Shown here: positions 1-64,000 of the stretch, piece by piece | Numbering within the stretch: the stretch's first letter is position 1 | Layout of the letters: each line of letters begins with the position of its first letter | From: Rhodospirillales bacterium | GTDB lineage: Bacteria > Pseudomonadota > Alphaproteobacteria > Rhodospirillales > SHVQ01 | Assembly (NCBI GenBank): GCA_009694195.1 | Contig: SHVQ01000001.1 | Span: 1 to 64,000 of the forward strand | Direction: 5' to 3' | DNA length: 64,000 bases | Notes under the pieces: model-generated | Seen by the model: only the letters and a program-made list of their open reading frames with translations | What the model was told of the DNA's origin: nothing | Database searches by the model: none | Made by a program: the position numbers and the translations under genes

Positions 1-883
1 CGGCCATCCAGATGTCCTGCAGGGCGCGCTTGGCCTTGGCATGGAGGCTCTTCGGCAGCTTGTTCAAGACATTCGCGGTCTTGTGGACCCAGCACCGTTG
101 CTCGCGGGTGTTCGGCCAGACCTCGCCCAGCGCCTTCCAGAAGCCGAGCGCACCATCGGCCACCGCCAGCTCCGGCGCCATCGTCAGGCCGCGGCGCTTC
201 AGATCGAGCAGCAGATCGCGCCACGATTGGGCGCTCTCGCGCAGGCCATCGGCAAAGCCGACCAACTCCTTCTTGCCCTCCGGCGTTGCGCCGATGATCA
301 CCAGGATGCATTGCGCCTGATCTTCGAGCCGCGCTTCCAGGTGGATACCGTCGACCCAGACGTAGACGTACCGCTTCGCCGCGAGATCGCGCTGCTGCCA
401 GCGCGCATGCTCCTCGGTCCACATCTCCTTAAGGCGGGCGATGGTCGAGGCCGAGAGCCCCGGCGCGTCCTTGCCGACCAGGGCCGCGAGCACCTCCTCG
501 AAGTCACCGCTCGAGATGCCCTTCAGATAGAGGATCGGGATCAGAACCTCGAGGCTCTTCGACCGCCGCGCATAGGGCGGCAGGATCGTCGGCCTGAGCC
601 GGATGCGCTCTCCCTCGGCCGCTCCGCGATCGCGGACGCGCGGCTGCCGCACGGCGATCGGGCCGATGCCGGTCATGATCGCGCGCTCGGGCAGGTGTCC
701 GTGGCGGACCACGCGTTGACGGCCCGCCGCTGTCTTGAGATCCGCATGCCTGGCGAGAAAATCGGCGACCTCCGCTTCGACGGCTTGCGCGAGCAGCGCA
801 CGCGCACCGTGGCGCAGAATCTCGGTCAACGGATCGGTGAAGGTCCCTGGCTGGGCGAACTCGAGGATGCTATTGTCGGTCAC
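1..883 (-). CDS. IS256-family (mutator-type) transposase, 3' end outside window
   Basis: Catalyses cut-and-paste or copy-type transposition of an IS256-family insertion sequence. The visible 294 codons give the N-terminal domain and the first part of the DDE catalytic core. The first catalytic Asp lies in WVDGIHLE (about residue 178) and the second in VADGALGFWKAL (about residue 243); the third acidic residue lies beyond the window. The GTG start is chosen because AAAGGAG sits about 8 nt upstream and an in-frame TGA lies three codons before it. No frameshift is visible in the part present, so the element may be intact. The opposite strand carries a long open frame over the same bases, which is a shadow of this gene. 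Confidence 0.93.
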   Translation of the reverse strand, partial: MTDNSILEFAQPGTFTDPLTEILRHGARALLAQAVEAEVADFLARHADLKTAAGRQRVVRHGHLPERAIMTGIGPIAVRQPRVRDRGAAEGERIRLRPTILPPYARRSKSLEVLIPILYLKGISSGDFEEVLAALVGKDAPGLSASTIARLKEMWTEEHARWQQRDLAAKRYVYVWVDGIHLEARLEDQAQCILVIIGATPEGKKELVGFADGLRESAQSWRDLLLDLKRRGLTMAPELAVADGALGFWKALGEVWPNTREQRCWVHKTANVLNKLPKSLHAKAKRALQDIWMA

Positions 884-981
884 GGCGTATCACTCCTTTG
901 CTGGAGAAGTGGAGGCGTCGAACACCCCCACGATACGCCGCCTTACCCTCTCACGCCGTCACCAACTTCCGCGTATAGCTC
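1..981 (-). mobile_element. IS256-family insertion sequence, partial
   Basis: This is the right-hand (transposase 5') part of an insertion sequence. The element continues past base 1, so its other inverted repeat and target duplication cannot be seen. The outer end is placed near 981 because the GAGCTATACGCGG-type sequence read on the minus strand looks like a terminal repeat and base composition changes after it. That boundary is inferred and could be wrong by tens of bases. Confidence 0.5.
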
Positions 982-1264
982 GACAAGCCGTTGATAGAAG
1001 TAAAAATTACGATCTTTTAGGCCGTGGCCGCCGGAGCTTGCTCGGTCTTTCCGGAGGGGCCCCAAGCCTTATTTGGTCGCGGCGATGCCCCGGGGAAAGT
1101 CGGGCCCATAAAAAATCGGGGTTTTTCCGGCCACATCTTTGATTCTCCTCAGAGATTCTTCAAATTTTCTTGACACGCGGAGTCCGAGGACTCATTCTCG
1201 CCGAGCCTTCGGGGACGACGGCTGAGGGGCCGAGGCCGATTTCGGCAATAATTGGGGGGACTGA
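982..1264. other. Intergenic region between IS element and M23 peptidase gene
   Basis: No gene is seen here. The only structured part is a TTGACA element at 1170-1175 followed by a perfect dyad at 1180-1193, described separately. Short open frames in this stretch show no family resemblance. Confidence 0.5.
1170..1198 (+). promoter_or_regulatory. Possible promoter with dyad in the spacer, upstream of M23 peptidase
   Basis: A perfect -35 hexamer TTGACA (1170-1175) is followed 17 nt later by a weak -10 (CATTCT, 1193-1198). The spacer holds the perfect palindrome GAGTCC-GA-GGACTC (1180-1193). A dyad in the spacer is the arrangement used by MerR-type and some repressor operators. The -10 is poor, so this may be an operator or a chance match. 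Confidence 0.35.
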
Positions 1265-2611
1265 ATGCTCTCTCGAGGGAGCGGCATAGCGATTCTCGCA
1301 ACCGCTGTTGCGCTCCTCGCGCTGGCTGCCTTGTTGGGTATCCATACGGGCGCCAAGCAAACCGCCGCGATGATGTTTGACGACTTCCGTGAACGTGGGT
1401 TGATTGTTTTCTCCACGATCAAGCCGTTTCCGGTGGGCGACGATTTCGAGCCAAGCCCGGGTGCGATCGACGACCAACTTGACGGCTTGACGGAGCCCGC
1501 GCGCCGGACGCTCAAAGCCCGCAGCGGCGATACGCTCGCGCGAATTCTCAGCCGCGCCGGCGTGGCCGAGGACGATTCGAAGCGTGCCGTCCATGCGCTT
1601 CGCGGCATCTACGATCCCCGTCGTGTCCGCAGCGGCCAACAATTCACGCTCGTGTTCGCCGGCGACGATCCCCGGCAAGGCACCCTCGAGAGCCTCGTCT
1701 TCGACGCCGATTTCGCACGCGAGGTCAAGGTCACGCGCCATGCGTCCGGCTTCACCGCAACCGTCGCGCAACGGCCGGTTCAGCGCGTGCTCGTCAAGGC
1801 GAGCGGCCGTATCGACCAGAGCTTTTACCAGGCGGGCGAGAAGGCCCGCGTGCCCGCCGCCATCCTGCACGAGATGATGAAAGCCTATGCCTGGGACGTG
1901 GACTTCCAGCGCGAGATCCAGCCGGGCGACGGGTTCGACGTCGTGTACGAACAATATCGAGACGACCGCGGCGAATCGGTTCGAAACGGCCGCATCGCGT
2001 ACATGGTGTTGCGGTTGGGTGGCGTTCGGCACACGCTCTACCGCCACACGACAAAGGACGGCTACACCGACTATTTCGACTCCAACGGGAAGACCGCGCG
2101 AAAAGGTCTGCTCCGGACCCCGATCGACGGCGCGCGTCTTGCCTCCGGATACGGCAACCGCATGCACCCGATTCTCGGCTACACGACCATGCACCGGGGC
2201 GTCGACTTTGCGTCCCCCGCGGGCACCCCGATCTACGCCGCCGGAGACGGAATTGTCGATCTCGCGGGCGACAACGGCGCCTACGGACTTTACGTCCGTC
2301 TCCGCCATGAAGCCCAATACGCGACCGCGTACGGACATCTGAGCCGCATCGCCACCGGCATTCGCAAGGGCCGCCGCGTCCGGCAAGGCGACATCATCGG
2401 GTATGTCGGCTCGACCGGCCGGTCGACCGGCCCGCACCTGCATTACGAGGTGCTCATGAACGGCAATCAGACCAACCCGATGACCGTGAAAATGCCTCCG
2501 GGGCGCATTCTGGCGGGTCCCGAGCTCAAGCGATTTGAGGGTATAAAGGCGAACCTGCACCAACAGGTCGCCGATCTCGCCGATACGTTTGCGCTCGCGC
2601 GGGCGGATTAG
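1265..2611 (+). CDS. M23-family metallopeptidase (LytM-type murein endopeptidase)
   Basis: Probable periplasmic peptidoglycan endopeptidase, 448 residues. A single hydrophobic segment near residues 9-26 anchors or exports it. Residues about 80-120 form a LysM/OapA-like region with the pattern SGDTLARILSRAGV. The C-terminal M23 domain (about 285-420) has the zinc ligands in HRGVD (H310 and D314) and HLH (H391 and H393), so the active site looks complete. The ATG follows a GGGGGGA purine tract. It lies alone between the IS element and a convergent MmgE/PrpD gene 20 bp away. The M23 assignment is firm; whether the enzyme cuts cross-links in septation or elongation is unknown. Confidence 0.93.
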   Translation: MLSRGSGIAILATAVALLALAALLGIHTGAKQTAAMMFDDFRERGLIVFSTIKPFPVGDDFEPSPGAIDDQLDGLTEPARRTLKARSGDTLARILSRAGVAEDDSKRAVHALRGIYDPRRVRSGQQFTLVFAGDDPRQGTLESLVFDADFAREVKVTRHASGFTATVAQRPVQRVLVKASGRIDQSFYQAGEKARVPAAILHEMMKAYAWDVDFQREIQPGDGFDVVYEQYRDDRGESVRNGRIAYMVLRLGGVRHTLYRHTTKDGYTDYFDSNGKTARKGLLRTPIDGARLASGYGNRMHPILGYTTMHRGVDFASPAGTPIYAAGDGIVDLAGDNGAYGLYVRLRHEAQYATAYGHLSRIATGIRKGRRVRQGDIIGYVGSTGRSTGPHLHYEVLMNGNQTNPMTVKMPPGRILAGPELKRFEGIKANLHQQVADLADTFALARAD

Positions 2612-2631
2612 GCCCGGTCGGCGGCGTCAGC

Positions 2632-4026
2632 TCAGCTCGCGGCGCGCGCCGCAACGTCTTTTTTGAAACGCAACAGCCGCGTGAACGTGTCGACCCGGTC
2701 GAGCGAATCGAGACGGTCGAGCACGGTCTTGAGAGTCTTCAACGCCCCGCGATCGAGAACTCCGGCGGCGCAATCCGCGAGCTTGGTTGCGCGCTCGTCG
2801 TCGCTCATGGGCCGCTCCGGGACCCCCTTCGCGTAGGTGACGACCTTCCTCAGCGAGCGACCGTTCCGCAGGTGGACAATCGCTTCCGCCGGCTCATGGG
2901 CGGGCTCGATTTGCATAAGGGCAGAGTTTGGCTCCGGCGGTCGAACGTGGATGCGCGGATACCAGGCGCGCACCTCCGGACGCCGCACCGCCTCGGGGCG
3001 AAAATCGGCGAGGGTTAGACGCCCATAGAGCAGCGCCAGCGCGATCGCATAGGGCATGCTGAAGCGGGCTTCGAGCTCGGTCTTCGGATCCCCGTACCGG
3101 AGGTTCCCGCAACCGACGGTGTGGATGACGGTTTCGACTCGATCGATATCCTTGTTCTCAAAGCCGTGCTCGGCCCGGAGATCGAGCACGCCGTCGATGG
3201 CCGCGTGGGCGCTCGCACAGTTCGGATGGACCTTCGTCTTGAGCCCGAACTCCTCGATCGCGAGCGGACGGCCGAGGCGCGCCTCGAGTCCCTGGAATCC
3301 CGGGGATGAGCCCGCGCCGAACAGATCGCACAAGCCCCACGCCGGCTCCAGCGGGTCGTGGGTCGCCGTCACGCCCGTTTCCGCAAGCCGCGCCGCCATC
3401 ACGCCGTGACAGGCCGCGAGACCCGCGTGCATGGGTTTGGCCATGGTTCCGAATTGCAGCTTGCTGCCGGCGGCCGTGCTGAAGCCGATGCTGATCGCCG
3501 CGCGCGTCCGCGCGACATCGAGACCGAGCAGCCGGGCGCATGCCGCGGCCACGCCGATCGCGCCCAACGTCGACGTCGAATGCCAGCCGCGCTCGTAGTG
3601 GGCAAGGCCGAGACCCTCGGAGATGCGCCCCAGCGCTTCGAGCCCGGCAATGTAGGCGTCGAGGACCGCAAAACCGGACGCTTCGCGTTCCTCGCCGAGA
3701 GCGAGGAGAGCCGGCGCCATCGCCGCCGTCGCATGCCCGGCTTGCGGATGAAAATTGTCGTCGAAATCGAGCGCGTGGGCGGCGGTCCCGTTGACGAGGG
3801 CGGCCCATGGCGCAGCCAAGCCCTCGGCCTCGCCGACGACGCTCGCCGGTCCGCTCCCCCACGACCGCACGGCCGCGAGGACTCTCTGCGGCGCCTCGTC
3901 GGCGGCGCCCGCCAACAAGCAGCCGGCGATGTCCGCGAAGGCCTCCCGCGCGCGCAATACCGCGGGCTCGCGTTTCAGCGGCGGCTCTGTTGCAATCCAT
4001 TCGGAAAGGGCGTCGATGAAAGCCAT
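2632..4026 (-). CDS. MmgE/PrpD-family protein (2-methylcitrate dehydratase-like)
   Basis: Member of the MmgE/PrpD fold, which includes 2-methylcitrate dehydratase, cis-aconitate decarboxylase and several enzymes of unknown substrate; cytoplasmic. Its 464 residues match the family length. The conserved N-terminal motif NGTAAHALDFDD is at residues 79-90, and the family histidines follow in HPQAGHAT. There are no prpB or prpC neighbours, so a role in the methylcitrate cycle is not supported by context. It is transcribed convergently with the M23 gene and stands divergent from the GST-like gene. The substrate is unknown. Confidence 0.88.
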   Translation of the reverse strand: MAFIDALSEWIATEPPLKREPAVLRAREAFADIAGCLLAGAADEAPQRVLAAVRSWGSGPASVVGEAEGLAAPWAALVNGTAAHALDFDDNFHPQAGHATAAMAPALLALGEEREASGFAVLDAYIAGLEALGRISEGLGLAHYERGWHSTSTLGAIGVAAACARLLGLDVARTRAAISIGFSTAAGSKLQFGTMAKPMHAGLAACHGVMAARLAETGVTATHDPLEPAWGLCDLFGAGSSPGFQGLEARLGRPLAIEEFGLKTKVHPNCASAHAAIDGVLDLRAEHGFENKDIDRVETVIHTVGCGNLRYGDPKTELEARFSMPYAIALALLYGRLTLADFRPEAVRRPEVRAWYPRIHVRPPEPNSALMQIEPAHEPAEAIVHLRNGRSLRKVVTYAKGVPERPMSDDERATKLADCAAGVLDRGALKTLKTVLDRLDSLDRVDTFTRLLRFKKDVAARAAS

Positions 4027-4191
4027 GCGTGTCTCCTCCCCCGGATCGTTCGCGGGAGCAACCCCCGCAAACGTCGGGGAAGCCTAACACAGCCTTGGCG
4101 CGGTTGACCGCGAGATTTACCATGCCGGTTCTAAAAAGCCTCGCCCCTGCCGCCATCGAGGCTGTCGTCACGATCATGGAGGACGACCCGG

Positions 4192-4890
4192 ATGATCAAG
4201 CTCATAAAGTTCCCGCCCGCCTTTAACCTGCCCGATCCCAGCCCCTTTTGCATGAAGGTCATGGTGCTCTTGAAGATGGCGGGCATCGCCTACGAAGCCG
4301 TCGTGACGACGAACCCCGGCAAGGGGCCGAAGGGCAAGCTGCCGGCGATCGAGGACGGCGGGCGACTGATCGGCGATTCCGAGGTTATCCGCTGGCACAT
4401 CGAGCGCACGTACGGCATCGATTTCGACAAGGGCCTCGGTCCGACCGAGCGTGCCGTCGCCCATGCCTTCGCGCGCATGATCGAGGAGCGGACCTACTGG
4501 ATCGAGGTCCACAATCGCTGGCTGACCGAGCCCAACTGGTCGACCATCCGGCAAACATTTTTCGGCGGCCTACCGCCGATCGTGCGCTCGCTGGTGCCGA
4601 TCCTCGCGAAGCGGAAGGTTCGAAGCTACCTCGACGGCCAGGGCATCGGTCGGCACTCGGACGAAGAGCGAAGGGAGATGGGAATCCGCGACATGCGCGC
4701 GCTCGCCACGCACTTGGGCGACAAGCCGTTCTTCATGGGGGCGGCGCCGACGGGCGCGGACGCCACAGTCTATCCCTTCGCCGCCGCCGTCGTGGATACG
4801 CCGTTTGCCTCGCCGATGAAGGACGAGGCCCTTAAGCAAGCAAACCTCGTCGCTTACACGAAACGAATGCGCGAACGCTTCTTCGCCTGA
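4192..4890 (+). CDS. Glutathione S-transferase-like protein (FAXC/metaxin-type)
   Basis: Soluble thioredoxin-fold/GST protein of 232 residues. The N-terminal domain contains PSPFCMKV (Cys20), the KLPAIEDG turn (residues 49-56) that carries the cis-proline, and GDSEVI (61-66), which occupies the glutathione gamma-glutamyl binding position. The all-helical C-terminal domain follows. The sequence style resembles the failed-axon-connections/metaxin branch rather than classical detoxifying GSTs. It is a single gene, convergent with clpB. The substrate cannot be deduced. Confidence 0.85.
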   Translation: MIKLIKFPPAFNLPDPSPFCMKVMVLLKMAGIAYEAVVTTNPGKGPKGKLPAIEDGGRLIGDSEVIRWHIERTYGIDFDKGLGPTERAVAHAFARMIEERTYWIEVHNRWLTEPNWSTIRQTFFGGLPPIVRSLVPILAKRKVRSYLDGQGIGRHSDEERREMGIRDMRALATHLGDKPFFMGAAPTGADATVYPFAAAVVDTPFASPMKDEALKQANLVAYTKRMRERFFA

Positions 4891-4945
4891 TTTGTGGCCC
4901 GGGCGGCTGGGGCCCCTCCCCCCGGCATGACCGCACGGGAAAGCT

Positions 4946-4968
4946 CGGCCGACCACGCTTGTCGGCCG
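4946..4968. terminator. Hairpin between convergent GST-like gene and clpB
   Basis: Perfect 8-bp stem CGGCCGAC/GTCGGCCG with a 7-nt loop, placed between two convergent stop codons. On the clpB strand it is followed by a short pyrimidine run (CTTTCCC), so it may serve as a weak bidirectional terminator. There is no long T tract. Confidence 0.45.
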
Positions 4969-4991
4969 GGCGGGGAGACCGCAATAAGGCG

Positions 4992-7583
4992 TTATGCGGC
5001 TTCCGCCTTCACCCCGTTGATCGTGAGGTTTTCCTTGCCGGCGGAGACCCGCACGACGTCGCCGTCCTTGATCTTGCCTTCGAGGATCATGCCGGCGATC
5101 GGGTTCTGCAATTGGCGCTGAATGACCCGCCTCAGCGGCCGGGCTCCGTACACGGGGTCATACCCTGCGTCCGCGAGCCACTTGCGCGCGCGCGCGTCCA
5201 ATTCGAGCGCGGTGTGGCGGTCGGCCAGAAGCTTCTGCAGGTTTCGGATCTGAATGTCGACAATCGCTTCCATCTGATTCCGGAAGAGCCGGTGGAACAG
5301 GATGATCTCGTCGAGTCGGTTCAGGAACTCGGGCCGGAAGGCGCGCCGCACGACGTCCATCACCGCGTCCCGCACTTCGGACGAGTCGTGCCCTTCTCCT
5401 TGCGCTGCAAGAATGTCGCCGCCGAGGTTGGAGGTCATGACGACGATCGTGTTGCGGAAGTCGACGGTGCGGCCGTGGCCGTCCGTGAGACGACCGTCGT
5501 CGAGCACCTGCAAGAGCACGTTGAAAACGTCCGGGTGCGCCTTCTCGATCTCGTCGAACAGAACCACCTGATAGGGCCGGCGACGCACCGCTTCCGTCAG
5601 CGCACCGCCTTCGTCATAGCCGACGTAGCCGGGCGGCGCTCCGATCAGCCGGGCGACCGCGTGCTTCTCCATGTACTCGGACATGTCGATGCGGATCAGC
5701 GACGCCTCGTCATCGAACAAGAACTCGGCGAGGACCTTCGACAACTCCGTTTTTCCGACGCCGGTCGGACCCAGGAACATGAATGAGCCGATCGGTCGGT
5801 TCGGGTCCTGCAGTCCCGCGCGGGCGCGGCGCACCGCGTTGGCGACCGCCACGAGCGCCTCTTCCTGCCCGACCACCCGGCGACGCAGATTCTCCTCCAT
5901 GCGGAGCAGTTTCTCGCGCTCGCCTTGCAGCATCTTGTCGACCGGAATGCCGGTCCACCGGGAGACCACGTGGGCGATGTGCTCGGGCGTGACCGACTCC
6001 TCGACCATCCGGTGACCCTGCGAGGCTTCCGCTTTTTTCAGCTTTTCCTCGAGCCGCGGAATGAGGTCGTATTGGAGCTCGCCGGCCTTCTCGTACTCGC
6101 CTTCGCGCATGGCTTTCTCGACCGCCATTCGCGCCTGATCGAGCTGCTCCTTCAGCTTAGTCGAGTCCGCGAGCGCTTCCTTCTCGCCCCGCCACTGCTC
6201 GGTCAGCTTCGCCGACTTTGCTTCCAGGTCCTTCAGTTCCTTTTCGAGTTTCACGAGCCGCGCCTTGGAAGCATCGTCGTTCTCCTTCTTCAGCGCTTCC
6301 CGCTCGATCTTCAGCTGCACGATCCGGCGGTCGAGCTCGTCGATGGCCTCGGGCTTCGTGTCCACCTGCATGCGAAGCCGGCTCGCGGCTTCGTCCATGA
6401 GGTCGATCGCCTTGTCGGGCAGAAATCGGTCGCTGATGTATCGGTGGGAGAGCGTCGCGGCGGCGACGAGCGCCGAATCCAAAATGCGCACGCCGTGGTG
6501 GAGCTCGTACTTCTCCTTGATGCCGCGCAGGATCGAAATCGTGTCATCGACGTTTGGCTCGCTGACGAAGATCGGCTGGAACCGGCGGGCGAGCGCTGCG
6601 TCCTTTTCCACGTGCTTGCGGTACTCATCGAGCGTGGTCGCGCCGACGCAATGAAGATCGCCGCGCGCAAGCGCGGGCTTCAAGAGGTTGGATGCGTCCA
6701 TCGCCCCTTCGGCCGCGCCGGCACCGACGATCGTGTGCATCTCGTCGATGAAAAGGACGATCTCGCCGCTGGCCGCGGTAACCTCGCCAAGGACGGCCTT
6801 GAGCCGCTCCTCGAATTCGCCGCGGAATTTGGCCCCGGCGAGCATGGCGCCGAGGTCGAGCGCCATCAGCTTCTTCTTTTTCAGGTTCTCCGGCACGTCG
6901 CCGTTGACGATGCGTTGGGCGAGCCCCTCGACGATGGCAGTCTTGCCGACGCCCGGCTCGCCGATGAGAACGGGATTGTTCTTCGTCCGGCGCGAAAGCA
7001 CCTGGATCGTGCGCCGGATTTCTTCGTCGCGCCCGATGACCGGATCGATCTTGCCTTCGGCGGCCGCCGCCGTGAGGTCGCGCGCGTATTTTTTCAGCGC
7101 GTCGTAGGTGTTCTCCGCCGTGGCGCTCGTGGCCTTCCGCCCCTTGCGGAAGTCCTCGATCGCCTTGCCGAGCTGCTGGGGCGTCACGCCCGCGTCGGCC
7201 AAAATTTCGCCCGCGTCCGAGTCCTTGTCGATGGCGATCGCGAGCAACAGAGTCTCGGCCGTGACAAAGCTATCCCCCCCCTTCTCGGCCAGCTGCTCCG
7301 CGCGCTCGAAAAGCCGCGCCGTTTCGGAGGCGAGGTAAATCTGTCCGGCGCCCGAGCCCTCGACCTTGGACAGCTTGTAGAGGCGGACACCCACGGTCTC
7401 GAATGCGCGCGCGGGTTCGCCGCCGGCGGCCTTGATCAGGCTCGAGGCCAATCCCTCGCGGTCTTCGAGCAAGACTTTCAGGATGTGAGGCGGTGTGAGC
7501 TGTTGGTGCTGGCCTCGCAGCGCGAGCGTCTGCGCAGCCTGGATGAAGCCGCGCGAGCGCTCGGTATACTTGTCGAAGTTCAT
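4992..7583 (-). CDS. clpB: ATP-dependent chaperone ClpB
   Basis: Hexameric AAA+ disaggregase that works with DnaK to recover aggregated proteins after heat stress; cytoplasmic. The full-length 863-residue protein has the repeated ClpN domain (about 1-150), the first AAA+ module with Walker A GEPGVGKT (208-215), the coiled-coil middle domain rich in Lys/Glu (about 410-530), and the second AAA+ module with Walker A GPTGVGKT (605-612). The start [12 protein letters not shown] matches the family. The upstream region carries a CTTG-N18-CCATAT motif typical of alphaproteobacterial RpoH promoters, so heat-shock control is likely. It is monocistronic by appearance. Confidence 0.98.
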
Positions 7584-7680
7584 TCGTCAGGCCCTTCCGT
7601 TCGACGGGGCGTCCCGGCTCCGTACGGACGGCCGCGCGGGCGTGCCCCTCATGGGGGTTTCAGGTCTGTTCAGCACATAA

Positions 7681-7708
7681 ATATGGCGCGCGGCGGGCGT
7701 GACGCAAG
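7681..7708 (-). promoter_or_regulatory. RpoH (sigma-32)-type heat-shock promoter of clpB
   Basis: Read on the minus strand, CTTG (7708-7705) is separated by 18 nt from CCATAT (7686-7681), followed by TTAT. This matches the CTTG-N17/18-C(C/T)AT(A/T)T type pattern of alphaproteobacterial RpoH promoters. The clpB start codon lies about 98 nt downstream of the -10 element. The downstream gene is a classical heat-shock gene, which supports the call. Confidence 0.6.
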
Positions 7709-7832
7709 CCAAAGTCAACGGCGTGAGTTTGTCCGTTTTCCGTGGCCTCGCGCGTATCGCGGAAACGCCGAGCCCGCCTGTATTCCGGGCCGCAATTGAC
7801 ACGGCCCGGACGGGCCGCCAAGGTCCCGGCCC

Positions 7833-8600
7833 ATGCTTGCAAGCGTGGCCGCCATTTACCGCTATCCGGTCAAGGGCCTCAGCGCCGAAAGCTTGCAGAG
7901 CGTGGATTTGGCGCCCGGCGGGCGGATCGCCAATGACCGCAGGTTCGGGCTCGCGCTCGGCTCGACCCCCGTCGCCGGCGCGCGCGCCGCATGGATGCCG
8001 AAGACGAGCTTCCTCATGCTCGTGCGGAACGAGCGGCTGGCGGCGCTCGGGACGGCCTTCGACGACAGGACGGAATGTCTGACGATCCGGCGGAACGGCA
8101 AGCCGGTGGCGACCGGCCAATTGACCTCGTCGGTCGGCCGCGCCGTGATCGAGGACTTCTTTGCGGCGTTTCTCGGCGATGAGACCCGCGGGCGGCCACG
8201 GGTCGTCGAGGTGGAGCCGGGTCAGGCGTTCACCGACAGCCCGGACGCGTTCCTCTCGTTGATCAATCTCGCCTCCGTTCGCGACCTCGGCCGCGTCACC
8301 GGGTGCGACGTCGACCGTCTCCGCTTCCGCGCCAACATCTACGTCCACGGCCTCGCGCCATGGGTCGAGTTCGACTGGATCGGCCGCGACATCGCGGTCG
8401 GCGGTGTTCGCATGCGCGTGGAGGAGCGCATCGGCCGCTGCGCGGCGACGACGGTCAATCCGGCGACGGCCGAGCGCGATCTCAACGTGCCGCAAGCCCT
8501 TCAACGCGGCTTCGGCCACACGGATCTCGGTGTCTTCGCGGCCGTCTGGAGCGGTGGCACGCTCGCGCTCGGCGATGCCGTAGCGACGATCGACGCCTAG
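7833..8600 (+). CDS. MOSC-domain protein (YcbX-like)
   Basis: Predicted molybdenum-cofactor-binding protein of 255 residues. The N-terminal MOSC_N beta-barrel domain begins with the typical IYRYPVKGLS (residues 8-17), and the C-terminal MOSC domain follows with RFRANIYV and ERIGRCAATTVNP; the cysteine in GRCAAT is the usual cofactor-sulfur site. Related proteins (YcbX, mARC) reduce N-hydroxylated compounds using Moco, but substrates here are unknown. It is divergent from clpB and convergent with the DUF4167 gene, with only 3 bp between the stop codons. Confidence 0.9.
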   Translation: MLASVAAIYRYPVKGLSAESLQSVDLAPGGRIANDRRFGLALGSTPVAGARAAWMPKTSFLMLVRNERLAALGTAFDDRTECLTIRRNGKPVATGQLTSSVGRAVIEDFFAAFLGDETRGRPRVVEVEPGQAFTDSPDAFLSLINLASVRDLGRVTGCDVDRLRFRANIYVHGLAPWVEFDWIGRDIAVGGVRMRVEERIGRCAATTVNPATAERDLNVPQALQRGFGHTDLGVFAAVWSGGTLALGDAVATIDA

Positions 8601-8603
8601 CGT

Positions 8604-9017
8604 TCAGCTTGTGGGAGCGGGATCGGTTCCGGGTCCGGGACCGCGTTGCGGCGGCTCGGAGCTGGCCGGCTGGGGCAGCGGTTCTGCCGCCGGCTGCGGC
8701 TGAGGCTGCTGTTGTTGTGGCTGTTGATGTTGTCCGTAGCCGCCGCCGTGCCCCCGGTGGTGCTCCGACTCGGCGTTCAGGACACGGTAGTAGTGCTCGG
8801 CGTATTGAAAGTAGCCCTCGGCCGTGATGTGCTCGCCGGCCAAAGTGGCGTCCCGCGCCAGGGCGAGATATTTTTCCAATACCTGCTGGGCCGTGCCGCG
8901 GACCTTCATTTCCGGGCCGTTGCTTTCGAAGGTGTGCCCCCGATTATTATTGTTCATTGGGTGACGTTTGCCGTTACCGCGCGAACGCAGGTGCCTCGAA
9001 TTAGGACCGTGCTTCAT
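8604..9017 (-). CDS. DUF4167 domain-containing protein
   Basis: Small protein of 137 residues of unknown function. The basic, Asn/Arg-rich N-terminus and the core with YESNGP-like FESNGPEMKVRGTA and YFQYAEHYYRVLN (about residues 30-80) define DUF4167, a family found next to prmC in many Alphaproteobacteria. The C-terminal third is low-complexity, rich in Gln, Pro and His, and probably disordered. It follows prmC after a 171-bp gap and may have its own promoter. An RNA-associated role is sometimes suggested from the basic tail but is not shown here. Confidence 0.9.
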   Translation of the reverse strand: MKHGPNSRHLRSRGNGKRHPMNNNNRGHTFESNGPEMKVRGTAQQVLEKYLALARDATLAGEHITAEGYFQYAEHYYRVLNAESEHHRGHGGGYGQHQQPQQQQPQPQPAAEPLPQPASSEPPQRGPGPGTDPAPTS

Positions 9018-9188
9018 GACCTTTTGCTAATGCTCTTGCTGTTTTACCCACCGGCGCAGCGTTGCCCGTTCGCGCAGAACACACGATCCCTTGCGACGGC
9101 ACAGCGGCTGAGCGTCGGGGAATGTTTCGGGTTCAGCGCCCCAAAAGCGCGACACCCTGCGGCCGCTAACGGCCACCCCGATGTAAAG

Positions 9189-10133
9189 CTAGTCGGGAAA
9201 CCGGTTATTTCCAACTCTTTTTTTCGAGGGACCCGGACAAAGTCCTCCCACTGTGTGCCCGATAACACACCGGGGGACGCCCGCGAGGTCGGTCTTTCGC
9301 ACGACATCTTGCATGCCAACGGACGAAAGCATGGCGCAGACCGGGTCCGCTTGCCCAAGACCGACCTCGAACGCGACGAACCCGCCAGCATTGAGCATGC
9401 ACCCGAGCCGCGGAATGATCTCCCGAAAGCGTTCGAGCCCATCGGCACCACCGTCGAGCGCCAGCCTCGGCTCGAACTTCGCCACGTCGGGTGACAGGTT
9501 TTCGATTTCACACGTCGGGATGTACGGAGGATTTGAAACGATCACATCAAATCGTTGGTCGAGTCCTTCGCCCCAATGGCAGTTCACGAACCGGCTCCGC
9601 TCCGCGAGCCCGAGTGATTCGGAATTGGCGCGGGCGACGCCAAGCGCCGAATCGCTGATGTCGACCCCGATCCCGCGGGCGCTCGGCATTTCGTGCAGAA
9701 GCGCCAACAGCAGGCATCCTGAACCGGTGCCGAGATCGAGGATCGACGGCCGGGCAGCCGGCGGCCGGTTCGCCAGCACCGCCTCCACCACAGTTTCGGT
9801 CTCCGGCCGCGGGATCAACGTGTCGGGCGTGATCCGGAAGGAGAGGCTCCAGAACTCCCGAAGGCCGAGGATGTGAGCGATCGGCTCCCGCGCCATGCGG
9901 CGCCGGAGCAACGACTCGAGCCTCGCCATTTCGGGCTTACAAAAGGGACGCTCCGGCCTGAGGAGCAGCGCCTCCGGAGGAACGCCGAGGACAGAGGCGA
10001 CGAGAAGACGGGCTTCCAATCTCACCGCCGAGATACCCGCCCGCGCCAACGCTTCGGTCGCCTCCCGAAACGCATCCGCTGCCGTCTTTGTCATCGCGTC
10101 GTTCAACGCTGAACGCAAGCTCGCACCGCTCAT
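9189..10133 (-). CDS. prmC: Release factor glutamine N5-methyltransferase PrmC
   Basis: S-adenosylmethionine-dependent enzyme that methylates the glutamine of the GGQ motif in RF1 and RF2. Its 314 residues show the N-terminal helical domain, the SAM-binding motif DLGTGSG (133-139) and the catalytic NPPY (201-204). The ATG overlaps the prfA stop by 4 bp (ATGA), which indicates translational coupling with its substrate RF1. The C-terminal tail after about residue 285 is longer than usual and shows little conservation. Confidence 0.96.
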
Positions 10134-11203
10134 GTCATTTCCGCCAGGCGCCGCGCCTCGTCATCCGCCGTCAACGCGTCGATCAACGCGTCGATCTCGC
10201 CGTCCAAGACACGGTCGAGCTTGTAGAGAGTCATGTTGATCCGGTGATCGGTCACGCGGCCCTGCGGAAAATTGTAAGTCCGGATGCGCTCCGAGCGGTC
10301 GCCGGTCCCGACTTGATCTTTCCGGGTTTGCGCGCGTTCGGCGTCGCGGCGCTGGCGTTCCTGCTCGAACAGGCGCGCGCGCAAGATCTTCATCGCTTTC
10401 GCCCGGTTCTTGTGCTGCGATTTTTCATCCTGCTGCGAGACGACGAGTCCGCTCGGAAGGTGCGTAATGCGCACCGCGCTGTCCGTCGTGTTGACGGACT
10501 GCCCGCCGGGTCCCCGGGAGCGAAAGACATCGATCCGCAGATCCTTCTCCTCGATGTGGATGTCGATCTCTTCCGCCTCCGGCATCACGGCAACGGTCGC
10601 GGCAGACGTATGAATGCGTCCGCTTGCCTCCGTCGCGGGGACGCGCTGCACGCGGTGCACGCCGGATTCGAATTTCAGGCGCGCGAACACGCCGCGGCCG
10701 GCGATCTCGGCAATCGCCTCCTTGTAACCGCCGATGCCGGTGTCGCTGATGTGGATGATCTCGAACTTCCAACGGCGATTTTCCGCATACCGCTGGTACA
10801 TGCGGAAAAGATCGGCGGCGAAGAGGGCAGCCTCCCCGCCGCCCGTCCCTGCCCGAACTTCGAGAATGGCGTTGCGTTCATCGACTTCGTCTTTCGGCAG
10901 AAGAAGGAGTTGAACCTGACGCTCGACATCGGGAAGGCGCGCCTTGAGGTCCCGGTATTCCTTCTCGGCGAGATCGCGGATCTCCTTGTCGCTTGCGGCA
11001 TCGGACATGATCTCGGAGACGCTTTCGAGTTCGGCCCGAGTCTTGTTCAGTTCTTCGATGCCTTTGACGACCCGCCCGAGCTCCGCGTGCTCCTTCGAGA
11101 TGCGGGCAAAGTCGGGCCTTTGCGGCGTGTTCGGGCGAGAGAGCAGGTCGGTCAGCTCACCGTAGCGGGCGACAACCCGCTCGAGGTTTCGATCCAGATT
11201 CAC
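10130..11203 (-). CDS. prfA: Peptide chain release factor 1
   Basis: Recognises UAA and UAG stop codons and triggers hydrolysis of peptidyl-tRNA on the ribosome. The 357-residue protein has the usual domain order: the codon-recognition PAT tripeptide at 189-191 and the GGQ peptidyl-transfer motif at 233-235, whose Gln is the PrmC target. It overlaps hemA upstream and prmC downstream by 4 bp each, so it lies inside a tightly coupled operon. Confidence 0.98.
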
Positions 11204-12534
11204 GTCCCGTCGCCTTCGCGCTTCTTATGCGGCTCGTCCTTGGTTGAATCCGTCGCCACATCGACCGCCGGATCGCGGGCGAACAGACGCAAGAGAGTGC
11301 GATCGAGCAGGTTTAACTCCGTCTGTCCTGCATCGCCCTGGGCGGCGGCCTCCCGGAGCAGCCGCGTCGGGGCATGCAGGAGGCGGCTGACGAGGATCCG
11401 CGTTGCGCGCTCGGCGTCGCCGCCCGCTTCAGCCACGGCTTGCTGACGTGCCGCTTCAAACTGCTGGCGGAGCCGGGTCAGAGTCGGGATCGCGCCGCGT
11501 TCGCGCCGCTCGCGCCAGAAGACCGCGAGTTCGGCTTCGACGATGGCATCGGCCTTCTCCGCCTCCGCTTCCCGGCTGCGACGCCCTTGGGTCGCCACCC
11601 GCTCGAGATCGTCGAGGTTGTAAAGAAAGGCCTCCTCGAGATCGCCGGCGGCCGGTTCCACGTCGCCGGGGATAGCGATGTCGGCGATGAAGATCGGCTT
11701 GTGCCGGCGGCGGGCGATTGCCTGGGAAACGACATCGAAGGTAAGCACATGGCGGCGCATGCCGAGAGAAGCAATCACGATGTCGGCCCCGGCGAGCAAA
11801 CTCGGGAGCCCGGCAAGCGTGCCAAAGTGGCAGTCAAGCTCGCGGGCGGCAGCCTCCGCCTTGGGCTCGGCGGTATCCACGACAGTCATCGTCTTAAGCC
11901 CGCCCGCCGCGAGCTCGCGCGCGATCAGCATTCCCATGTCGCCGCCGCCGACGAGCAGCGCGGTGCAACCGCTGAGCTCGCCATGCAGATCGTGGGCGAG
12001 GCGGCCGGCGGCGGCCGCAATCGAGACAGGGCGCTCGCCGATCGCGGTTTCGGTCCGGACCCGCTTGGCCGCGGCGTAGGCCGACTGCAAGATCGCCTCA
12101 AGCTCGGAGCCGCTCATCCCGGCATCCCTGGCGAGGCGATGGCTGGCCTTCACTTGCCCGAGCACCTGGGGCTCGCCGACCACCTGGCTGTCGAGCGAAG
12201 CCGCAACGCGAAAGATGTGGCGAACGGCAGCCTCTCCACTCAGCGCATGCATCTGGCCGTCCAGCTCGGCCGCCGGCACTCCCGCGTGATCGGCGAGCAC
12301 CGATACGATCGCCTGTAGGGCGCGAGCGTGATCGTCGTGGACGGCGTGGACCTCCACCCTGTCGCAGGTGGAAAGAACGAGGGCTTGGCGTAGGCCGGCG
12401 CAGCGCAGACGGTCGAGAAAGACCGGCAGCGCGGGTTCCGGAATGAACAGGCGATCGCGCACGGAAAGCGAGCTCGTCCGGTGGTTGGCGCCGACCACGA
12501 GCGGTTCGAAGACGATCGCGCGGCGCACGGTCAT
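11200..12534 (-). CDS. hemA: Glutamyl-tRNA reductase (C5 pathway of tetrapyrrole synthesis)
   Basis: NADPH-dependent reductase that converts glutamyl-tRNA(Glu) to glutamate-1-semialdehyde, the first step of the C5 route to 5-aminolevulinate. The 444-residue sequence has the N-terminal [15 protein letters not shown], the catalytic Cys57 in STCDRVE, the conserved [17 protein letters not shown] segment (113-129), the nucleotide-binding GGGDMG (196-201) and a helical dimerisation tail. It sits between hisS and prfA with 4-bp overlaps on both sides. Classical Alphaproteobacteria make 5-aminolevulinate with ALA synthase, which is often also called hemA; this protein is not that enzyme. Active-site features look intact. 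Confidence 0.96.
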
Positions 12535-13787
12535 GTTCGTTCCTGGCGGTACGGGGCAAGACGATCGGCGATCCCATCGAGCCGCACCTCCGTCTGCTCG
12601 CCGGTCTCCATGTCGCGCACGGTTGCAGCTCCACGCGCAAGCTCATCCTCGCCCAAAATGACCACTGCCCGCGCGCGCGCCTTATTGGCTTGCCTCATCC
12701 GCTTCTTGAGGTTGCCGGTCATCGGCATTTCGACGATAAAGCCATGCTTGCGCAGCTGTTGCGCGACCTGGACGGCCTTCGGCTCCGCGCCGTCGCCGAC
12801 GGCCAACACGGCGATCGGACGCGCCGGCGCCGGGGGCTCCGCGATCAGCATCGAAAGCCGCTCGATCCCGGCCGCCCAGCCGGTGCCGGGGGTCGGCGGG
12901 CCGCCCAATTGCTCGATCAAGCCGTCGTATCGGCCGCCCGCGAGCACGGCGCCCTGGGCGCCAAGCGCATCGGTCACGAATTCGAACGCCGTATGGCAAT
13001 AGTAGTCGAGGCCGCGAACGAGCCCGGGGTTCACGGTGGCGGAGACTCCGGCCGCTTCGAGCCCGCGAAGCAATTGCTCGAAGTAGCGTTTCGACGCGCC
13101 GTTGAGGCTGTCCCGGAGGAGCGGTGCTCCCGCGACCACGTCCTGGTCGCCCGCGTCCTTCGAATCGAAGATACGAAGCGGGTTGCGCTCCAGACGGACG
13201 AGACTATCGGGAGAAAGCCGGCTCTTGTGATTTTGCAGATAGCCGATCAGAACGCTCCGGTATGCGTTCCGGCTTTCGGAGTCGCCGAGCGTGTTGAGTT
13301 CGAGCTTGACCTTGTCCTTGAGCCCTAACGCATCGAGAACATGCGCTCCGAGCGCGATGATCTCCACGTCGGCAACCGGCTCGGCGACCCCGAGGATTTC
13401 GACGTCGACCTGGTGAAATTGGCGGAGGCGGCCCTTCTGGGGGCGCTCGTAGCGGAACATCGGTCCCGCGCAGAAGACTTTAAGGGGAAGGTGCTGAGCG
13501 AGACCGTTGGAGAGAAAGGCGCGTGCCACGGCGGCCGTGTACTCGGGCCGGAGCGTGATGCTGTCGCCGCCTTTATCTTCGAAGGTGTACATCTCTTTCG
13601 TCACGATGTCCGAGGTGTCGCCGAGGGTGCGCCGGAACACCTCCGTGAATTCGAAAATGGGCGTCGATATCTCCGCGTAGCCGTAACGCTCGGCAATGGC
13701 GCGCGCCGTCTCTTCGACGAAACGGTGACGGCGCTTCTCGTCAGGCAAAAGATCGTGCGTGCCGCGAACGGGCTGGAGAGCGGGCAT
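12531..13787 (-). CDS. hisS: Histidyl-tRNA synthetase
   Basis: Class II aminoacyl-tRNA synthetase that charges tRNA(His). The 418 residues contain the N-terminal LQPVRGTHD, motif 2 with FRYERPQKGRLRQFHQ (111-126), the histidine-specific GLDYYCHTAFEF, motif 3 around GGRYDGL, and the C-terminal anticodon-binding domain with VLAVGD. The usual LRPEGTA appears as LRPEYTA. The stop overlaps the hemA start by 4 bp, and ispG ends 15 bp upstream. Confidence 0.98.
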   Translation of the reverse strand: MPALQPVRGTHDLLPDEKRRHRFVEETARAIAERYGYAEISTPIFEFTEVFRRTLGDTSDIVTKEMYTFEDKGGDSITLRPEYTAAVARAFLSNGLAQHLPLKVFCAGPMFRYERPQKGRLRQFHQVDVEILGVAEPVADVEIIALGAHVLDALGLKDKVKLELNTLGDSESRNAYRSVLIGYLQNHKSRLSPDSLVRLERNPLRIFDSKDAGDQDVVAGAPLLRDSLNGASKRYFEQLLRGLEAAGVSATVNPGLVRGLDYYCHTAFEFVTDALGAQGAVLAGGRYDGLIEQLGGPPTPGTGWAAGIERLSMLIAEPPAPARPIAVLAVGDGAEPKAVQVAQQLRKHGFIVEMPMTGNLKKRMRQANKARARAVVILGEDELARGAATVRDMETGEQTEVRLDGIADRLAPYRQERT

Positions 13788-13802
13788 GGGAGTGCTGTTC
13801 CG

Positions 13803-15077
13803 CTAACGGACGGCGGCGGCGGAAGGTGCGGAGAGCAGCTCCGACGTGCGCGGCTTGTAGCGGGTCGCGACATATGTCTCGACGATCGCCTGGAACTCTT
13901 CGGCGATTCTCGGCCCTCTCAATGTGACCGTCTTGGCGCCGTCGATGAAGACGGGCGCCGAAGGCTCCTCGCCTGTGCCGGGCAGGCTGATGCCGATGTC
14001 AGCGTGCTTGCTCTCGCCCGGGCCGTTCACGATGCAGCCCATCACGGCCAGGCTCATCGTCTCGACGCCTTCGTAGCGCTCCCGCCAGACCGGCATGCGC
14101 TCGCGGACATGGGTTTGGATACTGTCGGCGAGCTCCTGGAAGACCGTGCTCGTGGTGCGCCCGCATCCCGGGCACGCGGACACCAACGGGACAAACGCGC
14201 GAAGTCCCATCGTCTGCAAAATCTCCTGGGCGACGATAACTTCGCGCGTACGGTCGCCACCCGGCTCCGGCGTCAGCGAGATGCGAATGGTATCGCCGAT
14301 CCCCTGTTGCAGCAGGACCGCGAGCGCAGCGGTGGAGGCGACGATCCCCTTCGATCCCATGCCGGCTTCGGTGAGACCGAGATGGAGCGCGTAGTCGCCG
14401 CGAGCAGCAAGACCCCGGTAGACGGAGATAAGGCTCTGCACGTCGCTTACTTTGCAGGAGAGGACGATTTTGTCCCGGCCCATCCCGAGCGACTCGGCCC
14501 GGGCGGCGCTTTCGAGAGCGGACACGATGAGCGCTTCGTGGATGATGGCGCTTGAATCCTTCGGCTCGCGGGCGCGTGAATTTTCGTCCATCAGGCGCGT
14601 CAGCAGATCCTGATCCAGGCTGCCCCAGTTGACGCCGATGCGGACCGGGCGGTCGTGCTTGAGGGCGACTTCGATCATCGTCGCAAACTGCGTGTCGCGC
14701 TTTTCACGGAAGCCGACGTTGCCGGGGTTGATGCGGTATTTGGCAAGCGCGTCGGCACAGGCCGGATATTTGGTCAGCAACCGGTGCCCATTGTAATGAA
14801 AGTCACCGACCAGCGGTACGCTCAGACCCTGCCGGTCGAGGCTCTCGCGGATGTGCGGCACGGCGGCTGCGGACTCCTCGCGGTCGACCGTGATCCGAAC
14901 GAGCTCGGATCCAGCGCGCGCGAGCGCCGCCGCTTGCGCCGCCGTCGCCTCGGCATCCGCCGTGTCGGTATTGGTCATCGACTGAACGACGATCGGCGCG
15001 TCGCCGCCGATGACGACATGACCAATCGGGACCGGGATGCTTCGCCGTCGCGACATCGCGTGATGTTGTCTCGACAT
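13803..15077 (-). CDS. ispG: 4-hydroxy-3-methylbut-2-en-1-yl diphosphate synthase (flavodoxin)
   Basis: Penultimate enzyme of the MEP isoprenoid pathway; reductively converts MEcPP to HMBPP using a [4Fe-4S] cluster. The 424-residue protein has the TIM-barrel part with [11 protein letters not shown] and the C-terminal cluster-binding part with CPGCGRT and [14 protein letters not shown], which supply the three ligand cysteines plus a glutamate. An inner ATG at residue 8 is an alternative start. It lies 65 bp after rodZ and 15 bp before hisS on the same strand. The rodZ-ispG-hisS order is common in proteobacteria. Confidence 0.97.
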
Positions 15078-15142
15078 GTCTTCGCCTTCGGTTCCTGAAA
15101 ATGGCGACGGCCGGATGCACTGGCGCGAGAAAGCCCGAACGA

Positions 15143-16510
15143 TCAGTCGGCAGTTGCAGTCCCGGCCCTGAGACGCTCAGCGTCGAGCACGATATTCCGC
15201 CGCACGCTGCTGGAATGGCCGACGGACGGCACCGGCTGGCCGTCGACGCGAATTTCGAGCGCACCGGCATCACCGGTCAAAAGCTTCAATCCCGACCGAT
15301 CGGGAACACGATAGCTGTCGCCCGCCCTCAGCAACCGGGTGAGCAGCATCTCGTTCGCGTTGTCGTCGCGAACTTGTATCCAGCTATTGCCTTTGGCCGT
15401 AATGAGGATGCGCGAACCGGATTCGTTGCCGCCATAGGCACGCGGCGCGGGGGCCGCCGCTGTCTGGGCATTCGCAGATGCGGACGGCGTCGCATCCGGC
15501 ACTGAATTCAGGGGAGGCGTTTGGGTTCGGGCGGGTTCGCGTGCCGGTTCGGGAGTCTTGCGGGCCGCTTCCGGAGCCGAAGACGGGCTCGGTGGCTCCG
15601 GTGCCCCTGCCGCGACAACGGGCACGACGCTCGCCGGTTCGGGACTCGCAACCGCGGGGCTATCCGGTTTCGGTTTATCGGGTTGGGGCTTCGGAGCGGC
15701 GACGGGCTCAGACACGGGCATCGGCGGCGGCGAGGCTTGTCCGGTGGGCTCCGGCGGCGCGACCGTCGGGGTGGAATCGCTTCCGGCATTCACCGGAGCG
15801 GGTGCGGGAATGATTGGCGCGGTCGCAACCTGCACGGCCTTCGGAGGCGGCTCTTTCGGCGCGGTCCCCACTACGGTGCCACTTTCGGCCGATGCTGATG
15901 CGGGCGTCGGCGCCGGTCTCGATGCAAGGCTCGCCGGCGGCATTTCCGGCCCGGTCGCCGCGGTCGCCGAGCCAGGAGACGGCTGACTCGAATCGTCCGC
16001 GGTGCTGCCGAAGGACCGTGCATCGGTGGCAAACTGGGCGATGCGTTCCGGCAACGGCGCGATGAGGTCGAAAAAGAAATTGTCCTTGGCCGCGCTGACG
16101 TACCAGCCTGTGTAAGCAATGACGGCAATGGCGACGCCGACGAAGACGACGGCGCCCCCCGGAATTCCGGTTTCGATGATCGGCCTCGGAAAGTCGAGTT
16201 TGGTCTTGTCGCCGACGCACGATGACTCGGCCTTGAACCGCCGCACGACTTCCTGGCTGTCGAGTCCGAGATGTTGGGAATAGGCGCGAATGAACCCGAT
16301 GGCGTACGCCGCGCCTGGCAGGTCCTTGATGCGCCCGGCTTCAATCGCTTCGATGTATCTGCGATTGATGCACAAAGCGTCCGCCACGCTGCCCAGGTCT
16401 TCGCCAAGGCGCACACGCAATGCACGCAACAGAGCGCCAACGTTCGCCCGACCATCGCAAGCGGCCTGGCCGTTTTGCTCGGCGCCGCGTACGGAATCAC
16501 CGTCGTTCAA
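15143..16510 (-). CDS. rodZ: RodZ-like cytoskeletal helix-turn-helix membrane protein
   Basis: Inner-membrane protein that links MreB to the elongation machinery. The 455 residues have a cytoplasmic Xre-type helix-turn-helix domain (about 22-95), one transmembrane segment (118-138), a long periplasmic Pro/Ala-rich linker (about 165-345), and a C-terminal DUF4115 domain with SWIQVRDDN (about 365-440). The linker is of the low-complexity type usual in this family. It is the first gene of the ispG-hisS-hemA-prfA-prmC series; tandem palindromes lie about 120 bp upstream. Confidence 0.92.
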
Positions 16511-16629
16511 AACAACCCTCGAATCTCGTCAATCTGAATCACTTCACGCCGGGCGCGCCCCCGCGAGCATCCGGCCTGCCCCGCGACTACGAGCGCCCCT
16601 AAATGCCGGTCAACATCGTCAAGGAGCAT

Positions 16630-16646
16630 ACCCGGGTCACCCGGGT
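16630..16646. repeat. Two adjacent ACCCGGGT palindromes upstream of rodZ
   Basis: The 8-bp palindrome ACCCGGGT occurs at 16630-16637 and again at 16639-16646, separated by one C, so the whole 17 bp is also symmetric. It lies in the 288-bp gap between the rodZ start and the lysC stop. The arrangement could be a binding site for a dimeric regulator or a short hairpin; there is no following T tract. Confidence 0.5.
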
Positions 16647-16798
16647 AATTGTGCCGAATAATGCCGGAATTTCAAGCCTGAAACGGTAGATTCTTCAAAT
16701 CTGACTCGATCTTGCCGACCCCCGGAACGCTCGGGGGCGATCCGAGACGCCGCCGGATGCCCGACTTCAGGACAATATTTATAGCTATTATCAATAGG

Positions 16799-18019
16799 TT
16801 AATCCGAATCAAGGCCGTACACGGAGTGAAGGGCCCGGAGCGCCAGCTCGGTATAGTCCTCGGCGATCAGGACGCTAACCTTGATCTCGGACGTGGAAAT
16901 GGCCTGGATGTTGATCCCCTTGTCGGCGAGGGCCTGGAACATGCGCTGGGCCACGCCTGCGTGACTGCGCATGCCGACACCGATGACCGAAACTTTGGCA
17001 ACGCCCGCGTCGGACACCAGCTTCCGATAGCGAAGATTATCCCGCTGCTTCTCGAGCAGATCCACGGTCCGCGCGAGGTCGCTACCGGCAACGGTAAACG
17101 TGATATCCGTTGTCTTCCCATCCGGCGAGACGCTCTGCACGATCATATCGACGTTGACGTTGGCCGCCGCGAGGGGGCCAAAGATATGCGCGGCGACGCC
17201 GGGCTTGTCCATGACGCCGACAAGCGTGACCTTGGCTTCGTCCCGGCTGTAGGCGATTCCGCTAACGAGTTCCTGTTCCACGATTTCGCCCTCATCCACC
17301 ACAAGAGTGCCCGGCTCGTCCTTGTAACTGGAGAGGACCTGCACCCGCACGCCCCGCTTCATGGCCAGCTCCACCGAACGCGCGTGAAGCACTTTGGCGC
17401 CGAGCGAAGCCATCTCGAGCATTTCTTCGTAGGTGATCTTAGCGAGCTTCCGCGCTTTCGCAACGATGCGCGGATCGGCGGTATAGACGCCGTCCACGTC
17501 GGTGTAAATGTCGCAGCGGTCGGCGCCGAGTGCGGCGGCAAGAGCAACGGCGCTCGTGTCGGAGCCGCCGCGGCCGAGCGTCGTCACCCGGTTGTCCTTC
17601 GCGAGCCCCTGGAAGCCGGAGACGACCGGGACTTCGCCCAGCGCGAGCCGACGCTCGAGCTCGTCGGTCTCGATATCGATGATGCGCGCCTTGCCGTGGG
17701 CATCATCGGTGCGGATCGGAATCTGCCATCCGAGCCAAGAGCGCGCCTGCACGCCGATTTCCTGGAGCGCCAACGCGAGAAGACCCGCGGTCACCTGCTC
17801 GCCGGTTGAAACAACCGTGTCGTATTCGCGGGCATCGTGGATCGGGTTGACGCCGTTCACATATTCGACGAGCTGATTGGTAACGCCGGCCATCGCGGAC
17901 ACGACGACCGCGACCTGATGGCCCGCGTCGACCTCGCGTTTCACCTTGAGGGCGACGGCCTTGATGCGGCCGATATCGGCGACGGATGTCCCGCCGAACT
18001 TTTGAACAATGCGCGCCAT
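16799..18019 (-). CDS. lysC: Aspartate kinase
   Basis: Phosphorylates aspartate in the first step of lysine, threonine, methionine and diaminopimelate synthesis. The 406-residue protein has the kinase domain opening with KFGGTSVAD (residues 7-15), the catalytic region GRGGSDTSAVALAAAL, and two C-terminal ACT domains (about 265-400) for feedback control by lysine/threonine. The length fits the monofunctional alpha/beta-type enzyme. It is divergent from ubiG. No lysine-riboswitch-like leader is visible in the 120 bp upstream. Confidence 0.98.
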   Translation of the reverse strand: MARIVQKFGGTSVADIGRIKAVALKVKREVDAGHQVAVVVSAMAGVTNQLVEYVNGVNPIHDAREYDTVVSTGEQVTAGLLALALQEIGVQARSWLGWQIPIRTDDAHGKARIIDIETDELERRLALGEVPVVSGFQGLAKDNRVTTLGRGGSDTSAVALAAALGADRCDIYTDVDGVYTADPRIVAKARKLAKITYEEMLEMASLGAKVLHARSVELAMKRGVRVQVLSSYKDEPGTLVVDEGEIVEQELVSGIAYSRDEAKVTLVGVMDKPGVAAHIFGPLAAANVNVDMIVQSVSPDGKTTDITFTVAGSDLARTVDLLEKQRDNLRYRKLVSDAGVAKVSVIGVGMRSHAGVAQRMFQALADKGINIQAISTSEIKVSVLIAEDYTELALRALHSVYGLDSD

Positions 18020-18074
18020 CGGTGCGACACTCGGAGACCCAGGATCAAGGCCGGCCTTGCAGGTAGCCTGTCGG

Positions 18075-18102
18075 TTGCATTCGCGGCCGGCGCATTCATA
18101 CT
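18075..18102 (+). promoter_or_regulatory. Possible sigma-70-type promoter of ubiG
   Basis: TTGCAT (18075-18080) and CATACT (18097-18102) are separated by 16 nt, each matching four of six consensus bases. The ubiG ATG follows about 37 nt later. The match is moderate. Confidence 0.3.
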
Positions 18103-18139
18103 CTCAAGCCCCCGGAGAGGCAATCCCGGCCATGAGACG

Positions 18140-18937
18140 ATGAGTGAAATGACGGCCCGCCGCAAAACGAAAGCGCCCGCGAAGAAGCCCTCGACCGCGG
18201 CCAGCGAAGAAATCGCGCGGTTTTCCAAACAGGCGACGGCGTGGTGGGACGAAAGCGGCCCCTTCGCACCGCTCCACCACCTCAATCCCACGCGCATCGA
18301 GTTCATCCGCGATCACGTAGCTCCCCATTTCGGGCGCGAACCCGAAAGCGAGCGCCCGCTTCGCAATCTCGCGCTTCTCGATATCGGATGCGGCGGCGGC
18401 CTGATCGCCGAGCCCATGTGCCGGCTCGGCGCACGCGTCACGGGGATCGACGCGGACAAGACGGCTATCGAGACGGCCCGCCGCCATGCCCGTGCGGGCG
18501 GGCTCACGATTGCGTACCGGTGCGCGGCTCCGGAAGCCATCGCCGAAGGGAAGCAACGCTTCGATATCGTGCTGGCCCTCGAAGTGGTCGAGCACGTCGC
18601 GGATCTGGATGCGTTTATGGCCGCCTGCGCCGCGGTCTTGAAGCCCGGCGGCGCCGTCGTGGCATCGACGCTCAACCGAACGGCTCGTTCGTTCCTGCTC
18701 GCGAAGGTCGGAGCCGAGTATCTCCTGCGCTGGCTTCCGGTCGGCACGCACGATTGGCAAAAGTTCGTGAAGCCATCGGAGCTCGCCAAGGGCCTCTCGA
18801 AGCACGGCGTCCACGTCGAACGGCTCCAAGGCCTGAGCTATCGGCCGCTCACGCGCGCGTGGGCGATCACGAACGATCTCTCCGTGAACTATCTCGCTTT
18901 CGCGGTGAAACCGGGGAAACGCCGGAAGACAGCCTAA
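18140..18937 (+). CDS. ubiG: Bifunctional ubiquinone O-methyltransferase UbiG
   Basis: Carries out both O-methylation steps of ubiquinone biosynthesis at the membrane surface. The 265-residue protein has the SAM motif DIGCGGG (81-87), the acidic loop GIDAD, and the family signatures ALEVVEHV and STLNRTARSF. The ATG at 18140 is chosen because the upstream in-frame extension has no family similarity and overlaps the lysC 5' region. The basic Lys-rich N-terminus (about 25 residues) is not conserved. The stop overlaps the convergent DUF1178 stop by 4 bp. Confidence 0.96.
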   Translation: MSEMTARRKTKAPAKKPSTAASEEIARFSKQATAWWDESGPFAPLHHLNPTRIEFIRDHVAPHFGREPESERPLRNLALLDIGCGGGLIAEPMCRLGARVTGIDADKTAIETARRHARAGGLTIAYRCAAPEAIAEGKQRFDIVLALEVVEHVADLDAFMAACAAVLKPGGAVVASTLNRTARSFLLAKVGAEYLLRWLPVGTHDWQKFVKPSELAKGLSKHGVHVERLQGLSYRPLTRAWAITNDLSVNYLAFAVKPGKRRKTA

Positions 18938-19362
18938 TCGTTGCGGCGCGGGAGAGTCGGAAGCTGGTGAACCTCGATGCCTTCGTCGGTCAGCCTCGAC
19001 ACTTCTTTCGAGCTCGCCTCGCCGTAGATGCTGCGCTTCTCGACTTCACCGTAATGGATTCGACGGGCCTCGGCCGGAAACGACTCGCCGACATAATCGC
19101 AATGCTTCTCGACGTACGTCCGGAGCTGGGCAATCGTCGCCGCGGCCTGGGCGGGCGCCTCCTTCGTGCTCTCGTGCGTCGCGTCGCTGCGGCCTGAGCT
19201 CCTGGCAACATGCGGCGCCATCGGAGCTTTGCTCACCTCCGTATCGCCGCAGAGCGGACAATCGATGTCGCCCCGCTTGCGCTGCTGATCGAAAACGCCG
19301 CTGTTACGGAACCAGCCCTCGAACTCGTGGCCGTTGCTGCATTTTACCTGGTAGACGATCAT
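18934..19362 (-). CDS. DUF1178 family protein
   Basis: Small protein of 142 residues with a rubredoxin-like zinc-ribbon N-terminus: Cys8 and His12 in CSNGHEFEGWF, and Cys35/Cys38 in CPLCG. The C-terminal half has YVGESFPAEARRIHYGE, which is diagnostic of DUF1178. Function is unknown. In many Alphaproteobacteria it neighbours ubiG and a nitrilase-family gene, as here. It ends within the ubiG stop region on the opposite strand. Confidence 0.93.
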   Translation of the reverse strand: MIVYQVKCSNGHEFEGWFRNSGVFDQQRKRGDIDCPLCGDTEVSKAPMAPHVARSSGRSDATHESTKEAPAQAAATIAQLRTYVEKHCDYVGESFPAEARRIHYGEVEKRSIYGEASSKEVSRLTDEGIEVHQLPTLPRRND

Positions 19363-19464
19363 GGCGGCGTTCCGTCGTTACGAGGGCCGAAACAGATCAT
19401 ATAATCATTTCACTGACATCTACAAACCAGGGGTCCGGCAAGCCTATAGAAACAAGGTTAAGAA

Positions 19465-20088
19465 ATGGACAACGCGGGCGGGAAACAGCCCCCGCACACG
19501 CGTCCCAACGGCCCCTCGCCTTGGGTTGCGCGTTTTGCCGGCCTTGCCCGCAAGGGGTCGCGGGTGCTCGATCTCGCCTGCGGAGGTGGCCGCAACGGCC
19601 GATTGTTCCTCGCCCGCGGCCATCCCTTGACGCTGGTCGACCGGGATGTCGGGCACGTTCAGGACCTCAAACGAGAAACAGGCGTCGAAATCATCGAAGC
19701 CGACCTTGAGTCCGGTTCGCCGGCATTCGAGGGCAACGGCTCTTTCGCCGGCCGCAGATTCGGCGCGATCGTCGTCGTGAACTATCTTCACCGGCCGCTC
19801 TTGGTCCCCATTGTCGAGGCGATCGAAGCGGGTGGTCTCCTGATCTACGAGACCTTCGCCCGCGGCAACGAAGCGTTCTCCCGGCCGAAGAATCCGGACT
19901 TCCTCCTGAGGAGCGGCGAGCTCCTGGAGCTCGTGCGCGGGCGGATGCAAGTCGTCGCTTACGAACACGGACTCATCGCGGACGATGGGTGCTCCGGCGT
20001 GAAGCAGCGCATCGCCGCGGTGAAGGACACCGGCGGCGCGGCGCGCCCGGACGGCGAGCCGCCGCCGCATCCATTGCACCCGGACTGA
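19465..20088 (+). CDS. Class I SAM-dependent methyltransferase (TehB-like)
   Basis: Predicted small-molecule methyltransferase of 207 residues. The SAM-binding motif DLACGGGRNGRLF (about residues 36-48) and the acidic residue in LVDRD mark the Rossmann fold; YLHRPLLVPI and YETFARGNE resemble the TehB/tellurite-resistance group. Substrate is unknown. The C-terminal tail is proline-rich and charged. It is divergent from DUF1178 and convergent with the nitrilase-family gene, with 13 bp between stops. Confidence 0.85.
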   Translation: MDNAGGKQPPHTRPNGPSPWVARFAGLARKGSRVLDLACGGGRNGRLFLARGHPLTLVDRDVGHVQDLKRETGVEIIEADLESGSPAFEGNGSFAGRRFGAIVVVNYLHRPLLVPIVEAIEAGGLLIYETFARGNEAFSRPKNPDFLLRSGELLELVRGRMQVVAYEHGLIADDGCSGVKQRIAAVKDTGGAARPDGEPPPHPLHPD

Positions 20089-20101
20089 CCGGGCAGGCGG
20101 A

Positions 20102-20917
20102 CTACGCAATCGGCCGGTCGTGGTTGAGCGCCGGAATGCTCCGGCGCACTTGGGCAGCGCGCGCGGGATCGATCCGGGCGGTGATGATGCCGACGTCCTC
20201 GCCCGCTTCCGCCAGGATTTCGCCCCACGGGTCGACGATAAGCGAGTGACCGAACGTCTTCCGGCCGTCCGCGTGCTCGCCGCATTGGGCGGGGGCGAAC
20301 ACGAAACTTCCGTTCTCGATCGCGCGCGCCCGCAAGAGCGTATGCCAGTGCGCTTTGCCGGTCGGCCGGGTAAACCCGGACGGCACGGTCAGAAAGATGG
20401 CGCCCGCTTTCGCAAGCCGGCGGTAGAGGTGCGGGAAGCGGACATCGTAACAAACGGTCATTCCGAGCTTGCCCCACGGCGTCTCGGCCACCACGGCCTT
20501 GCGGCCGGGTCGGATCGTTTGCGATTCCTGATGCTTTTCGGTGCCGAGATCGACGTCGAAGAGGTGGATCTTGTCATAGCTGGCGACGACCTTGCCGCGG
20601 GGGTCGACGAGGAACGAGCGGTTGGCGAGCCGGCGGCCTGTCGTGCGGACGGCGAGCGAGCCGATCAGCAGCCACACCTCGAGCTCGGCTGCGAGGGCAC
20701 GGAATGCGCGCAACGCCTTGTCCTTGTCTTCGGGCGCCGCCTTCTTCAAGCGCAGATCTCGGTTGGGCTCGATCATTCCAACCGTTTCCGGCAGCAGAAT
20801 GAAATCGGCCCCGCGCGCTCGCGCCTCTCGAATCAACGCGCCGACCGTCCGGATGTTCTCCTCGACGTCGCGCGCCGAGGACGTCTGTACGCAGGCGACG
20901 GTGAATGGCTTCGGCAT
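20102..20917 (-). CDS. Carbon-nitrogen hydrolase (nitrilase superfamily, Nit1-like)
   Basis: Amidase-type enzyme of 271 residues with the Glu-Lys-Cys triad: Glu in LLPETVG, Lys in YDKIHLFDVD, and Cys in TVCYDVRFP. The sequence resembles Nit1/deaminated-glutathione amidase, which repairs transamination by-products of glutathione. It lies 10 bp downstream of grxC on the same strand, so a glutathione link fits the context but is inferred. The active site looks complete. Confidence 0.92.
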   Translation of the reverse strand: MPKPFTVACVQTSSARDVEENIRTVGALIREARARGADFILLPETVGMIEPNRDLRLKKAAPEDKDKALRAFRALAAELEVWLLIGSLAVRTTGRRLANRSFLVDPRGKVVASYDKIHLFDVDLGTEKHQESQTIRPGRKAVVAETPWGKLGMTVCYDVRFPHLYRRLAKAGAIFLTVPSGFTRPTGKAHWHTLLRARAIENGSFVFAPAQCGEHADGRKTFGHSLIVDPWGEILAEAGEDVGIITARIDPARAAQVRRSIPALNHDRPIA

Positions 20918-20927
20918 GGTGGTTCCC

Positions 20928-21191
20928 TCAGGCGCCGTTCTTCAGCATGGCATCGAGGCGGCCGGCGGCGTCGAGGGCGTGGAGCTCGTCGCAACCGCCG
21001 ATGCCTTTGCCGTCGATGAAGATTTGCGGGACAGTGGCGCGGCCGCCGGCGCGCTTCATCATCTCTTCGCGCTTGCCCGGCGTCGAGATGACGTCGAATT
21101 CGGTGAACGCGACGCCCTTTTCATGAAGCAGCACCTTTGCACGATGGCAATAGCCGCAAAACGGCGAAGTGTAGATCTCAACGTTGGCCAA
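20928..21191 (-). CDS. grxC: Glutaredoxin 3
   Basis: Dithiol glutaredoxin of 87 residues that reduces disulfides with glutathione. The active site CGYC follows ANVEIYTSPF, TVPQIFIDGKGIGGCDEL provides the cis-Pro and glutathione site. The TTG at 21191 is taken as start because GAGG lies 6-7 nt upstream and the resulting N-terminus MANVEIYT matches the family; a GTG at 21224 would add 11 unconserved residues. It is followed by the nitrilase-family gene after 10 bp and preceded by comF. Confidence 0.93.
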   Translation of the reverse strand: MANVEIYTSPFCGYCHRAKVLLHEKGVAFTEFDVISTPGKREEMMKRAGGRATVPQIFIDGKGIGGCDELHALDAAGRLDAMLKNGA

Positions 21192-21239
21192 AGTTTCCTC
21201 GTTCTTCAGAACCGCCTTACGCACGCCTAATATAGTCGG

Positions 21240-22048
21240 TCACGATTGGGGCCGCACGACCCGCGCGAGGGTGAGCACGTCGACGGCCGCGGCCCCGGCC
21301 CGAAGCAAGGTGTCTGTGCAGGCCGAGGCCGTGGCGCCGGTCGTGAGCACATCATCGACCAGAAGAATGCGGCGGCCTTGCACGCGCGCCACCTGCGAGG
21401 CGCGCACGGCGAAGGCGCGGGCGACGTTCCGCCGGCGTTCGACCGGCCCTTTCTTGCCCTGCGACGGCGTGCGGCGGCGACGGACGAGAAGATCGGGCGC
21501 CACCGGCAGGTTCGTGAGCCGACCGACGGCCTTGGCAAGCAGGGCCGCTTGGTTGAAGCGCCGGGCAAACAAACGGGTCCAATGAAGCGGCACCGGCACG
21601 ACGGTATCGACGTTCGGGAAGAGCTCGGCGCCGGCATGCAGGAGCCATCGGGCAAAGGCGACGGCCGATTCGGTCCGGTCCCCGTGCTTGAAGCCGAGAA
21701 TCATTCTCCGGGTCGGCTCCTCATAGACGAGGGCAGCGCGGGCATGCCGAAACACGGGGCGTTCGCGCACGCACGCGGCGCAATGAGCCTCGGGGCCGGG
21801 GTCGAACGCGAAGGGGTGCCGCACGCCTTGCAATAGGGAGGCGCGATGAACCGCGCGGCATTCCAGCAAGGCGCGCACAATGCGCCCTCCGCGTCGATCA
21901 CCTTGCCGCAGGCAAGACACTGGGGCGGCAACACGGCGTCGAGGGCGAGACGCGCGAAACGGAGGAAAAAGGGGGCGCCGCCCGCCAAGGTCGCGGCCGG
22001 TGATGGGCTGCTTTTGTCCGGCGCCGCCTGTACCATATTCACTACCAT
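21240..22048 (-). pseudogene. comF: comF-type phosphoribosyltransferase gene with one-base frameshift
   Basis: ComF-family protein linked to DNA uptake/processing. The N-terminal zinc-binding part (CLAC, CAPC, CKAC pairs) reads in one frame to about 21815; the rest, including a further CAAC pair, the linker VYEEPTRRMILGFKHGD and the PRPP-binding loop ILLVDDVLTTGAT, reads in another. One missing C in the CCCC run at 21813-21816 joins them: an added base would give CGTPFAFDPGPEAHCAAC. Both halves are otherwise well preserved, so this is either a recent mutation or a homopolymer sequencing error. The start is at 22048 or at the second ATG (22036). Confidence 0.85.
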
Positions 22049-22973
22049 GTCCGATCCCGCCCGCGTCTTCAATCGACGAAACGTCCGCCGCCACCGCGAC
22101 CGGGCGGCGGCGGCGATCGATCGGCACGATTTCCTTTTTCGGGAAGTCGGAAGCCGGCTCACCGACCGATTGGACGACGTGCGCCGCCGGTTTCCGGTGG
22201 CGCTGGACCTGGGCGGTCACGACGGGGTGCTCCTGCGCCTCCTCGACGGTCGCGGCGGGGTCGAGCGGCTCATCCTCGCCGATTCTTCACCCCGCATGAT
22301 CCGGCGGGCCGCCGACCTGGATTCCGGACAATCGTTCCCGGTCGCCGCCGACGAGGAGGCGCTTCCGTTCGGACCCGCGTCCTTCGACCTGGTCTTGAGC
22401 AACCTCAGCCTGCACTGGGTCAACGACCTGCCGGGCGCCCTCGTCCAGATCCGGATGGCCTTGAAGCCGGATGGTCTTTTCCTCGCGGCCATGCTCGGGG
22501 GCGAGACGCTGAAGGAGCTCCGCGAGGCGCTCGTCGAGGCCGAGATCGCCGAGCAAGGGGGCTTGAGCCCACGCGTCTCGCCCTTCGCGGATGTCCGCGA
22601 TGCCGGCGGGCTTTTGCAGCGGGCGGGATTCGCGCTTCCGGTCGTCGATGCCGAAACCATCACCGTGTCTTACGGCGATCCCTGGAAGCTCTTGACCGAC
22701 CTCCGCGGGATGGGCGAAACCAATGCCCTCAACGAGATGCGGAAGAGCTTCACCCCCAAGCGGACATTGGCCACGGCCATGGAGCTTTATCGAACGCGAT
22801 TTGGCGGCGCCGACGGCCGCGTTCCCGCGTCGTTTCAGGTGATCTACCTGACCGCGTGGGCGCCCGCGCCCTCCCAGCAAAAGCCGCTCAGGCCCGGGAG
22901 CGCCGGCCATCGCCTGGCGGACGCGCTCGGCAGCGTGGAGATCCCGGCGGGCGACAAGGCCAAGCCGTGGTAA
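22047..22973 (+). CDS. NDUFAF5/BioC-like class I methyltransferase
   Basis: Methyltransferase-fold protein of 308 residues resembling NDUFAF5 (C20orf7), which hydroxylates an arginine of a complex I subunit during assembly in mitochondria. It begins VFNRRNVRRHRDRAAA, has the nucleotide-binding ALDLGGHDGVLL and the characteristic SNLSLHWVNDLPGAL. The SAM motif is the divergent GGHDG type usual in this subfamily. The ATG at 22047 shares the CATG with the comF start on the other strand. It is followed by sfsA after 16 bp. Confidence 0.88.
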   Translation: MSDPARVFNRRNVRRHRDRAAAAIDRHDFLFREVGSRLTDRLDDVRRRFPVALDLGGHDGVLLRLLDGRGGVERLILADSSPRMIRRAADLDSGQSFPVAADEEALPFGPASFDLVLSNLSLHWVNDLPGALVQIRMALKPDGLFLAAMLGGETLKELREALVEAEIAEQGGLSPRVSPFADVRDAGGLLQRAGFALPVVDAETITVSYGDPWKLLTDLRGMGETNALNEMRKSFTPKRTLATAMELYRTRFGGADGRVPASFQVIYLTAWAPAPSQQKPLRPGSAGHRLADALGSVEIPAGDKAKPW

Positions 22974-22989
22974 CCGCCGGATAACCCTC

Positions 22990-23700
22990 GTGCGATTTCC
23001 GCAACCCCTCCTGCAAGGCACCCTGATCGGCCGCTACAAGCGGTTCTTCGCCGACGTGATGCTGCCCGGCGACACGCCGGTGACGGCGCACTGTCCCAAC
23101 TCCGGCTCCATGTTGAGCGTGCAAGCGCCGGGCTCGGACGTGTGGATTTCCCCGGCCTCCAATCCCGACCGCAAACTCAAGTATACCTGGGAGATGATCC
23201 GCGTCGGCGACTGCCTGGTCGGGATCAACACGAGCCATCCCAACGGCCTGGTCGCCGAAGCCATCCGGGACGGCTCGATGCCGGAATTGGCGAGCTATGC
23301 GACTCTCCGGCGCGAGGTGAAATACGGGCGGAACTCGCGCATCGATCTGTTGCTGGAACGGGCCGACGGCCCCAAATGTTATGTCGAGGTAAAGAACGTC
23401 ACGATGAAACGGGACCTCTCGCCCGAGGCAGCGGTCGAGTTCCCCGACGCGGTCACCGCGCGGGGATCGAAGCACTTGGCCGAGCTCTCGGACATGGTCG
23501 CCCAGGGTCACCGGGCGGTCATGGTATTTCTCGTTCAGCGGGGTGACGGCGAGCGCTTCTCGGTCGCCGCCGATATCGATCCGGTCTACGCGGACGGGCT
23601 CAAACGAGCCCTTGCGGCCGGCGTCGAGGTCCTATGCTATGGTTGCCGGGTCACGCCGGAGGAGATCGTTGTCGCAAGACCGCTGCCGATGGACTTGTGA
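22990..23700 (+). CDS. sfsA: SfsA family DNA/RNA nuclease-like protein
   Basis: Member of the SfsA family (sugar fermentation stimulation protein), 236 residues, with an OB-fold N-terminus and a nuclease-like C-terminus. Visible family motifs are GRYKRFFADV, CPNSGSM, KLKYTWEM and YVEVKNVTM, the last carrying nuclease-type acidic and lysine residues. The GTG start at 22990 fits the family N-terminus RFPQPLLQGTLIGRYKRF. It lies between the methyltransferase (16 bp) and map (9 bp) in one likely operon. Confidence 0.95.
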   Translation: MRFPQPLLQGTLIGRYKRFFADVMLPGDTPVTAHCPNSGSMLSVQAPGSDVWISPASNPDRKLKYTWEMIRVGDCLVGINTSHPNGLVAEAIRDGSMPELASYATLRREVKYGRNSRIDLLLERADGPKCYVEVKNVTMKRDLSPEAAVEFPDAVTARGSKHLAELSDMVAQGHRAVMVFLVQRGDGERFSVAADIDPVYADGLKRALAAGVEVLCYGCRVTPEEIVVARPLPMDL

Positions 23701-23709
23701 GGCCCTTCA

Positions 23710-24564
23710 ATGCGCCGCGATGTCGAGACAGCAACAGAGCCCCAACGCGCCATGAACGACAGTTTCACCGCGCCCGACGGCCGCTCGATCAAGCTCCATG
23801 GCGCGGACGGATTCGAAGGGATGCGGCGGGCCGGGCGTCTTGCCGCCGAGACCCTCGACTTCATCACGCCCTATGTGAAGCCGGCGATTTCGACGGACGA
23901 GCTCGATGGGCTCTGCCACGAGTTCATCGTCCGTCAGAATGCGGTCCCGGCCCCGCTGAACTACCGGGGCTTCCCGAAGTCCATCTGCACGTCGATCAAC
24001 CACGTGGTCTGCCACGGCATCCCGGGCGAGCGGCGGCTCGCCGAAGGCGACATCGTCAACATCGACGTGACGGTGATCGTCGACGGCTGGCACGGCGACA
24101 CGAGCCGCATGTATTACGCGGGCAAAGTCGGCGTGAAGGCGCAAAAGCTCTGCGAGGTGACGTTCGAAGCCATGTGGCGGGGCATCCGCGCCGTGCATCC
24201 GGGCGCCACCACCGGCGACATCGGCCACGCGATCCAAGAGTATGCAGAATCCCAGCGCTATTCGGTGGTTCGGGACTTCTGCGGCCACGGCCTCGGCCGC
24301 ATCTTTCACGATGCGCCGAATATCATGCACTTCGGCCGGCCAGGCGAGGGGGTAGTTTTGAAGCCGGGCATGTTCTTCACCATCGAGCCGATGATCAACG
24401 CCGGCCGCTACGACGTGAAAATCCTCGGCGACGGATGGACGGCCGTCACCAAGGACCGCTCGCTCTCCGCCCAGTTCGAGCACTCCGTCGCGGTGACGGA
24501 GACCGGCTACGAAGTCTTCACCCTCTCGCCGAAGGGCCTTCACCAGCCGCCCTTCGCCGCGTGA
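23710..24564 (+). CDS. map: Type I methionine aminopeptidase
   Basis: Removes the initiator methionine from new proteins. The five metal ligands D119, D130, H193, E226 and E257 have exactly the spacing of the E. coli enzyme (11, 63, 33 and 31). The 284 residues include an N-terminal extension of about 15 residues; the ATG at 23710 has GAGG 8 nt upstream, while the inner ATG at 23752 has no ribosome-binding site, so the longer form is preferred. It is probably co-transcribed with sfsA and radC. Confidence 0.97.
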   Translation: MRRDVETATEPQRAMNDSFTAPDGRSIKLHGADGFEGMRRAGRLAAETLDFITPYVKPAISTDELDGLCHEFIVRQNAVPAPLNYRGFPKSICTSINHVVCHGIPGERRLAEGDIVNIDVTVIVDGWHGDTSRMYYAGKVGVKAQKLCEVTFEAMWRGIRAVHPGATTGDIGHAIQEYAESQRYSVVRDFCGHGLGRIFHDAPNIMHFGRPGEGVVLKPGMFFTIEPMINAGRYDVKILGDGWTAVTKDRSLSAQFEHSVAVTETGYEVFTLSPKGLHQPPFAA

Positions 24565-24580
24565 GCCGGCGGGCTCTCCC

Positions 24581-25264
24581 GTGGCCGAGAAGCCGGATCA
24601 TCTGGGCCATCGGGCCCGCCTCCGCGAGCGGCTCCTGAAAGGCGGCGCCGACGCCCTTCCCGATTACGAGCTCCTCGAGCTCGTGCTCTTTGCGGCCCAG
24701 CCCAGGCGCGACATGAAGCCGCTCGCCAAGGCCCTCTTGAAGCGATTCAACCACTCCTTCGCGGAAGTGATCAGCGCCGAGCCCGCAGCGCTCCGCGAAA
24801 TCGAAGGCGTCGGCGATGCCGTGCTGGCCGCGCTGAAGACGGTGCAGGCCGCGGCCCTGCGGCTCGCCAAGGACGAGATCATGCAGCGGCCGGTGATCGC
24901 CAACTGGCAAAAGCTGATCGACTACTGCCGCTCCAGCATGGCCCGCGAGGCGACGGAGCGGTTTCGCGTGCTCTTCCTCAACCGCCGCAATGCCCTCATC
25001 GCCGACGAAGTGCAGCAGAAGGGCACGGTCGACCACACGCCGGTCTACCCGCGCGAGGTTGTGAAACGCGCGCTCGAGCTCGGCGCCACGGCCCTGATCA
25101 TGGTCCACAACCATCCCTCCGGCGACCACGAGCCCTCGAAAGCCGACATCGAGATGACGCGGGAGGTGCGCGACGCGGGCGCCAGGCTCGGCATCGTGCT
25201 GCACGATCACCTCATCTTCTCGAAGCACGGGCATTCCTCGTTCAAGACGCTCGGGTTGTTGTAG
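24581..25264 (+). CDS. radC: RadC-family JAB/MPN protein
   Basis: UPF0758 protein of 227 residues, named for an old radiation-sensitive allele; its real role is unresolved. The N-terminal helix-hairpin-helix region has REIEGVGDAVLAAL and the C-terminal JAB domain has the metal motif HNHPSGD (176-182) with the downstream Asp. The start is GTG, 16 bp after map. The active-site residues are intact. Confidence 0.95.
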   Translation: MAEKPDHLGHRARLRERLLKGGADALPDYELLELVLFAAQPRRDMKPLAKALLKRFNHSFAEVISAEPAALREIEGVGDAVLAALKTVQAAALRLAKDEIMQRPVIANWQKLIDYCRSSMAREATERFRVLFLNRRNALIADEVQQKGTVDHTPVYPREVVKRALELGATALIMVHNHPSGDHEPSKADIEMTREVRDAGARLGIVLHDHLIFSKHGHSSFKTLGLL

Positions 25265-25340
25265 TCGCCCGGCGGCTGTCGGGCCGCGCGCTTCGAGACG
25301 GCTGCAAGCCCGATTTCCAGGGTGAAACAACTTATTGATT

Positions 25341-25973
25341 TTAATGACATATTCCTGGGCGGCGTAGCGCCTCGCGGGATGTGGCCGTGGCCAAGAATTT
25401 CTCACAACTCTGTTCAAAGGCATTTTGACGGGATTTTTGTTTGTGATAGGTGCTGGGCAACCCTGCATAGGAGGTCTCGATGAGCCCTTTCCGCCAGGAG
25501 CCGGCAACATGCTCGACCGTGGCGTCGTATTCGGCCCACTCGGTGAAGCGACAAGGGGTGGGGGGTGACCAGCAAGCGCGTTTCTCGGTTCTTATTTCGA
25601 CCATGCCCGGCTGCATCCAACGGACGTCTTTCAAGTGTTCGGGAATGTTCTCGGGAGTAAGCGTGACCTCGTCGAGGATCAGGTACTCCGCGAGTTCGAT
25701 GATCTGCCACGGCTCGCCGAAATAGAACCCCTCCGGAACGTCCACACGGTCGCATAGGACTCGATCCTTGCGAACCACACAGGCGAGATAAGTTTCCAGA
25801 GCACAGAGCGGCGTCCGCGGATCGCCGATGCAGTCGCTCGTCGCATCTGTCTGCGTGATGCGGCGGACCTCTCGCTCCTGCGCGTGCGCGGAAAGCGTCG
25901 CGACCGCCAGCAACACGCTTAACGCCGCGGCCGCGATCGTCCCCATCTTCAATGCCACAGCAGACTCTCTCAT
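25341..25973 (-). CDS. Exported cysteine-rich hypothetical protein
   Basis: Unrecognised protein of 210 residues. A clear signal peptide (positive start, hydrophobic 10-28, cleavage near AHA-Q at 31) indicates export. The mature part has eight cysteines, an even number that suggests four disulfides. There are no transmembrane segments and no known catalytic motif. It lies alone between radC (convergent, 76 bp) and the MFS pair (divergent, 362 bp). Codon use is less GC-biased than neighbours and the flanks are AT-richer, which may reflect transfer, but this is only an impression. Confidence 0.75.
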   Translation of the reverse strand: MRESAVALKMGTIAAAALSVLLAVATLSAHAQEREVRRITQTDATSDCIGDPRTPLCALETYLACVVRKDRVLCDRVDVPEGFYFGEPWQIIELAEYLILDEVTLTPENIPEHLKDVRWMQPGMVEIRTEKRACWSPPTPCRFTEWAEYDATVEHVAGSWRKGLIETSYAGLPSTYHKQKSRQNAFEQSCEKFLATATSREALRRPGICH

Positions 25974-26335
25974 AGGTAGCAGATCGAATTATAACGCTAC
26001 TTTTACTTCTGGGCAACAGCGGGGACGGACATCGCCGTCCAGACATAGGGCCGACCCGTCGGCTCGACCGGGCACGGCTGGGTGGTACGCGAAACGTATG
26101 ATTTCCACAAACCGTGTCACCGCGTACGTTTTGTACAACGTTAACCTTCTCGCCGCACCCATCGCGGCAGCCAATTCGCCCTACCATCTGCGACGGGTCC
26201 CGCGAATTTGATGTTGCCGCTCCGCCCCTGCCCCGCTAGCGTCCGGCGCCATGCCTGCATCCCCCCGCTGTGTCTCTCCATCGCATCGTTAACGTGGTGC
26301 TCGCCCCAAGGCGACCCTCTCGGGCGTGAGGCTTC
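25974..26335. other. Intergenic region between exported orphan and MFS pair
   Basis: Divergent intergenic region without a recognisable gene. It contains a dyad ACGTT-TTGTAC-AACGT at 26126-26141 that could be an operator for the MFS-Rieske unit. No confident promoter hexamers were found. Confidence 0.4.
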
Positions 26336-27565
26336 ATGATCCTCCTTCGTGTCTTCGTGCCGTTCGCCATCGCGTACTACTTTTCCTATTTCTTCCGGAT
26401 GGTGAACGCGGTCATCGCGCCCGACGTCGCGCGCGACCTCGGCATCACGGCCTCCGATCTCGGGCTTCTCACCAGCGCCTACTTCGTCACCTTCAGCACG
26501 GTCCAGGTGCCGCTCGGCATCCTTCTCGACCGGTTCTGCGCGCGCCGCACGGAATCGGCGCTCTTGCTGTTCGCCGCCGCGGGCAGCCTCGTGTTCGCGC
26601 TGGCGGAAACGCTCGGCGGCCTGATCGTCGGCCGCGCGCTGATCGGGCTCGGCGTCTCGGCTTGCCTGATGGGCGCCCTCAAGGCCTTCAACACGTGGTT
26701 CTCGAAGGAGCGGCTGCCCCTTGTCACCGGCTGCCAGATGGCGATGGGCGGCATCGGCGGCTTGACCGCGACCAAGCCCGTGAGCCTGTTGCTGGAGGGC
26801 ATGGGCTGGCGCGGGCTCTTCGTCGGCCTCGCGGTCATCACGGCGCTCGTCGCCCTTCTCATCTTCGTCGCGGTCCCCGAACGCCCGAGCCGGCACACCA
26901 CGCGCGCGTCGCTGAAGGAACAATTCACCGGCGTCGTCCGCGTCTTCACCAGCCCGGTCATCTGGCGGATCGCGCCGGTGCTGATGACGATCCAGTCGTC
27001 TTTTGTCGCGACGGCGACGCTTTGGGCCGGCCCGTGGCTCCGCGACGTCGGCGGCCTTGGACCGGCCGGTGTCGGCGATTATCTTCTCGTGTTCTCGGTC
27101 GCCATGGTCGTCGGCTTCTTCGGCTTGGCCGCCGCCGCCGAGCGCATGAACCGGGTGGGAATCGGCACCATCGCGTTCACGATTTTCTGCTGCATCGTTT
27201 TCATGGCGGCCGAGGTCGGCCTTGCCCTGGAATGGACCGGCGCCATGCTGCCGATCTGGATCGTGTTCGGCATCTTCGGGACAACGTGCATCCTGCCTTA
27301 CTCCGTCATTCCGCAATCGTTCCCGCCGGACATGAGCGGCCGCGTGATTACGGCCCTCAACGTCTTGATCTTCGCGACCGCCTTCGCCGTGCAGTGGGGC
27401 ATAGGGATCATCATCGACCTCTGGCCGCCGACGGCGGCCGGAAACTACGCGCCCGATGGCTACCGGACGGCGTTCGCAATCCTGCTCGCGATGCAAGCCG
27501 CCGCCCTGGCGTGGTTCTTCCTCCGGACCCCCAGGCCCGCAACGCCGTTTCGGGGGCGACCGTGA
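26336..27565 (+). CDS. MFS transporter, first of a tandem pair
   Basis: Major facilitator superfamily inner-membrane transporter of 409 residues with about 12 hydrophobic segments. The loop 2-3 signature appears as GILLDRFCARRTESALL (about residues 62-78). The substrate is not identifiable, but the downstream Rieske oxygenase and hydroxyacid dehydrogenase suggest uptake of an organic acid or aromatic compound. Its stop overlaps the ATG of the next MFS gene (TGATG). The two proteins are clearly paralogous along their whole length. Confidence 0.93.
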   Translation: MILLRVFVPFAIAYYFSYFFRMVNAVIAPDVARDLGITASDLGLLTSAYFVTFSTVQVPLGILLDRFCARRTESALLLFAAAGSLVFALAETLGGLIVGRALIGLGVSACLMGALKAFNTWFSKERLPLVTGCQMAMGGIGGLTATKPVSLLLEGMGWRGLFVGLAVITALVALLIFVAVPERPSRHTTRASLKEQFTGVVRVFTSPVIWRIAPVLMTIQSSFVATATLWAGPWLRDVGGLGPAGVGDYLLVFSVAMVVGFFGLAAAAERMNRVGIGTIAFTIFCCIVFMAAEVGLALEWTGAMLPIWIVFGIFGTTCILPYSVIPQSFPPDMSGRVITALNVLIFATAFAVQWGIGIIIDLWPPTAAGNYAPDGYRTAFAILLAMQAAALAWFFLRTPRPATPFRGRP

Positions 27566-28791
27566 TGCTTGTCCGCGTCTTCGTCCCGTTCGCGTTCGCC
27601 TACTTCTTCTCGCACCTGTTCCGGACGGTGAACGCCGTTTTGGCGCCGAACCTCGTTGGCGATCTGGGATTGGATGCAGCGGTCCTCGGCCTGCTCACGA
27701 GCGTCTATTTCCTTTCGTTTGCCGCTATGCAGCTGCCGCTCGGCATTCTCCTCGATCGTTTCGGCGCGCGGCGCTCGGAATCCGCGCTGCTCCTCTTCAC
27801 GGCGGCCGGCGCAATGCTTTTCGCCATCGCCGACAGCGTGCCGCTTCTTATCCTCGCCCGCGCGCTCATCGGGCTCGGCGTCTCGGCCGGCCTCGCGGCC
27901 GCCTTCAAAGCCTACCGCGGCTGGTTTCCCATCCCGCGGCTGCCGCTCGTGAACGGCTGTCACATGGTGTTCGGAAGCCTTGGCGCTCTCGCCGCGACGG
28001 CACCGGTCGAGATGGCGCTCGGCATCGCCCATTGGCGGACGATCTTTCTCGTCATGGGCGCCCTCACTCTCGCGGCCGCCGCGATCCTCTTCTTCGTCGT
28101 GCCCGAGCGCGAAGGCGAGCCCCGGTCGAAGGGCGGCCTCCGCGAGCAGATCACCGGAATCCTGCAGATATTCACGAGCCCGATCTTCTGGCGCGTGACG
28201 CCGGTGGTGGTGTCGACCCAAGCGGCCCATATCGCCGTGCAAACCCTCTGGGCCGGCCCTTGGCTCAAGGACGTGGCGGGTCTCGACCGCGCGGACGTCT
28301 CCCAATACCTGTTGCTGATCACGGCCGGCATGATCGTCGGCTTTCCCCTCCAAGGCGCCGTCGCCGAGCGCCTGCAGCGGTTCGGGATCCCGGTCACGCG
28401 AGTCATTCCGGTGGGGGTCGTTCTCTTTTTTGCGGTCCAGATTCCGGTCGTCCTCGGATGGACGGGCGCATTGGCGTTCGTGTGGAGCGCCTATGGCTTC
28501 CTCGGCTGCGTCACCATCCTTGCCTACGCCGACCTGCCGCAGCACTTTCCGCCGGCGCTTTCGGGCCGTGTGATCACGGGCCTCAACATGCTTGTGTTCG
28601 TCATGGCGTTCACCTTCCAGTGGGGGATCGGTCTCGTTGTGAACCAATGGACGCCGACGGCTGACGGGGTTTATCCCGTGGAGGCGTACCAGGCAGCGTT
28701 CGGCCTCGTGCTGGCGGTCGAGATCGCATCCTTCCTCTGGTACTTTCTCTTCCGACCTGCCCGGAGACCAGCACAAACCCCGCGCGTATAA
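27565..28791 (+). CDS. MFS transporter, second of a tandem pair
   Basis: Paralogue of the preceding transporter, 408 residues and about 12 transmembrane segments. Matching signatures include FVPFAFAYFFSHLFRTVNAV and GILLDRFGARRSESALLLF. The ATG at 27565 overlaps the upstream stop by one base; a GTG at 27562 is an alternative. Such coupling points to equal expression and possibly a heteromeric or two-substrate system. The +1 frame of the upstream gene is also open, so the two should not be read as one fused protein. Confidence 0.93.
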   Translation: MLVRVFVPFAFAYFFSHLFRTVNAVLAPNLVGDLGLDAAVLGLLTSVYFLSFAAMQLPLGILLDRFGARRSESALLLFTAAGAMLFAIADSVPLLILARALIGLGVSAGLAAAFKAYRGWFPIPRLPLVNGCHMVFGSLGALAATAPVEMALGIAHWRTIFLVMGALTLAAAAILFFVVPEREGEPRSKGGLREQITGILQIFTSPIFWRVTPVVVSTQAAHIAVQTLWAGPWLKDVAGLDRADVSQYLLLITAGMIVGFPLQGAVAERLQRFGIPVTRVIPVGVVLFFAVQIPVVLGWTGALAFVWSAYGFLGCVTILAYADLPQHFPPALSGRVITGLNMLVFVMAFTFQWGIGLVVNQWTPTADGVYPVEAYQAAFGLVLAVEIASFLWYFLFRPARRPAQTPRV

Positions 28792-28834
28792 GCGTTGATC
28801 TTTGGCTGCACTCGGACGTTTAATAGGCGGCAGA

Positions 28835-30013
28835 ATGACCGTTACCGACGCCATGTTCTCTCCCGAGACCTACGTCGAGACGCGCAAGCCGCTCGACCAG
28901 GCGACCGCGTTGCCCGGGTGGTGCTACGCCTCGCCGGAATGGTACGCCCGAGAGGTCGAAACGATCTTCCGCAAGGAATGGCTCTGCGTCGGGCGCGGCG
29001 ACCAGGTTCCGAACCCGGGCGACTTCTTTTCGATCGAGATCGTCGGCCAGCCGATGATCGTGGTGCGCGACAGGACCGGCCGGGTCCACGTGCACTCGGC
29101 GATCTGCCGCCACCGGGGCGCCGTCGTCACGGAAGGGTCCGGCAATTGCCGTGCATTCGTCTGTCCCTACCACGGCTGGGTGTATTCGCTCGACGGCAGG
29201 CTCACGGGAACCCCCGGAAAGCCGCCGCCGATGGAAGGCGTCGAGAATTTCGACCACGCCGACTACGGGCTCGCGCCGATCCGCTCGGAGACGTGGGGCG
29301 GCTTCATCTTTATCACCTTCGATCCCGCCGCCCCGCCGCTCCTTCAGTGGCTCGGCGATCTGCCGGAGTTTCTCGCCGGCTACGGCCTCGAGGACATGCG
29401 CTGGACCTACCGCGATTCCTACGAGGTCCCGTGCAATTGGAAGATCTGGCTGGAGAACGCCTTCGAGAACTATCACGTGCCGACGATCCACCGGAAACAC
29501 TACGACCCCGCGAATCCGCAGCACTGGGTCTTCGAGCACGGCAAAGGCCCGTGGCATGCGATGTTCGGCAAGCGTTCGATCGGGTCGTTCAAGGGCTTGC
29601 CCGAGATCTCAACGCTCGATGCAGAGAAGGCGTCGCGTCACTACCACCTCTGGATCCAGCCGAGCGTTCAGCTGATCTTGAACCCACACTACGTCAAGTT
29701 CCGCCAATACATGCCGCTCGGCCCGGACAAGGTGCGCCTTTATGAGAACTGGACGTTCCCCCGGGCGACGATTGCGCTCCCCGATTTCAGCGAAATCGTG
29801 AAGGGCTACTACAAGTATTCGGAGATCGTCGAAGAGGACTACGGCATCAACCCGGTCGTCCACCGGTCCATGGCGACGGGCGCCTACCGGCCCGGGCGCT
29901 ACTCGCTGCAGGAGTGTCTCGTGCACCGGATCGCCAACTACGTCCTCGACCGCGTGGTCGGGCCGGACGCGCGGCGATCGCGAAAGACGCCCGCGAGCAA
30001 GGCAGCCGAATGA
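28835..30013 (+). CDS. Rieske non-heme iron oxygenase, alpha subunit
   Basis: Catalytic subunit of an aromatic-ring hydroxylating or demethylating oxygenase, 392 residues. The [2Fe-2S] Rieske site is C91-x-H93 and C110-x2-H113 (CRH and CPYH). The mononuclear iron site is in NAFENYHVPTIHRKH, with the paired histidines four residues apart. No small beta subunit or reductase gene is nearby, so electrons must come from elsewhere. The ATG at 28835 follows AGGCGG; a TTG 33 nt upstream is less likely. It is 43 bp after the MFS pair and overlaps the dehydrogenase by 4 bp. Confidence 0.94.
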   Translation: MTVTDAMFSPETYVETRKPLDQATALPGWCYASPEWYAREVETIFRKEWLCVGRGDQVPNPGDFFSIEIVGQPMIVVRDRTGRVHVHSAICRHRGAVVTEGSGNCRAFVCPYHGWVYSLDGRLTGTPGKPPPMEGVENFDHADYGLAPIRSETWGGFIFITFDPAAPPLLQWLGDLPEFLAGYGLEDMRWTYRDSYEVPCNWKIWLENAFENYHVPTIHRKHYDPANPQHWVFEHGKGPWHAMFGKRSIGSFKGLPEISTLDAEKASRHYHLWIQPSVQLILNPHYVKFRQYMPLGPDKVRLYENWTFPRATIALPDFSEIVKGYYKYSEIVEEDYGINPVVHRSMATGAYRPGRYSLQECLVHRIANYVLDRVVGPDARRSRKTPASKAAE

Positions 30014-30999
30014 TCCCCTTTCGCATCCACGTCGAGAACGCGCGCTCCCTGCAGCCGGTTTTCATCGTGCGTCCCGACCAGTACGAAGGCGCGCTCAAGC
30101 GCCATCCCGACCTTTCGCCCCGACTCCGCACGACGTGGGGGTTCGATCAGGAGAATTTCGTCGACTCCGTGCGCGACGCGGATGCGCTGATTACCTACCG
30201 CTTCCCGAAGGAGCATCTGCGAGAACGCGCGCCGAAATTGAAACTTCTCCAGATCCTGGGCGCCGGCGTCGATTACCTGCTCCCGCTTGACTGGGTTCCC
30301 TCCGGCTTGACGGTGCTGACCAACAGCGGAGCGCACATCCCGAAGGCATCCCAGTCGGCCATGATGATCCTCTTGATGCTCAACGCTCATATGCCGGAGC
30401 TCGTGCACAGCCACCGCCGGCGCGAGTGGAATCGCACGTTCACCACGACCACCGTCGGCAAAACGGTCCTGATCGTCGGCGTCGGGCGGATTGGTGGCGG
30501 CGCGGCGGAGCAGGCGAAGACGCTCGGGATGAAGGTCTTGGGCATCCGGCGCAACCCCGCGCCCCACCCCGCCGTCGACGAGATGCACGGGCCCGAAGCG
30601 CTTCACCGGCTCATTCCCCGCGCCGATTTCATTCTCTTGAATCTTGCGCTCACGCCGAAGACCCGCTTCGTGTTCGGCAAAGCGGAGCTCGCGCTCATGA
30701 AGCGGGGGGCGGGCTTCGCCAACATGTCGCGCGGCGGCCTGGCGGACCCGGCGGCGCTCGATGCCGCGCTCCGGTCCGGCCATTTGGGCGGCGCGGTCAT
30801 CGACGTGACGGACCCGGAGCCGCCGCCCGCCGATTGGCCTTACTGGGACACGCCGAACCTGATGATCACGCCGCATGTGTTGTCGGACGACGTCGAGCAA
30901 TACATCCCGCGCACCCTCGATGTGTTTTTCGACAATGTGCGACGTCATCTCGCCGGAAAGCCGCTCACCAACGTCGTCGACCTCGCGCGCGAGTATTAG
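30010..30999 (+). CDS. D-2-hydroxyacid dehydrogenase
   Basis: NAD(P)-dependent oxidoreductase of 329 residues in the D-isomer-specific 2-hydroxyacid dehydrogenase family. The Rossmann motif GVGRIGGGAAEQAKTLG lies at about residues 157-173, the catalytic Arg is in NMSRGGLADP and the histidine in ITPHVLSDD. It could reduce glyoxylate/hydroxypyruvate-type acids or oxidise a product of the Rieske enzyme; the substrate is not identifiable. The ATG overlaps the upstream stop (ATGA), indicating an operon with MFS-MFS-Rieske. Confidence 0.92.
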   Translation: MIPFRIHVENARSLQPVFIVRPDQYEGALKRHPDLSPRLRTTWGFDQENFVDSVRDADALITYRFPKEHLRERAPKLKLLQILGAGVDYLLPLDWVPSGLTVLTNSGAHIPKASQSAMMILLMLNAHMPELVHSHRRREWNRTFTTTTVGKTVLIVGVGRIGGGAAEQAKTLGMKVLGIRRNPAPHPAVDEMHGPEALHRLIPRADFILLNLALTPKTRFVFGKAELALMKRGAGFANMSRGGLADPAALDAALRSGHLGGAVIDVTDPEPPPADWPYWDTPNLMITPHVLSDDVEQYIPRTLDVFFDNVRRHLAGKPLTNVVDLAREY

Positions 31000-31074
31000 G
31001 TTTCTGCCGCGAGGGTCGGCTATTATCCGCCGTGGTCGCGATTCCGAGGGGCGGCCGCGTCACGAGGGGCCTTC

Positions 31075-32373
31075 ATGATCCCACGCTACAGCCGTCCCGA
31101 GATGGCCGCCATCTGGGAAGCCCAGAACAGATTCCGCATCTGGCTCGAGATCGAAGCCCACGCATGCGACGCGCAAGCGGCGCTCGGCGTGATCCCCAAG
31201 TCGGCCGCGAAGGCGGTGTGGAAGCGGGGCCGTTTCGACATCGCGCGCATCGACGCGATCGAGCGCGAGACGCGGCACGACGTCATCGCCTTTCTCACCA
31301 ATCTCGCCGAGCACGTGGGGCCCGAAGCCCGCTTCGTTCACCAGGGCATGACGTCGTCCGACGTGCTGGATACCTGCTTCGCGGTCCAACTCACCCAGGC
31401 CGCCGACATCCTGATCGCGGACGTGGACAAGCTGTTGGAGGCCCTCAAGGCGCGCGCGATCGAGTACAAGAACACGCTCTGCATCGGGCGCAGCCACGGC
31501 ATCCACGCGGAGCCCACGACGTTCGGTCTCAAGCTCGCAACTTTTTATGCGGAGTTTCGGCGGGCCCGCGAGCGTCTTGTCACCGCGCGCCGCGAGATCG
31601 CAACGTGTGCGATCTCGGGCGCCGTCGGCAACTACGGCAACATCGATCCCCGCGTCGAAGAGCACGTGGCGAAGAAGCTCGGGCTCGCGGTCGAGACCAT
31701 CTCGACCCAGGTGATCCCGCGCGACCGCCACGCGGCGTTCTTCGCCGCCCTCGGCGTGGTGGCGAGCTCGGTCGAGCGGCTGTCGATCGAAATCCGCCAC
31801 CTGCAGCGGACGGAAGTGCGCGAGGCCGAGGAATATTTCGCCCCCGGGCAAAAGGGCTCATCCGCCATGCCCCACAAGCGCAACCCCGTGCTTTCGGAGA
31901 ACCTCACGGGCCTCGCGCGGATCGTCCGGGCCGCGGTGGTGCCGGCGCTTGAAAACGTCGCCCTCTGGCACGAACGCGACATCAGCCATTCGTCGGTCGA
32001 GCGCGTGATGGCGCCGGATGCCACGATTGCGCTCGACTTCGCGCTGCACCGGCTCGCCGACGTGGTGAAACGGCTGATCGTGTACCCGGCCGCGATGAAA
32101 GAGAACCTGGAGCGGACCAAGGGCCTCGTCTGCTCGGAGCAAGTCCTGCTCGCGTTGACGCAAGCCGGGATGAGCCGCGAAGACGCCTACAAAGCGGTCC
32201 AGCGAAACGCCATGGGCGTGTGGCGAGGCGACGGGGACTTCCTCGGCATGCTGAAGGCCGATCCCGACGTGAAAAAACATCTCAACGAAAAAGCGCTCGC
32301 CGAATTGTTCGACCTCCGCCATCACATGCGGCACGTCGACACGATCTTCAAGCGGGTGTTTGCGGACGCGTGA
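31075..32373 (+). CDS. purB: Adenylosuccinate lyase
   Basis: Catalyses two fumarate-releasing steps of purine synthesis: SAICAR to AICAR and adenylosuccinate to AMP. The 432-residue protein has the fumarase/aspartase-superfamily signature GSSAMPHKRNP (about 261-271), with the catalytic serine in the flexible loop, and the HGMTSSDVLDT and RSHGIHAEPTTFG segments. It opens the purine block; its stop is 38 bp from the convergent DUF1476 stop. Confidence 0.98.
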   Translation: MIPRYSRPEMAAIWEAQNRFRIWLEIEAHACDAQAALGVIPKSAAKAVWKRGRFDIARIDAIERETRHDVIAFLTNLAEHVGPEARFVHQGMTSSDVLDTCFAVQLTQAADILIADVDKLLEALKARAIEYKNTLCIGRSHGIHAEPTTFGLKLATFYAEFRRARERLVTARREIATCAISGAVGNYGNIDPRVEEHVAKKLGLAVETISTQVIPRDRHAAFFAALGVVASSVERLSIEIRHLQRTEVREAEEYFAPGQKGSSAMPHKRNPVLSENLTGLARIVRAAVVPALENVALWHERDISHSSVERVMAPDATIALDFALHRLADVVKRLIVYPAAMKENLERTKGLVCSEQVLLALTQAGMSREDAYKAVQRNAMGVWRGDGDFLGMLKADPDVKKHLNEKALAELFDLRHHMRHVDTIFKRVFADA

Positions 32374-32411
32374 GCCACGCGCCGTGTCCCGCCCGCGGGA
32401 TATGCGCGATC

Positions 32412-32777
32412 TTAGTCGCCGACTTTATCGTGATCGGGTCCGAGGGCCTTCGGATATTCGTTCCGGACCTGTTCGAAGGCGACTGCATAGAGGCTGTTCA
32501 GTCGGTCCCGGACCTCTTTCTCCGCGACGTTGGCCCCCCGGGCCTTGACGTCGTTCATGACCTTGCTGATCACATCTTCGATGCCGGCGGTCTCGAGGTC
32601 GGATTGGACGACTTCTGCGGCGTACGCCTTCTTCGCCTCCCCCGTCAGTCCGAACTTGTCGGCGAGCCACTCGCCCAGCAGCCGGTTGCGCCGGGATTCG
32701 GCCCTGAAGCGGAGTTCTTCGTCCAGCTTGTACTTGGCCTCTTGGGCCTTCTCCCGATCCCGAAAGATGTTCGCCAT
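32412..32777 (-). CDS. DUF1476 protein, F1-ATPase zeta-type inhibitor
   Basis: Small helical protein of 121 residues. DUF1476 proteins act in Alphaproteobacteria such as Paracoccus as the zeta subunit, a natural inhibitor of F1FO-ATPase. The inhibitory N-terminus is present as MANIFRDREKAQEAKY, and the four-helix part follows with KFGLTGEAKKAYAAEVV. The ATG at 32777 has GGGAGC upstream and matches the family; an upstream in-frame extension of seven residues is not conserved. It is divergent from the NRDE gene. The C-terminal tail after residue 112 is longer than typical. Confidence 0.92.
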   Translation of the reverse strand: MANIFRDREKAQEAKYKLDEELRFRAESRRNRLLGEWLADKFGLTGEAKKAYAAEVVQSDLETAGIEDVISKVMNDVKARGANVAEKEVRDRLNSLYAVAFEQVRNEYPKALGPDHDKVGD

Positions 32778-32815
32778 GACTGCGCTCCCTTGAACCACGC
32801 GATGTTGACGTCCCT

Positions 32816-32844
32816 ATTTATGGAGCGCTCGCGGTACTTGGCAA
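32816..32844 (-). promoter_or_regulatory. Probable promoter of the DUF1476 gene
   Basis: On the minus strand TTGCCA (32844-32839) and ATAAAT (32821-32816) are 17 nt apart. The -35 matches five of six consensus bases. The start codon lies about 39 nt beyond. Confidence 0.45.
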
Positions 32845-32907
32845 TGGAAAATCGATCGCACGCGCATTCGCGCTTCGATCTGAGCACGATTGGCCTAAGA
32901 TGACCCG

Positions 32908-33675
32908 ATGTGCACGGTTGTCATTTTACGAAGACCGGGCCACGCATGGCCGCTGATTTTGGCCGCCAATCGGGACGAGATGAGCGACCGTCCGTGGCGC
33001 CCGCCCGGCAGCCACTGGCCGGACCGGCCCGACGTTGTCGCGGGCATTGATCTGCTGGCCGGGGGAACGTGGCTCGGGCTCAATCGTTATGGGGTGGTGG
33101 CGGGAGTGCTCAATCGCCGCCATTCGCTCGGGCCCGCTCCCGACACGCGGAGCCGCGGCGAGCTTCCCCTTGAAGCCCTCGATCACGCGAGCGCCCGCGA
33201 CGCGGCCGACGCGCTCGTCCGCCTCGAGCCGCGGAGCTATCGGTCCTTCAACATGGCGATTGCCGACGCCGATGGAGCTTTTTGGCTGTCTTCCCGTCGC
33301 GGCGAAGAGGGCGTGCCCCCCGATGAGGGCGTGCGCATGTTCCCTTTAACCGCGGGGCTGAGCATGCTCACGGCTTCCGATCTCAATGACGAGCGGGCGT
33401 CGCCGCGCATTCATCTGTACCTCCCCCGCTTCCGTTCGGCCCCGGCTCCCGACCCCGAGCGCGGGGAATGGGCGGTGTGGGAATCTCTGCTCGCAAGCCG
33501 AGATCACTCCGGAAACGGACCCGAGGGCGCGATGACCGTTGTCACGGACTCCGGATTCGGAACCGTGTCGTCTTCGATCGTCGCGCTCCCCAGACGCTTC
33601 GAAGGGAAAAAACCGGTCTGGCTTTTCTGTCCCGGACGGCCAAGCGCCGCCCCATTTGCGCCCGTTTCGCTGTGA
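32908..33675 (+). CDS. NRDE (TANGO2-like) family protein
   Basis: Protein of 255 residues with the N-terminal Cys2 (after Met1) and the name-giving NRDE motif in AANRDEMSDRP (about residues 20-30), followed by GGTWLGLN. An N-terminal nucleophile hydrolase fold is predicted for the family, and the eukaryotic homologue TANGO2 has been linked to heme or lipid handling; function here is unknown. It sits between DUF1476 and purC and is divergent from the former. Confidence 0.92.
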   Translation: MCTVVILRRPGHAWPLILAANRDEMSDRPWRPPGSHWPDRPDVVAGIDLLAGGTWLGLNRYGVVAGVLNRRHSLGPAPDTRSRGELPLEALDHASARDAADALVRLEPRSYRSFNMAIADADGAFWLSSRRGEEGVPPDEGVRMFPLTAGLSMLTASDLNDERASPRIHLYLPRFRSAPAPDPERGEWAVWESLLASRDHSGNGPEGAMTVVTDSGFGTVSSSIVALPRRFEGKKPVWLFCPGRPSAAPFAPVSL

Positions 33676-33699
33676 AGGAGAAAGAATCCGGAGCCGCCG

Positions 33700-33727
33700 T
33701 TGTCTTGCGGGGGGAACCTGTTATGAT
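33700..33727 (+). promoter_or_regulatory. Probable promoter of the purCSQ genes
   Basis: TTGTCT (33700-33705) and TATGAT (33722-33727) are 16 nt apart, matching four and five of six consensus bases. It lies 75 nt upstream of the purC ATG, after the NRDE stop, and would drive purC-purS-purQ. No PurR-type or riboswitch structure is visible. Confidence 0.5.
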
Positions 33728-33801
33728 CGGCCGCAGCAATACCCTCCGCACTCCCACAGCACGGCAGCCGCGGGCAACGACTCCGACAGGGGAAGCTCTG
33801 C

Positions 33802-34566
33802 ATGGCAAGACGTAGGCAAATCTACGAGGGCAAGGCCAAGGTTCTGTTCGAAGGCCCGGAGCCCGGCACGCTCGTCCAATACTTCAAGGACGACGCCACC
33901 GCCTTCAACAACAAGAAGCGGGGCGTGATCACGGGGAAGGGCGTCCTCAACAACCGCATCTCCGAGTACCTGATGTCGCGGCTCAACGAGATCGGAATCC
34001 CGACCCATCTCGTCCGCCGCCTCAACATGCGGGAGCAGCTCATCCGCGAAGTCGAGATCATCCCGGTCGAGGTGGTGGTGCGCAACGTGGTCGCAGGGTC
34101 GCTCGCCCAGCGCTTCGGCATGGCCGAGGGCACGCCGCTGCCGCGCTCGATCGTCGAGCTCTATTACAAATCCGACGAGCTCAACGATCCGATGGTGACG
34201 GAAGAGCACATCACCGCCTTCGGCTGGGCCACGCCGCAGGAGATCGACGAGCTCATGTCGATGGCGCTCCGCATCAACGACTTCCTCTCCGGGCTGTTCC
34301 TCGGCATCGAGCTCCGTCTCGTCGACTTCAAGATCGAGTTCGGGCGCCTTTGGGAAGGCGACCAGGTGCGAGTCGTGCTCGCCGACGAGATCAGCCCGGA
34401 CAGCTGCCGCCTCTGGGACATGAAGACCAACGAGAAGATGGACAAGGACCGCTTCCGCCGCGATCTCGGCAAGGTCGCGGAAGCCTACCAGGAAGTCGCC
34501 CGACGGCTCGGCATCCTGCCGGAAAGCGGCCCCCGGGACATGAAGGGCCCGGATACAATGCAATGA
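33802..34566 (+). CDS. purC: SAICAR synthetase
   Basis: Phosphoribosylaminoimidazole-succinocarboxamide synthase, an ATP-dependent step that joins aspartate to CAIR. The 254-residue protein has the N-terminal [12 protein letters not shown] nucleotide loop, [11 protein letters not shown] and the signature [14 protein letters not shown]. It is followed by purS 31 bp downstream. Confidence 0.98.
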
Positions 34567-34597
34567 GGCACGATGCAATGAGCGGGCGGGCGCCCCT

Positions 34598-34843
34598 TTG
34601 AAAGCCAAGGTTCACGTCACGCTGAAGGAAGGGGTCCTCGACCCGCAGGGCAAAGCCGTGCAGCACGCCCTCGGCTCACTCGGGTTCGGCGGCGTCAAGG
34701 GCGTGCGCCAAGGCAAGTACATCGAGCTTGAGCTTGCGGAGAAAGATCCGAAAAAGGCCAAGGCCGAGGTCGAGGCCATGTGCCGAAAGCTGCTCGCCAA
34801 CACGGTAATCGAGAACTACGCGATCGATATTGCCGAGAAATGA
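34598..34843 (+). CDS. purS: PurS subunit of FGAM synthase
   Basis: Small 81-residue subunit that bridges PurQ and PurL in the three-part formylglycinamidine ribonucleotide synthase. The sequence [20 protein letters not shown] is diagnostic. The only start that fits the family is the TTG at 34598, with a GGGCGGG tract upstream but no strong Shine-Dalgarno sequence. The stop overlaps the purQ ATG by 4 bp. Confidence 0.96.
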
Positions 34844-35529
34844 AATCCGCCGTCATCGTCTTTCCGGGATCCAACTGCGACCGCGACGTGAAAGTGGCTC
34901 TCACCCAGAGCACGGGCCGCGAGCCGCTGATGATCTGGCACCAGGACCGGACGCTCCCGGAGGTCGACCTGATCGTGCTGCCGGGCGGATTCTCCTACGG
35001 CGATTACCTGCGCTGCGGGGCCATGGCAGCCCAGTCGCCCGTGATGGCGGAAGTCGTCGCGCGGGCGAACAAGGGCGTCGCCGTCCTCGGCATCTGCAAC
35101 GGCTTCCAGATTCTCACTGAAACGGGCCTGCTTCCGGGCGTGCTCATGCGGAACGCCGGCCTTAAATTCGTCTGCCGCGACGTTCACCTGCGCGTCGAGG
35201 TCACGGACACGGTGTTCACGCGCAACTACCGGAAGGGCCAGCGCATCCGCGTGCCCATCGCCCACAACGAAGGCAACTATTTCGCGGACGAGGACACCTT
35301 GAAGCGGCTCGAGGACGAGCGCCGGGTCGCGTTTCGCTATACGGACGCCGCCGGCAACGCCACCGCGGAGGCCAACCCGAACGGCGCGCTCCGCAACATC
35401 GCGGGAATCCTCAACGAGAAACGCAACGTGCTGGGCCTGATGCCGCACCCGGAACGGCTGGCGGACGCGCTGCTCGGCGGCACCGACGGACGCCCGATGT
35501 TCGAAGGCCTTGCCGCGGCATTCGCCTGA
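34840..35529 (+). CDS. purQ: PurQ glutaminase subunit of FGAM synthase
   Basis: Class I glutamine amidotransferase of 229 residues that delivers ammonia to PurL. The nucleophile Cys86 is in VLGICNGFQ, and the catalytic His and Glu are in MPHPERL near the C-terminus. The ATG overlaps the purS stop (ATGA), a coupling typical for these subunits. The rhomboid gene follows after 9 bp. Confidence 0.98.
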
Positions 35530-35538
35530 GAATTCCCG

Positions 35539-36303
35539 ATGCTCCTCCCCCTGAAGGACGACAATCCGCTCAAGCGCATTCCGTTCCAGTACGTCACGGT
35601 CGCGACCATCGCCACATGCGTCGCGGTCTTCCTCTGGCAGCTCTCGCTCGGTCCGCGTGGCGGTCAACAGGCGGTTTACGCCTACGGCGTGGTCCCGGCG
35701 GTGCTGTTCGGATTCAAGGACCTTCCCCCGGACGTCGCCGCTATACCGGAGTGGCTGACGCTCATCACCAGCATGTTCCTGCACGGCGGCTGGATGCACC
35801 TGATCGGGAACATGCTGTTTCTCTGGGTGCTCGGCGACAACGTCGAGGACTCCATGGGGCACGTGCGGTTTGTGATCTTCTACGTTCTCTCCGGGATCGC
35901 GGCCGGTCTCGCGCAGTCGGGGCTCAACCCGGAATCGACGGTGCCGATGATCGGCGCCAGCGGCGCCATCTCGGGCGTGATCGGGGCCTATCTGATGCTG
36001 CACCCGAAGGCGCCCATCCATACTCTCGTCTTTCGGTTCATCGTAAAGCTTCCGGCCTTCGTCGTGCTCGGGTTTTGGATCGTCTTCCAACTGATCAGCG
36101 CCTCGATAGCAAGTAATACGGGGGGCGGGGTTGCCTGGTGGGCCCACATCGGCGGGTTCGTCGCCGGCGCCATCCTGATCATCCCGATGCGCCACCGGGA
36201 CGTGCCCCTGTTCGACGGCCACGGGCCGTTCGCACATTCGGGAAGCCTCGCGCGGCGGCACGACCGCAGCAGCGTCCCCGATTCCGGCCGCTGGCGGCGA
36301 TAG
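35539..36303 (+). CDS. Rhomboid-family intramembrane serine protease
   Basis: Six-helix inner-membrane protease of 254 residues. The catalytic dyad is Ser141 in GASGAISG and His203 in [11 protein letters not shown], and the [11 protein letters not shown] loop (82-92) marks the oxyanion region. The N-terminal stretch before TM1 is short and the C-terminus is a soluble basic tail. It is inserted between purQ and purL in the purine operon with close spacing; a purine role is not implied. The substrate is unknown. Confidence 0.94.
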
Positions 36304-36394
36304 GCGCCAACGGCCGCCCCTGACGCCGCGCATTTGCCACGGCGTCCCCATCTGCTATTAAGGCGGGCCTCAACGGCAGCCGCCGCAACGCCCG

Positions 36395-38584
36395 ATGAAC
36401 GAAATCACGCCCGCGACCGTCGCCGCCCACGGCTTGAGCCCGGAGGAGTACGCGCGCGTCCGCGCCATTCTCGGCCGCACGCCCAATCTCACCGAGCTCG
36501 GCATCTTCTCCGTCATGTGGAGCGAGCATTGCTCGTATAAGTCCTCGAAGAAGTGGCTGAAGTTGCTGCCGACGACGGCGCCGTGGGTGATCTGCGGGCC
36601 CGGCGAGAACGCGGGCGTCATCGACATCGGCGACGGCCAAGCCGTCATCTTCAAGATGGAAAGCCACAACCATCCGAGCTTCATCGAGCCCTATCAGGGC
36701 GCGGCGACCGGCGTCGGCGGCATCCTTCGCGACGTCTTCACGATGGGCGCGCGGCCCATCGCCAACCTGAACTCACTCCGCTTCGGAAGCCCGGATCACC
36801 CGCGCACCCGCCACCTGCTCGGCGGCGTGGTGGCCGGGATCGGCGGGTACGGCAACTGCGTCGGCGTGCCCACCGTCGGCGGCGAGTGCACGTTCCACCC
36901 CGCCTACAACGGGAACATCCTTGTCAACGCGATGACCGTCGGTCTCGCCGACAAGAACCGCATCTTCTATTCCGCGGCGAAGGGGGTCGGGCTCCCGGTC
37001 GTCTATGTCGGCTCGAAGACCGGCCGCGACGGCATCCACGGCGCGACGATGGCGAGCGCCGAGTTCAGCGAGGACGCCGACGCCAAGCGGCCGACCGTGC
37101 AGGTGGGCGATCCGTTCACCGAGAAGCTGCTGATCGAGGCCTGCCTCGAGCTCATGGCGACGGATGCGATCGTCGCGATTCAGGACATGGGCGCCGCCGG
37201 CCTCACGTCCTCGTCGTTCGAAATGGCGTCCAAAGGCGGCCTCGGCGTCGAGCTCGATCTCGACCAGGTCCCGCTCCGCGAGGCCGGCATGACGCCCTAC
37301 GAGATCATGCTGTCCGAAAGCCAGGAACGGATGCTGATGATCGTGAAACCCGGACGCGAGGACATGGCGAAGCGGGTTTTCGAAAAGTGGGAGCTCGACG
37401 TCGCCGTCATCGGCCGCACGACCGACACCGGCCACATGATCCTGAAAAAGGACGGGCGCGTGGTGGCCGATCTCCCGATCGATCCCCTCGCCAAGGCGTC
37501 TCCGCAGTACGACCGGCCGTGGCGGGCGGCGCCCCGCCCGGCGGTGATCCCGGCGGCTGACGTCCCGCAGACGAACGATTTGTTAGGCGCGCTGAAGCGC
37601 CTCTTGGGCTCGCCCGATCTCGCGAGCAAACGATGGATCTGGGAGCAGTACGACCACATGGTGATGGCCGACACCGCGGGCCGGCCCGGTGGCGACGCCG
37701 CCCTCGTCCGTGTTCACGGGACAAAGAAGGCGCTCGCGCTCACCAGCGATTGCACGCCCCGCTATTGCGCGGCCGACCCCGTCGAGGGCGCGCGCCAAGC
37801 CGTCGCCGAGGCCTGGCGCAACATCACGGCGACCGGCGCGACGCCGCTCGCCGTCACCGACAACATGAACTTCGGCAATCCGGAGAAGCCGGAGATCATG
37901 GGCCAATTCGCGGGATGCATCGAGGGCATGCGGGACGCCTGCCTCGCGCTCGATTTCCCCGTCGTCTCCGGCAACGTCTCCTTCTACAACGAGACCAACG
38001 GCCAGGCGATCCTGCCGACGCCGGCGATCGGCGCCGTCGGCCTCATCGAGGACGTCGCCAAAGCCGTCGCGATCGCATTCAAGGTGGAGGGTCTTACAGT
38101 CATCCTCGTCGGCGACACCAAGGGGCACCTCGGCGCCTCCATCTATTTGCGCGAGATCTGCGGGCGCGAAGAGGGCGCGCCGCCCCCGGTCGATCTCGAC
38201 GCCGAGCGGCGGAACGGAGACTTCGTCCGCCGCATGATCCGCGAGGGTCGCATCCAAGCCTGCCACGACGTCTCCGACGGCGGGCTTCTGGTGGCCGTCG
38301 CCGAAATGGCGCTCGCCGGCAGCGTCGGAGCCGAAATCGCGCCGCCATCGGATGAGCCGCCCCTGCATGCCTGGCTGTTCGGCGAGGACCAGGGCCGTTA
38401 TGTCGCCGCGACGCGTGACGCACAACAGGTGCTAGGTGCCGCCCGCGAGGCCGGCGTTCCCGTTCACGTTCTGGGGACCACGGGCGGACAAACCTTGACG
38501 GTCGGCGGCATTGGCTCCATATCCTTGCCGGAGTTGAGAGAGTCTCACGAAGGATGGCTGCCCCGCTATATGGCGACCGCCTGA
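36395..38584 (+). CDS. purL: PurL subunit of FGAM synthase
   Basis: Large synthetase subunit (small-type PurL) of 729 residues that makes FGAM from FGAR with ATP and ammonia supplied by PurQ. Conserved elements are [14 protein letters not shown] near residue 40, [23 protein letters not shown] and the two AIRS-type halves. The length fits the PurS-dependent type. The bolA-family gene begins 29 bp downstream. Confidence 0.98.
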
Positions 38585-38613
38585 CGTTTGCAGGCTTTTG
38601 GAGCAATTCTGCG

Positions 38614-38853
38614 ATGGCGATGGACGCGGTGGAGATCGAGCGCCTGATCAAGGAGGCGCTGCCCGATGCCAAGGTCTCGATCGACGACCTGCGGGGCGAC
38701 GGCGATCATTATGCCGCGCACGTCATCTCCGCCGCTTTCAAAAACAAGAGCCGGGTGCAACAGCACCAAATCGTTTACCAGGCGCTCAAGGGAAAGATGG
38801 GCAACCAGCTGCACGCCCTAGCGCTCCAAACCAGCGTCCCCGAGGACGCCTGA
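38614..38853 (+). CDS. BolA/IbaG-family protein
   Basis: Small protein of 79 residues with the BolA fold; such proteins form [2Fe-2S]-bridged complexes with monothiol glutaredoxins. The visible motifs are HYAAHVIS and FKNKSRVQQHQIVYQAL, with the conserved histidine in the latter. The ATG at 38614 fits the family length. The monothiol glutaredoxin gene follows after 29 bp, so partner genes are adjacent. Confidence 0.94.
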   Translation: MAMDAVEIERLIKEALPDAKVSIDDLRGDGDHYAAHVISAAFKNKSRVQQHQIVYQALKGKMGNQLHALALQTSVPEDA

Positions 38854-38882
38854 CGCACGTAAACCGAGAAAGGAAGCGAGCG

Positions 38883-39218
38883 ATGAACGACAATCCCGTT
38901 TTCTCGAAGATTCAGCAGGAGATCGACGACAACTCCGTCGTCCTCTTCATGAAGGGGACGCCGATGTTTCCGCAATGCGGCTTTTCGGCGGCCGTGACCC
39001 AGGTTCTCACGACGCTCGGCGTCAAGTTCAAGGGCATCGATGTGCTCGAAGACCCGAGCCTGCGCGATGGAGTCAAGCAGTTCGCCAATTGGCCGACGAT
39101 CCCGCAGCTCTATGTGAAGGGAGAGTTCGTCGGCGGCTGCGATATCGTGCGCGAGATGCACGCCTCCGGCGAGCTCAAGAAGCTGCTCGACGAGAAGGGC
39201 GTGCCACAAGCCCGCTGA
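38883..39218 (+). CDS. grxD: Monothiol glutaredoxin (Grx4 type)
   Basis: CGFS-type glutaredoxin of 111 residues that carries and delivers [2Fe-2S] clusters. The active site is CGFS in FPQCGFSAAV (about residue 36), and the glutathione site has WPTIPQLYVKGEFVGGCDI. The ATG at 38883 follows a GGAAGCGAG purine tract. It pairs with the BolA-family gene upstream. Confidence 0.97.
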   Translation: MNDNPVFSKIQQEIDDNSVVLFMKGTPMFPQCGFSAAVTQVLTTLGVKFKGIDVLEDPSLRDGVKQFANWPTIPQLYVKGEFVGGCDIVREMHASGELKKLLDEKGVPQAR

Positions 39219-39231
39219 ACGGCCCGCAGGC

Positions 39232-40020
39232 ATGGCCACGTCAGGAGGGCGGCTGATCTCAGCCGCCCTTGCTTTTGCGCTTGCGGGACCCGCGTGGGCG
39301 AGCGATCTCGTGCCCGCCGGCACGCTCCGCGCAACCTACATTTCCGCCAATCCTGTCCAAGCGTTTGTCGATCTGAAGACCGGGGACGTGCGGGGCCCCG
39401 CCGCCGATCTCACGCGGGAATTGGCGAAGCGCCTCGGCGTCCCGTTCAGAATTGCGGGCGCGCAGGGTGTCGCCGGCGTGCTCAACAGCTTGAAGAACGG
39501 CGAGGCCGACATCGGGTTTGTCGCCTATGACGTCGTCCGCGCCCGTGATGTCGATTTCTCGCAAACCTATTCGCTCGCGCAGAACACGTACGCCGTACCC
39601 GAGAACTCGCCGCTCCGGTCGGTCGCCGACATCGACCGCGTGGGCGTCCGCATCGGCGTTGCCGAGGGCGACGCGGGCGATCTCTTTCTGACGCGCAACC
39701 TCAAGCACGCGGAGATCAAGCGCAATCCCGGCGGCAATATCGACGTGGGCCTCCGCCAGATGTCGGCCGGCGAGATTGCGGCCTATGCCGCTAACCGCCA
39801 GCGGCTCGCCGAGGTCGTTGCGAAGACGCCGGGCTTCCGGCTGCTCGCCGACAATTTCTTCGGGGTCGAGCAGGCGATTGCCGTCAAGAAGGGCAACGCG
39901 GCACTGCTCGCAGCCGTCGAGCAGTTTCTCGACGGCGCGCGTGCGTCAGGTCTGGTCAAAAGCGCGATCGAACGGGCGGGTCTCGTCGGAGTCGACGTCG
40001 CGCCGAAGGCCGCAAGATAG
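39232..40020 (+). CDS. Periplasmic solute-binding protein (SBP family 3)
   Basis: Exported protein of 262 residues resembling amino-acid-type ABC binding proteins. The signal peptide covers about residues 1-23 (cleavage near AWA-S), then the SBP_bac_3 fold begins with GTLRATYISANP. No permease or ATPase genes are adjacent, so it may serve a transporter encoded elsewhere or act as a sensor-type orphan. It follows grxD by 13 bp. Confidence 0.88.
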   Translation: MATSGGRLISAALAFALAGPAWASDLVPAGTLRATYISANPVQAFVDLKTGDVRGPAADLTRELAKRLGVPFRIAGAQGVAGVLNSLKNGEADIGFVAYDVVRARDVDFSQTYSLAQNTYAVPENSPLRSVADIDRVGVRIGVAEGDAGDLFLTRNLKHAEIKRNPGGNIDVGLRQMSAGEIAAYAANRQRLAEVVAKTPGFRLLADNFFGVEQAIAVKKGNAALLAAVEQFLDGARASGLVKSAIERAGLVGVDVAPKAAR

Positions 40021-40031
40021 GAGCAGTTGCA

Positions 40032-40838
40032 TCAGTCGAAGGCGAAGGCGGCCATGCTGAGCCCGCCGTCCATGAAGCCCCGGTGCATCACGCGGCCGCG
40101 CGCACCGTCACCTCCCGCGCCCATGGCGACCGCGAGCGGCAGCAAATGCTCGTCCGTCGGATGGGCGATCGCGGCGTCCGGGGCGAGATCCCGATAGTTC
40201 GCGAGCATCTCCGCGTCGCCTGCAGTCACGACGTCCGCGAGCCAATCGTCGAATCGCCTTGCCCACGCCGGGACGGCCGTTCCCCCCGGCCGGAAGTAGC
40301 GGAGATTGTGAACCGCGCTGCCGGCGCCGAGCACGAGAACATTTTCCGCCCGCAACGTCTCAAGCGCACGGCCCACCCGCAAATGATGCCGCGGCCCGAG
40401 GGTGGGCTGCACGGAAAGCTGCGTCGCCGGGATGCTCGCATCCCGGTACATCAGCATCAGCGGGACCCAGGCGCCATGGTCGAGGCCGCGATCGGGCGAA
40501 ATCTCACAGTTAAGCCCCTGCTCGCCAAGCAACGTCGCGACGCGTTCGGCAAGCCAGGGCGCGCCGGGTGCCGGATAGCGGATGCGATGGAGCTCTTCGG
40601 GGAATCCGCCGAAGTCGTGAATGGTCGCCGGGTTCGCCGCCGCGCTTACGGCGGGGACTGCGGTCTCCCAATGGGCGGAAACGCAGAGGATCGCCCGTGA
40701 GCGGCCAAGACGGCGGCCGAGACTTTCGAGAAAGGTCTTGGCCGGGCTGTCGTCGAGCACGAGCGTCGGCGCGCCGTGGGACACGAAGACGCTCGGACGC
40801 TTGCCCTCGCTCAAGACCCCCGCCGACACTTGGGGCAC
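40032..40838 (-). CDS. LigB/DODA-type extradiol ring-cleavage dioxygenase
   Basis: Class III extradiol dioxygenase of 268 residues, similar to YgiD/4,5-DOPA dioxygenase. Metal-binding histidines are H21 in SHGAP and H56 in SAHWET, with DHGAW and HPTDEH farther on. The physiological substrate in bacteria is often unclear. It is convergent with the SBP gene (11 bp) and divergent from the coiled-coil orphan. Confidence 0.9.
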   Translation of the reverse strand: MPQVSAGVLSEGKRPSVFVSHGAPTLVLDDSPAKTFLESLGRRLGRSRAILCVSAHWETAVPAVSAAANPATIHDFGGFPEELHRIRYPAPGAPWLAERVATLLGEQGLNCEISPDRGLDHGAWVPLMLMYRDASIPATQLSVQPTLGPRHHLRVGRALETLRAENVLVLGAGSAVHNLRYFRPGGTAVPAWARRFDDWLADVVTAGDAEMLANYRDLAPDAAIAHPTDEHLLPLAVAMGAGGDGARGRVMHRGFMDGGLSMAAFAFD

Positions 40839-41118
40839 GGCTCGTTCGACCGGTAAACGGTTGGCTCGGCCATGCTCACTTCAAAGGGCCAACCGCGCGG
40901 GACAATAGCAGATTTCCGCGGCGGCAAAATGTTTGGCTGCGTTGGGCTTAAAATAAAAAACCTCATTACTCCAATGACTTGCGCCGAAACAACCTGTGAT
41001 CTTCGGCACACCCGAAAAGGTCATGCTAGGCTTAAAGTCACAGGTGCCCGCGCGCGAGCCCGAGCATGGGTTCGCGAGAAGGGCGAAGGCGTTCCAGTAG
41101 GGAAAATCGATCGGCGCC

Positions 41119-41943
41119 ATGGCGGAAGCTTCGGCAATCAACCCCAGTCTCATTCAGATCCTGCGCCCCGTTCAGACGGCGCAGCAGGTCATCGAGGCGC
41201 GCCAGCAGCAGGACGCGCTCGAACGCACCGCCGACGAAACACGAAAGGAGGCGGGCGTTCTCGACCAAGTCCGTCGCTTCGAGGACCAACGGCTCTTCGT
41301 AGAGCAGGTCCGCGCGGACGAGTTCGGGGAAGACCGGCGCAAGCTCGCCAACGCCCAGGAATTCGCCGATCAGCTCATCGCCGACCGTAGGCGCCTGATC
41401 ACCTCCCAACAGCTTACGGACTTCCAGCGCCTGCAGGACCAACAAGTGGCCGCGGCGTCCGCCCTCCGCGATAGCGAGACCGCTCGCATCCAAGCCGCCC
41501 AAGCGATCGAGGACAGTCGGGTCGAGCGGGCCGAACGGCGGGCCCAGGAAGTGCGGGAGGTCGCCGAGCGGCGCGATTTTGTCCGGGATACGTCGGCGGC
41601 GGAGCCGAGCGCAGCCGATCTCGAAACGGAAGCCGCCGCGCTCGCCGACGAAGGCGATTTCGAGGAGATCGTCTTCTCGCCGCAAGCCGCCGTCGCAGCG
41701 GCCCAGACTCTGCCGCCGCCGCCCGTGCAGCCGCTTTCCCCGGCGCCGGAGCTCGCAGCCGAACCAGAGGCTTCTTCCGCGGATGATGCACGTACCGTGA
41801 ACGCCGAGCGGGCGCGAGCGGACGCCGAGCAGGATTTGCGCACCCGCGAGGACGAAGTTCTCGACCTTGCCCGTCAGCAGCTCGCGTCTGCTTCCTTCAA
41901 TCCCGCGCGGTCTCGCGGGGCGATCGTCGATCTGGTCGGCTGA
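41119..41943 (+). CDS. Hypothetical coiled-coil protein, Ala/Gln/Arg-rich
   Basis: Unrecognised protein of 274 residues. Residues about 15-160 are almost all charged helix-formers with heptad-like spacing, which predicts a long coiled coil. Residues about 190-215 form a Pro-rich linker, and the end is again helical (ERARADAEQDLRTRED). There are no signal peptide, membrane segment or cysteines. The ribosome-binding site is weak and the start could be later. It is convergent with the TPR gene by 7 bp. The ORF is likely real because its amino-acid pattern is coherent, but its function is unknown. Confidence 0.7.
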   Translation: MAEASAINPSLIQILRPVQTAQQVIEARQQQDALERTADETRKEAGVLDQVRRFEDQRLFVEQVRADEFGEDRRKLANAQEFADQLIADRRRLITSQQLTDFQRLQDQQVAAASALRDSETARIQAAQAIEDSRVERAERRAQEVREVAERRDFVRDTSAAEPSAADLETEAAALADEGDFEEIVFSPQAAVAAAQTLPPPPVQPLSPAPELAAEPEASSADDARTVNAERARADAEQDLRTREDEVLDLARQQLASASFNPARSRGAIVDLVG

Positions 41944-41950
41944 GGCAAGC

Positions 41951-44053
41951 TCAGGCGCCGAACGACGCCAACCGTTCCGCGACCCGCCCGATCACGCCCT
42001 TCCAATCCCCGATCCGCTCCTGCCGAAAAAGCCGCATGGACGCGTACCAAGGGGTCGTCTCTCCGTCCATAAGCCAGCGCCAGTCCGGCACGTGCGGGAG
42101 CATCACCCAGACGGGTTTCGCCAGCGCACCGGCAAGATGGGCGACGGATGTATCGACGGCAATGACGAGGTCGAGCGCGGCGACTGCAGCCGCGGTGTCG
42201 GCGAAGTCCGAGATGCGCTCACCGACGTGTTCCACGTCCCGACCCCACGGAACTTCAGAGAGCTCATGAGCGCCCGGGCCGACCTGAAGACTCACGAAGG
42301 GGACTCGCGACTGTCGCAGGAGCGGCTCAAGCAGAGCGAGCGGAATGCTGCGATTGCGGTCGTTCAAGTGTTCCGGGCGTCCGCGCCAGACAAGTCCGAT
42401 GGCCGGACGGCGCTGGATCGGGGACGACACGTTGTCGAGCGGACGCAAATACCCCCCGGGCGACGGCACATTTGCCGCATCGGTCCGGAAAAGTCCCGGG
42501 AGACTGAGCAGCGGACAATGGGCGTCGAAGGGCGGCAGTGGACTTCCATGTGCGATCACCGCATCGACGTCGAGGTTTGCCTGCAGCAGGCGAAGGAGCG
42601 TCGGCGGACATTCCAATAGGACGCGCGCGCCCCGCTCCTTCACGAGCCGTGCATAACGGACGAACTGGATCGTATCGCCGAACCCTTGTTCCGCGTGGAG
42701 CAGGATGGTTTTGCCCTCCGGGGCCGACCCATCCCACTGGGGCTCCCCGAAGGCGCGGTCCTGGCCCGCGAGCTCCCGCGACTTCAAGCGCCATTCGTGT
42801 TCGCGCCAACCCTCGGGGTAACGCCCCTTGAGCAGAAGGACGAGCGAACGGTTCCAGTGGGCCTTTGCATGATCGGGCCGGATCGCGATCGCACGTTCGT
42901 ACGCCGATAGCGCCTCATCGAGCCGCCCCATCTGGTGCAGCGTGGCCCCCATGTTCGAGTGCGGGACCGCGACGTCCGGCGCGAGGGCGACGGCGCGCTC
43001 GTGGGCGGCGAACGCTTCATCCAGACGGCCCATCTCGCGGAGAAGGTTTCCCATGTTCGAGTAGGCTTCCGAGTAATCCGGCCTGACTTCGACGGCGCGC
43101 CGATGATGGGCCAGCGCGTCCTCCAAATGGCCCATCTCTCGGAGTACAGTCCCGAGACCGGTGTAGGCCTCGGCGTTGCCGGGCTTCAGCTCGAGATATT
43201 TGAGAAAAGCGGCCCGCGCATCCTCCAGCCGCCCCAAGTCCTTCAGCGCGGCGCCGAGATTCGCGTATGCCTCGGCAAGGCCGGGCTTGAGCGCGAGCGC
43301 CCTTTCGTGCGCGGCGACCGAATCGGCGAGTTTGCCGCACGAGCGCAAAGCATTTCCGAGATTGGTATGGGCTTCCGCGTACCCGGGGCTGATCTGGATC
43401 GCGCCCCGGTACGCGTGGATCGCTTCGTCCGTGCGTTCGAGCTCCGCCAACACCACGCCGAGGTTGAGATGGGCTTCGGCGTAACTCGGCTTCAGCGCCG
43501 TCGCCCTTCGAAAGGCGGCGAGCGCATCTTCCGGCCGACCGAGCGCCCGGAGCGCATTGCCGAGCCCGCCGAAGGCCTCGGCGAGCGTGGGGCGGAGAGC
43601 GATTGCTCGCTCGTAGGATAAGCGCGCCTCGTCCGGGCGGCCGAGCAGCCGGAGCGCGTTCGCTTCGTTGACGATGGCTTCGACATAGTCGGGTTTGAGG
43701 GCGACGGCTTCGCGATAGGCGGCGAGAGCCTCCTCGAGGCGCCCCATCTCCTGGAGGACCGCGCCCCTATTCGAATGGGCATCGGCTTGTCCGGGCGCCG
43801 CCGTGATCGCCTTTTGGAAAAACGCGAGAGCCGCCTCAGGGCGCTTTTGCGCCCGCGCGACGAGGCCCATGTTGTTGAGGGCGTCCGCCTGGTCGGGCGA
43901 CTTCTTGAGGACTTCGCGGTAGAGAGCCTCGGCGCGCACGAAGTCGCCTTGCCGGTGGTAGCCGACCGCCGATTGAAACAGAGAAGCGATATCCGGCGCC
44001 GATCCGAGAGGCGGTTCCCCTTTCGGGGGCGCGCGCCGCTCTTTCCTGTTCAT
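41951..44053 (-). CDS. TPR-repeat protein with glycosyltransferase-like C-terminal domain
   Basis: Protein of 700 residues with about twelve tetratricopeptide repeats (about residues 20-425), each with the pattern A-x-x-N-x-G-x-x-L. The C-terminal part (about 440-690) resembles the GT-B fold of GT9/GT41-type transferases: LLHAEQGFGDTIQFVRY, IGLVWRGRPEH and DLVIAVDTSVAHLAGAL. Similar proteins occur with flagellar or surface polysaccharide modification. The repeats are very regular, suggesting recent expansion. It stands alone, 132 bp from rpsD on the same strand. Confidence 0.9.
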   Translation of the reverse strand: MNRKERRAPPKGEPPLGSAPDIASLFQSAVGYHRQGDFVRAEALYREVLKKSPDQADALNNMGLVARAQKRPEAALAFFQKAITAAPGQADAHSNRGAVLQEMGRLEEALAAYREAVALKPDYVEAIVNEANALRLLGRPDEARLSYERAIALRPTLAEAFGGLGNALRALGRPEDALAAFRRATALKPSYAEAHLNLGVVLAELERTDEAIHAYRGAIQISPGYAEAHTNLGNALRSCGKLADSVAAHERALALKPGLAEAYANLGAALKDLGRLEDARAAFLKYLELKPGNAEAYTGLGTVLREMGHLEDALAHHRRAVEVRPDYSEAYSNMGNLLREMGRLDEAFAAHERAVALAPDVAVPHSNMGATLHQMGRLDEALSAYERAIAIRPDHAKAHWNRSLVLLLKGRYPEGWREHEWRLKSRELAGQDRAFGEPQWDGSAPEGKTILLHAEQGFGDTIQFVRYARLVKERGARVLLECPPTLLRLLQANLDVDAVIAHGSPLPPFDAHCPLLSLPGLFRTDAANVPSPGGYLRPLDNVSSPIQRRPAIGLVWRGRPEHLNDRNRSIPLALLEPLLRQSRVPFVSLQVGPGAHELSEVPWGRDVEHVGERISDFADTAAAVAALDLVIAVDTSVAHLAGALAKPVWVMLPHVPDWRWLMDGETTPWYASMRLFRQERIGDWKGVIGRVAERLASFGA

Positions 44054-44185
44054 GCCGATCCCGTTCGATCAAGTGCGCGGTCGAAGCCGCATCACCATAC
44101 GCCGAACGGCGGGCTCTGAGAACCAGGCCTGCGCGTGCGCACGCGCCGCGCGTTCGGAGAGCGGATCGGGAAAAAAGCGCGCGAG

Positions 44186-44803
44186 CTAGCGGGAGTAGTA
44201 TTCGATCACCAGGTGCGGTTCCATCTGCACCGGATAGGGAACGTCGGTGAATTTGGGTGCGCGCACGAACTTTCCCTGCATCTTCTTGGCGTTGACTTCC
44301 AGGTAGTCCGGAATGTCGCGATCCGTCGCCTCGACCGCAGCGAGCACGATCGCGAGCTCGCGCGATTTTTCCTTCACCTCGATGAGGTCGCCGTCTTTCA
44401 CGAGGAAGGATGGAATATTCACGCGCCGCCCGTTGACCTTCACGTGGCCGTGGTTCACGAACTGGCGCGCGGCGAACACGGTCGGCACGAACTTCATCCG
44501 GTATACGACGGCGTCGAGCCGGCGCTCGAGGATCTCGATCAGGCGCTCGGAGGAGTTGCCGCGGCGGCGGACCGCCTCTTCGTAATAGCGGCGGAATTGC
44601 CGTTCCGAGACGTTTCCGTAGTAGCCCTTCAGCTTCTGCTTCGCCATCAGCTGAAGACCGTAGTCGGAGGGCTTGCGGGTGCGGCGCTGTCCGTGCTGCC
44701 CGGGGGCGTATTCACGCCGGTTGATCGGGCTTTTCGCGCGGCCCCAAAGGTTTACGCCGAGCCGCCGGTTGATCTTGTATTTCGACTGAAGTCTCTTCGT
44801 CAT
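44186..44803 (-). CDS. rpsD: 30S ribosomal protein S4
   Basis: Primary 16S rRNA-binding protein of the small subunit, 205 residues, with the N-terminal [17 protein letters not shown]-like start, [13 protein letters not shown] and the S4 domain [10 protein letters not shown]...[11 protein letters not shown]. No zinc-binding cysteines are present, so it is the C-minus form. It lies outside the alpha operon and has its own strong promoter, which fits the alphaproteobacterial arrangement. Confidence 0.98.
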
Positions 44804-44860
44804 GCACGCTCGCTATATTGCCCGCCCGCCGTCGGACGAGCCCCTAGGACAAGGCGGCGG

Positions 44861-44888
44861 AGTATACGAACCCCTGATCCCTTGTCAA
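44861..44888 (-). promoter_or_regulatory. Strong sigma-70-type promoter of rpsD
   Basis: On the minus strand a perfect TTGACA (44888-44883) is followed after 16 nt by TATACT (44866-44861), which matches five of six consensus bases. The rpsD ATG lies 57 nt beyond the -10 element. It is the best vegetative promoter visible in the window. Confidence 0.7.
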
Positions 44889-44947
44889 ACCCCTTGGCGG
44901 CCGGGAAACGGGCCCCTGGCCGTGTTTGGGGCCCAATGTTGGCTGGT

Positions 44948-45511
44948 CTAAGCCGGGTCGAGCTCGGCGTCCCAGTAGCAGAAGTCCCGCCAACTCTCAT
45001 GCAGATAGTTCGGCGGGAAGGCACGCCCGTTATCTTGCAATTCGTGGTTGGTCGGCTGATAGGGCGGCCGGCGGGGACGCATGGCGGCCTCGCGCGGGTG
45101 GCGGTGACCCTTCCGGAGATTGCACGGCTCGCAGGCCGTGACGACGTTTTCCCAGATCGTGCGGCCGCCGCGCGCCCGTGGAATCACGTGGTCGAACGTC
45201 AACACTTCGGTTGGGAAATCGCCGCTGCAGTACTGACAGCTGAACCGGTCCCGGAGGAACACGTTGAACCGCGTGAACGCGGGGCGCCGCGACATCGGCA
45301 CGTATTCCTTCAACGCGATCACGCTCGGGAGCCGCATTTCGATCGAGGGCGAGCGAACCTTGCGATCGTATTCAGAGACAACGTTGACGCGGCTCAGAAA
45401 CACAGCCTTAACGGCTTCCTGCCACGACCAGAGAGACAACGGAAAATAGCTCAGCGGCCGGAAGTCGGCGTTCAAGACGAGCGCGGGACTGCTTTCGGCA
45501 ATCGACGGCAA
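44948..45511 (-). CDS. HNH endonuclease family protein
   Basis: Protein of 187 residues with a complete HNH nuclease fold. It has the zinc pair CQYC, the catalytic part FDHVIPRARGG and the second pair CEPCN, with the helix ending in RKGHR. The start is TTG at 45511, supported by AAGGAG 7 nt upstream and by the fit of PALVLNADFRPLSY to the family N-terminus. Such stand-alone HNH proteins are widespread in Alphaproteobacteria, often beside rpsD-like housekeeping genes; the target is unknown. Confidence 0.9.
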   Translation of the reverse strand: MPSIAESSPALVLNADFRPLSYFPLSLWSWQEAVKAVFLSRVNVVSEYDRKVRSPSIEMRLPSVIALKEYVPMSRRPAFTRFNVFLRDRFSCQYCSGDFPTEVLTFDHVIPRARGGRTIWENVVTACEPCNLRKGHRHPREAAMRPRRPPYQPTNHELQDNGRAFPPNYLHESWRDFCYWDAELDPA

Positions 45512-45577
45512 GCAAAGCTCCTTGCAGAAGCCTTTCGAGCATATAACACGGGCTTAGCCTTTGCCAAACCTTTGTTA

Positions 45578-46270
45578 TTAGGCATGTTTTAGGTCGCCCT
45601 TTTGGTCGAGCGAGGCGCCGATCGATTCGGCAAGGAAGCTCATGCCCAGAAGCAATCCCGGCTCGTCGATGCTGTGTCCGAGACCGGGACGAACGTGGCT
45701 TTGGACGGGGACGCCGGCTGCTTCGAGCGCAGCGGTCGCGGCCGGAAGGGCTTCCACGGGAAGCACGGCGTCGGCGTCGCCGTGCACGAGGAGGACGGGC
45801 GGACGCGAACGAATCTCGGCCGCAAGCGTCTCCGGCCCAACCAGCATCCCCGAATAGCCGATGATCCCAGCGGGCGCGGTCGCCCGCCGCAAGCCGACGT
45901 GAAGGGCCATCATCGTGCCTTGGGAAAATCCGATGAGGACGAGCTTGTCTTCGCGAAGACCGAGCGTGCCCAACTGCGAATCGATAAAAGCATCCAGCAT
46001 CGGCGCAGCCGATCGCACGCCGCGAAGACGCGCCGTGAGACTGAAGTCGTTCAAACTGAACCACTGGAACCCGAACGCGGCCATGTCGAACGGAAACGGA
46101 GCATTCGGCGCGACGAACAAGGCTCTCGGCGCGACCTTCTGGAAATAGGGCGCGAGACCGATCAGATCGTTGCCGTCGGCGCCGACGCCGTGCAGAAACA
46201 TCACCAGTTGCTCGGGCTTTCCCTCCGCAGGAGCGAGGCTTGGACCTTTGAGTTCGGTCATCGCCGCCAT
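45578..46270 (-). CDS. Phospholipase/carboxylesterase-type alpha/beta hydrolase
   Basis: Serine esterase of 230 residues in the YpfH/acyl-protein-thioesterase group. The triad is Ser116 in GFSQG, Asp in HGDADAVLP (about 165-167) and His199 in GLGHSIDE. The oxyanion region is FLHGVGADGNDL (25-36). No signal peptide is visible, so it should be cytoplasmic. It is divergent from gluQRS. Confidence 0.92.
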   Translation of the reverse strand: MAAMTELKGPSLAPAEGKPEQLVMFLHGVGADGNDLIGLAPYFQKVAPRALFVAPNAPFPFDMAAFGFQWFSLNDFSLTARLRGVRSAAPMLDAFIDSQLGTLGLREDKLVLIGFSQGTMMALHVGLRRATAPAGIIGYSGMLVGPETLAAEIRSRPPVLLVHGDADAVLPVEALPAATAALEAAGVPVQSHVRPGLGHSIDEPGLLLGMSFLAESIGASLDQKGDLKHA

Positions 46271-46380
46271 ATGTTTGTTCCTCGGTTCGGGCGCGTCGAT
46301 TGACAGGACTCACTCCTAGCCAATTGCCGCGGCGTTGTCACGCGCGTCCCTCGGCCGGCAAAGACCGGAGCGCATCATCA

Positions 46381-47250
46381 ATGGCTGTTGTCACGCGTTT
46401 CGCGCCGAGCCCCACGGGGCATCTCCACCTCGGCCACGCGTACGCCGCTCTTTTCGCTCACGCCCGCGCGGCGGAGGCGAGACGGTCGGGCGCGAACGGC
46501 CGCTTTATCCTTCGCATCGAAGACATCGATCGCGGCCGGTGCCGCCCCGAGTTCGAGGCCGCGATCCTCGAGGACCTGGCATGGCTCGGCCTCAGCTGGG
46601 AAGAGCCGGTCCGACGCCAGGCTGAGCACATGGACGATTACGCGAAGGCGCTCTCGCGGCTCGAAGCCGCGGGCGTGATCTATCCCTGCTTCTGTACCCG
46701 GAAGGCGATCGAGGCCGAGATCGCCGCCGCTTCGCACGCTCCCCATGCGCCGCCCGGAGGCGCCGACGGGTCGTTCTATCCTGGCACCTGCCGGCGGCTT
46801 CACGCGGACGAGCGCGCACGCCGGGTCCGGGCGGGCGAGCGTTACGCGCTCCGCCTGGACATCGAGCAAGCCCTCGCAACGACGGGCCCGGTCACCTGGT
46901 CGGACGCCGTGGCCGGAACGGTTGGCGCCGATCCGCGGGCTTTCGGAGACATTGTGCTCGCACGCAAAGACGTGATGACAAGCTATCATCTCGCGGTGAC
47001 GGTCGACGATCATCTTCAAGGAGTGACGCTGGTGACGCGCGGGAAGGACCTTTTGCCGTCAACCGATGTCCACCGCGTGCTGCAGGCCCTCCTGGGCCTT
47101 CGAACGCCAAGCTACCATCATCATCCTTTGGTGACGGATGCGTCGGGCAAGCGGTTCGCGAAGCGGGACTCGTCGGTGACGCTGCGGGCGCTGCGAGCGG
47201 CCGGCCGCACTCCGGCGGAGGTGGCCGCGCTCGCCGGATTCGCGCCATGA
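46381..47250 (+). CDS. gluQ: Glutamyl-Q tRNA(Asp) synthetase
   Basis: Truncated glutamyl-tRNA-synthetase paralogue (289 residues) that attaches glutamate to the queuosine base of tRNA(Asp). The HIGH-type motif is HLHLGHA (14-20) after RFAPSPTG, and the KMSKS-type loop is KRFAKRD near residue 258. Zinc ligands are in CFC and YPGTC. There is no C-terminal anticodon-binding domain, which separates it from gltX. The ATG at 46381 matches the family start; the stop overlaps the thermonuclease start by 4 bp. Confidence 0.95.
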   Translation: MAVVTRFAPSPTGHLHLGHAYAALFAHARAAEARRSGANGRFILRIEDIDRGRCRPEFEAAILEDLAWLGLSWEEPVRRQAEHMDDYAKALSRLEAAGVIYPCFCTRKAIEAEIAAASHAPHAPPGGADGSFYPGTCRRLHADERARRVRAGERYALRLDIEQALATTGPVTWSDAVAGTVGADPRAFGDIVLARKDVMTSYHLAVTVDDHLQGVTLVTRGKDLLPSTDVHRVLQALLGLRTPSYHHHPLVTDASGKRFAKRDSSVTLRALRAAGRTPAEVAALAGFAP

Positions 47251-48065
47251 GATCCTTAGGCTTCAGTTTTGCGGCCCGGCTTGGCTTCGCCTTCGCGTGC
47301 ACCCTTCTCGCGCCCGCGCAAGGATCGACAGCCGGCTTTTCTGACCTGGAGATCGGGGGCAGTGCGATCGTGAAGGAGATCGTGGACGGCGACACAGTTG
47401 TCCTCGACCCCGCGGTCGATGGACGCACGGTGGTTCGTCTCGTCGGCATACAAGCACCGAAGCTCCCGCTTGATCGGCCGAATTTTCCGACTTGGCCTCT
47501 CGCTGACGAAGCAAAGAGCGCGCTTGAACACCTCGTGCTCAACAAGAAGGCGACGCTCGGCTTCGGCGGTCAGCGGACCGACCGCCACGGCCGCCATCTG
47601 GCCCATCTGCAGACCGACGAAGGCCTTTGGGTTCAAGGCGCGATGCTGAGACAGGGGATGGCGCGCGTTTATACGTTTGCCGATAACCGGGCGAGGGCCC
47701 GCGAAATGCTCGCGATCGAAGCCGAGGCTCGCGCCGCCCGTCGCGGCATCTGGAACCATCCCTATTACGCAATCCGGACGCCCGAGTCGGTTGCGCGCGA
47801 CATCGGCACCTTCCAGATCGTGGAGGGCCAAGTGGTCGACGCGGCGAAGGCGAAAGGCCGCATCTATCTCAATTTCGGCCCGGACTGGCGAACCGATTTC
47901 ACGGCCTCGCTGTCGACGGAAGCCGCCCGCCAGTTCCCGCGGCAGGGGATCGAGCCGCTCTCGCTGAAGGGGAGGCAGGTTCAAGTGCGGGGGTGGGTCA
48001 CGAAATCGAACGGGCCCGCGATCGAAGTCACCCACCCGGAGCAGATTCAGATTCTGGACAAGTGA
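47247..48065 (+). CDS. Secreted thermonuclease-family (SNc) protein
   Basis: Exported protein of 272 residues with a signal peptide (about 1-29) and a staphylococcal-nuclease domain (about 38-170). The domain begins IVKEIVDGDTVVL and carries RLVGIQAPK and DRHGRHLAHL; the metal-binding Asp and catalytic Arg positions appear present. The C-terminal part (about 185-272) looks like an added OB-type region. It overlaps gluQ by 4 bp. Confidence 0.9.
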   Translation: MRSLGFSFAARLGFAFACTLLAPAQGSTAGFSDLEIGGSAIVKEIVDGDTVVLDPAVDGRTVVRLVGIQAPKLPLDRPNFPTWPLADEAKSALEHLVLNKKATLGFGGQRTDRHGRHLAHLQTDEGLWVQGAMLRQGMARVYTFADNRARAREMLAIEAEARAARRGIWNHPYYAIRTPESVARDIGTFQIVEGQVVDAAKAKGRIYLNFGPDWRTDFTASLSTEAARQFPRQGIEPLSLKGRQVQVRGWVTKSNGPAIEVTHPEQIQILDK

Positions 48066-48119
48066 ACCGGCTCCGCTGCAATCTTGTCCGCCATTGCACC
48101 TCAATCCATATTCAAATCG

Positions 48120-49625
48120 ATGACGACCATCTCCCGCCTCCGGCGTTTCGTCGCGGCAGCCCTTGCCGGGGCCGCCCTCCTCAACCTTGCCGCGTGTAGC
48201 GTCAATCCGGCGACCGGCCGGCAAAGCTTTACCGGCTTCATGTCGCGCGAAGAGGAGCTTCGCATCGGGGCCGAGGAGCACCCGAAGATATTGAAGCAGT
48301 TCGGCGGCGAATATGCGGACAGGAATTTCGACGAGTACGTGGCGCGGATGGGCCTCGCCCTCTCCAAAGTCTCGGACGTGCCCGATCTTCCATACAAGAT
48401 CACCGTGCTCAACGACGACCAGGTCAACGCCTTTGCGCTCCCGGGCGGCTACGTCTACATCACGCGCGGCCTCCTGATGCTGGCGGAAAACGAGGCGGAG
48501 GTGGCGGGCGTTCTCTCGCACGAGATCGGCCACGTCACGGCCCGCCATACGGCCGAGCGCTACAGTCAAGCCATGTTGGCGAACATCGGGTTGATGGGCC
48601 TCGGCATTCTCGGAGCTTCGGTTGGCGTTCCAGGCGAAGCCGGTCAGTTGGCCTCGTACGGGCTCCAAGCCGCTATCATGGGCTTTTCGCGGGAGCAAGA
48701 GCTGGAGGCCGACATGCTCGGCGTCCGCTATATGACGCGCGCCGGCTATCACCCGGAAGGCATGACCAGCTTTTTCCAGAAACTGGAGACCCACACGAAG
48801 CTGCAGGCGGCGATGCGCGGCGATCCCCAAGCCGATCAATACAATTTCATGTCCAGCCATCCGCGCACGACGGATCGCATCGCGCAAGCCGTCAAGCTGG
48901 CCAATATGGCGGTCCCGCCAAACGCCCGCTTCGAGCGCCAGGCCTATCTGAGCAGAATCGACGGCCTCATCTTCGGTGACGATCCGAAACAGGGGGTGCG
49001 CAAGGGGCGCGTGTTCGCCCATCCCGATCTCCGGTTTCAGTTCACCGTTCCCCAAGGCTTCACTTTATTCAACAGCCCGACACGCGTCGTTGCCCTCCAT
49101 CCGCAAGGCGCCAGCATCCGATTCGATATGGAGGCACAAAACAAAGCGCGGTCCGTAAAGTCGATCAGCGCTTATTTGGCGAATGATTGGGGCCGCTCCC
49201 TGTCGCTAAAAAACGTCGAGACGATCAGCGTGAAAGAGAAGCAGGGAGACATGGAGGGAGCCACCGCCGTTGCGCGGCTGCAGACCAAAAGCGGGCCTGC
49301 CGACCTTCGGTTGGTGGCTATCCGAGGAGGTTCCGAACAAATATTCCGTTTCATTTTTCTGACCCCGCCGCAACTGACCGGTCAGCTTGCGGCGGAGCTG
49401 CAACGAACGACCTACAGTCTCCAGCGGCTGACGGATGAAGAGGCGGCCGCCATCAAGCCGCTCCGCATCAAAGTGACAACAGTGCAAGCGGGCGACACGG
49501 TGGAGAAACTCGCCGAACGCATGGCCGTCGAGAAATTCAAAGTCGAGTGGTTTGAGCTTCTGAACAGCGTCAAGCGGACGCAGCCGCTCGTGCCGGGGAC
49601 GCAGGTCAAAATCGTGGTCGGCTGA
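48120..49625 (+). CDS. M48-family metalloprotease lipoprotein with LysM-like tail
   Basis: Periplasmic BepA/LoiP-like zinc protease, 501 residues. The lipobox LAAC gives a lipidated Cys26; the zinc motif is HEIGH (134-138) and the third ligand is in ELEAD. The C-terminal region (about 445-500) has a LysM-type pattern TVQAGDTVEKLAERM and ends PGTQVKIVVG. Such proteins take part in outer-membrane protein quality control. The ATG at 48120 is chosen because it gives a proper signal peptide; a TTG 36 nt upstream does not. It is convergent with carD. Confidence 0.94.
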   Translation: MTTISRLRRFVAAALAGAALLNLAACSVNPATGRQSFTGFMSREEELRIGAEEHPKILKQFGGEYADRNFDEYVARMGLALSKVSDVPDLPYKITVLNDDQVNAFALPGGYVYITRGLLMLAENEAEVAGVLSHEIGHVTARHTAERYSQAMLANIGLMGLGILGASVGVPGEAGQLASYGLQAAIMGFSREQELEADMLGVRYMTRAGYHPEGMTSFFQKLETHTKLQAAMRGDPQADQYNFMSSHPRTTDRIAQAVKLANMAVPPNARFERQAYLSRIDGLIFGDDPKQGVRKGRVFAHPDLRFQFTVPQGFTLFNSPTRVVALHPQGASIRFDMEAQNKARSVKSISAYLANDWGRSLSLKNVETISVKEKQGDMEGATAVARLQTKSGPADLRLVAIRGGSEQIFRFIFLTPPQLTGQLAAELQRTTYSLQRLTDEEAAAIKPLRIKVTTVQAGDTVEKLAERMAVEKFKVEWFELLNSVKRTQPLVPGTQVKIVVG

Positions 49626-49631
49626 CGTCGA

Positions 49632-49649
49632 GGGCCGCGAGATCGGCCC
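49632..49649. terminator. Hairpin between M48 gene and carD
   Basis: Perfect 6-bp stem GGGCCG/CGGCCC with a 6-nt loop lies between the convergent stops. There is no T tract, so its activity as an intrinsic terminator is uncertain. Confidence 0.3.
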
Positions 49650-49693
49650 CGTCCGACCGCCGCCCGCGATTTTCTTCGGGAAACGCTCCGGAA

Positions 49694-50368
49694 CTACGCC
49701 GCGGCCAGAAGGCCTTCCAGTTTTTCGGTCGCCGCGTCCACGTCGGTCCGCTCAACCGCAGCCAGCTCGCACGCAAGCCGGTCGCGCGCCGCTTCGTAGA
49801 TTTGGCGCTCGCTGAAGGATTGGTCTGGCTGCCCCACGTTGCGATGGAGATCGCGGACGACTTCCGCGATCGAGATCGGATCGCCGGAATTGATCTTCGC
49901 TTCGTACTCCTGGGCACGCCGGCTCCACATCGTGCGCTTGACCCGCGCACGGCCCTTCAACGTCACCAGTGCCGTCTCCATCATTTTCCGTGTCGAGAGC
50001 TTGCGAAGGCCCGCGCTATCGACCTTGCCGATGGGAACGCGCAACGTCATACGGTCGCGCTCGAAGGAAATCACATAGAGTTGCAGCTTCTGCTCGGCGA
50101 TGACGCGCATCTCGATGACGAGGACGCGACCGACGCCGTGGGTCGGGTAGACGACGAAGTCGCCGGGCGAGAAGACGAGGTCATGGGCGCTCGGCCGCTT
50201 CTCTTTCTCAGGGTGTTCCGCCTTGCTCGGCTTGACCAAACGAAGCGGCTTCGCCGGCTGCGGCTTCTTCGCCCTCTGGGCAGCCTTTTTCGGCTGCGGC
50301 TTCTTCGGTTTGTTCCGTTTTTGTGTACGCACGCTTTTCGGTTTGCGCGCAGGTTTCTTCTTCCGCAT
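49694..50368 (-). CDS. carD: CarD-family transcription regulator with long basic N-terminal tail
   Basis: Binds RNA polymerase beta and stabilises open complexes, mainly at rRNA and housekeeping promoters. The CarD/CdnL domain spans about residues 65-220 and starts FSPGDFVVYPTHGVGRV, followed by the RNAP-interaction part and the C-terminal helical DNA-binding part with TMWSRRAQEYEAKINSGD. Residues 1-62 form a Lys/Pro/Ala-rich tail of the histone H1/AlgP type that is much longer than in the usual protein of about 165 residues. The start ATG could be later within the tail. It is the left border of the accessory interval. Confidence 0.94.
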   Translation of the reverse strand: MRKKKPARKPKSVRTQKRNKPKKPQPKKAAQRAKKPQPAKPLRLVKPSKAEHPEKEKRPSAHDLVFSPGDFVVYPTHGVGRVLVIEMRVIAEQKLQLYVISFERDRMTLRVPIGKVDSAGLRKLSTRKMMETALVTLKGRARVKRTMWSRRAQEYEAKINSGDPISIAEVVRDLHRNVGQPDQSFSERQIYEAARDRLACELAAVERTDVDAATEKLEGLLAAA

Positions 50369-50725
50369 GGGGTCCTATACGTACATCCAACGCTTGTTAC
50401 GAACACCCCTTCTGGTCCGCTATGCTCCTTTGCGGACGCCGGGGCCCAACTGGTTGTATCCCGGAGCCAAAAATCCCATTGGGCGACAACCAAAACCGGC
50501 CAAGGCGACGGCCGGTGAAATACATATTACACAAAATAGTTATAAAAACAACCTCAGGCAGTACGAGATGTTGTGGACAAAATGGCAACACGTACGATCT
50601 ATTGATTGTCAATCATCTTTTTCCTGAGATGGCCGGTCGCAATTCGCGAGGCTGGCCCGGCGTCCTAGATATATAACGCCCGGAGCGGCATGCCAGCCCC
50701 ACGACGAACGACGCATTTGTTCGGT
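50369..50725. other. Intergenic region upstream of carD with an AT-rich stretch
   Basis: The 357-bp gap between carD and the first alpha/beta hydrolase holds no recognisable gene. Bases about 50515-50640 are clearly AT-richer than the surroundings. This stretch includes a 13-bp palindrome TGATTG-T-CAATCA at 50603-50615. Part of it may hold carD promoter elements. Confidence 0.5.
50603..50615. promoter_or_regulatory. Palindrome TGATTGTCAATCA in AT-rich intergenic region
   Basis: A perfect 6-1-6 palindrome lies between the carD start and the end of the hydrolase gene. It resembles dimeric regulator sites, but the spacing is not that of an FNR/FixK box (TTGA-N6-TCAA). It could also be a short hairpin. 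Confidence 0.3.
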
Positions 50726-51595
50726 TTAAAGGGCAACCCCAGGGGGAGCCCGGCGATCCCGCCGAGGCCAGCGTCCGGCACCAACGGCAGCCAGGAATTC
50801 CTGACACACGCGGTTGAAAAGCGTCGGCTCCTCAAGATTGATGGTATGCCCGGTCTTCGGAAAAACGCAAAGGCCTGAGCGTCCAAGGGTGCGCTTCAAG
50901 AACAAAGCGGGTTCAAGGCAGTTCTCGTCCTCGTCGCCCACCAGGATCAATGCCGGGGTCTGCATCTTCCGAAGCCGCGGCTCGAGTTCGTAAACAGAGG
51001 GGCGGGTCCTCGGAAGACCCCGCAAGGTGAGCGCCGACCCAAGCGCAGAGTGCCCTCCGAATCGGCGCGTGAATTCCGCCCATCCGCGCGGGTCCTTGTT
51101 TAAAAACTGCACCCTGTTGGGCCGAACCGCGTGGGCTTTCGCCGCCGCCGCGACGCCCGCGCGCTCGAACGCGCGGGTTTCCTCGTCGATGGACTCAAGG
51201 AACGTCTTCCGCCGCGCCCTGTTGGACCCATAACCAACGCCCGCGATCACGACCGCGTGCGCCCGTTTCGGGTAGCGGAGCGCGAAATGAAGCGCTGCGT
51301 AGCCGCCCTGGGAAAGCCCGATCACCGCCGCCCGCTTGATCTTCAGGTGGTCCAATACGGCGGCCACGTCGTCCGCCGCCCGATTCTGGGAATAGGCCGC
51401 CGGATCGTCCGGAACATCGGACGGCGGGTAGCCGCGCGCGTTGAACGCGATGCACCGGTTGCGGCGGCTGAAATAGCGGATCTGCGGCTCCCAGCTCCGA
51501 CAATCGCCGCCGAACTCGTGCACGAAGATAATCGGGCTTCCGGTACCGGTGTCTTCGTAATAAAGGCGCACGCGGCCGGCGCGGGCAAACGGCAT
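50726..51595 (-). CDS. Alpha/beta hydrolase A, tandem copy
   Basis: Alpha/beta-fold hydrolase of 289 residues. The nucleophile is Ser in GLSQGG, the acid in VGDEDENCLEP and the histidine in KTGHTINLEEP. The family is that of 3-oxoadipate enol-lactonase-like and other small-ester/lactone hydrolases. The ATG at 51595 gives the N-terminus MPFARAGRVRLYYEDTG; the longer in-frame extension is not conserved. It lies 10 bp after its paralogue. The pairing with CMD-type genes suggests a ring-cleavage lactone substrate, but that is inferred. Confidence 0.9.
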   Translation of the reverse strand: MPFARAGRVRLYYEDTGTGSPIIFVHEFGGDCRSWEPQIRYFSRRNRCIAFNARGYPPSDVPDDPAAYSQNRAADDVAAVLDHLKIKRAAVIGLSQGGYAALHFALRYPKRAHAVVIAGVGYGSNRARRKTFLESIDEETRAFERAGVAAAAKAHAVRPNRVQFLNKDPRGWAEFTRRFGGHSALGSALTLRGLPRTRPSVYELEPRLRKMQTPALILVGDEDENCLEPALFLKRTLGRSGLCVFPKTGHTINLEEPTLFNRVCQEFLAAVGAGRWPRRDRRAPPGVAL

Positions 51596-51605
51596 GGCTT
51601 CCGTC

Positions 51606-52481
51606 CTAAAGCGCGCTGCCGACGCGGGCGCGGGGATCGCGCTTGTCCCAGCGGCCCTGTTCGACGAGCGCGAAAAAGTCGTGGCAAGCTTCGTTGAACC
51701 AATCCGGTTCCTCGAGATTGACGGCGTGGCCGGATTTCGGAAAAATCCACAATCCGGCGCGCGGAATGACACGCTTCAAGAATAGGCTCGGCTCGAGGCA
51801 AGGCTCGTCCTCGTCGCCCGTGATGATCAGGGCGGGCGCGGCGATGCGCCTGATCTTGCGCTCCATCCGATAGAGGGAGGGGCGCGCCTTCTGCACACCG
51901 CGCTGCGTCCGCGCCGAACCCTCGGCCGAATGCTCGGCGTACTGGGCGACGAACTCCTCCCACCCGCGCGGGTCCTTGCTGCGGAACTGGATGCGCAGCG
52001 GGCCAAGCCCTTGTGCCTTCGCGATCCTGGCAGCGCCCTCGCGCTCAAACGTCCGTGCGTTGTTCTCGATCACAGCGATGAATTCTTTTCGCTTTTCCGC
52101 AATGGAGCCGAAGCCCGCACCCGCGACCACGATCGATCGCGTCCGCCGGGGGTGGCGAATCGCGAAATTGACGGCCATGTGCGCGCCCATGGAGAGGCCG
52201 ACGACGTGGGATTTTTCGATTTTGAGATGCGACAGCACGGCCGCAACATCGTCGGTTGAAATGTCCTGACCATAAGCCGCTTGTTTTTTAGGCACGTCGG
52301 AGGGCGGATAGCCGCGCGCGTTGAACGTGATGCAGCGATAGAGCCGCGAGAAATAACGAACCTGGGGCTCCCAGCTCCTGCAGTCGCCGGCGAACTCGTG
52401 GACGAAGATGATCGGCCGGCCTTTCCCCGTCACTTCGTAATAGAGCTTCACACCCTTCGATACGGCGAATGGCATAGGCAT
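51606..52481 (-). CDS. Alpha/beta hydrolase B, tandem copy
   Basis: Paralogue of the adjacent hydrolase, 291 residues, with Ser in GLSMGAH, acid in TGDEDEPCLEP and His in KSGHAVNLEEP. Shared blocks such as IIFVHEFAGDCRSWEPQVRY and FNARGYPPSDVP show recent duplication. The ATG at 52481 is preferred because GGGGAGC lies 3-9 nt upstream; the next ATG (52475) is possible. The gene pair runs on the minus strand, with the FecR-RTX gene divergent 289 bp away. Confidence 0.9.
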   Translation of the reverse strand: MPMPFAVSKGVKLYYEVTGKGRPIIFVHEFAGDCRSWEPQVRYFSRLYRCITFNARGYPPSDVPKKQAAYGQDISTDDVAAVLSHLKIEKSHVVGLSMGAHMAVNFAIRHPRRTRSIVVAGAGFGSIAEKRKEFIAVIENNARTFEREGAARIAKAQGLGPLRIQFRSKDPRGWEEFVAQYAEHSAEGSARTQRGVQKARPSLYRMERKIRRIAAPALIITGDEDEPCLEPSLFLKRVIPRAGLWIFPKSGHAVNLEEPDWFNEACHDFFALVEQGRWDKRDPRARVGSAL

Positions 52482-52770
52482 GCTCCCCTGCTCAACGCGC
52501 GTTCGCGCGAGCTTGCCCCCAAGGACCGCGTCGATCAAGCGGCGCAAGCCGCCCGCGCAGGTGTGATGATCGTCACAGTTGCACCGCGTTTCGATTCATC
52601 AACCCTTAAACCATCGAGGCTACCTTTCACGACGCGGCCAGACCACCGGCCGCCAACGAGAAGAAAAAACGGGAAGGCAGAGTTCTTGCCTTGGCGGAGC
52701 TCCATTCGACCCCGGCCGCGCGTCCTTTGGACGAGCGCGCCGGCCGCGAGCGACAACAGGAGGCCGACAC

Positions 52771-54501
52771 ATGGATTTCTCCCAAGCCGCATCCGATCCG
52801 CGGGGACTCGCGATCGGCAAAGTCGAGACTGCATCGGGCCAGGTTTTCGTCGTGCGCTCCGACGGCGAGCGCGCCCTGCTGCAAAAAGGCGATCCTGTAT
52901 TCCAGGGCGACACCATCGAGACCGGCGAGGACGGCGCTCTGTCTCTTACCCTTGCCGACGACAGCGAATTCTCGCTCGGGCAGAACGGCCAGATGGTCAT
53001 GGATGAGCTCGCCTACGACGCCGCGAGCGGCTCCGGTTCGGCAAACCTCACGGTGCTCACGGGCATGTTCGTTTTCGTGAGCGGCGCGATCGCGAAGACC
53101 GGCGTCGACGCCATGATCATCCACACGCCCGTGATGACGATCGGGGTCCGCGGCACGATGATCGCCGGCCGGGCCGGCGCGGAAGGCCACGAGAACGTCG
53201 TCACCCTGCTGACGGAAGCAAACGGCGTCGTCGGCGAGATCGCCGTCGTCAATGACGGCGGCGTGCAAGTGCTGAACCAAGCCAATCAGATGCTTCGTCT
53301 CTCGAGCTTCTACCAAGCTCCGCCCGCGCCGGTGGTCGCCACCAATGCCGACGTGAAGTCCTTTTTCGGTGCGACCTTCGAAAAAACGCATCACCCTCTC
53401 GTGCCCGCCGAGCCCGCGCTTCATCAGCGGGGCGGCGCATCGCACGAGCCGGCGACAAGCGATGCCCTCCATGCCGCCGCCCTGCCGCCGTCCGGAAAGC
53501 GCGTTCCAAGCGAGCGGGTTGCCGATGTGTCGGCCGGCACCGATACGGTCGAGAGACCGGACGTTCGGGAGCTGCGGCCGGAAATGGAGGAGTCCTGGCC
53601 ACCGCTCCGTGCGCAGCGCTTGTTCCCGCACGATGCCGGCGGCGATTACTTCGGCGATCTCTCGAATCCGGTCTTCGGGCTTCTCGAACAAAGCATCGGG
53701 ACCTCGGCGTTCCTCTCGTTCCTCATCGCGCGCTATCGGTTCTTGAATGCGCTGGAATTTCGTCTCCCCGAGCACCACGCGTTCGACTCCGTCCACACTG
53801 ACGGGATAGCGTCGTCCTCCGGCTCGCAGCCCCTCGTCCAAATTCTGGGCGATGTGCAGAACGACGTGCTGCACGGGACGATATTCAACGATTACATCGC
53901 CGGGAATGACGGCAACGATCAGCTGTACGGCCACGTCGGCAACGATACGCTCACCGGCGGCAACGGAATGGACCGCCTTTACGGCGGCAGCGGCGAGGAT
54001 GCGCTCAGCGGCGACGCCCATCCGGACATGCTGTTCGGCGAGGAAGGAAACGACCGGCTCTTTGGGGGCGGCGGCAACGACATCCTCGTCGGCGGCCTCG
54101 GCCGGGATCTGCTAACGGGGGGCGCCGGGGCGGACGCGTTCCGCTACGACCGGGTCGAAGACGGAACCGGGATTGCCGTCAACGGCACCCTCGGCGAGAC
54201 CGTGACGACGGACGTCATCGCCGACTTCCAAGCCGGCGTCGACCGGCTCGTGTTCGACGCCGACGTCTTCGGTTTCGCTCCAGGGAGCGCCGTCGAGGGG
54301 GTCAACTTCTTCGTCGTCGATGGCCGCTACGATGGCACCAATGCCGGCGGCGGCAGCTACGACGACCACGCGCCCGCCCTCATCCGCGACAACACCGGGA
54401 CGATCTACTACGACGCGAACGGCAGCGAGCAGGGCTACACGGTCGTCGCCCGCGTCGAAGGGGACGCGCAGGTTCAGGCGTCGGATATCAAGCTCGAGTA
54501 A
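52771..54501 (+). CDS. FecR-domain protein with RTX calcium-binding repeats
   Basis: Likely secreted protein of 576 residues. The N-terminal part (about 15-135) is a FecR-like domain with VRSDGERALLQKGDPVFQGD and TIGVRGT. A variable Pro-rich region follows. Residues about 358-460 hold hemolysin-type repeats of the GGxGxDxLxG kind, including GGSGEDALSG and GGGGNDILVGG, which bind calcium. There is no N-terminal signal peptide, so type I secretion with a C-terminal signal is expected; no ABC or outer-membrane export genes are nearby. The ATG follows GGAGG with good spacing. The FecR-RTX combination occurs in some Alphaproteobacteria but its role is unknown. Confidence 0.88.
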   Translation: MDFSQAASDPRGLAIGKVETASGQVFVVRSDGERALLQKGDPVFQGDTIETGEDGALSLTLADDSEFSLGQNGQMVMDELAYDAASGSGSANLTVLTGMFVFVSGAIAKTGVDAMIIHTPVMTIGVRGTMIAGRAGAEGHENVVTLLTEANGVVGEIAVVNDGGVQVLNQANQMLRLSSFYQAPPAPVVATNADVKSFFGATFEKTHHPLVPAEPALHQRGGASHEPATSDALHAAALPPSGKRVPSERVADVSAGTDTVERPDVRELRPEMEESWPPLRAQRLFPHDAGGDYFGDLSNPVFGLLEQSIGTSAFLSFLIARYRFLNALEFRLPEHHAFDSVHTDGIASSSGSQPLVQILGDVQNDVLHGTIFNDYIAGNDGNDQLYGHVGNDTLTGGNGMDRLYGGSGEDALSGDAHPDMLFGEEGNDRLFGGGGNDILVGGLGRDLLTGGAGADAFRYDRVEDGTGIAVNGTLGETVTTDVIADFQAGVDRLVFDADVFGFAPGSAVEGVNFFVVDGRYDGTNAGGGSYDDHAPALIRDNTGTIYYDANGSEQGYTVVARVEGDAQVQASDIKLE

Positions 54502-54510
54502 AAGGAAGGC

Positions 54511-54921
54511 TCACGCCGCGGGGCGCCGCGGGGCCTTTTGGAGATCGATGCCCTCCTCCGTCAACACCTCGCGGGCGAGGCGGAACGCCTCGGAGCCGAC
54601 TGGTACGCCGCAGTAGATCGTGATCTGAATAAGCGTTTCCCGGACCTCGTCGAGCGTGCAGCCGTTCCGGAGCGCGCCGCGTACGTGGATGCGGAAGTGG
54701 TTCGGCCGGTTGAGCGCGGCAAGGATGCAGAGATTGTTGAGGCTTCGCTGCTTCCGGCTGAGGCCAGAGCTGCCCCACGAGACCCCCCAGCAGTACTCGG
54801 TGACCATTTCCTCGAATTCGCGGTCGAACGCGTCGACGGTCTTCAGCGACTTCTCGACGTAGTCCTCGCCCAGCACCGCCTTCCGGATCTTGAGGCCGGC
54901 TTCGTACAGCTTCGATGGCAT
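54511..54921 (-). CDS. Carboxymuconolactone-decarboxylase-family protein 1
   Basis: Protein of 136 residues resembling PcaC (4-carboxymuconolactone decarboxylase): it has EYCWG, LSRKQRSLNNLCILAALNRP and HVRGALRNG, the usual decarboxylase blocks. The AhpD-type CxxC is absent, so peroxidase activity is unlikely. The ATG at 54921 is placed at MPSKLYEAG, shared with its paralogue. It is convergent with the FecR-RTX gene (9 bp). Confidence 0.9.
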   Translation of the reverse strand: MPSKLYEAGLKIRKAVLGEDYVEKSLKTVDAFDREFEEMVTEYCWGVSWGSSGLSRKQRSLNNLCILAALNRPNHFRIHVRGALRNGCTLDEVRETLIQITIYCGVPVGSEAFRLAREVLTEEGIDLQKAPRRPAA

Positions 54922-55019
54922 GTCTCGACTCCTCGTTGGTCGTCGGTTGAACCGACCCAACGATAGCCGCGACGACGGAAACGAGCGAGTCGAGGAAAAC
55001 CGGGCGCGTACGGACGAGG

Positions 55020-55418
55020 TCAGTCGATCTTGCTGCTGGTGTCGATTTTCTCTTCTTTCAGCACTTCACGGGCGTTGCGGAACGCATCGACGCCCGTCGG
55101 AACGCCGCAATAGATCGCGACCTGCATCAAGGTTTCCTGAATCTCGCGGACCGTGACCCCGTTGCGCAGCGCCCCGCGCACGTGAGCCTTGAACTCGTGC
55201 GGGCGGTTGAGGACGGCGAGCATGCACAGATTATTGAGGCTCCGCTGCTTCCGGCTGAGAGCCGGGCGGCCCCAAACGCTTCCCCAGCAGTACTCGGTGA
55301 TCAACTCCTGGAACTCGCGCGTGAAGGCGTCGACGTTCTTCATCGCGGCGTCGACGTAGGAATCGCCGAGAACCTCGCGCCGGATCTTCATTCCGGTTTC
55401 ATACAGCTTCGATGGCAT
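55020..55418 (-). CDS. Carboxymuconolactone-decarboxylase-family protein 2
   Basis: Paralogue of the adjacent protein, 132 residues, starting MPSKLYETGMKIR and with YCWGSVWGRPALSRKQRSL. The ATG at 55418 has AAGGAGGAG 8-16 nt upstream, a strong ribosome-binding site. The pair arose by tandem duplication. Together with the two hydrolases it recalls the PcaC/PcaD combination of the beta-ketoadipate pathway. Confidence 0.9.
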   Translation of the reverse strand: MPSKLYETGMKIRREVLGDSYVDAAMKNVDAFTREFQELITEYCWGSVWGRPALSRKQRSLNNLCMLAVLNRPHEFKAHVRGALRNGVTVREIQETLMQVAIYCGVPTGVDAFRNAREVLKEEKIDTSSKID

Positions 55419-55572
55419 GGCTTCGCTCCTCCTTCTTTTGCAGGGATACGTCCAAAGACACAGAGTTAGATGATGCCACGAAGAGAAGGGGAGTCCGCAA
55501 GGCCGGATAGAAGGCCGCGCGTGACGGCGTGCGGAATCGCCGCGCGCACCAGCCGTCGACGACTGCGGGTGG

Positions 55573-55908
55573 TCAGGTCCCCTTGCCGGGATTGGGGTCC
55601 AAGTGCTCGAGCTTGTTCGGCTTGTCCTTCCACGCGTCGGCATCGGGAGGCGAATCTCCCTTGCGCGTGATGTTCGGCCACTTGGTCGCGTAGTCCTTGT
55701 TGACCTCGAGCCACTTCTCGATGCCGGGCTCGGTATCCGGGAGAATCGCCTCGGCCGGGCACTCGGGCTCGCACACCCCGCAGTCGATGCATTCGTCGGG
55801 GTGGATGACGAGCATGTTCTCGCCTACGTAGAAGCAATCCACCGGACAGACCTCGACGCAATCCTGGTATTTGCACTTGATGCAGTTCTCGGTCACGACG
55901 TAGGTCAT
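55573..55908 (-). CDS. fdxA: FdxA-type ferredoxin (7Fe/8Fe)
   Basis: Low-potential ferredoxin of 111 residues with two iron-sulfur sites. The first has Cys9, Cys12 and Cys17 and the partner Cys21; the second has [11 protein letters not shown]. The C-terminal extension after about residue 60 ([19 protein letters not shown]) is the usual Azotobacter FdI-like tail. In Alphaproteobacteria fdxA often neighbours carD and an S4 protein; here about 5 kb separate it from carD. It is divergent from the DUF938 gene. Confidence 0.95.
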
Positions 55909-56029
55909 TGCCTGCTCCGTTGGATCTCAGGTCGGCGGAAACGCGCCGCAGTCGGCGTAGGAGCGCTTGCCTATCATACCCATTTGAGCCTTACAACCCT
56001 TCGAAAATTGCGGATATGGTGTGCGGACG

Positions 56030-56644
56030 ATGGTCGATCGACGCCTCCGTTCCGCCGCCACCCAGCGCAACCGCGATCCCATCCTCCGGGTGCTCCGTAC
56101 CCTGCTACCCCCGCGCGGACTGGTGCTGGAAGTGGCGAGCGGAACCGGCGAGCATGTTGCCCACTTCGCGCCGGCGTTCCCCGATCTCGTCTGGCAGCCG
56201 ACCGACCGCGATCCGCCCGCGCGGGAAAGCATCGCAGCCTGGACGGCGGAGGGCCAAGAGAACGTGCGGCCACCTCTGGACCTCGACGTCGCGAGCACGG
56301 ACTGGCCGGTCGCGGCGGCGGACGCCATCCTCGCCATCAACCTCATCCACATCTCGCCGTGGACCGCGACGAGGGGATTGATGCGGAGCGCCGGCCGCAT
56401 CCTTCCGGACGGCGGCGTGCTCTATCTCTACGGCGCCTATCGGATCGACGGCCGCCACACGGCCCCGAGCAACGAAGAGTTCGATCGCTGGCTCAAGAAC
56501 CAGAGCCCTGCGTGGGGCGTGCGCGATCTCGAAGACGTTGTTGGAGAGGCCCGCACGCACGGCCTCGGGCTGATCGAAACCGTTGCCATGCCGGCAAATA
56601 ACTTTTCGGTGGTATTCCGGAAAGGCGCCGCGCCTCGTTCCTGA
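56030..56644 (+). CDS. DUF938 class I methyltransferase
   Basis: Protein of 204 residues with the DUF938 signature: a start with SAATQRNRDPILRVL, VLEVASGTGEH (SAM motif, about 34-44), INLIHISPWTATRGL and YGAYRIDGRHTAPSNEEFD. A substrate is not known. The ATG at 56030 is used; an in-frame GTG 9 nt upstream is possible. It is convergent with the S4 gene. Confidence 0.9.
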   Translation: MVDRRLRSAATQRNRDPILRVLRTLLPPRGLVLEVASGTGEHVAHFAPAFPDLVWQPTDRDPPARESIAAWTAEGQENVRPPLDLDVASTDWPVAAADAILAINLIHISPWTATRGLMRSAGRILPDGGVLYLYGAYRIDGRHTAPSNEEFDRWLKNQSPAWGVRDLEDVVGEARTHGLGLIETVAMPANNFSVVFRKGAAPRS

Positions 56645-56645
56645 C

Positions 56646-57035
56646 CTACGCGCGGCTGCGGAGCCGATCGGTTGCGCGCCGCTCCTGCTTGGTCGGCCGG
56701 CCGCTGCCGGGATCGCGGCGGGCAGCCTCGTGGGAGGCCGCCGATGGATCGCGGGGCCGCGGGGGATCAAGGTCTTGATAGAGCGTGCGAGCGACGCCGG
56801 CCGAACCCCGGCGCGCGACGAATGCCAGCACCTGGATCACGCGGATGTATGGTCCGAGGGGGAACGTGAGCACATCGCCCGAGCGGACCGCGTGATGGGC
56901 TTTATGGATGGAGACGGCGTTGACCCGGAGCTTCCCGGAAGCGCAAAAGCGGGTTGCGAGCGAGCGGCTCTTGAAGAAGCGGGCGTGCCACAACCACTTG
57001 TCGACGCGCTGGGACTCTCCATCCATGCCGCGCAT
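56646..57035 (-). CDS. S4-domain RNA-binding protein (Hsp15-like)
   Basis: Small RNA-binding protein of 129 residues in the Hsp15/HslR group, which bind free 50S subunits carrying peptidyl-tRNA. The S4 domain (about 10-65) begins RVDKWLWHARFFKSRSLA and has VRVNAVSIHKAH-like text and GDVLTFPLG. The C-terminal tail is basic and Pro/Arg-rich. The ATG at 57035 overlaps the helicase stop by one base (TGATG); an ATG nine bases later also fits. This coupling is conserved in related genomes. Confidence 0.92.
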   Translation of the reverse strand: MRGMDGESQRVDKWLWHARFFKSRSLATRFCASGKLRVNAVSIHKAHHAVRSGDVLTFPLGPYIRVIQVLAFVARRGSAGVARTLYQDLDPPRPRDPSAASHEAARRDPGSGRPTKQERRATDRLRSRA

Positions 57036-59530
57036 CAACTCCGGATCCGCAGATCTTTCAGCTTGGCGAAGGCGGAGTGAGATGTAGACCGGCCGCGTTC
57101 CCGGGGTTTCTTGGGCTGGCGCGGCACGGCCGGGTGGAAACGGACCGCACCGTCGACCCGCTTCGACCGAAATCCCAGCGCGCCAAGGACGCCTTCCATT
57201 TCGCGGGCGCCGCAGCCGGCGAGGGAGAGCAGCGCGGCATCCTCGACCGCCGCGCCTTCGCGCCCGAGCGACCACACGCGGGCCGAAAGACGCTCGAGGA
57301 TGTCGACGCGGACGGCGATCGAGCCGAGCGGCCGATAACCGACCGCTTCATACCATGAACGGGTTACCCCGGCCTCGACGGGGACGGACATCCGCCCGGA
57401 AGCCGGCAGGATCGAAAGGCCGCCGGCATTTTCCCACACCCTCCACAGGAGCGCCCGCATGGCGATCGCCTTCGGCTTCAGCATCGCCGGCATGAAGATG
57501 CTTTCGCGGCCGAGGCGAACCCCCAACTTGCGGAGCGTCTCCCGTCCATCGCGGTCGAGGGCAGCGACTTCGGAGGTAGCACGCGCGCGCGGCATGGAGC
57601 CGAAAGATTCGCAGAGTTGATAGATGATACCGCGGGCGGGACCCGCAACCCCCGAGCGCGATGCATTGATGAGCGGACCGAGCGTCCGTTCGATCGTCGC
57701 TTCCACCAATGCTTTCAGGCGGGTTGCGATGCGGGTGGCATGCGCAGATTCAAGAAGTGTGCTCGAGATGGCTTCGACGCCCGGCGCGAGGCGATCGTTC
57801 CGTTTGACGAGGCGGCCGACGGGCGCATTCCGCCAATGGACACAACCGTCGTCGGCGAGCGAGAACGCATCGTCATCGTCGTCCTCGAGGTTTCGCACGC
57901 GAGCGCGGATCTCCGGGCCGAGCGCCCGCTCGGCTGCGTTCAATGTCGACTTGTGGGCGGCGCTCGCGCTTTCGGGCGCGGCGACGAACCGGAATCCCTC
58001 GAGCGCGCCGACGTTCTGACCCTCGACGATGACCCCGCCGTCGCGATCGATCACGGCGGAAAGCTCGCCCTGCTCTTTCATGCGGCTCATCAGCACGGAC
58101 GTACGCCGATCGACGAACCGCTGCGTCAGCCGATCGTGAAGGGCATCGGAGAGCCGGTCTTCCACCTGCCTCGTCCGGGTCCGCCAATGGGCGGAGTCCT
58201 GAACCCAGTCGCCGCGAAAGGCGATGTACGTCCATGTGCGAATGCCGGCGATGCGCGTCACGAGCGCCTCGATGTCACCGTCCGTTCGGTCGAGCCTGGC
58301 AACCTGATCGGCAATCCAGTCCGTCGGGAGCCTGCCATCTTCCTTCATGAGATGTAGAAAAATGCGAGCGAGCACTCGCGCGTGGCCTTCGCTCATGACC
58401 TTGCCGAAATCGGGGATTTGGCAGACCTCCCACAAGAGCCGCACGGCGTCGCGCCCCCGCGCGAGGCCTTGAATGTCAGTGTCGGAAGCAAGCAACGCCA
58501 GGGCAAGCTCGTCCTCGGCTTCGCGGGCCTTCACCAGGCCCTCCTGCTCCGGCGCGACCTGCAAGCACTTTCGGAGCGCGTCGATGGAGGCAAATTGCAG
58601 GTCCGCGTTGCGCCATACAATGAAGGAGAGCGGGTCGAACCGATGGGTCTCGATCCGCTCGATCGTTTCCTCGTCGAAAGAACCGATGTCGGCCGTGGTT
58701 CCGAAGGTGCCGTCGTTCATGTGGCGGCCCGAGCGGCCCGCGATCTGGGCAAGCTCGGCGGCGGTGAGGGCGCGCGACCGCCGGCCGTCGAATTTGCGCG
58801 TCGCGGCGAACGCGACGTGGTCGACATCCATGTTGAGACCCATGCCGATGGCGTCCGTCGCGACGAGATAATCGACCTCGCCGGCCTGGTACATTGCCAC
58901 CTGAGCGTTGCGTGTCCGCGGCGACAGCGCGCCCAGGACCACGGCGGCGCCGCCGCGCTGGCGGCGGACCATTTCGGCGATCGTGTAAACGTCCGCCGCC
59001 GAAAAGGCGACGACCGCGCTCCGCGGCGGCAGGCGATTGATGTTCCTGGGGCCCGTGTAGGAGAGGGTCGAAAACCGCGGCCGTTGCACGAAATTGATGC
59101 CGGGAACGAGCCGCCGGATCAGCGGGCGGATGGTCTCGGCCCCGAGGAACATGGTTTCACCCTCGCCGCGGGCCCGCAGCAGTCGATCGGTGAAGACGTG
59201 CCCGCGGTCCGGGTCCGCGCACATCTGAATTTCGTCGACGGCAAGGAAGTCGACGGGCCTGTCGAGAGGCATCGATTCGACCGTGCAGATGAAGTAGCGC
59301 GCGTGGGCCGGTATGATCTTTTCTTCGCCGGTGAGGAGGGCTACCTGGGCCTTGTCTTTGATCGCGACTGCCCGGTCGTAGTTTTCGCGCGCGAGCAGGC
59401 GCAGCGGGAAGCCGATCATGCCGCTCGGGTGACCGAGCATCCGCTCCATCGCGAGATAGGTTTTGCCGGTGTTGGTGGGCCCGAGGACGGCAACGACGCG
59501 CGCCCGGCCGCCCGACGTGTCGATCTGCAT
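57035..59530 (-). CDS. SUV3-like ATP-dependent RNA/DNA helicase
   Basis: DExH-type helicase related to the mitochondrial SUV3 degradosome helicase, 831 residues. The Walker A motif GPTNTGKT lies at 17-24 and the DEAD-like box is DEIQ in LAVDEIQM. The C-terminal half has the helicase domain 2 (ATDAIGMGLNM, QIAGRSGRH), a SUV3 C-terminal region and a low-complexity tail. The ATG at 59530 is preferred because it fits the family N-terminus; an ATG at 59623 would add 31 residues and overlap pcm by 23 bp. The stop is shared with the S4 gene start. Confidence 0.9.
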   Translation of the reverse strand: MQIDTSGGRARVVAVLGPTNTGKTYLAMERMLGHPSGMIGFPLRLLARENYDRAVAIKDKAQVALLTGEEKIIPAHARYFICTVESMPLDRPVDFLAVDEIQMCADPDRGHVFTDRLLRARGEGETMFLGAETIRPLIRRLVPGINFVQRPRFSTLSYTGPRNINRLPPRSAVVAFSAADVYTIAEMVRRQRGGAAVVLGALSPRTRNAQVAMYQAGEVDYLVATDAIGMGLNMDVDHVAFAATRKFDGRRSRALTAAELAQIAGRSGRHMNDGTFGTTADIGSFDEETIERIETHRFDPLSFIVWRNADLQFASIDALRKCLQVAPEQEGLVKAREAEDELALALLASDTDIQGLARGRDAVRLLWEVCQIPDFGKVMSEGHARVLARIFLHLMKEDGRLPTDWIADQVARLDRTDGDIEALVTRIAGIRTWTYIAFRGDWVQDSAHWRTRTRQVEDRLSDALHDRLTQRFVDRRTSVLMSRMKEQGELSAVIDRDGGVIVEGQNVGALEGFRFVAAPESASAAHKSTLNAAERALGPEIRARVRNLEDDDDDAFSLADDGCVHWRNAPVGRLVKRNDRLAPGVEAISSTLLESAHATRIATRLKALVEATIERTLGPLINASRSGVAGPARGIIYQLCESFGSMPRARATSEVAALDRDGRETLRKLGVRLGRESIFMPAMLKPKAIAMRALLWRVWENAGGLSILPASGRMSVPVEAGVTRSWYEAVGYRPLGSIAVRVDILERLSARVWSLGREGAAVEDAALLSLAGCGAREMEGVLGALGFRSKRVDGAVRFHPAVPRQPKKPRERGRSTSHSAFAKLKDLRIRS

Positions 59531-59600
59531 GAGAGAAGGATTAGCGCGCGGAGCCCAAAACGCAAGGACCCGCTCGAATTGCCTCAAAACCGCGTGATCG

Positions 59601-60314
59601 TCAGCAGAGCGGCTTCCGTTCATCCACGATGCGCTCGACCATCGGCACGAAGGCGACGGGCAGCATTTTTTCGCACTCGAGCTTGTCGTCTTCGCCCTTG
59701 ACGCATCTGTAGAGCATCTGGGTGTCGTGCGGTCTGCCGATGGGGATCACCAAGCGGCCGCCGGGCTTCAGCTGCCGGGCCAGGGCATCCGGAATTCGTT
59801 CGGGCGCGGCGGTGGCGATGATGGCATCGAAGGGCGCCTTCTCGGGCCATCCCTGGAAGCCATCGCCATGGCGGACCTCGACATCGCGGTAACCGAGCCG
59901 GCGGAGACGCCCGGCCGCGCTCTCGGCGAGCGCCTTTACGGTTTCCACGCTGAAGACGGCGCCGGCGAGCTCGGCGAGCACCGCCGCCTGATAGCCGCAG
60001 CCGGTGCCGATTTCGAGCACCCGATCGGTGGGCCCGAGGTCGAGGAGATCGGTCATCAGGGCGACAATGTACGGCTGCGAGATCGTTTGCCCATAGCCGA
60101 TCGAGCGCGGCCGGTTCACGTACGCTTGGGCGGCGTCCGACTCCGGAACGAAATCATGCCGCGGTACTTTCTTGATCGCTTCCATCACGCGCGGCGAGAA
60201 CGCGCCGCGCCCGGTCCACGATTCCGTGTCCCGCGCCTCCCGCTCGATTTCGCTGAGCAAGCGGGCTCGGGCCTTGTCGCGCTTCGAATCGTCCACCGCG
60301 TTCATCCCGGCCAT
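59601..60314 (-). CDS. pcm: Protein-L-isoaspartate O-methyltransferase
   Basis: SAM-dependent repair enzyme of 237 residues that methylates isoaspartyl residues in damaged proteins. The family motifs are GQTISQPYIVA (75-85) and EIGTGCG (101-107). The start has MAGMNAVDDSKRD; an inner ATG is possible. The stop lies 70 bp upstream of the helicase start used here, so the two could be co-transcribed. It is divergent from the PEBP gene (47 bp). Confidence 0.96.
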   Translation of the reverse strand: MAGMNAVDDSKRDKARARLLSEIEREARDTESWTGRGAFSPRVMEAIKKVPRHDFVPESDAAQAYVNRPRSIGYGQTISQPYIVALMTDLLDLGPTDRVLEIGTGCGYQAAVLAELAGAVFSVETVKALAESAAGRLRRLGYRDVEVRHGDGFQGWPEKAPFDAIIATAAPERIPDALARQLKPGGRLVIPIGRPHDTQMLYRCVKGEDDKLECEKMLPVAFVPMVERIVDERKPLC

Positions 60315-60361
60315 GAGCCAGCTTGCGGAGGCAGGCGAATTTGGTCAAGCTTTCGCCGTCG

Positions 60362-60832
60362 ATGCCGTTTCGCCTCCAAAGCACCGCCATCCTGGAAGGG
60401 CGACCGATCCCGCCGATCTATACGTGCGAGGGCAAGGACATCTCTCCGCCGCTGCAATGGAGCGATGCTCCTGAGGGGACGCTGAGTTTCGCTCTCGTCT
60501 GCAGCGACCCCGATGCGCCGGCGGGCACGTGGTACCATTGGGCCGTTTTCGACATCCCGGCGGGTGCGGCGAGTCTTCCGCAAGCGTACGCTCCCGAGGC
60601 CAAGGTGGGCGCGACACTGCAAGGCCTCAACGACTTCAAGAAGCTCGGCTACGGGGGTCCCTGCCCGCCAAAAGGACACGGCCCCCACCGTTACCGCTTT
60701 GTCCTGACGGCCCTTGGCACGGCTAATTTGAGTCTCTCGCCCGGGGCCGGCGCTCGCGACGTCGAAAAAGCCGCCGCCGAGCACAGCCTCGGGCAAGCCG
60801 TTCTCGTCGGCACGTATTCGCGATCACGCTGA
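60362..60832 (+). CDS. YbhB/YbcL-type PEBP (Raf-kinase-inhibitor-like) protein
   Basis: Cytoplasmic phosphatidylethanolamine-binding-family protein of 156 residues. The ligand-binding signature is CSDPDAPAGTWYHWAVFDIP (about 47-66), followed by GYGGPCPPKGHGPHRYRF. The ATG at 60362 matches the family start; an in-frame extension of 13 residues is not conserved. A role in kinase control is known for eukaryotic members only. Confidence 0.93.
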   Translation: MPFRLQSTAILEGRPIPPIYTCEGKDISPPLQWSDAPEGTLSFALVCSDPDAPAGTWYHWAVFDIPAGAASLPQAYAPEAKVGATLQGLNDFKKLGYGGPCPPKGHGPHRYRFVLTALGTANLSLSPGAGARDVEKAAAEHSLGQAVLVGTYSRSR

Positions 60833-60854
60833 CCCTCGGTGCTGCTCGGCCGCC

Positions 60855-61424
60855 CTAACCGACGAGGTGGTGTTTCCCCAGCGGTGTGACGGTGCTCGCC
60901 TGAGGCCCTTTCTCGCCCATTTCTTCGACGAACCGGACCAGCGTTCCGACCTTCAACTCCTTGAAACCGCCGTTGCTGACGACGCTGTTGCGATGAAAGT
61001 AAATTTCGCGGCCGTCCGAAGACTCGATGAACCCGTATCCGTCGTCCTCGAAGACGCGGGCCACCGTGCCATGCGGTGGCGTTTCATGGGTCTTGACGTC
61101 GCCGCGAATCGTCCGCGCATAATCCTGGAGCTGGCGGCTCGCGGCGTTGAACGCATCGCGGATCGCGACGTAGACGTCCCGGTGGGACTCGTCCTTCATG
61201 CGATCGCGTCCGACGAGGATGTCCTTCCCGGGCATGGAGAGGTGTAGACGCACCTGATAAAACATTCCGCCGCGCGGCCGCCGGGGCGGACACTCGACCA
61301 CCACGGCCAAGGCGGTAATGCGATGCGAAAACTTTTCGAGAGCCGCCGCCTTTTCGCGAATAAAGGCCTCGACCGCGGGCGAGGGCTCCGTATGGCGGAA
61401 CGAAATATTGATCGGAACCTGCAT
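60855..61424 (-). CDS. HPF/RaiA-cold-shock-domain fusion protein
   Basis: Protein of 189 residues with an S30AE (HPF/YfiA) fold at about 3-110, containing SFRHTEPSPAVEAFIREKA and the basic PPRRPRGG, and a cold-shock domain at about 125-188. The CSD has the RNP1-like YGFIES and RNP2-like IYFHRN. The N-terminus binds ribosomes in the hibernation family; the CSD would add single-stranded RNA binding. The ATG at 61424 is preferred because GGAAGGGG lies upstream and the start MQVPINISF fits HPF; an ATG at 61460 would add 12 residues. It is divergent from htpG and convergent with the PEBP gene. Confidence 0.9.
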   Translation of the reverse strand: MQVPINISFRHTEPSPAVEAFIREKAAALEKFSHRITALAVVVECPPRRPRGGMFYQVRLHLSMPGKDILVGRDRMKDESHRDVYVAIRDAFNAASRQLQDYARTIRGDVKTHETPPHGTVARVFEDDGYGFIESSDGREIYFHRNSVVSNGGFKELKVGTLVRFVEEMGEKGPQASTVTPLGKHHLVG

Positions 61425-61567
61425 CGGGGATCCCCTTCCTGTTGTTAACGCTCTTATCATCCCGGCGGCGGGAGCGCTGCATTGACTTGCGTCATTCCCC
61501 TCTCTTTCGACGTGGGGGTGGCGGATATCCGGGTCAAGGGACCCCTTCGGAGAAAGGTGGCGTCGCC

Positions 61568-61596
61568 CTTGCGGGGGACAGCGCCGAAACACATAT
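61568..61596 (+). promoter_or_regulatory. RpoH-type promoter of htpG
   Basis: CTTG (61568-61571) and ACATAT (61591-61596) are 19 nt apart. The pattern is like the clpB promoter (CTTG-N18-CCATAT). The htpG ATG lies 51 nt beyond. The spacer is one base longer than ideal, so the call is moderate. Confidence 0.45.
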
Positions 61597-61646
61597 CAGG
61601 GGCACTGCAAGAGACCCTTGGGCGTGCAAGTCGGAGAATCATTCGC

Positions 61647-63533
61647 ATGGCAAAGGAAAAATTCTCGTTTCAAGCCGAGGTCAGCAAGCTCCTCGATATC
61701 GTCGCCCGATCATTGTACAGCCACAAGGAGGTTTTCCTCCGCGAATTGATCTCCAATGCTTCCGATGCCTGTGATCGCTTGCGCTACCTCGCCCTCACCG
61801 AGCCCAAGCTGACCGAGGGAGATCCCGCATTCAAGATTGCGCTCACTCCGGACAAGAAGACGCGCACCCTCACTGTCAGCGACAATGGCATCGGAATGGA
61901 CCGGACGGAGTTGACCGAGAACCTCGGCACCATCGCGCGCTCCGGAACCCAAGCCTTTCTCACCCAAATGAGCGGCGACAAGGCAAAAGACGTGAACCTG
62001 GTGGGCCAGTTCGGGGTTGGCTTCTATTCGGCCTTCATGGTCGCCGACAAGGTCGAGGTCCGCACGCGGAAGGCGGGTTCCGACAAGGCGTGGCTCTGGA
62101 CATCAGACGGCAAGGGCGAATACACGATCGAAGAGGCCGAGCGTCCGTCGCGCGGGACCGACGTCATCCTTCATCTGTCGAAGGACGACGAGGAATTCGC
62201 CGAGCCCCTGAGACTCAAGGTGATCGTCACGCAGTACTCCGACCACATCGGCATTCCCATCGTGGTCAAGGAGGACGGAAAAGAAGAAACGGCGAATGCG
62301 GCGTCGGCTCTCTGGACACGCCCGGCCAAGGACATCACGGCCGACCAGCATAGAGAATTCTACCACCACGTCGCCCATGCGGCCGACGACCCTTGGCTGA
62401 TCATGCACAACCGGGTGGAGGGCGTCCTTTCCTACACGAATCTTTTGTTCGTCCCCTCGGCGCGTCCGTTCGACATTTTCCATCCGGAGCGGCGTCACCG
62501 GGTGAAGCTCTACGTAAAGCGCGTGTTCATCACCGACAACTGCGAAGGGCTGCTGCCGGGCTATCTCAGATTCGTGAAAGGCGTTGTGGACTCGGAGGAT
62601 CTCAACCTCAACGTCAGCCGCGAGATGCTGCAGCGCGACCCGAAGCTCGCGAAGATCCGTGCCGGCCTCGTCAAACGGATTCTCGGCGAGCTCAAGAAGA
62701 AGGCGGAAAGCGACCCCGACGGCTACGCCAAATTCTGGGATGCGTTCGGCGCCGTTCTGAAAGAAGGTCTCTACGAAGACTTCGAGAACCGCGACCGACT
62801 GCTCGAGATCACTCGCTTCCGCTCGACGCGCGGCGACGTTCGGGTGAGCTTGGACTCGTACATCAAGAACATGAAGAAGGGGCAGGACGCGATCTTCTAT
62901 ATCAGCGGCGAGGATCCGGCCCAGCTTGCCCTCAGCCCGCAACTCGAAGGCTTCAAGGCGAAGGGGATCGAGGTGCTCATCCTCATCGACCCGGTCGATG
63001 AATTCTGGCTGCCGGCTCTCGGTGCCTACAAAGACAAGCCGTTTCAGTCCGTCACCCGCGGCGGGGTCGACATGGACAAGATCGAGGGTCAGGTCAAGGA
63101 GGAGGCCAAACCCGCGGAGACCGAAAAGGATAAATCAGACGTCGACCTCGATCCGCTCATCAAGGCGTTCACGAGCGCGCTTGGCATGGGCGTCAAGAAG
63201 GTCCGGGCGTCGGCCCGTCTGACCGACAGCGCCGTCTGCCTCGTCGCCGACGACGGCGATCTCGACATCCACTTCGAGCGCATGCTGAAAGCGCACCGGC
63301 AGCTCGGGGCTCAGGAAGCGGCACCCCGCATTCTCGAGGTCAATCCGCGCCACGCGTTGATCCGGAAGCTCGCCGAGGTTGCGAAGACCGTCGCCGGCAA
63401 GGACGGTATCCTCGATGACGCGGCGCACCTCCTGTTCGAGCAGGCGCGCATCGTCGAAGGCGAGCCCGTCACCGACCCCCAGGCCTTCGCGCGCCGTCTC
63501 GCCGCCATGCTGGAGCGCGGCCTGACGGTCTAG
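61647..63533 (+). CDS. htpG: Molecular chaperone HtpG (Hsp90)
   Basis: ATP-dependent dimeric Hsp90 of 628 residues. The N-terminal GHKL ATPase domain has ELISNASDACDRL, DNGIGM and GQFGVGFYSAF; the middle and C-terminal domains follow, with NVSREMLQRDP. The ATG at 61647 gives MAKEKFSFQAEVSKLL, the family start; the upstream in-frame extension is not conserved. A RpoH-type promoter lies upstream. It ends 10 bp from the convergent DUF1223 gene. Confidence 0.98.
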   Translation: MAKEKFSFQAEVSKLLDIVARSLYSHKEVFLRELISNASDACDRLRYLALTEPKLTEGDPAFKIALTPDKKTRTLTVSDNGIGMDRTELTENLGTIARSGTQAFLTQMSGDKAKDVNLVGQFGVGFYSAFMVADKVEVRTRKAGSDKAWLWTSDGKGEYTIEEAERPSRGTDVILHLSKDDEEFAEPLRLKVIVTQYSDHIGIPIVVKEDGKEETANAASALWTRPAKDITADQHREFYHHVAHAADDPWLIMHNRVEGVLSYTNLLFVPSARPFDIFHPERRHRVKLYVKRVFITDNCEGLLPGYLRFVKGVVDSEDLNLNVSREMLQRDPKLAKIRAGLVKRILGELKKKAESDPDGYAKFWDAFGAVLKEGLYEDFENRDRLLEITRFRSTRGDVRVSLDSYIKNMKKGQDAIFYISGEDPAQLALSPQLEGFKAKGIEVLILIDPVDEFWLPALGAYKDKPFQSVTRGGVDMDKIEGQVKEEAKPAETEKDKSDVDLDPLIKAFTSALGMGVKKVRASARLTDSAVCLVADDGDLDIHFERMLKAHRQLGAQEAAPRILEVNPRHALIRKLAEVAKTVAGKDGILDDAAHLLFEQARIVEGEPVTDPQAFARRLAAMLERGLTV

Positions 63534-63543
63534 GGTTCGGTTC

Positions 63544-64000
63544 TCAACTGGGGCCGGCCGGCCGGATCATCCCGGCCGCATGGATGCGACCGGATTTCGG
63601 GGATTGCACGAGGACGGCGCAGCCGCCCCCTGTCTTGATGGCGTCCGGGATCGGCACGCGGAGCTCCCGCGCCTCGCCTTTCCATGTCCCGATCTGGCTG
63701 AACTCCCGAACGACGTGATGGTAGCGGATCGTGCGTCCTGAATTCTCGCCCCGCTTGATCGTGGTGTCGCGGCTTCGGTCAAAGCCGACGAGAAAGACAG
63801 CCATCTCCTCCCCCGCCGCGCCCTGGGGAAGGCCGACGAGCAGTCGATCTCCTCCCTCCGACGCAAGCACAACGGTGAGCCGTTCCATCTCGCCCGCCGA
63901 TTTCAGGCGCTGTGCGAGCTCGACCGCCTGGGCACCCGTCGTATCGGATGCCCCCTGCACGACCATCTGCGGCGTGTAGACGTATTGCCGGCCGAGAAAT
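63544..64000 (-). CDS. DUF1223 domain-containing protein, 5' end outside window
   Basis: C-terminal part of a DUF1223 protein, a thioredoxin-like exported family. The visible 151 codons show LGRQYVYTPQMVVQGASDTTG, the usual family block, then VPIPDAIKTGGGCAVLVQSPKSGRIHAAG near the end. The start and the N-terminal CxxC region lie beyond the right edge. A downstream ATG at 63966 is inside the domain and is not the true start. Confidence 0.88.
   Translation of the reverse strand, partial: FLGRQYVYTPQMVVQGASDTTGAQAVELAQRLKSAGEMERLTVVLASEGGDRLLVGLPQGAAGEEMAVFLVGFDRSRDTTIKRGENSGRTIRYHHVVREFSQIGTWKGEARELRVPIPDAIKTGGGCAVLVQSPKSGRIHAAGMIRPAGPS

What the first reader, a model, noticed from the sequence alone, without database searches (positions are those of the whole stretch)
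60855..61424. HPF/RaiA-cold-shock-domain fusion
An N-terminal ribosome-hibernation domain is fused to a C-terminal cold-shock domain with intact RNP1 and RNP2-like motifs. This would put a single-strand RNA-binding domain where long HPF proteins carry a dimerisation domain. It is divergent from htpG, so stress control may be shared.
Basis: partly seen in the sequence, partly recalled or inferred. Interest (0 to 1): 0.5.

Follow-up and report, generated by a model that had tools for sequence, protein, structure and literature searches.

The report
Known HPFcold ribosome hibernation protein
The gene encodes a protein that puts bacterial ribosomes to sleep and carries an RNA-binding tail; the fusion is real, but the family is widespread and its structure on a ribosome was published in 2026, so this copy is an ordinary member.

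Summary
The minus-strand ORF 61424-60855 (189 aa) has an HPF/RaiA domain (PF02482, residues 5-105, E 1.5e-14) followed in one frame by a cold-shock domain (PF00313, residues 119-181, E 2.1e-13), each above Pfam's cut-off. It is not new. The best PDB match by sequence, over residues 1-180 at E 2.2e-38, is chain 9 of 9T0Z, given in the paper as C. burnetii 30S with HPFcold, CBU_0020 (PMC13392368). There the HPF domain sits in the decoding centre and the CSD binds the 16S anti-Shine-Dalgarno end, on monomeric ribosomes. One pattern scan gave 107 confirmed relatives; the 80 kept all encode both domains in one open frame. Divergence from htpG is real but htpG was found in only 1 of these 80 loci. 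Modest additions: in the window's order 4 of 8 fusion-bearing genomes also hold a long-HPF C-terminal domain gene, and the HPFcold profile lies far nearer to CSD-less short HPFs than to long HPFs. Verdict: real, explained, ordinary.

The parts
60855..61424 (-). HPFcold gene, 189 aa plus stop
   Evidence: translation; PDB match 9t0z_9 at E 2.2e-38
61110..61412 (-). N-terminal HPF/RaiA (Ribosomal_S30AE, PF02482) domain, residues 5-105
60882..61070 (-). [quoted passage not shown]
61074..61097 (-). short linker, about residues 110-117, between the long helix (84-109) and the first CSD strand (118-125)
   Evidence: AlphaFold2 model, pLDDT under 50 at 110-114
61425..61646 (.). 222-bp divergent intergenic region between hpfcold and htpG; no sigma-70-like site found

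Best explanation
The gene encodes an HPFcold ribosome hibernation factor. Its N-terminal domain occupies the decoding centre of the 30S subunit and blocks tRNA and mRNA. Its C-terminal CSD lies in the mRNA exit channel, binds the anti-Shine-Dalgarno 3' end of 16S rRNA and shields it from RNases, so that idle ribosomes are stored as 70S monomers without needing 100S dimers. The binding was shown by cryo-EM in C. burnetii (PMC13392368); the shielding from RNases is those authors' inference. That this copy does the same is inferred here from full-length homology and the same domain order.
For: Domain order PF02482-PF00313 in one frame; full-length match to 9t0z chain 9 at E 2.2e-38, whereas other HPF/RaiA structures match only at E 0.07 or worse; short linker and both folds in an AlphaFold2 model built on the window protein and 42 of the 80 loci, with Foldseek matches to cold-shock proteins (3i2z) and to ribosome-bound RaiA (8rd8); the published mechanism; both domains in one frame in 80 of 80 loci.
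Against: No functional test in this organism. No 16S gene was found in the held genome, which is 73% complete; that search also missed 5 of its 14 control genomes, so it is a poor test, and the anti-Shine-Dalgarno here was not seen. The contact residues are in the paper's supplement, which was not read, so conservation of contacts was not tested. My alignment does not independently reproduce the paper's claim that the CSD is more conserved than the N-terminal domain: mean commonest-letter frequency is 0.660 for the CSD against 0.634, but 0.609 once the motif used for the search is left out. The model's pTM is 0.53, so relative domain placement is unsure.
Confidence: 0.9

Rival explanations
1. 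The CSD acts on mRNA or off the ribosome, as an RNA chaperone or antiterminator like CspA, with the HPF domain only tethering it to ribosomes.
For: The CSD has the cold-shock fold and RNP-like motifs, and its best NCBIfam match is CspE.
Against: The Coxiella structure places the CSD on the anti-Shine-Dalgarno. The window's genome has 6 other CSD matches, so no gap needs filling. The CspE match is far below that model's cut-off (39.8 against 120 bits).
Confidence: 0.07
2. The protein works like long HPF and makes 100S dimers through its C-terminal domain.
For: Similar length and position of the C-terminal domain.
Against: No PF16321 domain in the protein; the Coxiella homologue is on 70S monomers; 4 of 8 fusion-bearing genomes have a separate PF16321 match.
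Confidence: 0.03

Closest known systems
HPFcold (CBU_0020) of Coxiella burnetii, PDB 9T0Z and 9TZE, PMC13392368
   Same: Same two Pfam domains in the same order, short linker, about 20 kDa, full-length sequence match
   Different: The window's genome has 6 other CSD matches, whereas the paper found no dedicated cold-shock protein in Coxiella; the gene is beside htpG here
Long HPF (PF02482 plus PF16321)
   Same: HPF N-terminal domain followed by a second domain
   Different: CSD in place of the dimerisation domain; the HPFcold profile found only 2 of 12 long HPF loci fetched, at E 0.0026 and 3.5e-05
CSD-less short HPFs of the same order
   Same: Closest N-terminal domains, E about 7e-32 to 2e-49 to the HPFcold profile
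   Different: No CSD follows in the 21 translated
HibA of Archaea, PMC13324472 (only the start of its abstract seen, in the listing)
   Different: The module is a cystathionine beta synthase (CBS) module, not a CSD

Membership tests
HPFcold | PF02482 domain above the gathering score | tested here: met
   54.9 against 23.7 bits
HPFcold | C-terminal PF00313 domain above the gathering score in the same chain | tested here: met
   50.4 against 27 bits
HPFcold | Full-length similarity to the solved member | tested here: met
   9t0z_9, residues 1-180 against 6-179, E 2.2e-38
HPFcold | CSD residues that contact the anti-Shine-Dalgarno | not tested
   contacts are in the supplement, not read
HPFcold | Binding to the 30S decoding centre and the 16S 3' end | not testable with these tools
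   needs a ribosome complex
Long HPF | C-terminal PF16321 dimerisation domain | tested here: not met
   absent from the protein; no match in the held genome, 73% complete

The most novel reading that the evidence does not exclude
In cells that hold both, HPFcold and long HPF compete for the same decoding-centre site and set a choice between stored 70S monomers and 100S dimers; HPFcold belongs to a second, functionally separate lineage of short HPFs, part of which bears an anti-Shine-Dalgarno guard.
Probability: 0.25. Interest if true: 0.4.

Novelty: already known. Interest (0 to 1): 0.15.

Why it matters
HPFcold shows a second way to guard the 16S 3' end of idle ribosomes without dimers. That point belongs to the published work. 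What this window adds is one more member, in an alphaproteobacterial order where the two storage modes can occur in one genome and could be compared in a harmless host. Whether that co-occurrence is already in print (for example in the 2025 preprint, not held here) I do not know.

Tried and rejected
Chance fusion or frame error: rejected, since 80 of 80 homologous loci carry both domains in one frame. Shared regulation with htpG: htpG was found in 1 of 80 loci (L061, with 2102 bases upstream) and in none of the 69 loci with at least 2200 bases upstream; no sigma-70-like site in 60600-61800, 0.2 expected; a heat-shock-like match of 9 of 10 on the HPF side was reached in 40 of 1000 mononucleotide shuffles, and the 8 of 10 on the htpG side is ordinary in them. 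16S 3' end of this genome: none found, by a search that also missed 5 of 14 controls. Fold search: the 50 rows listed show cold-shock proteins and HPF/RaiA separately; 9T0Z is not among them.

Papers: the preprint cited as reference 30 (Chan et al., bioRxiv 2025.11.04.686544) is not in the library; I saw only its citation and what the paper says of it. Of PMC13392368 I saw the outline and abstract, passages, sections 25, 7 and 8 and part 2 of 4 of the references; not the supplement. In the listings I saw no other work on this fusion; two searches listed 20 of 51 and 20 of 28 papers, one search found none, and I saw titles and abstract starts only.

Limits of the counts: the 80 loci came from one peptide pattern inside the CSD, so they say nothing about CSD-less relatives and inflate conservation at that motif. 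27 of 107 confirmed stretches were not kept by the tool. The tree is a quick one on 114 columns with 46 of 100 inner branches open; 5 cold rows (L061, L074, L077, L086, L103) fall outside the branch of 77 cold rows (support 83), so a single cold clade is neither shown nor ruled out. Its outgroup has 2 rows, since the profile found only 2 of 12 long HPF loci fetched. Of 25 genomes with an N-terminal-only match, 21 were translated; 4 (G021, G028, G041, G049) were not. A second S30AE match in G020 (C285, open frame 144 aa, fetched as L126) was not found by the HPFcold profile and stays unclassified.

Full report
What is there. The ORF lies on the minus strand, 61424 down to 60855, 189 aa. Pfam finds Ribosomal_S30AE at residues 5-105 (E 1.5e-14) and CSD at 119-181 (E 2.1e-13), both over their cut-offs. 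NCBIfam gives the same two halves in 13 families, none reaching its own cut-off. An AlphaFold2 model from an alignment of 43 sequences (the window protein and 42 of the 80 loci) has mean pLDDT 82.1 and pTM 0.53, with a helix at 84-109, a weak stretch at 110-114 and CSD strands from 118. Foldseek matches one half to cold-shock proteins and the other to HPF/RaiA (50 rows listed).

What it is. phmmer against the PDB gives chain 9 of 9T0Z, 'Ribosome hibernation promoting factor', over residues 1-180 at E 2.2e-38; the next matches are single cold-shock proteins at 2.9e-08 and weaker, and RaiA/HPF at 0.07 and weaker. PMC13392368 (Nat Commun, June 2026) states that 9T0Z is C. burnetii 30S with HPFcold, CBU_0020: two domains with a six-residue linker, the first in the decoding centre, the CSD in the mRNA exit tunnel on the anti-Shine-Dalgarno, held by bS21 and contacted by uS7, on the monomeric ribosome. 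It reports the fusion in all major proteobacterial classes, Cyanobacteria and several other phyla, and cites a 2025 preprint that also identified it. The finding is therefore known.

How common. One scan of genome contigs with a profile of 8 fusions gave 109 pattern matches, 107 confirmed, 80 kept. All 80 encode an open frame of at least 160 aa that runs from the HPF domain into the CSD; L030 begins at a contig end and L101 is cut inside the CSD by one. By record title, 6 of 80 are outside Pseudomonadota (Planctomycetota L042, L099; Myxococcota L100, L107, L108; Bdellovibrionota L102; all MAGs), 2 titles give no phylum (L084, L103), and 72 are Pseudomonadota.

Relation to other HPFs. Of 60 genomes searched, the window's own and 59 of its order, 8 have a full-length fusion match: G000, G012, G019, G020, G030, G040, G043, G047. 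Four of these 8 (G030, G040, G043, G047, in 3 genera) also have a PF16321 match, the mark of long HPF. G019, listed as 100% complete, has none and has a single S30AE match; G000, G012 and G020 are 73%, 82% and 87% complete, so absence there proves little, and G020 has a second, unclassified S30AE match. A further 25 of the 60 have a match to the N-terminal domain only, and no genome shows both forms at E 0.001 in that search. In the 21 of these 25 that I translated, the profile match ends by position 119 and no CSD follows. The HPFcold profile finds these short proteins at E about 7e-32 to 2e-49, but only 2 of 12 long HPF loci fetched, at 0.0026 and 3.5e-05. In a quick tree of N-terminal domains (82 cold, 21 short, 2 long rows) the long rows stand apart with support 100; the label 'cold' needs 3 changes and 'short' 2, against shuffled means of 21.1 and 19.4; 77 cold rows, the window's among them, sit on one branch (support 83) and 5 others outside it. 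HPFcold is thus best seen as part of a short-HPF lineage in which the CSD was gained or lost; the tree cannot tell which.

Where the window comes from. Loci of G012, G043, G040, G020 and G047 coincide in contig length and position with records titled Rhodospirillales or Defluviicoccus (L061, L036, L074, L077, L087), so the window's order is probably within that part of the Alphaproteobacteria. This is an inference.

Neighbours. Around the gene lie PCMT (59601-60314, minus), a phosphatidylethanolamine-binding-like protein (60362-60832, plus) and htpG (61647-63533, plus). Among the 80 loci PCMT was found in 6 (L039, L044, L058, L061, L074, L077; in L058 on the other strand), the protein of 57035-59623 (helicase-like by my reading, not searched in Pfam) in 4 (L044, L061, L074, L077), a phosphatidylethanolamine-binding relative in 3 (L078, L085, L097) and htpG in 1 (L061), there divergent as in the window. 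Of the 80, 69 had at least 2200 bases upstream, L061 not among them, and 74 at least 1000 downstream. Protein-repair PCMT as a recurrent neighbour fits a stationary-phase role, but the numbers are small and three of the six loci are from the window's own order.

Verdict. The novelty is gone: the same fusion has a ribosome structure in print. Interest 0.15.

Noticed in passing
L081, L089, L091, L093, L095, L101 (from 5001): In six loci titled Methylobacter a stand-alone cold-shock protein gene lies directly upstream of hpfcold on the same strand.
   Followed up: partly
59601-60314: PCMT protein-repair gene near hpfcold; a relative was also found near hpfcold in 6 of 80 loci.
   Followed up: partly
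L012 (G019): A divergent fusion (38% identity) is the only S30AE match in a genome listed as 100% complete that has no PF16321 match.
   Followed up: no
25 genomes of the window's order, for example L009-L011 and L013-L021: A CSD-less short HPF closely related to the N-terminal half of HPFcold; none of these genomes showed a fusion in the same search.
   Followed up: partly
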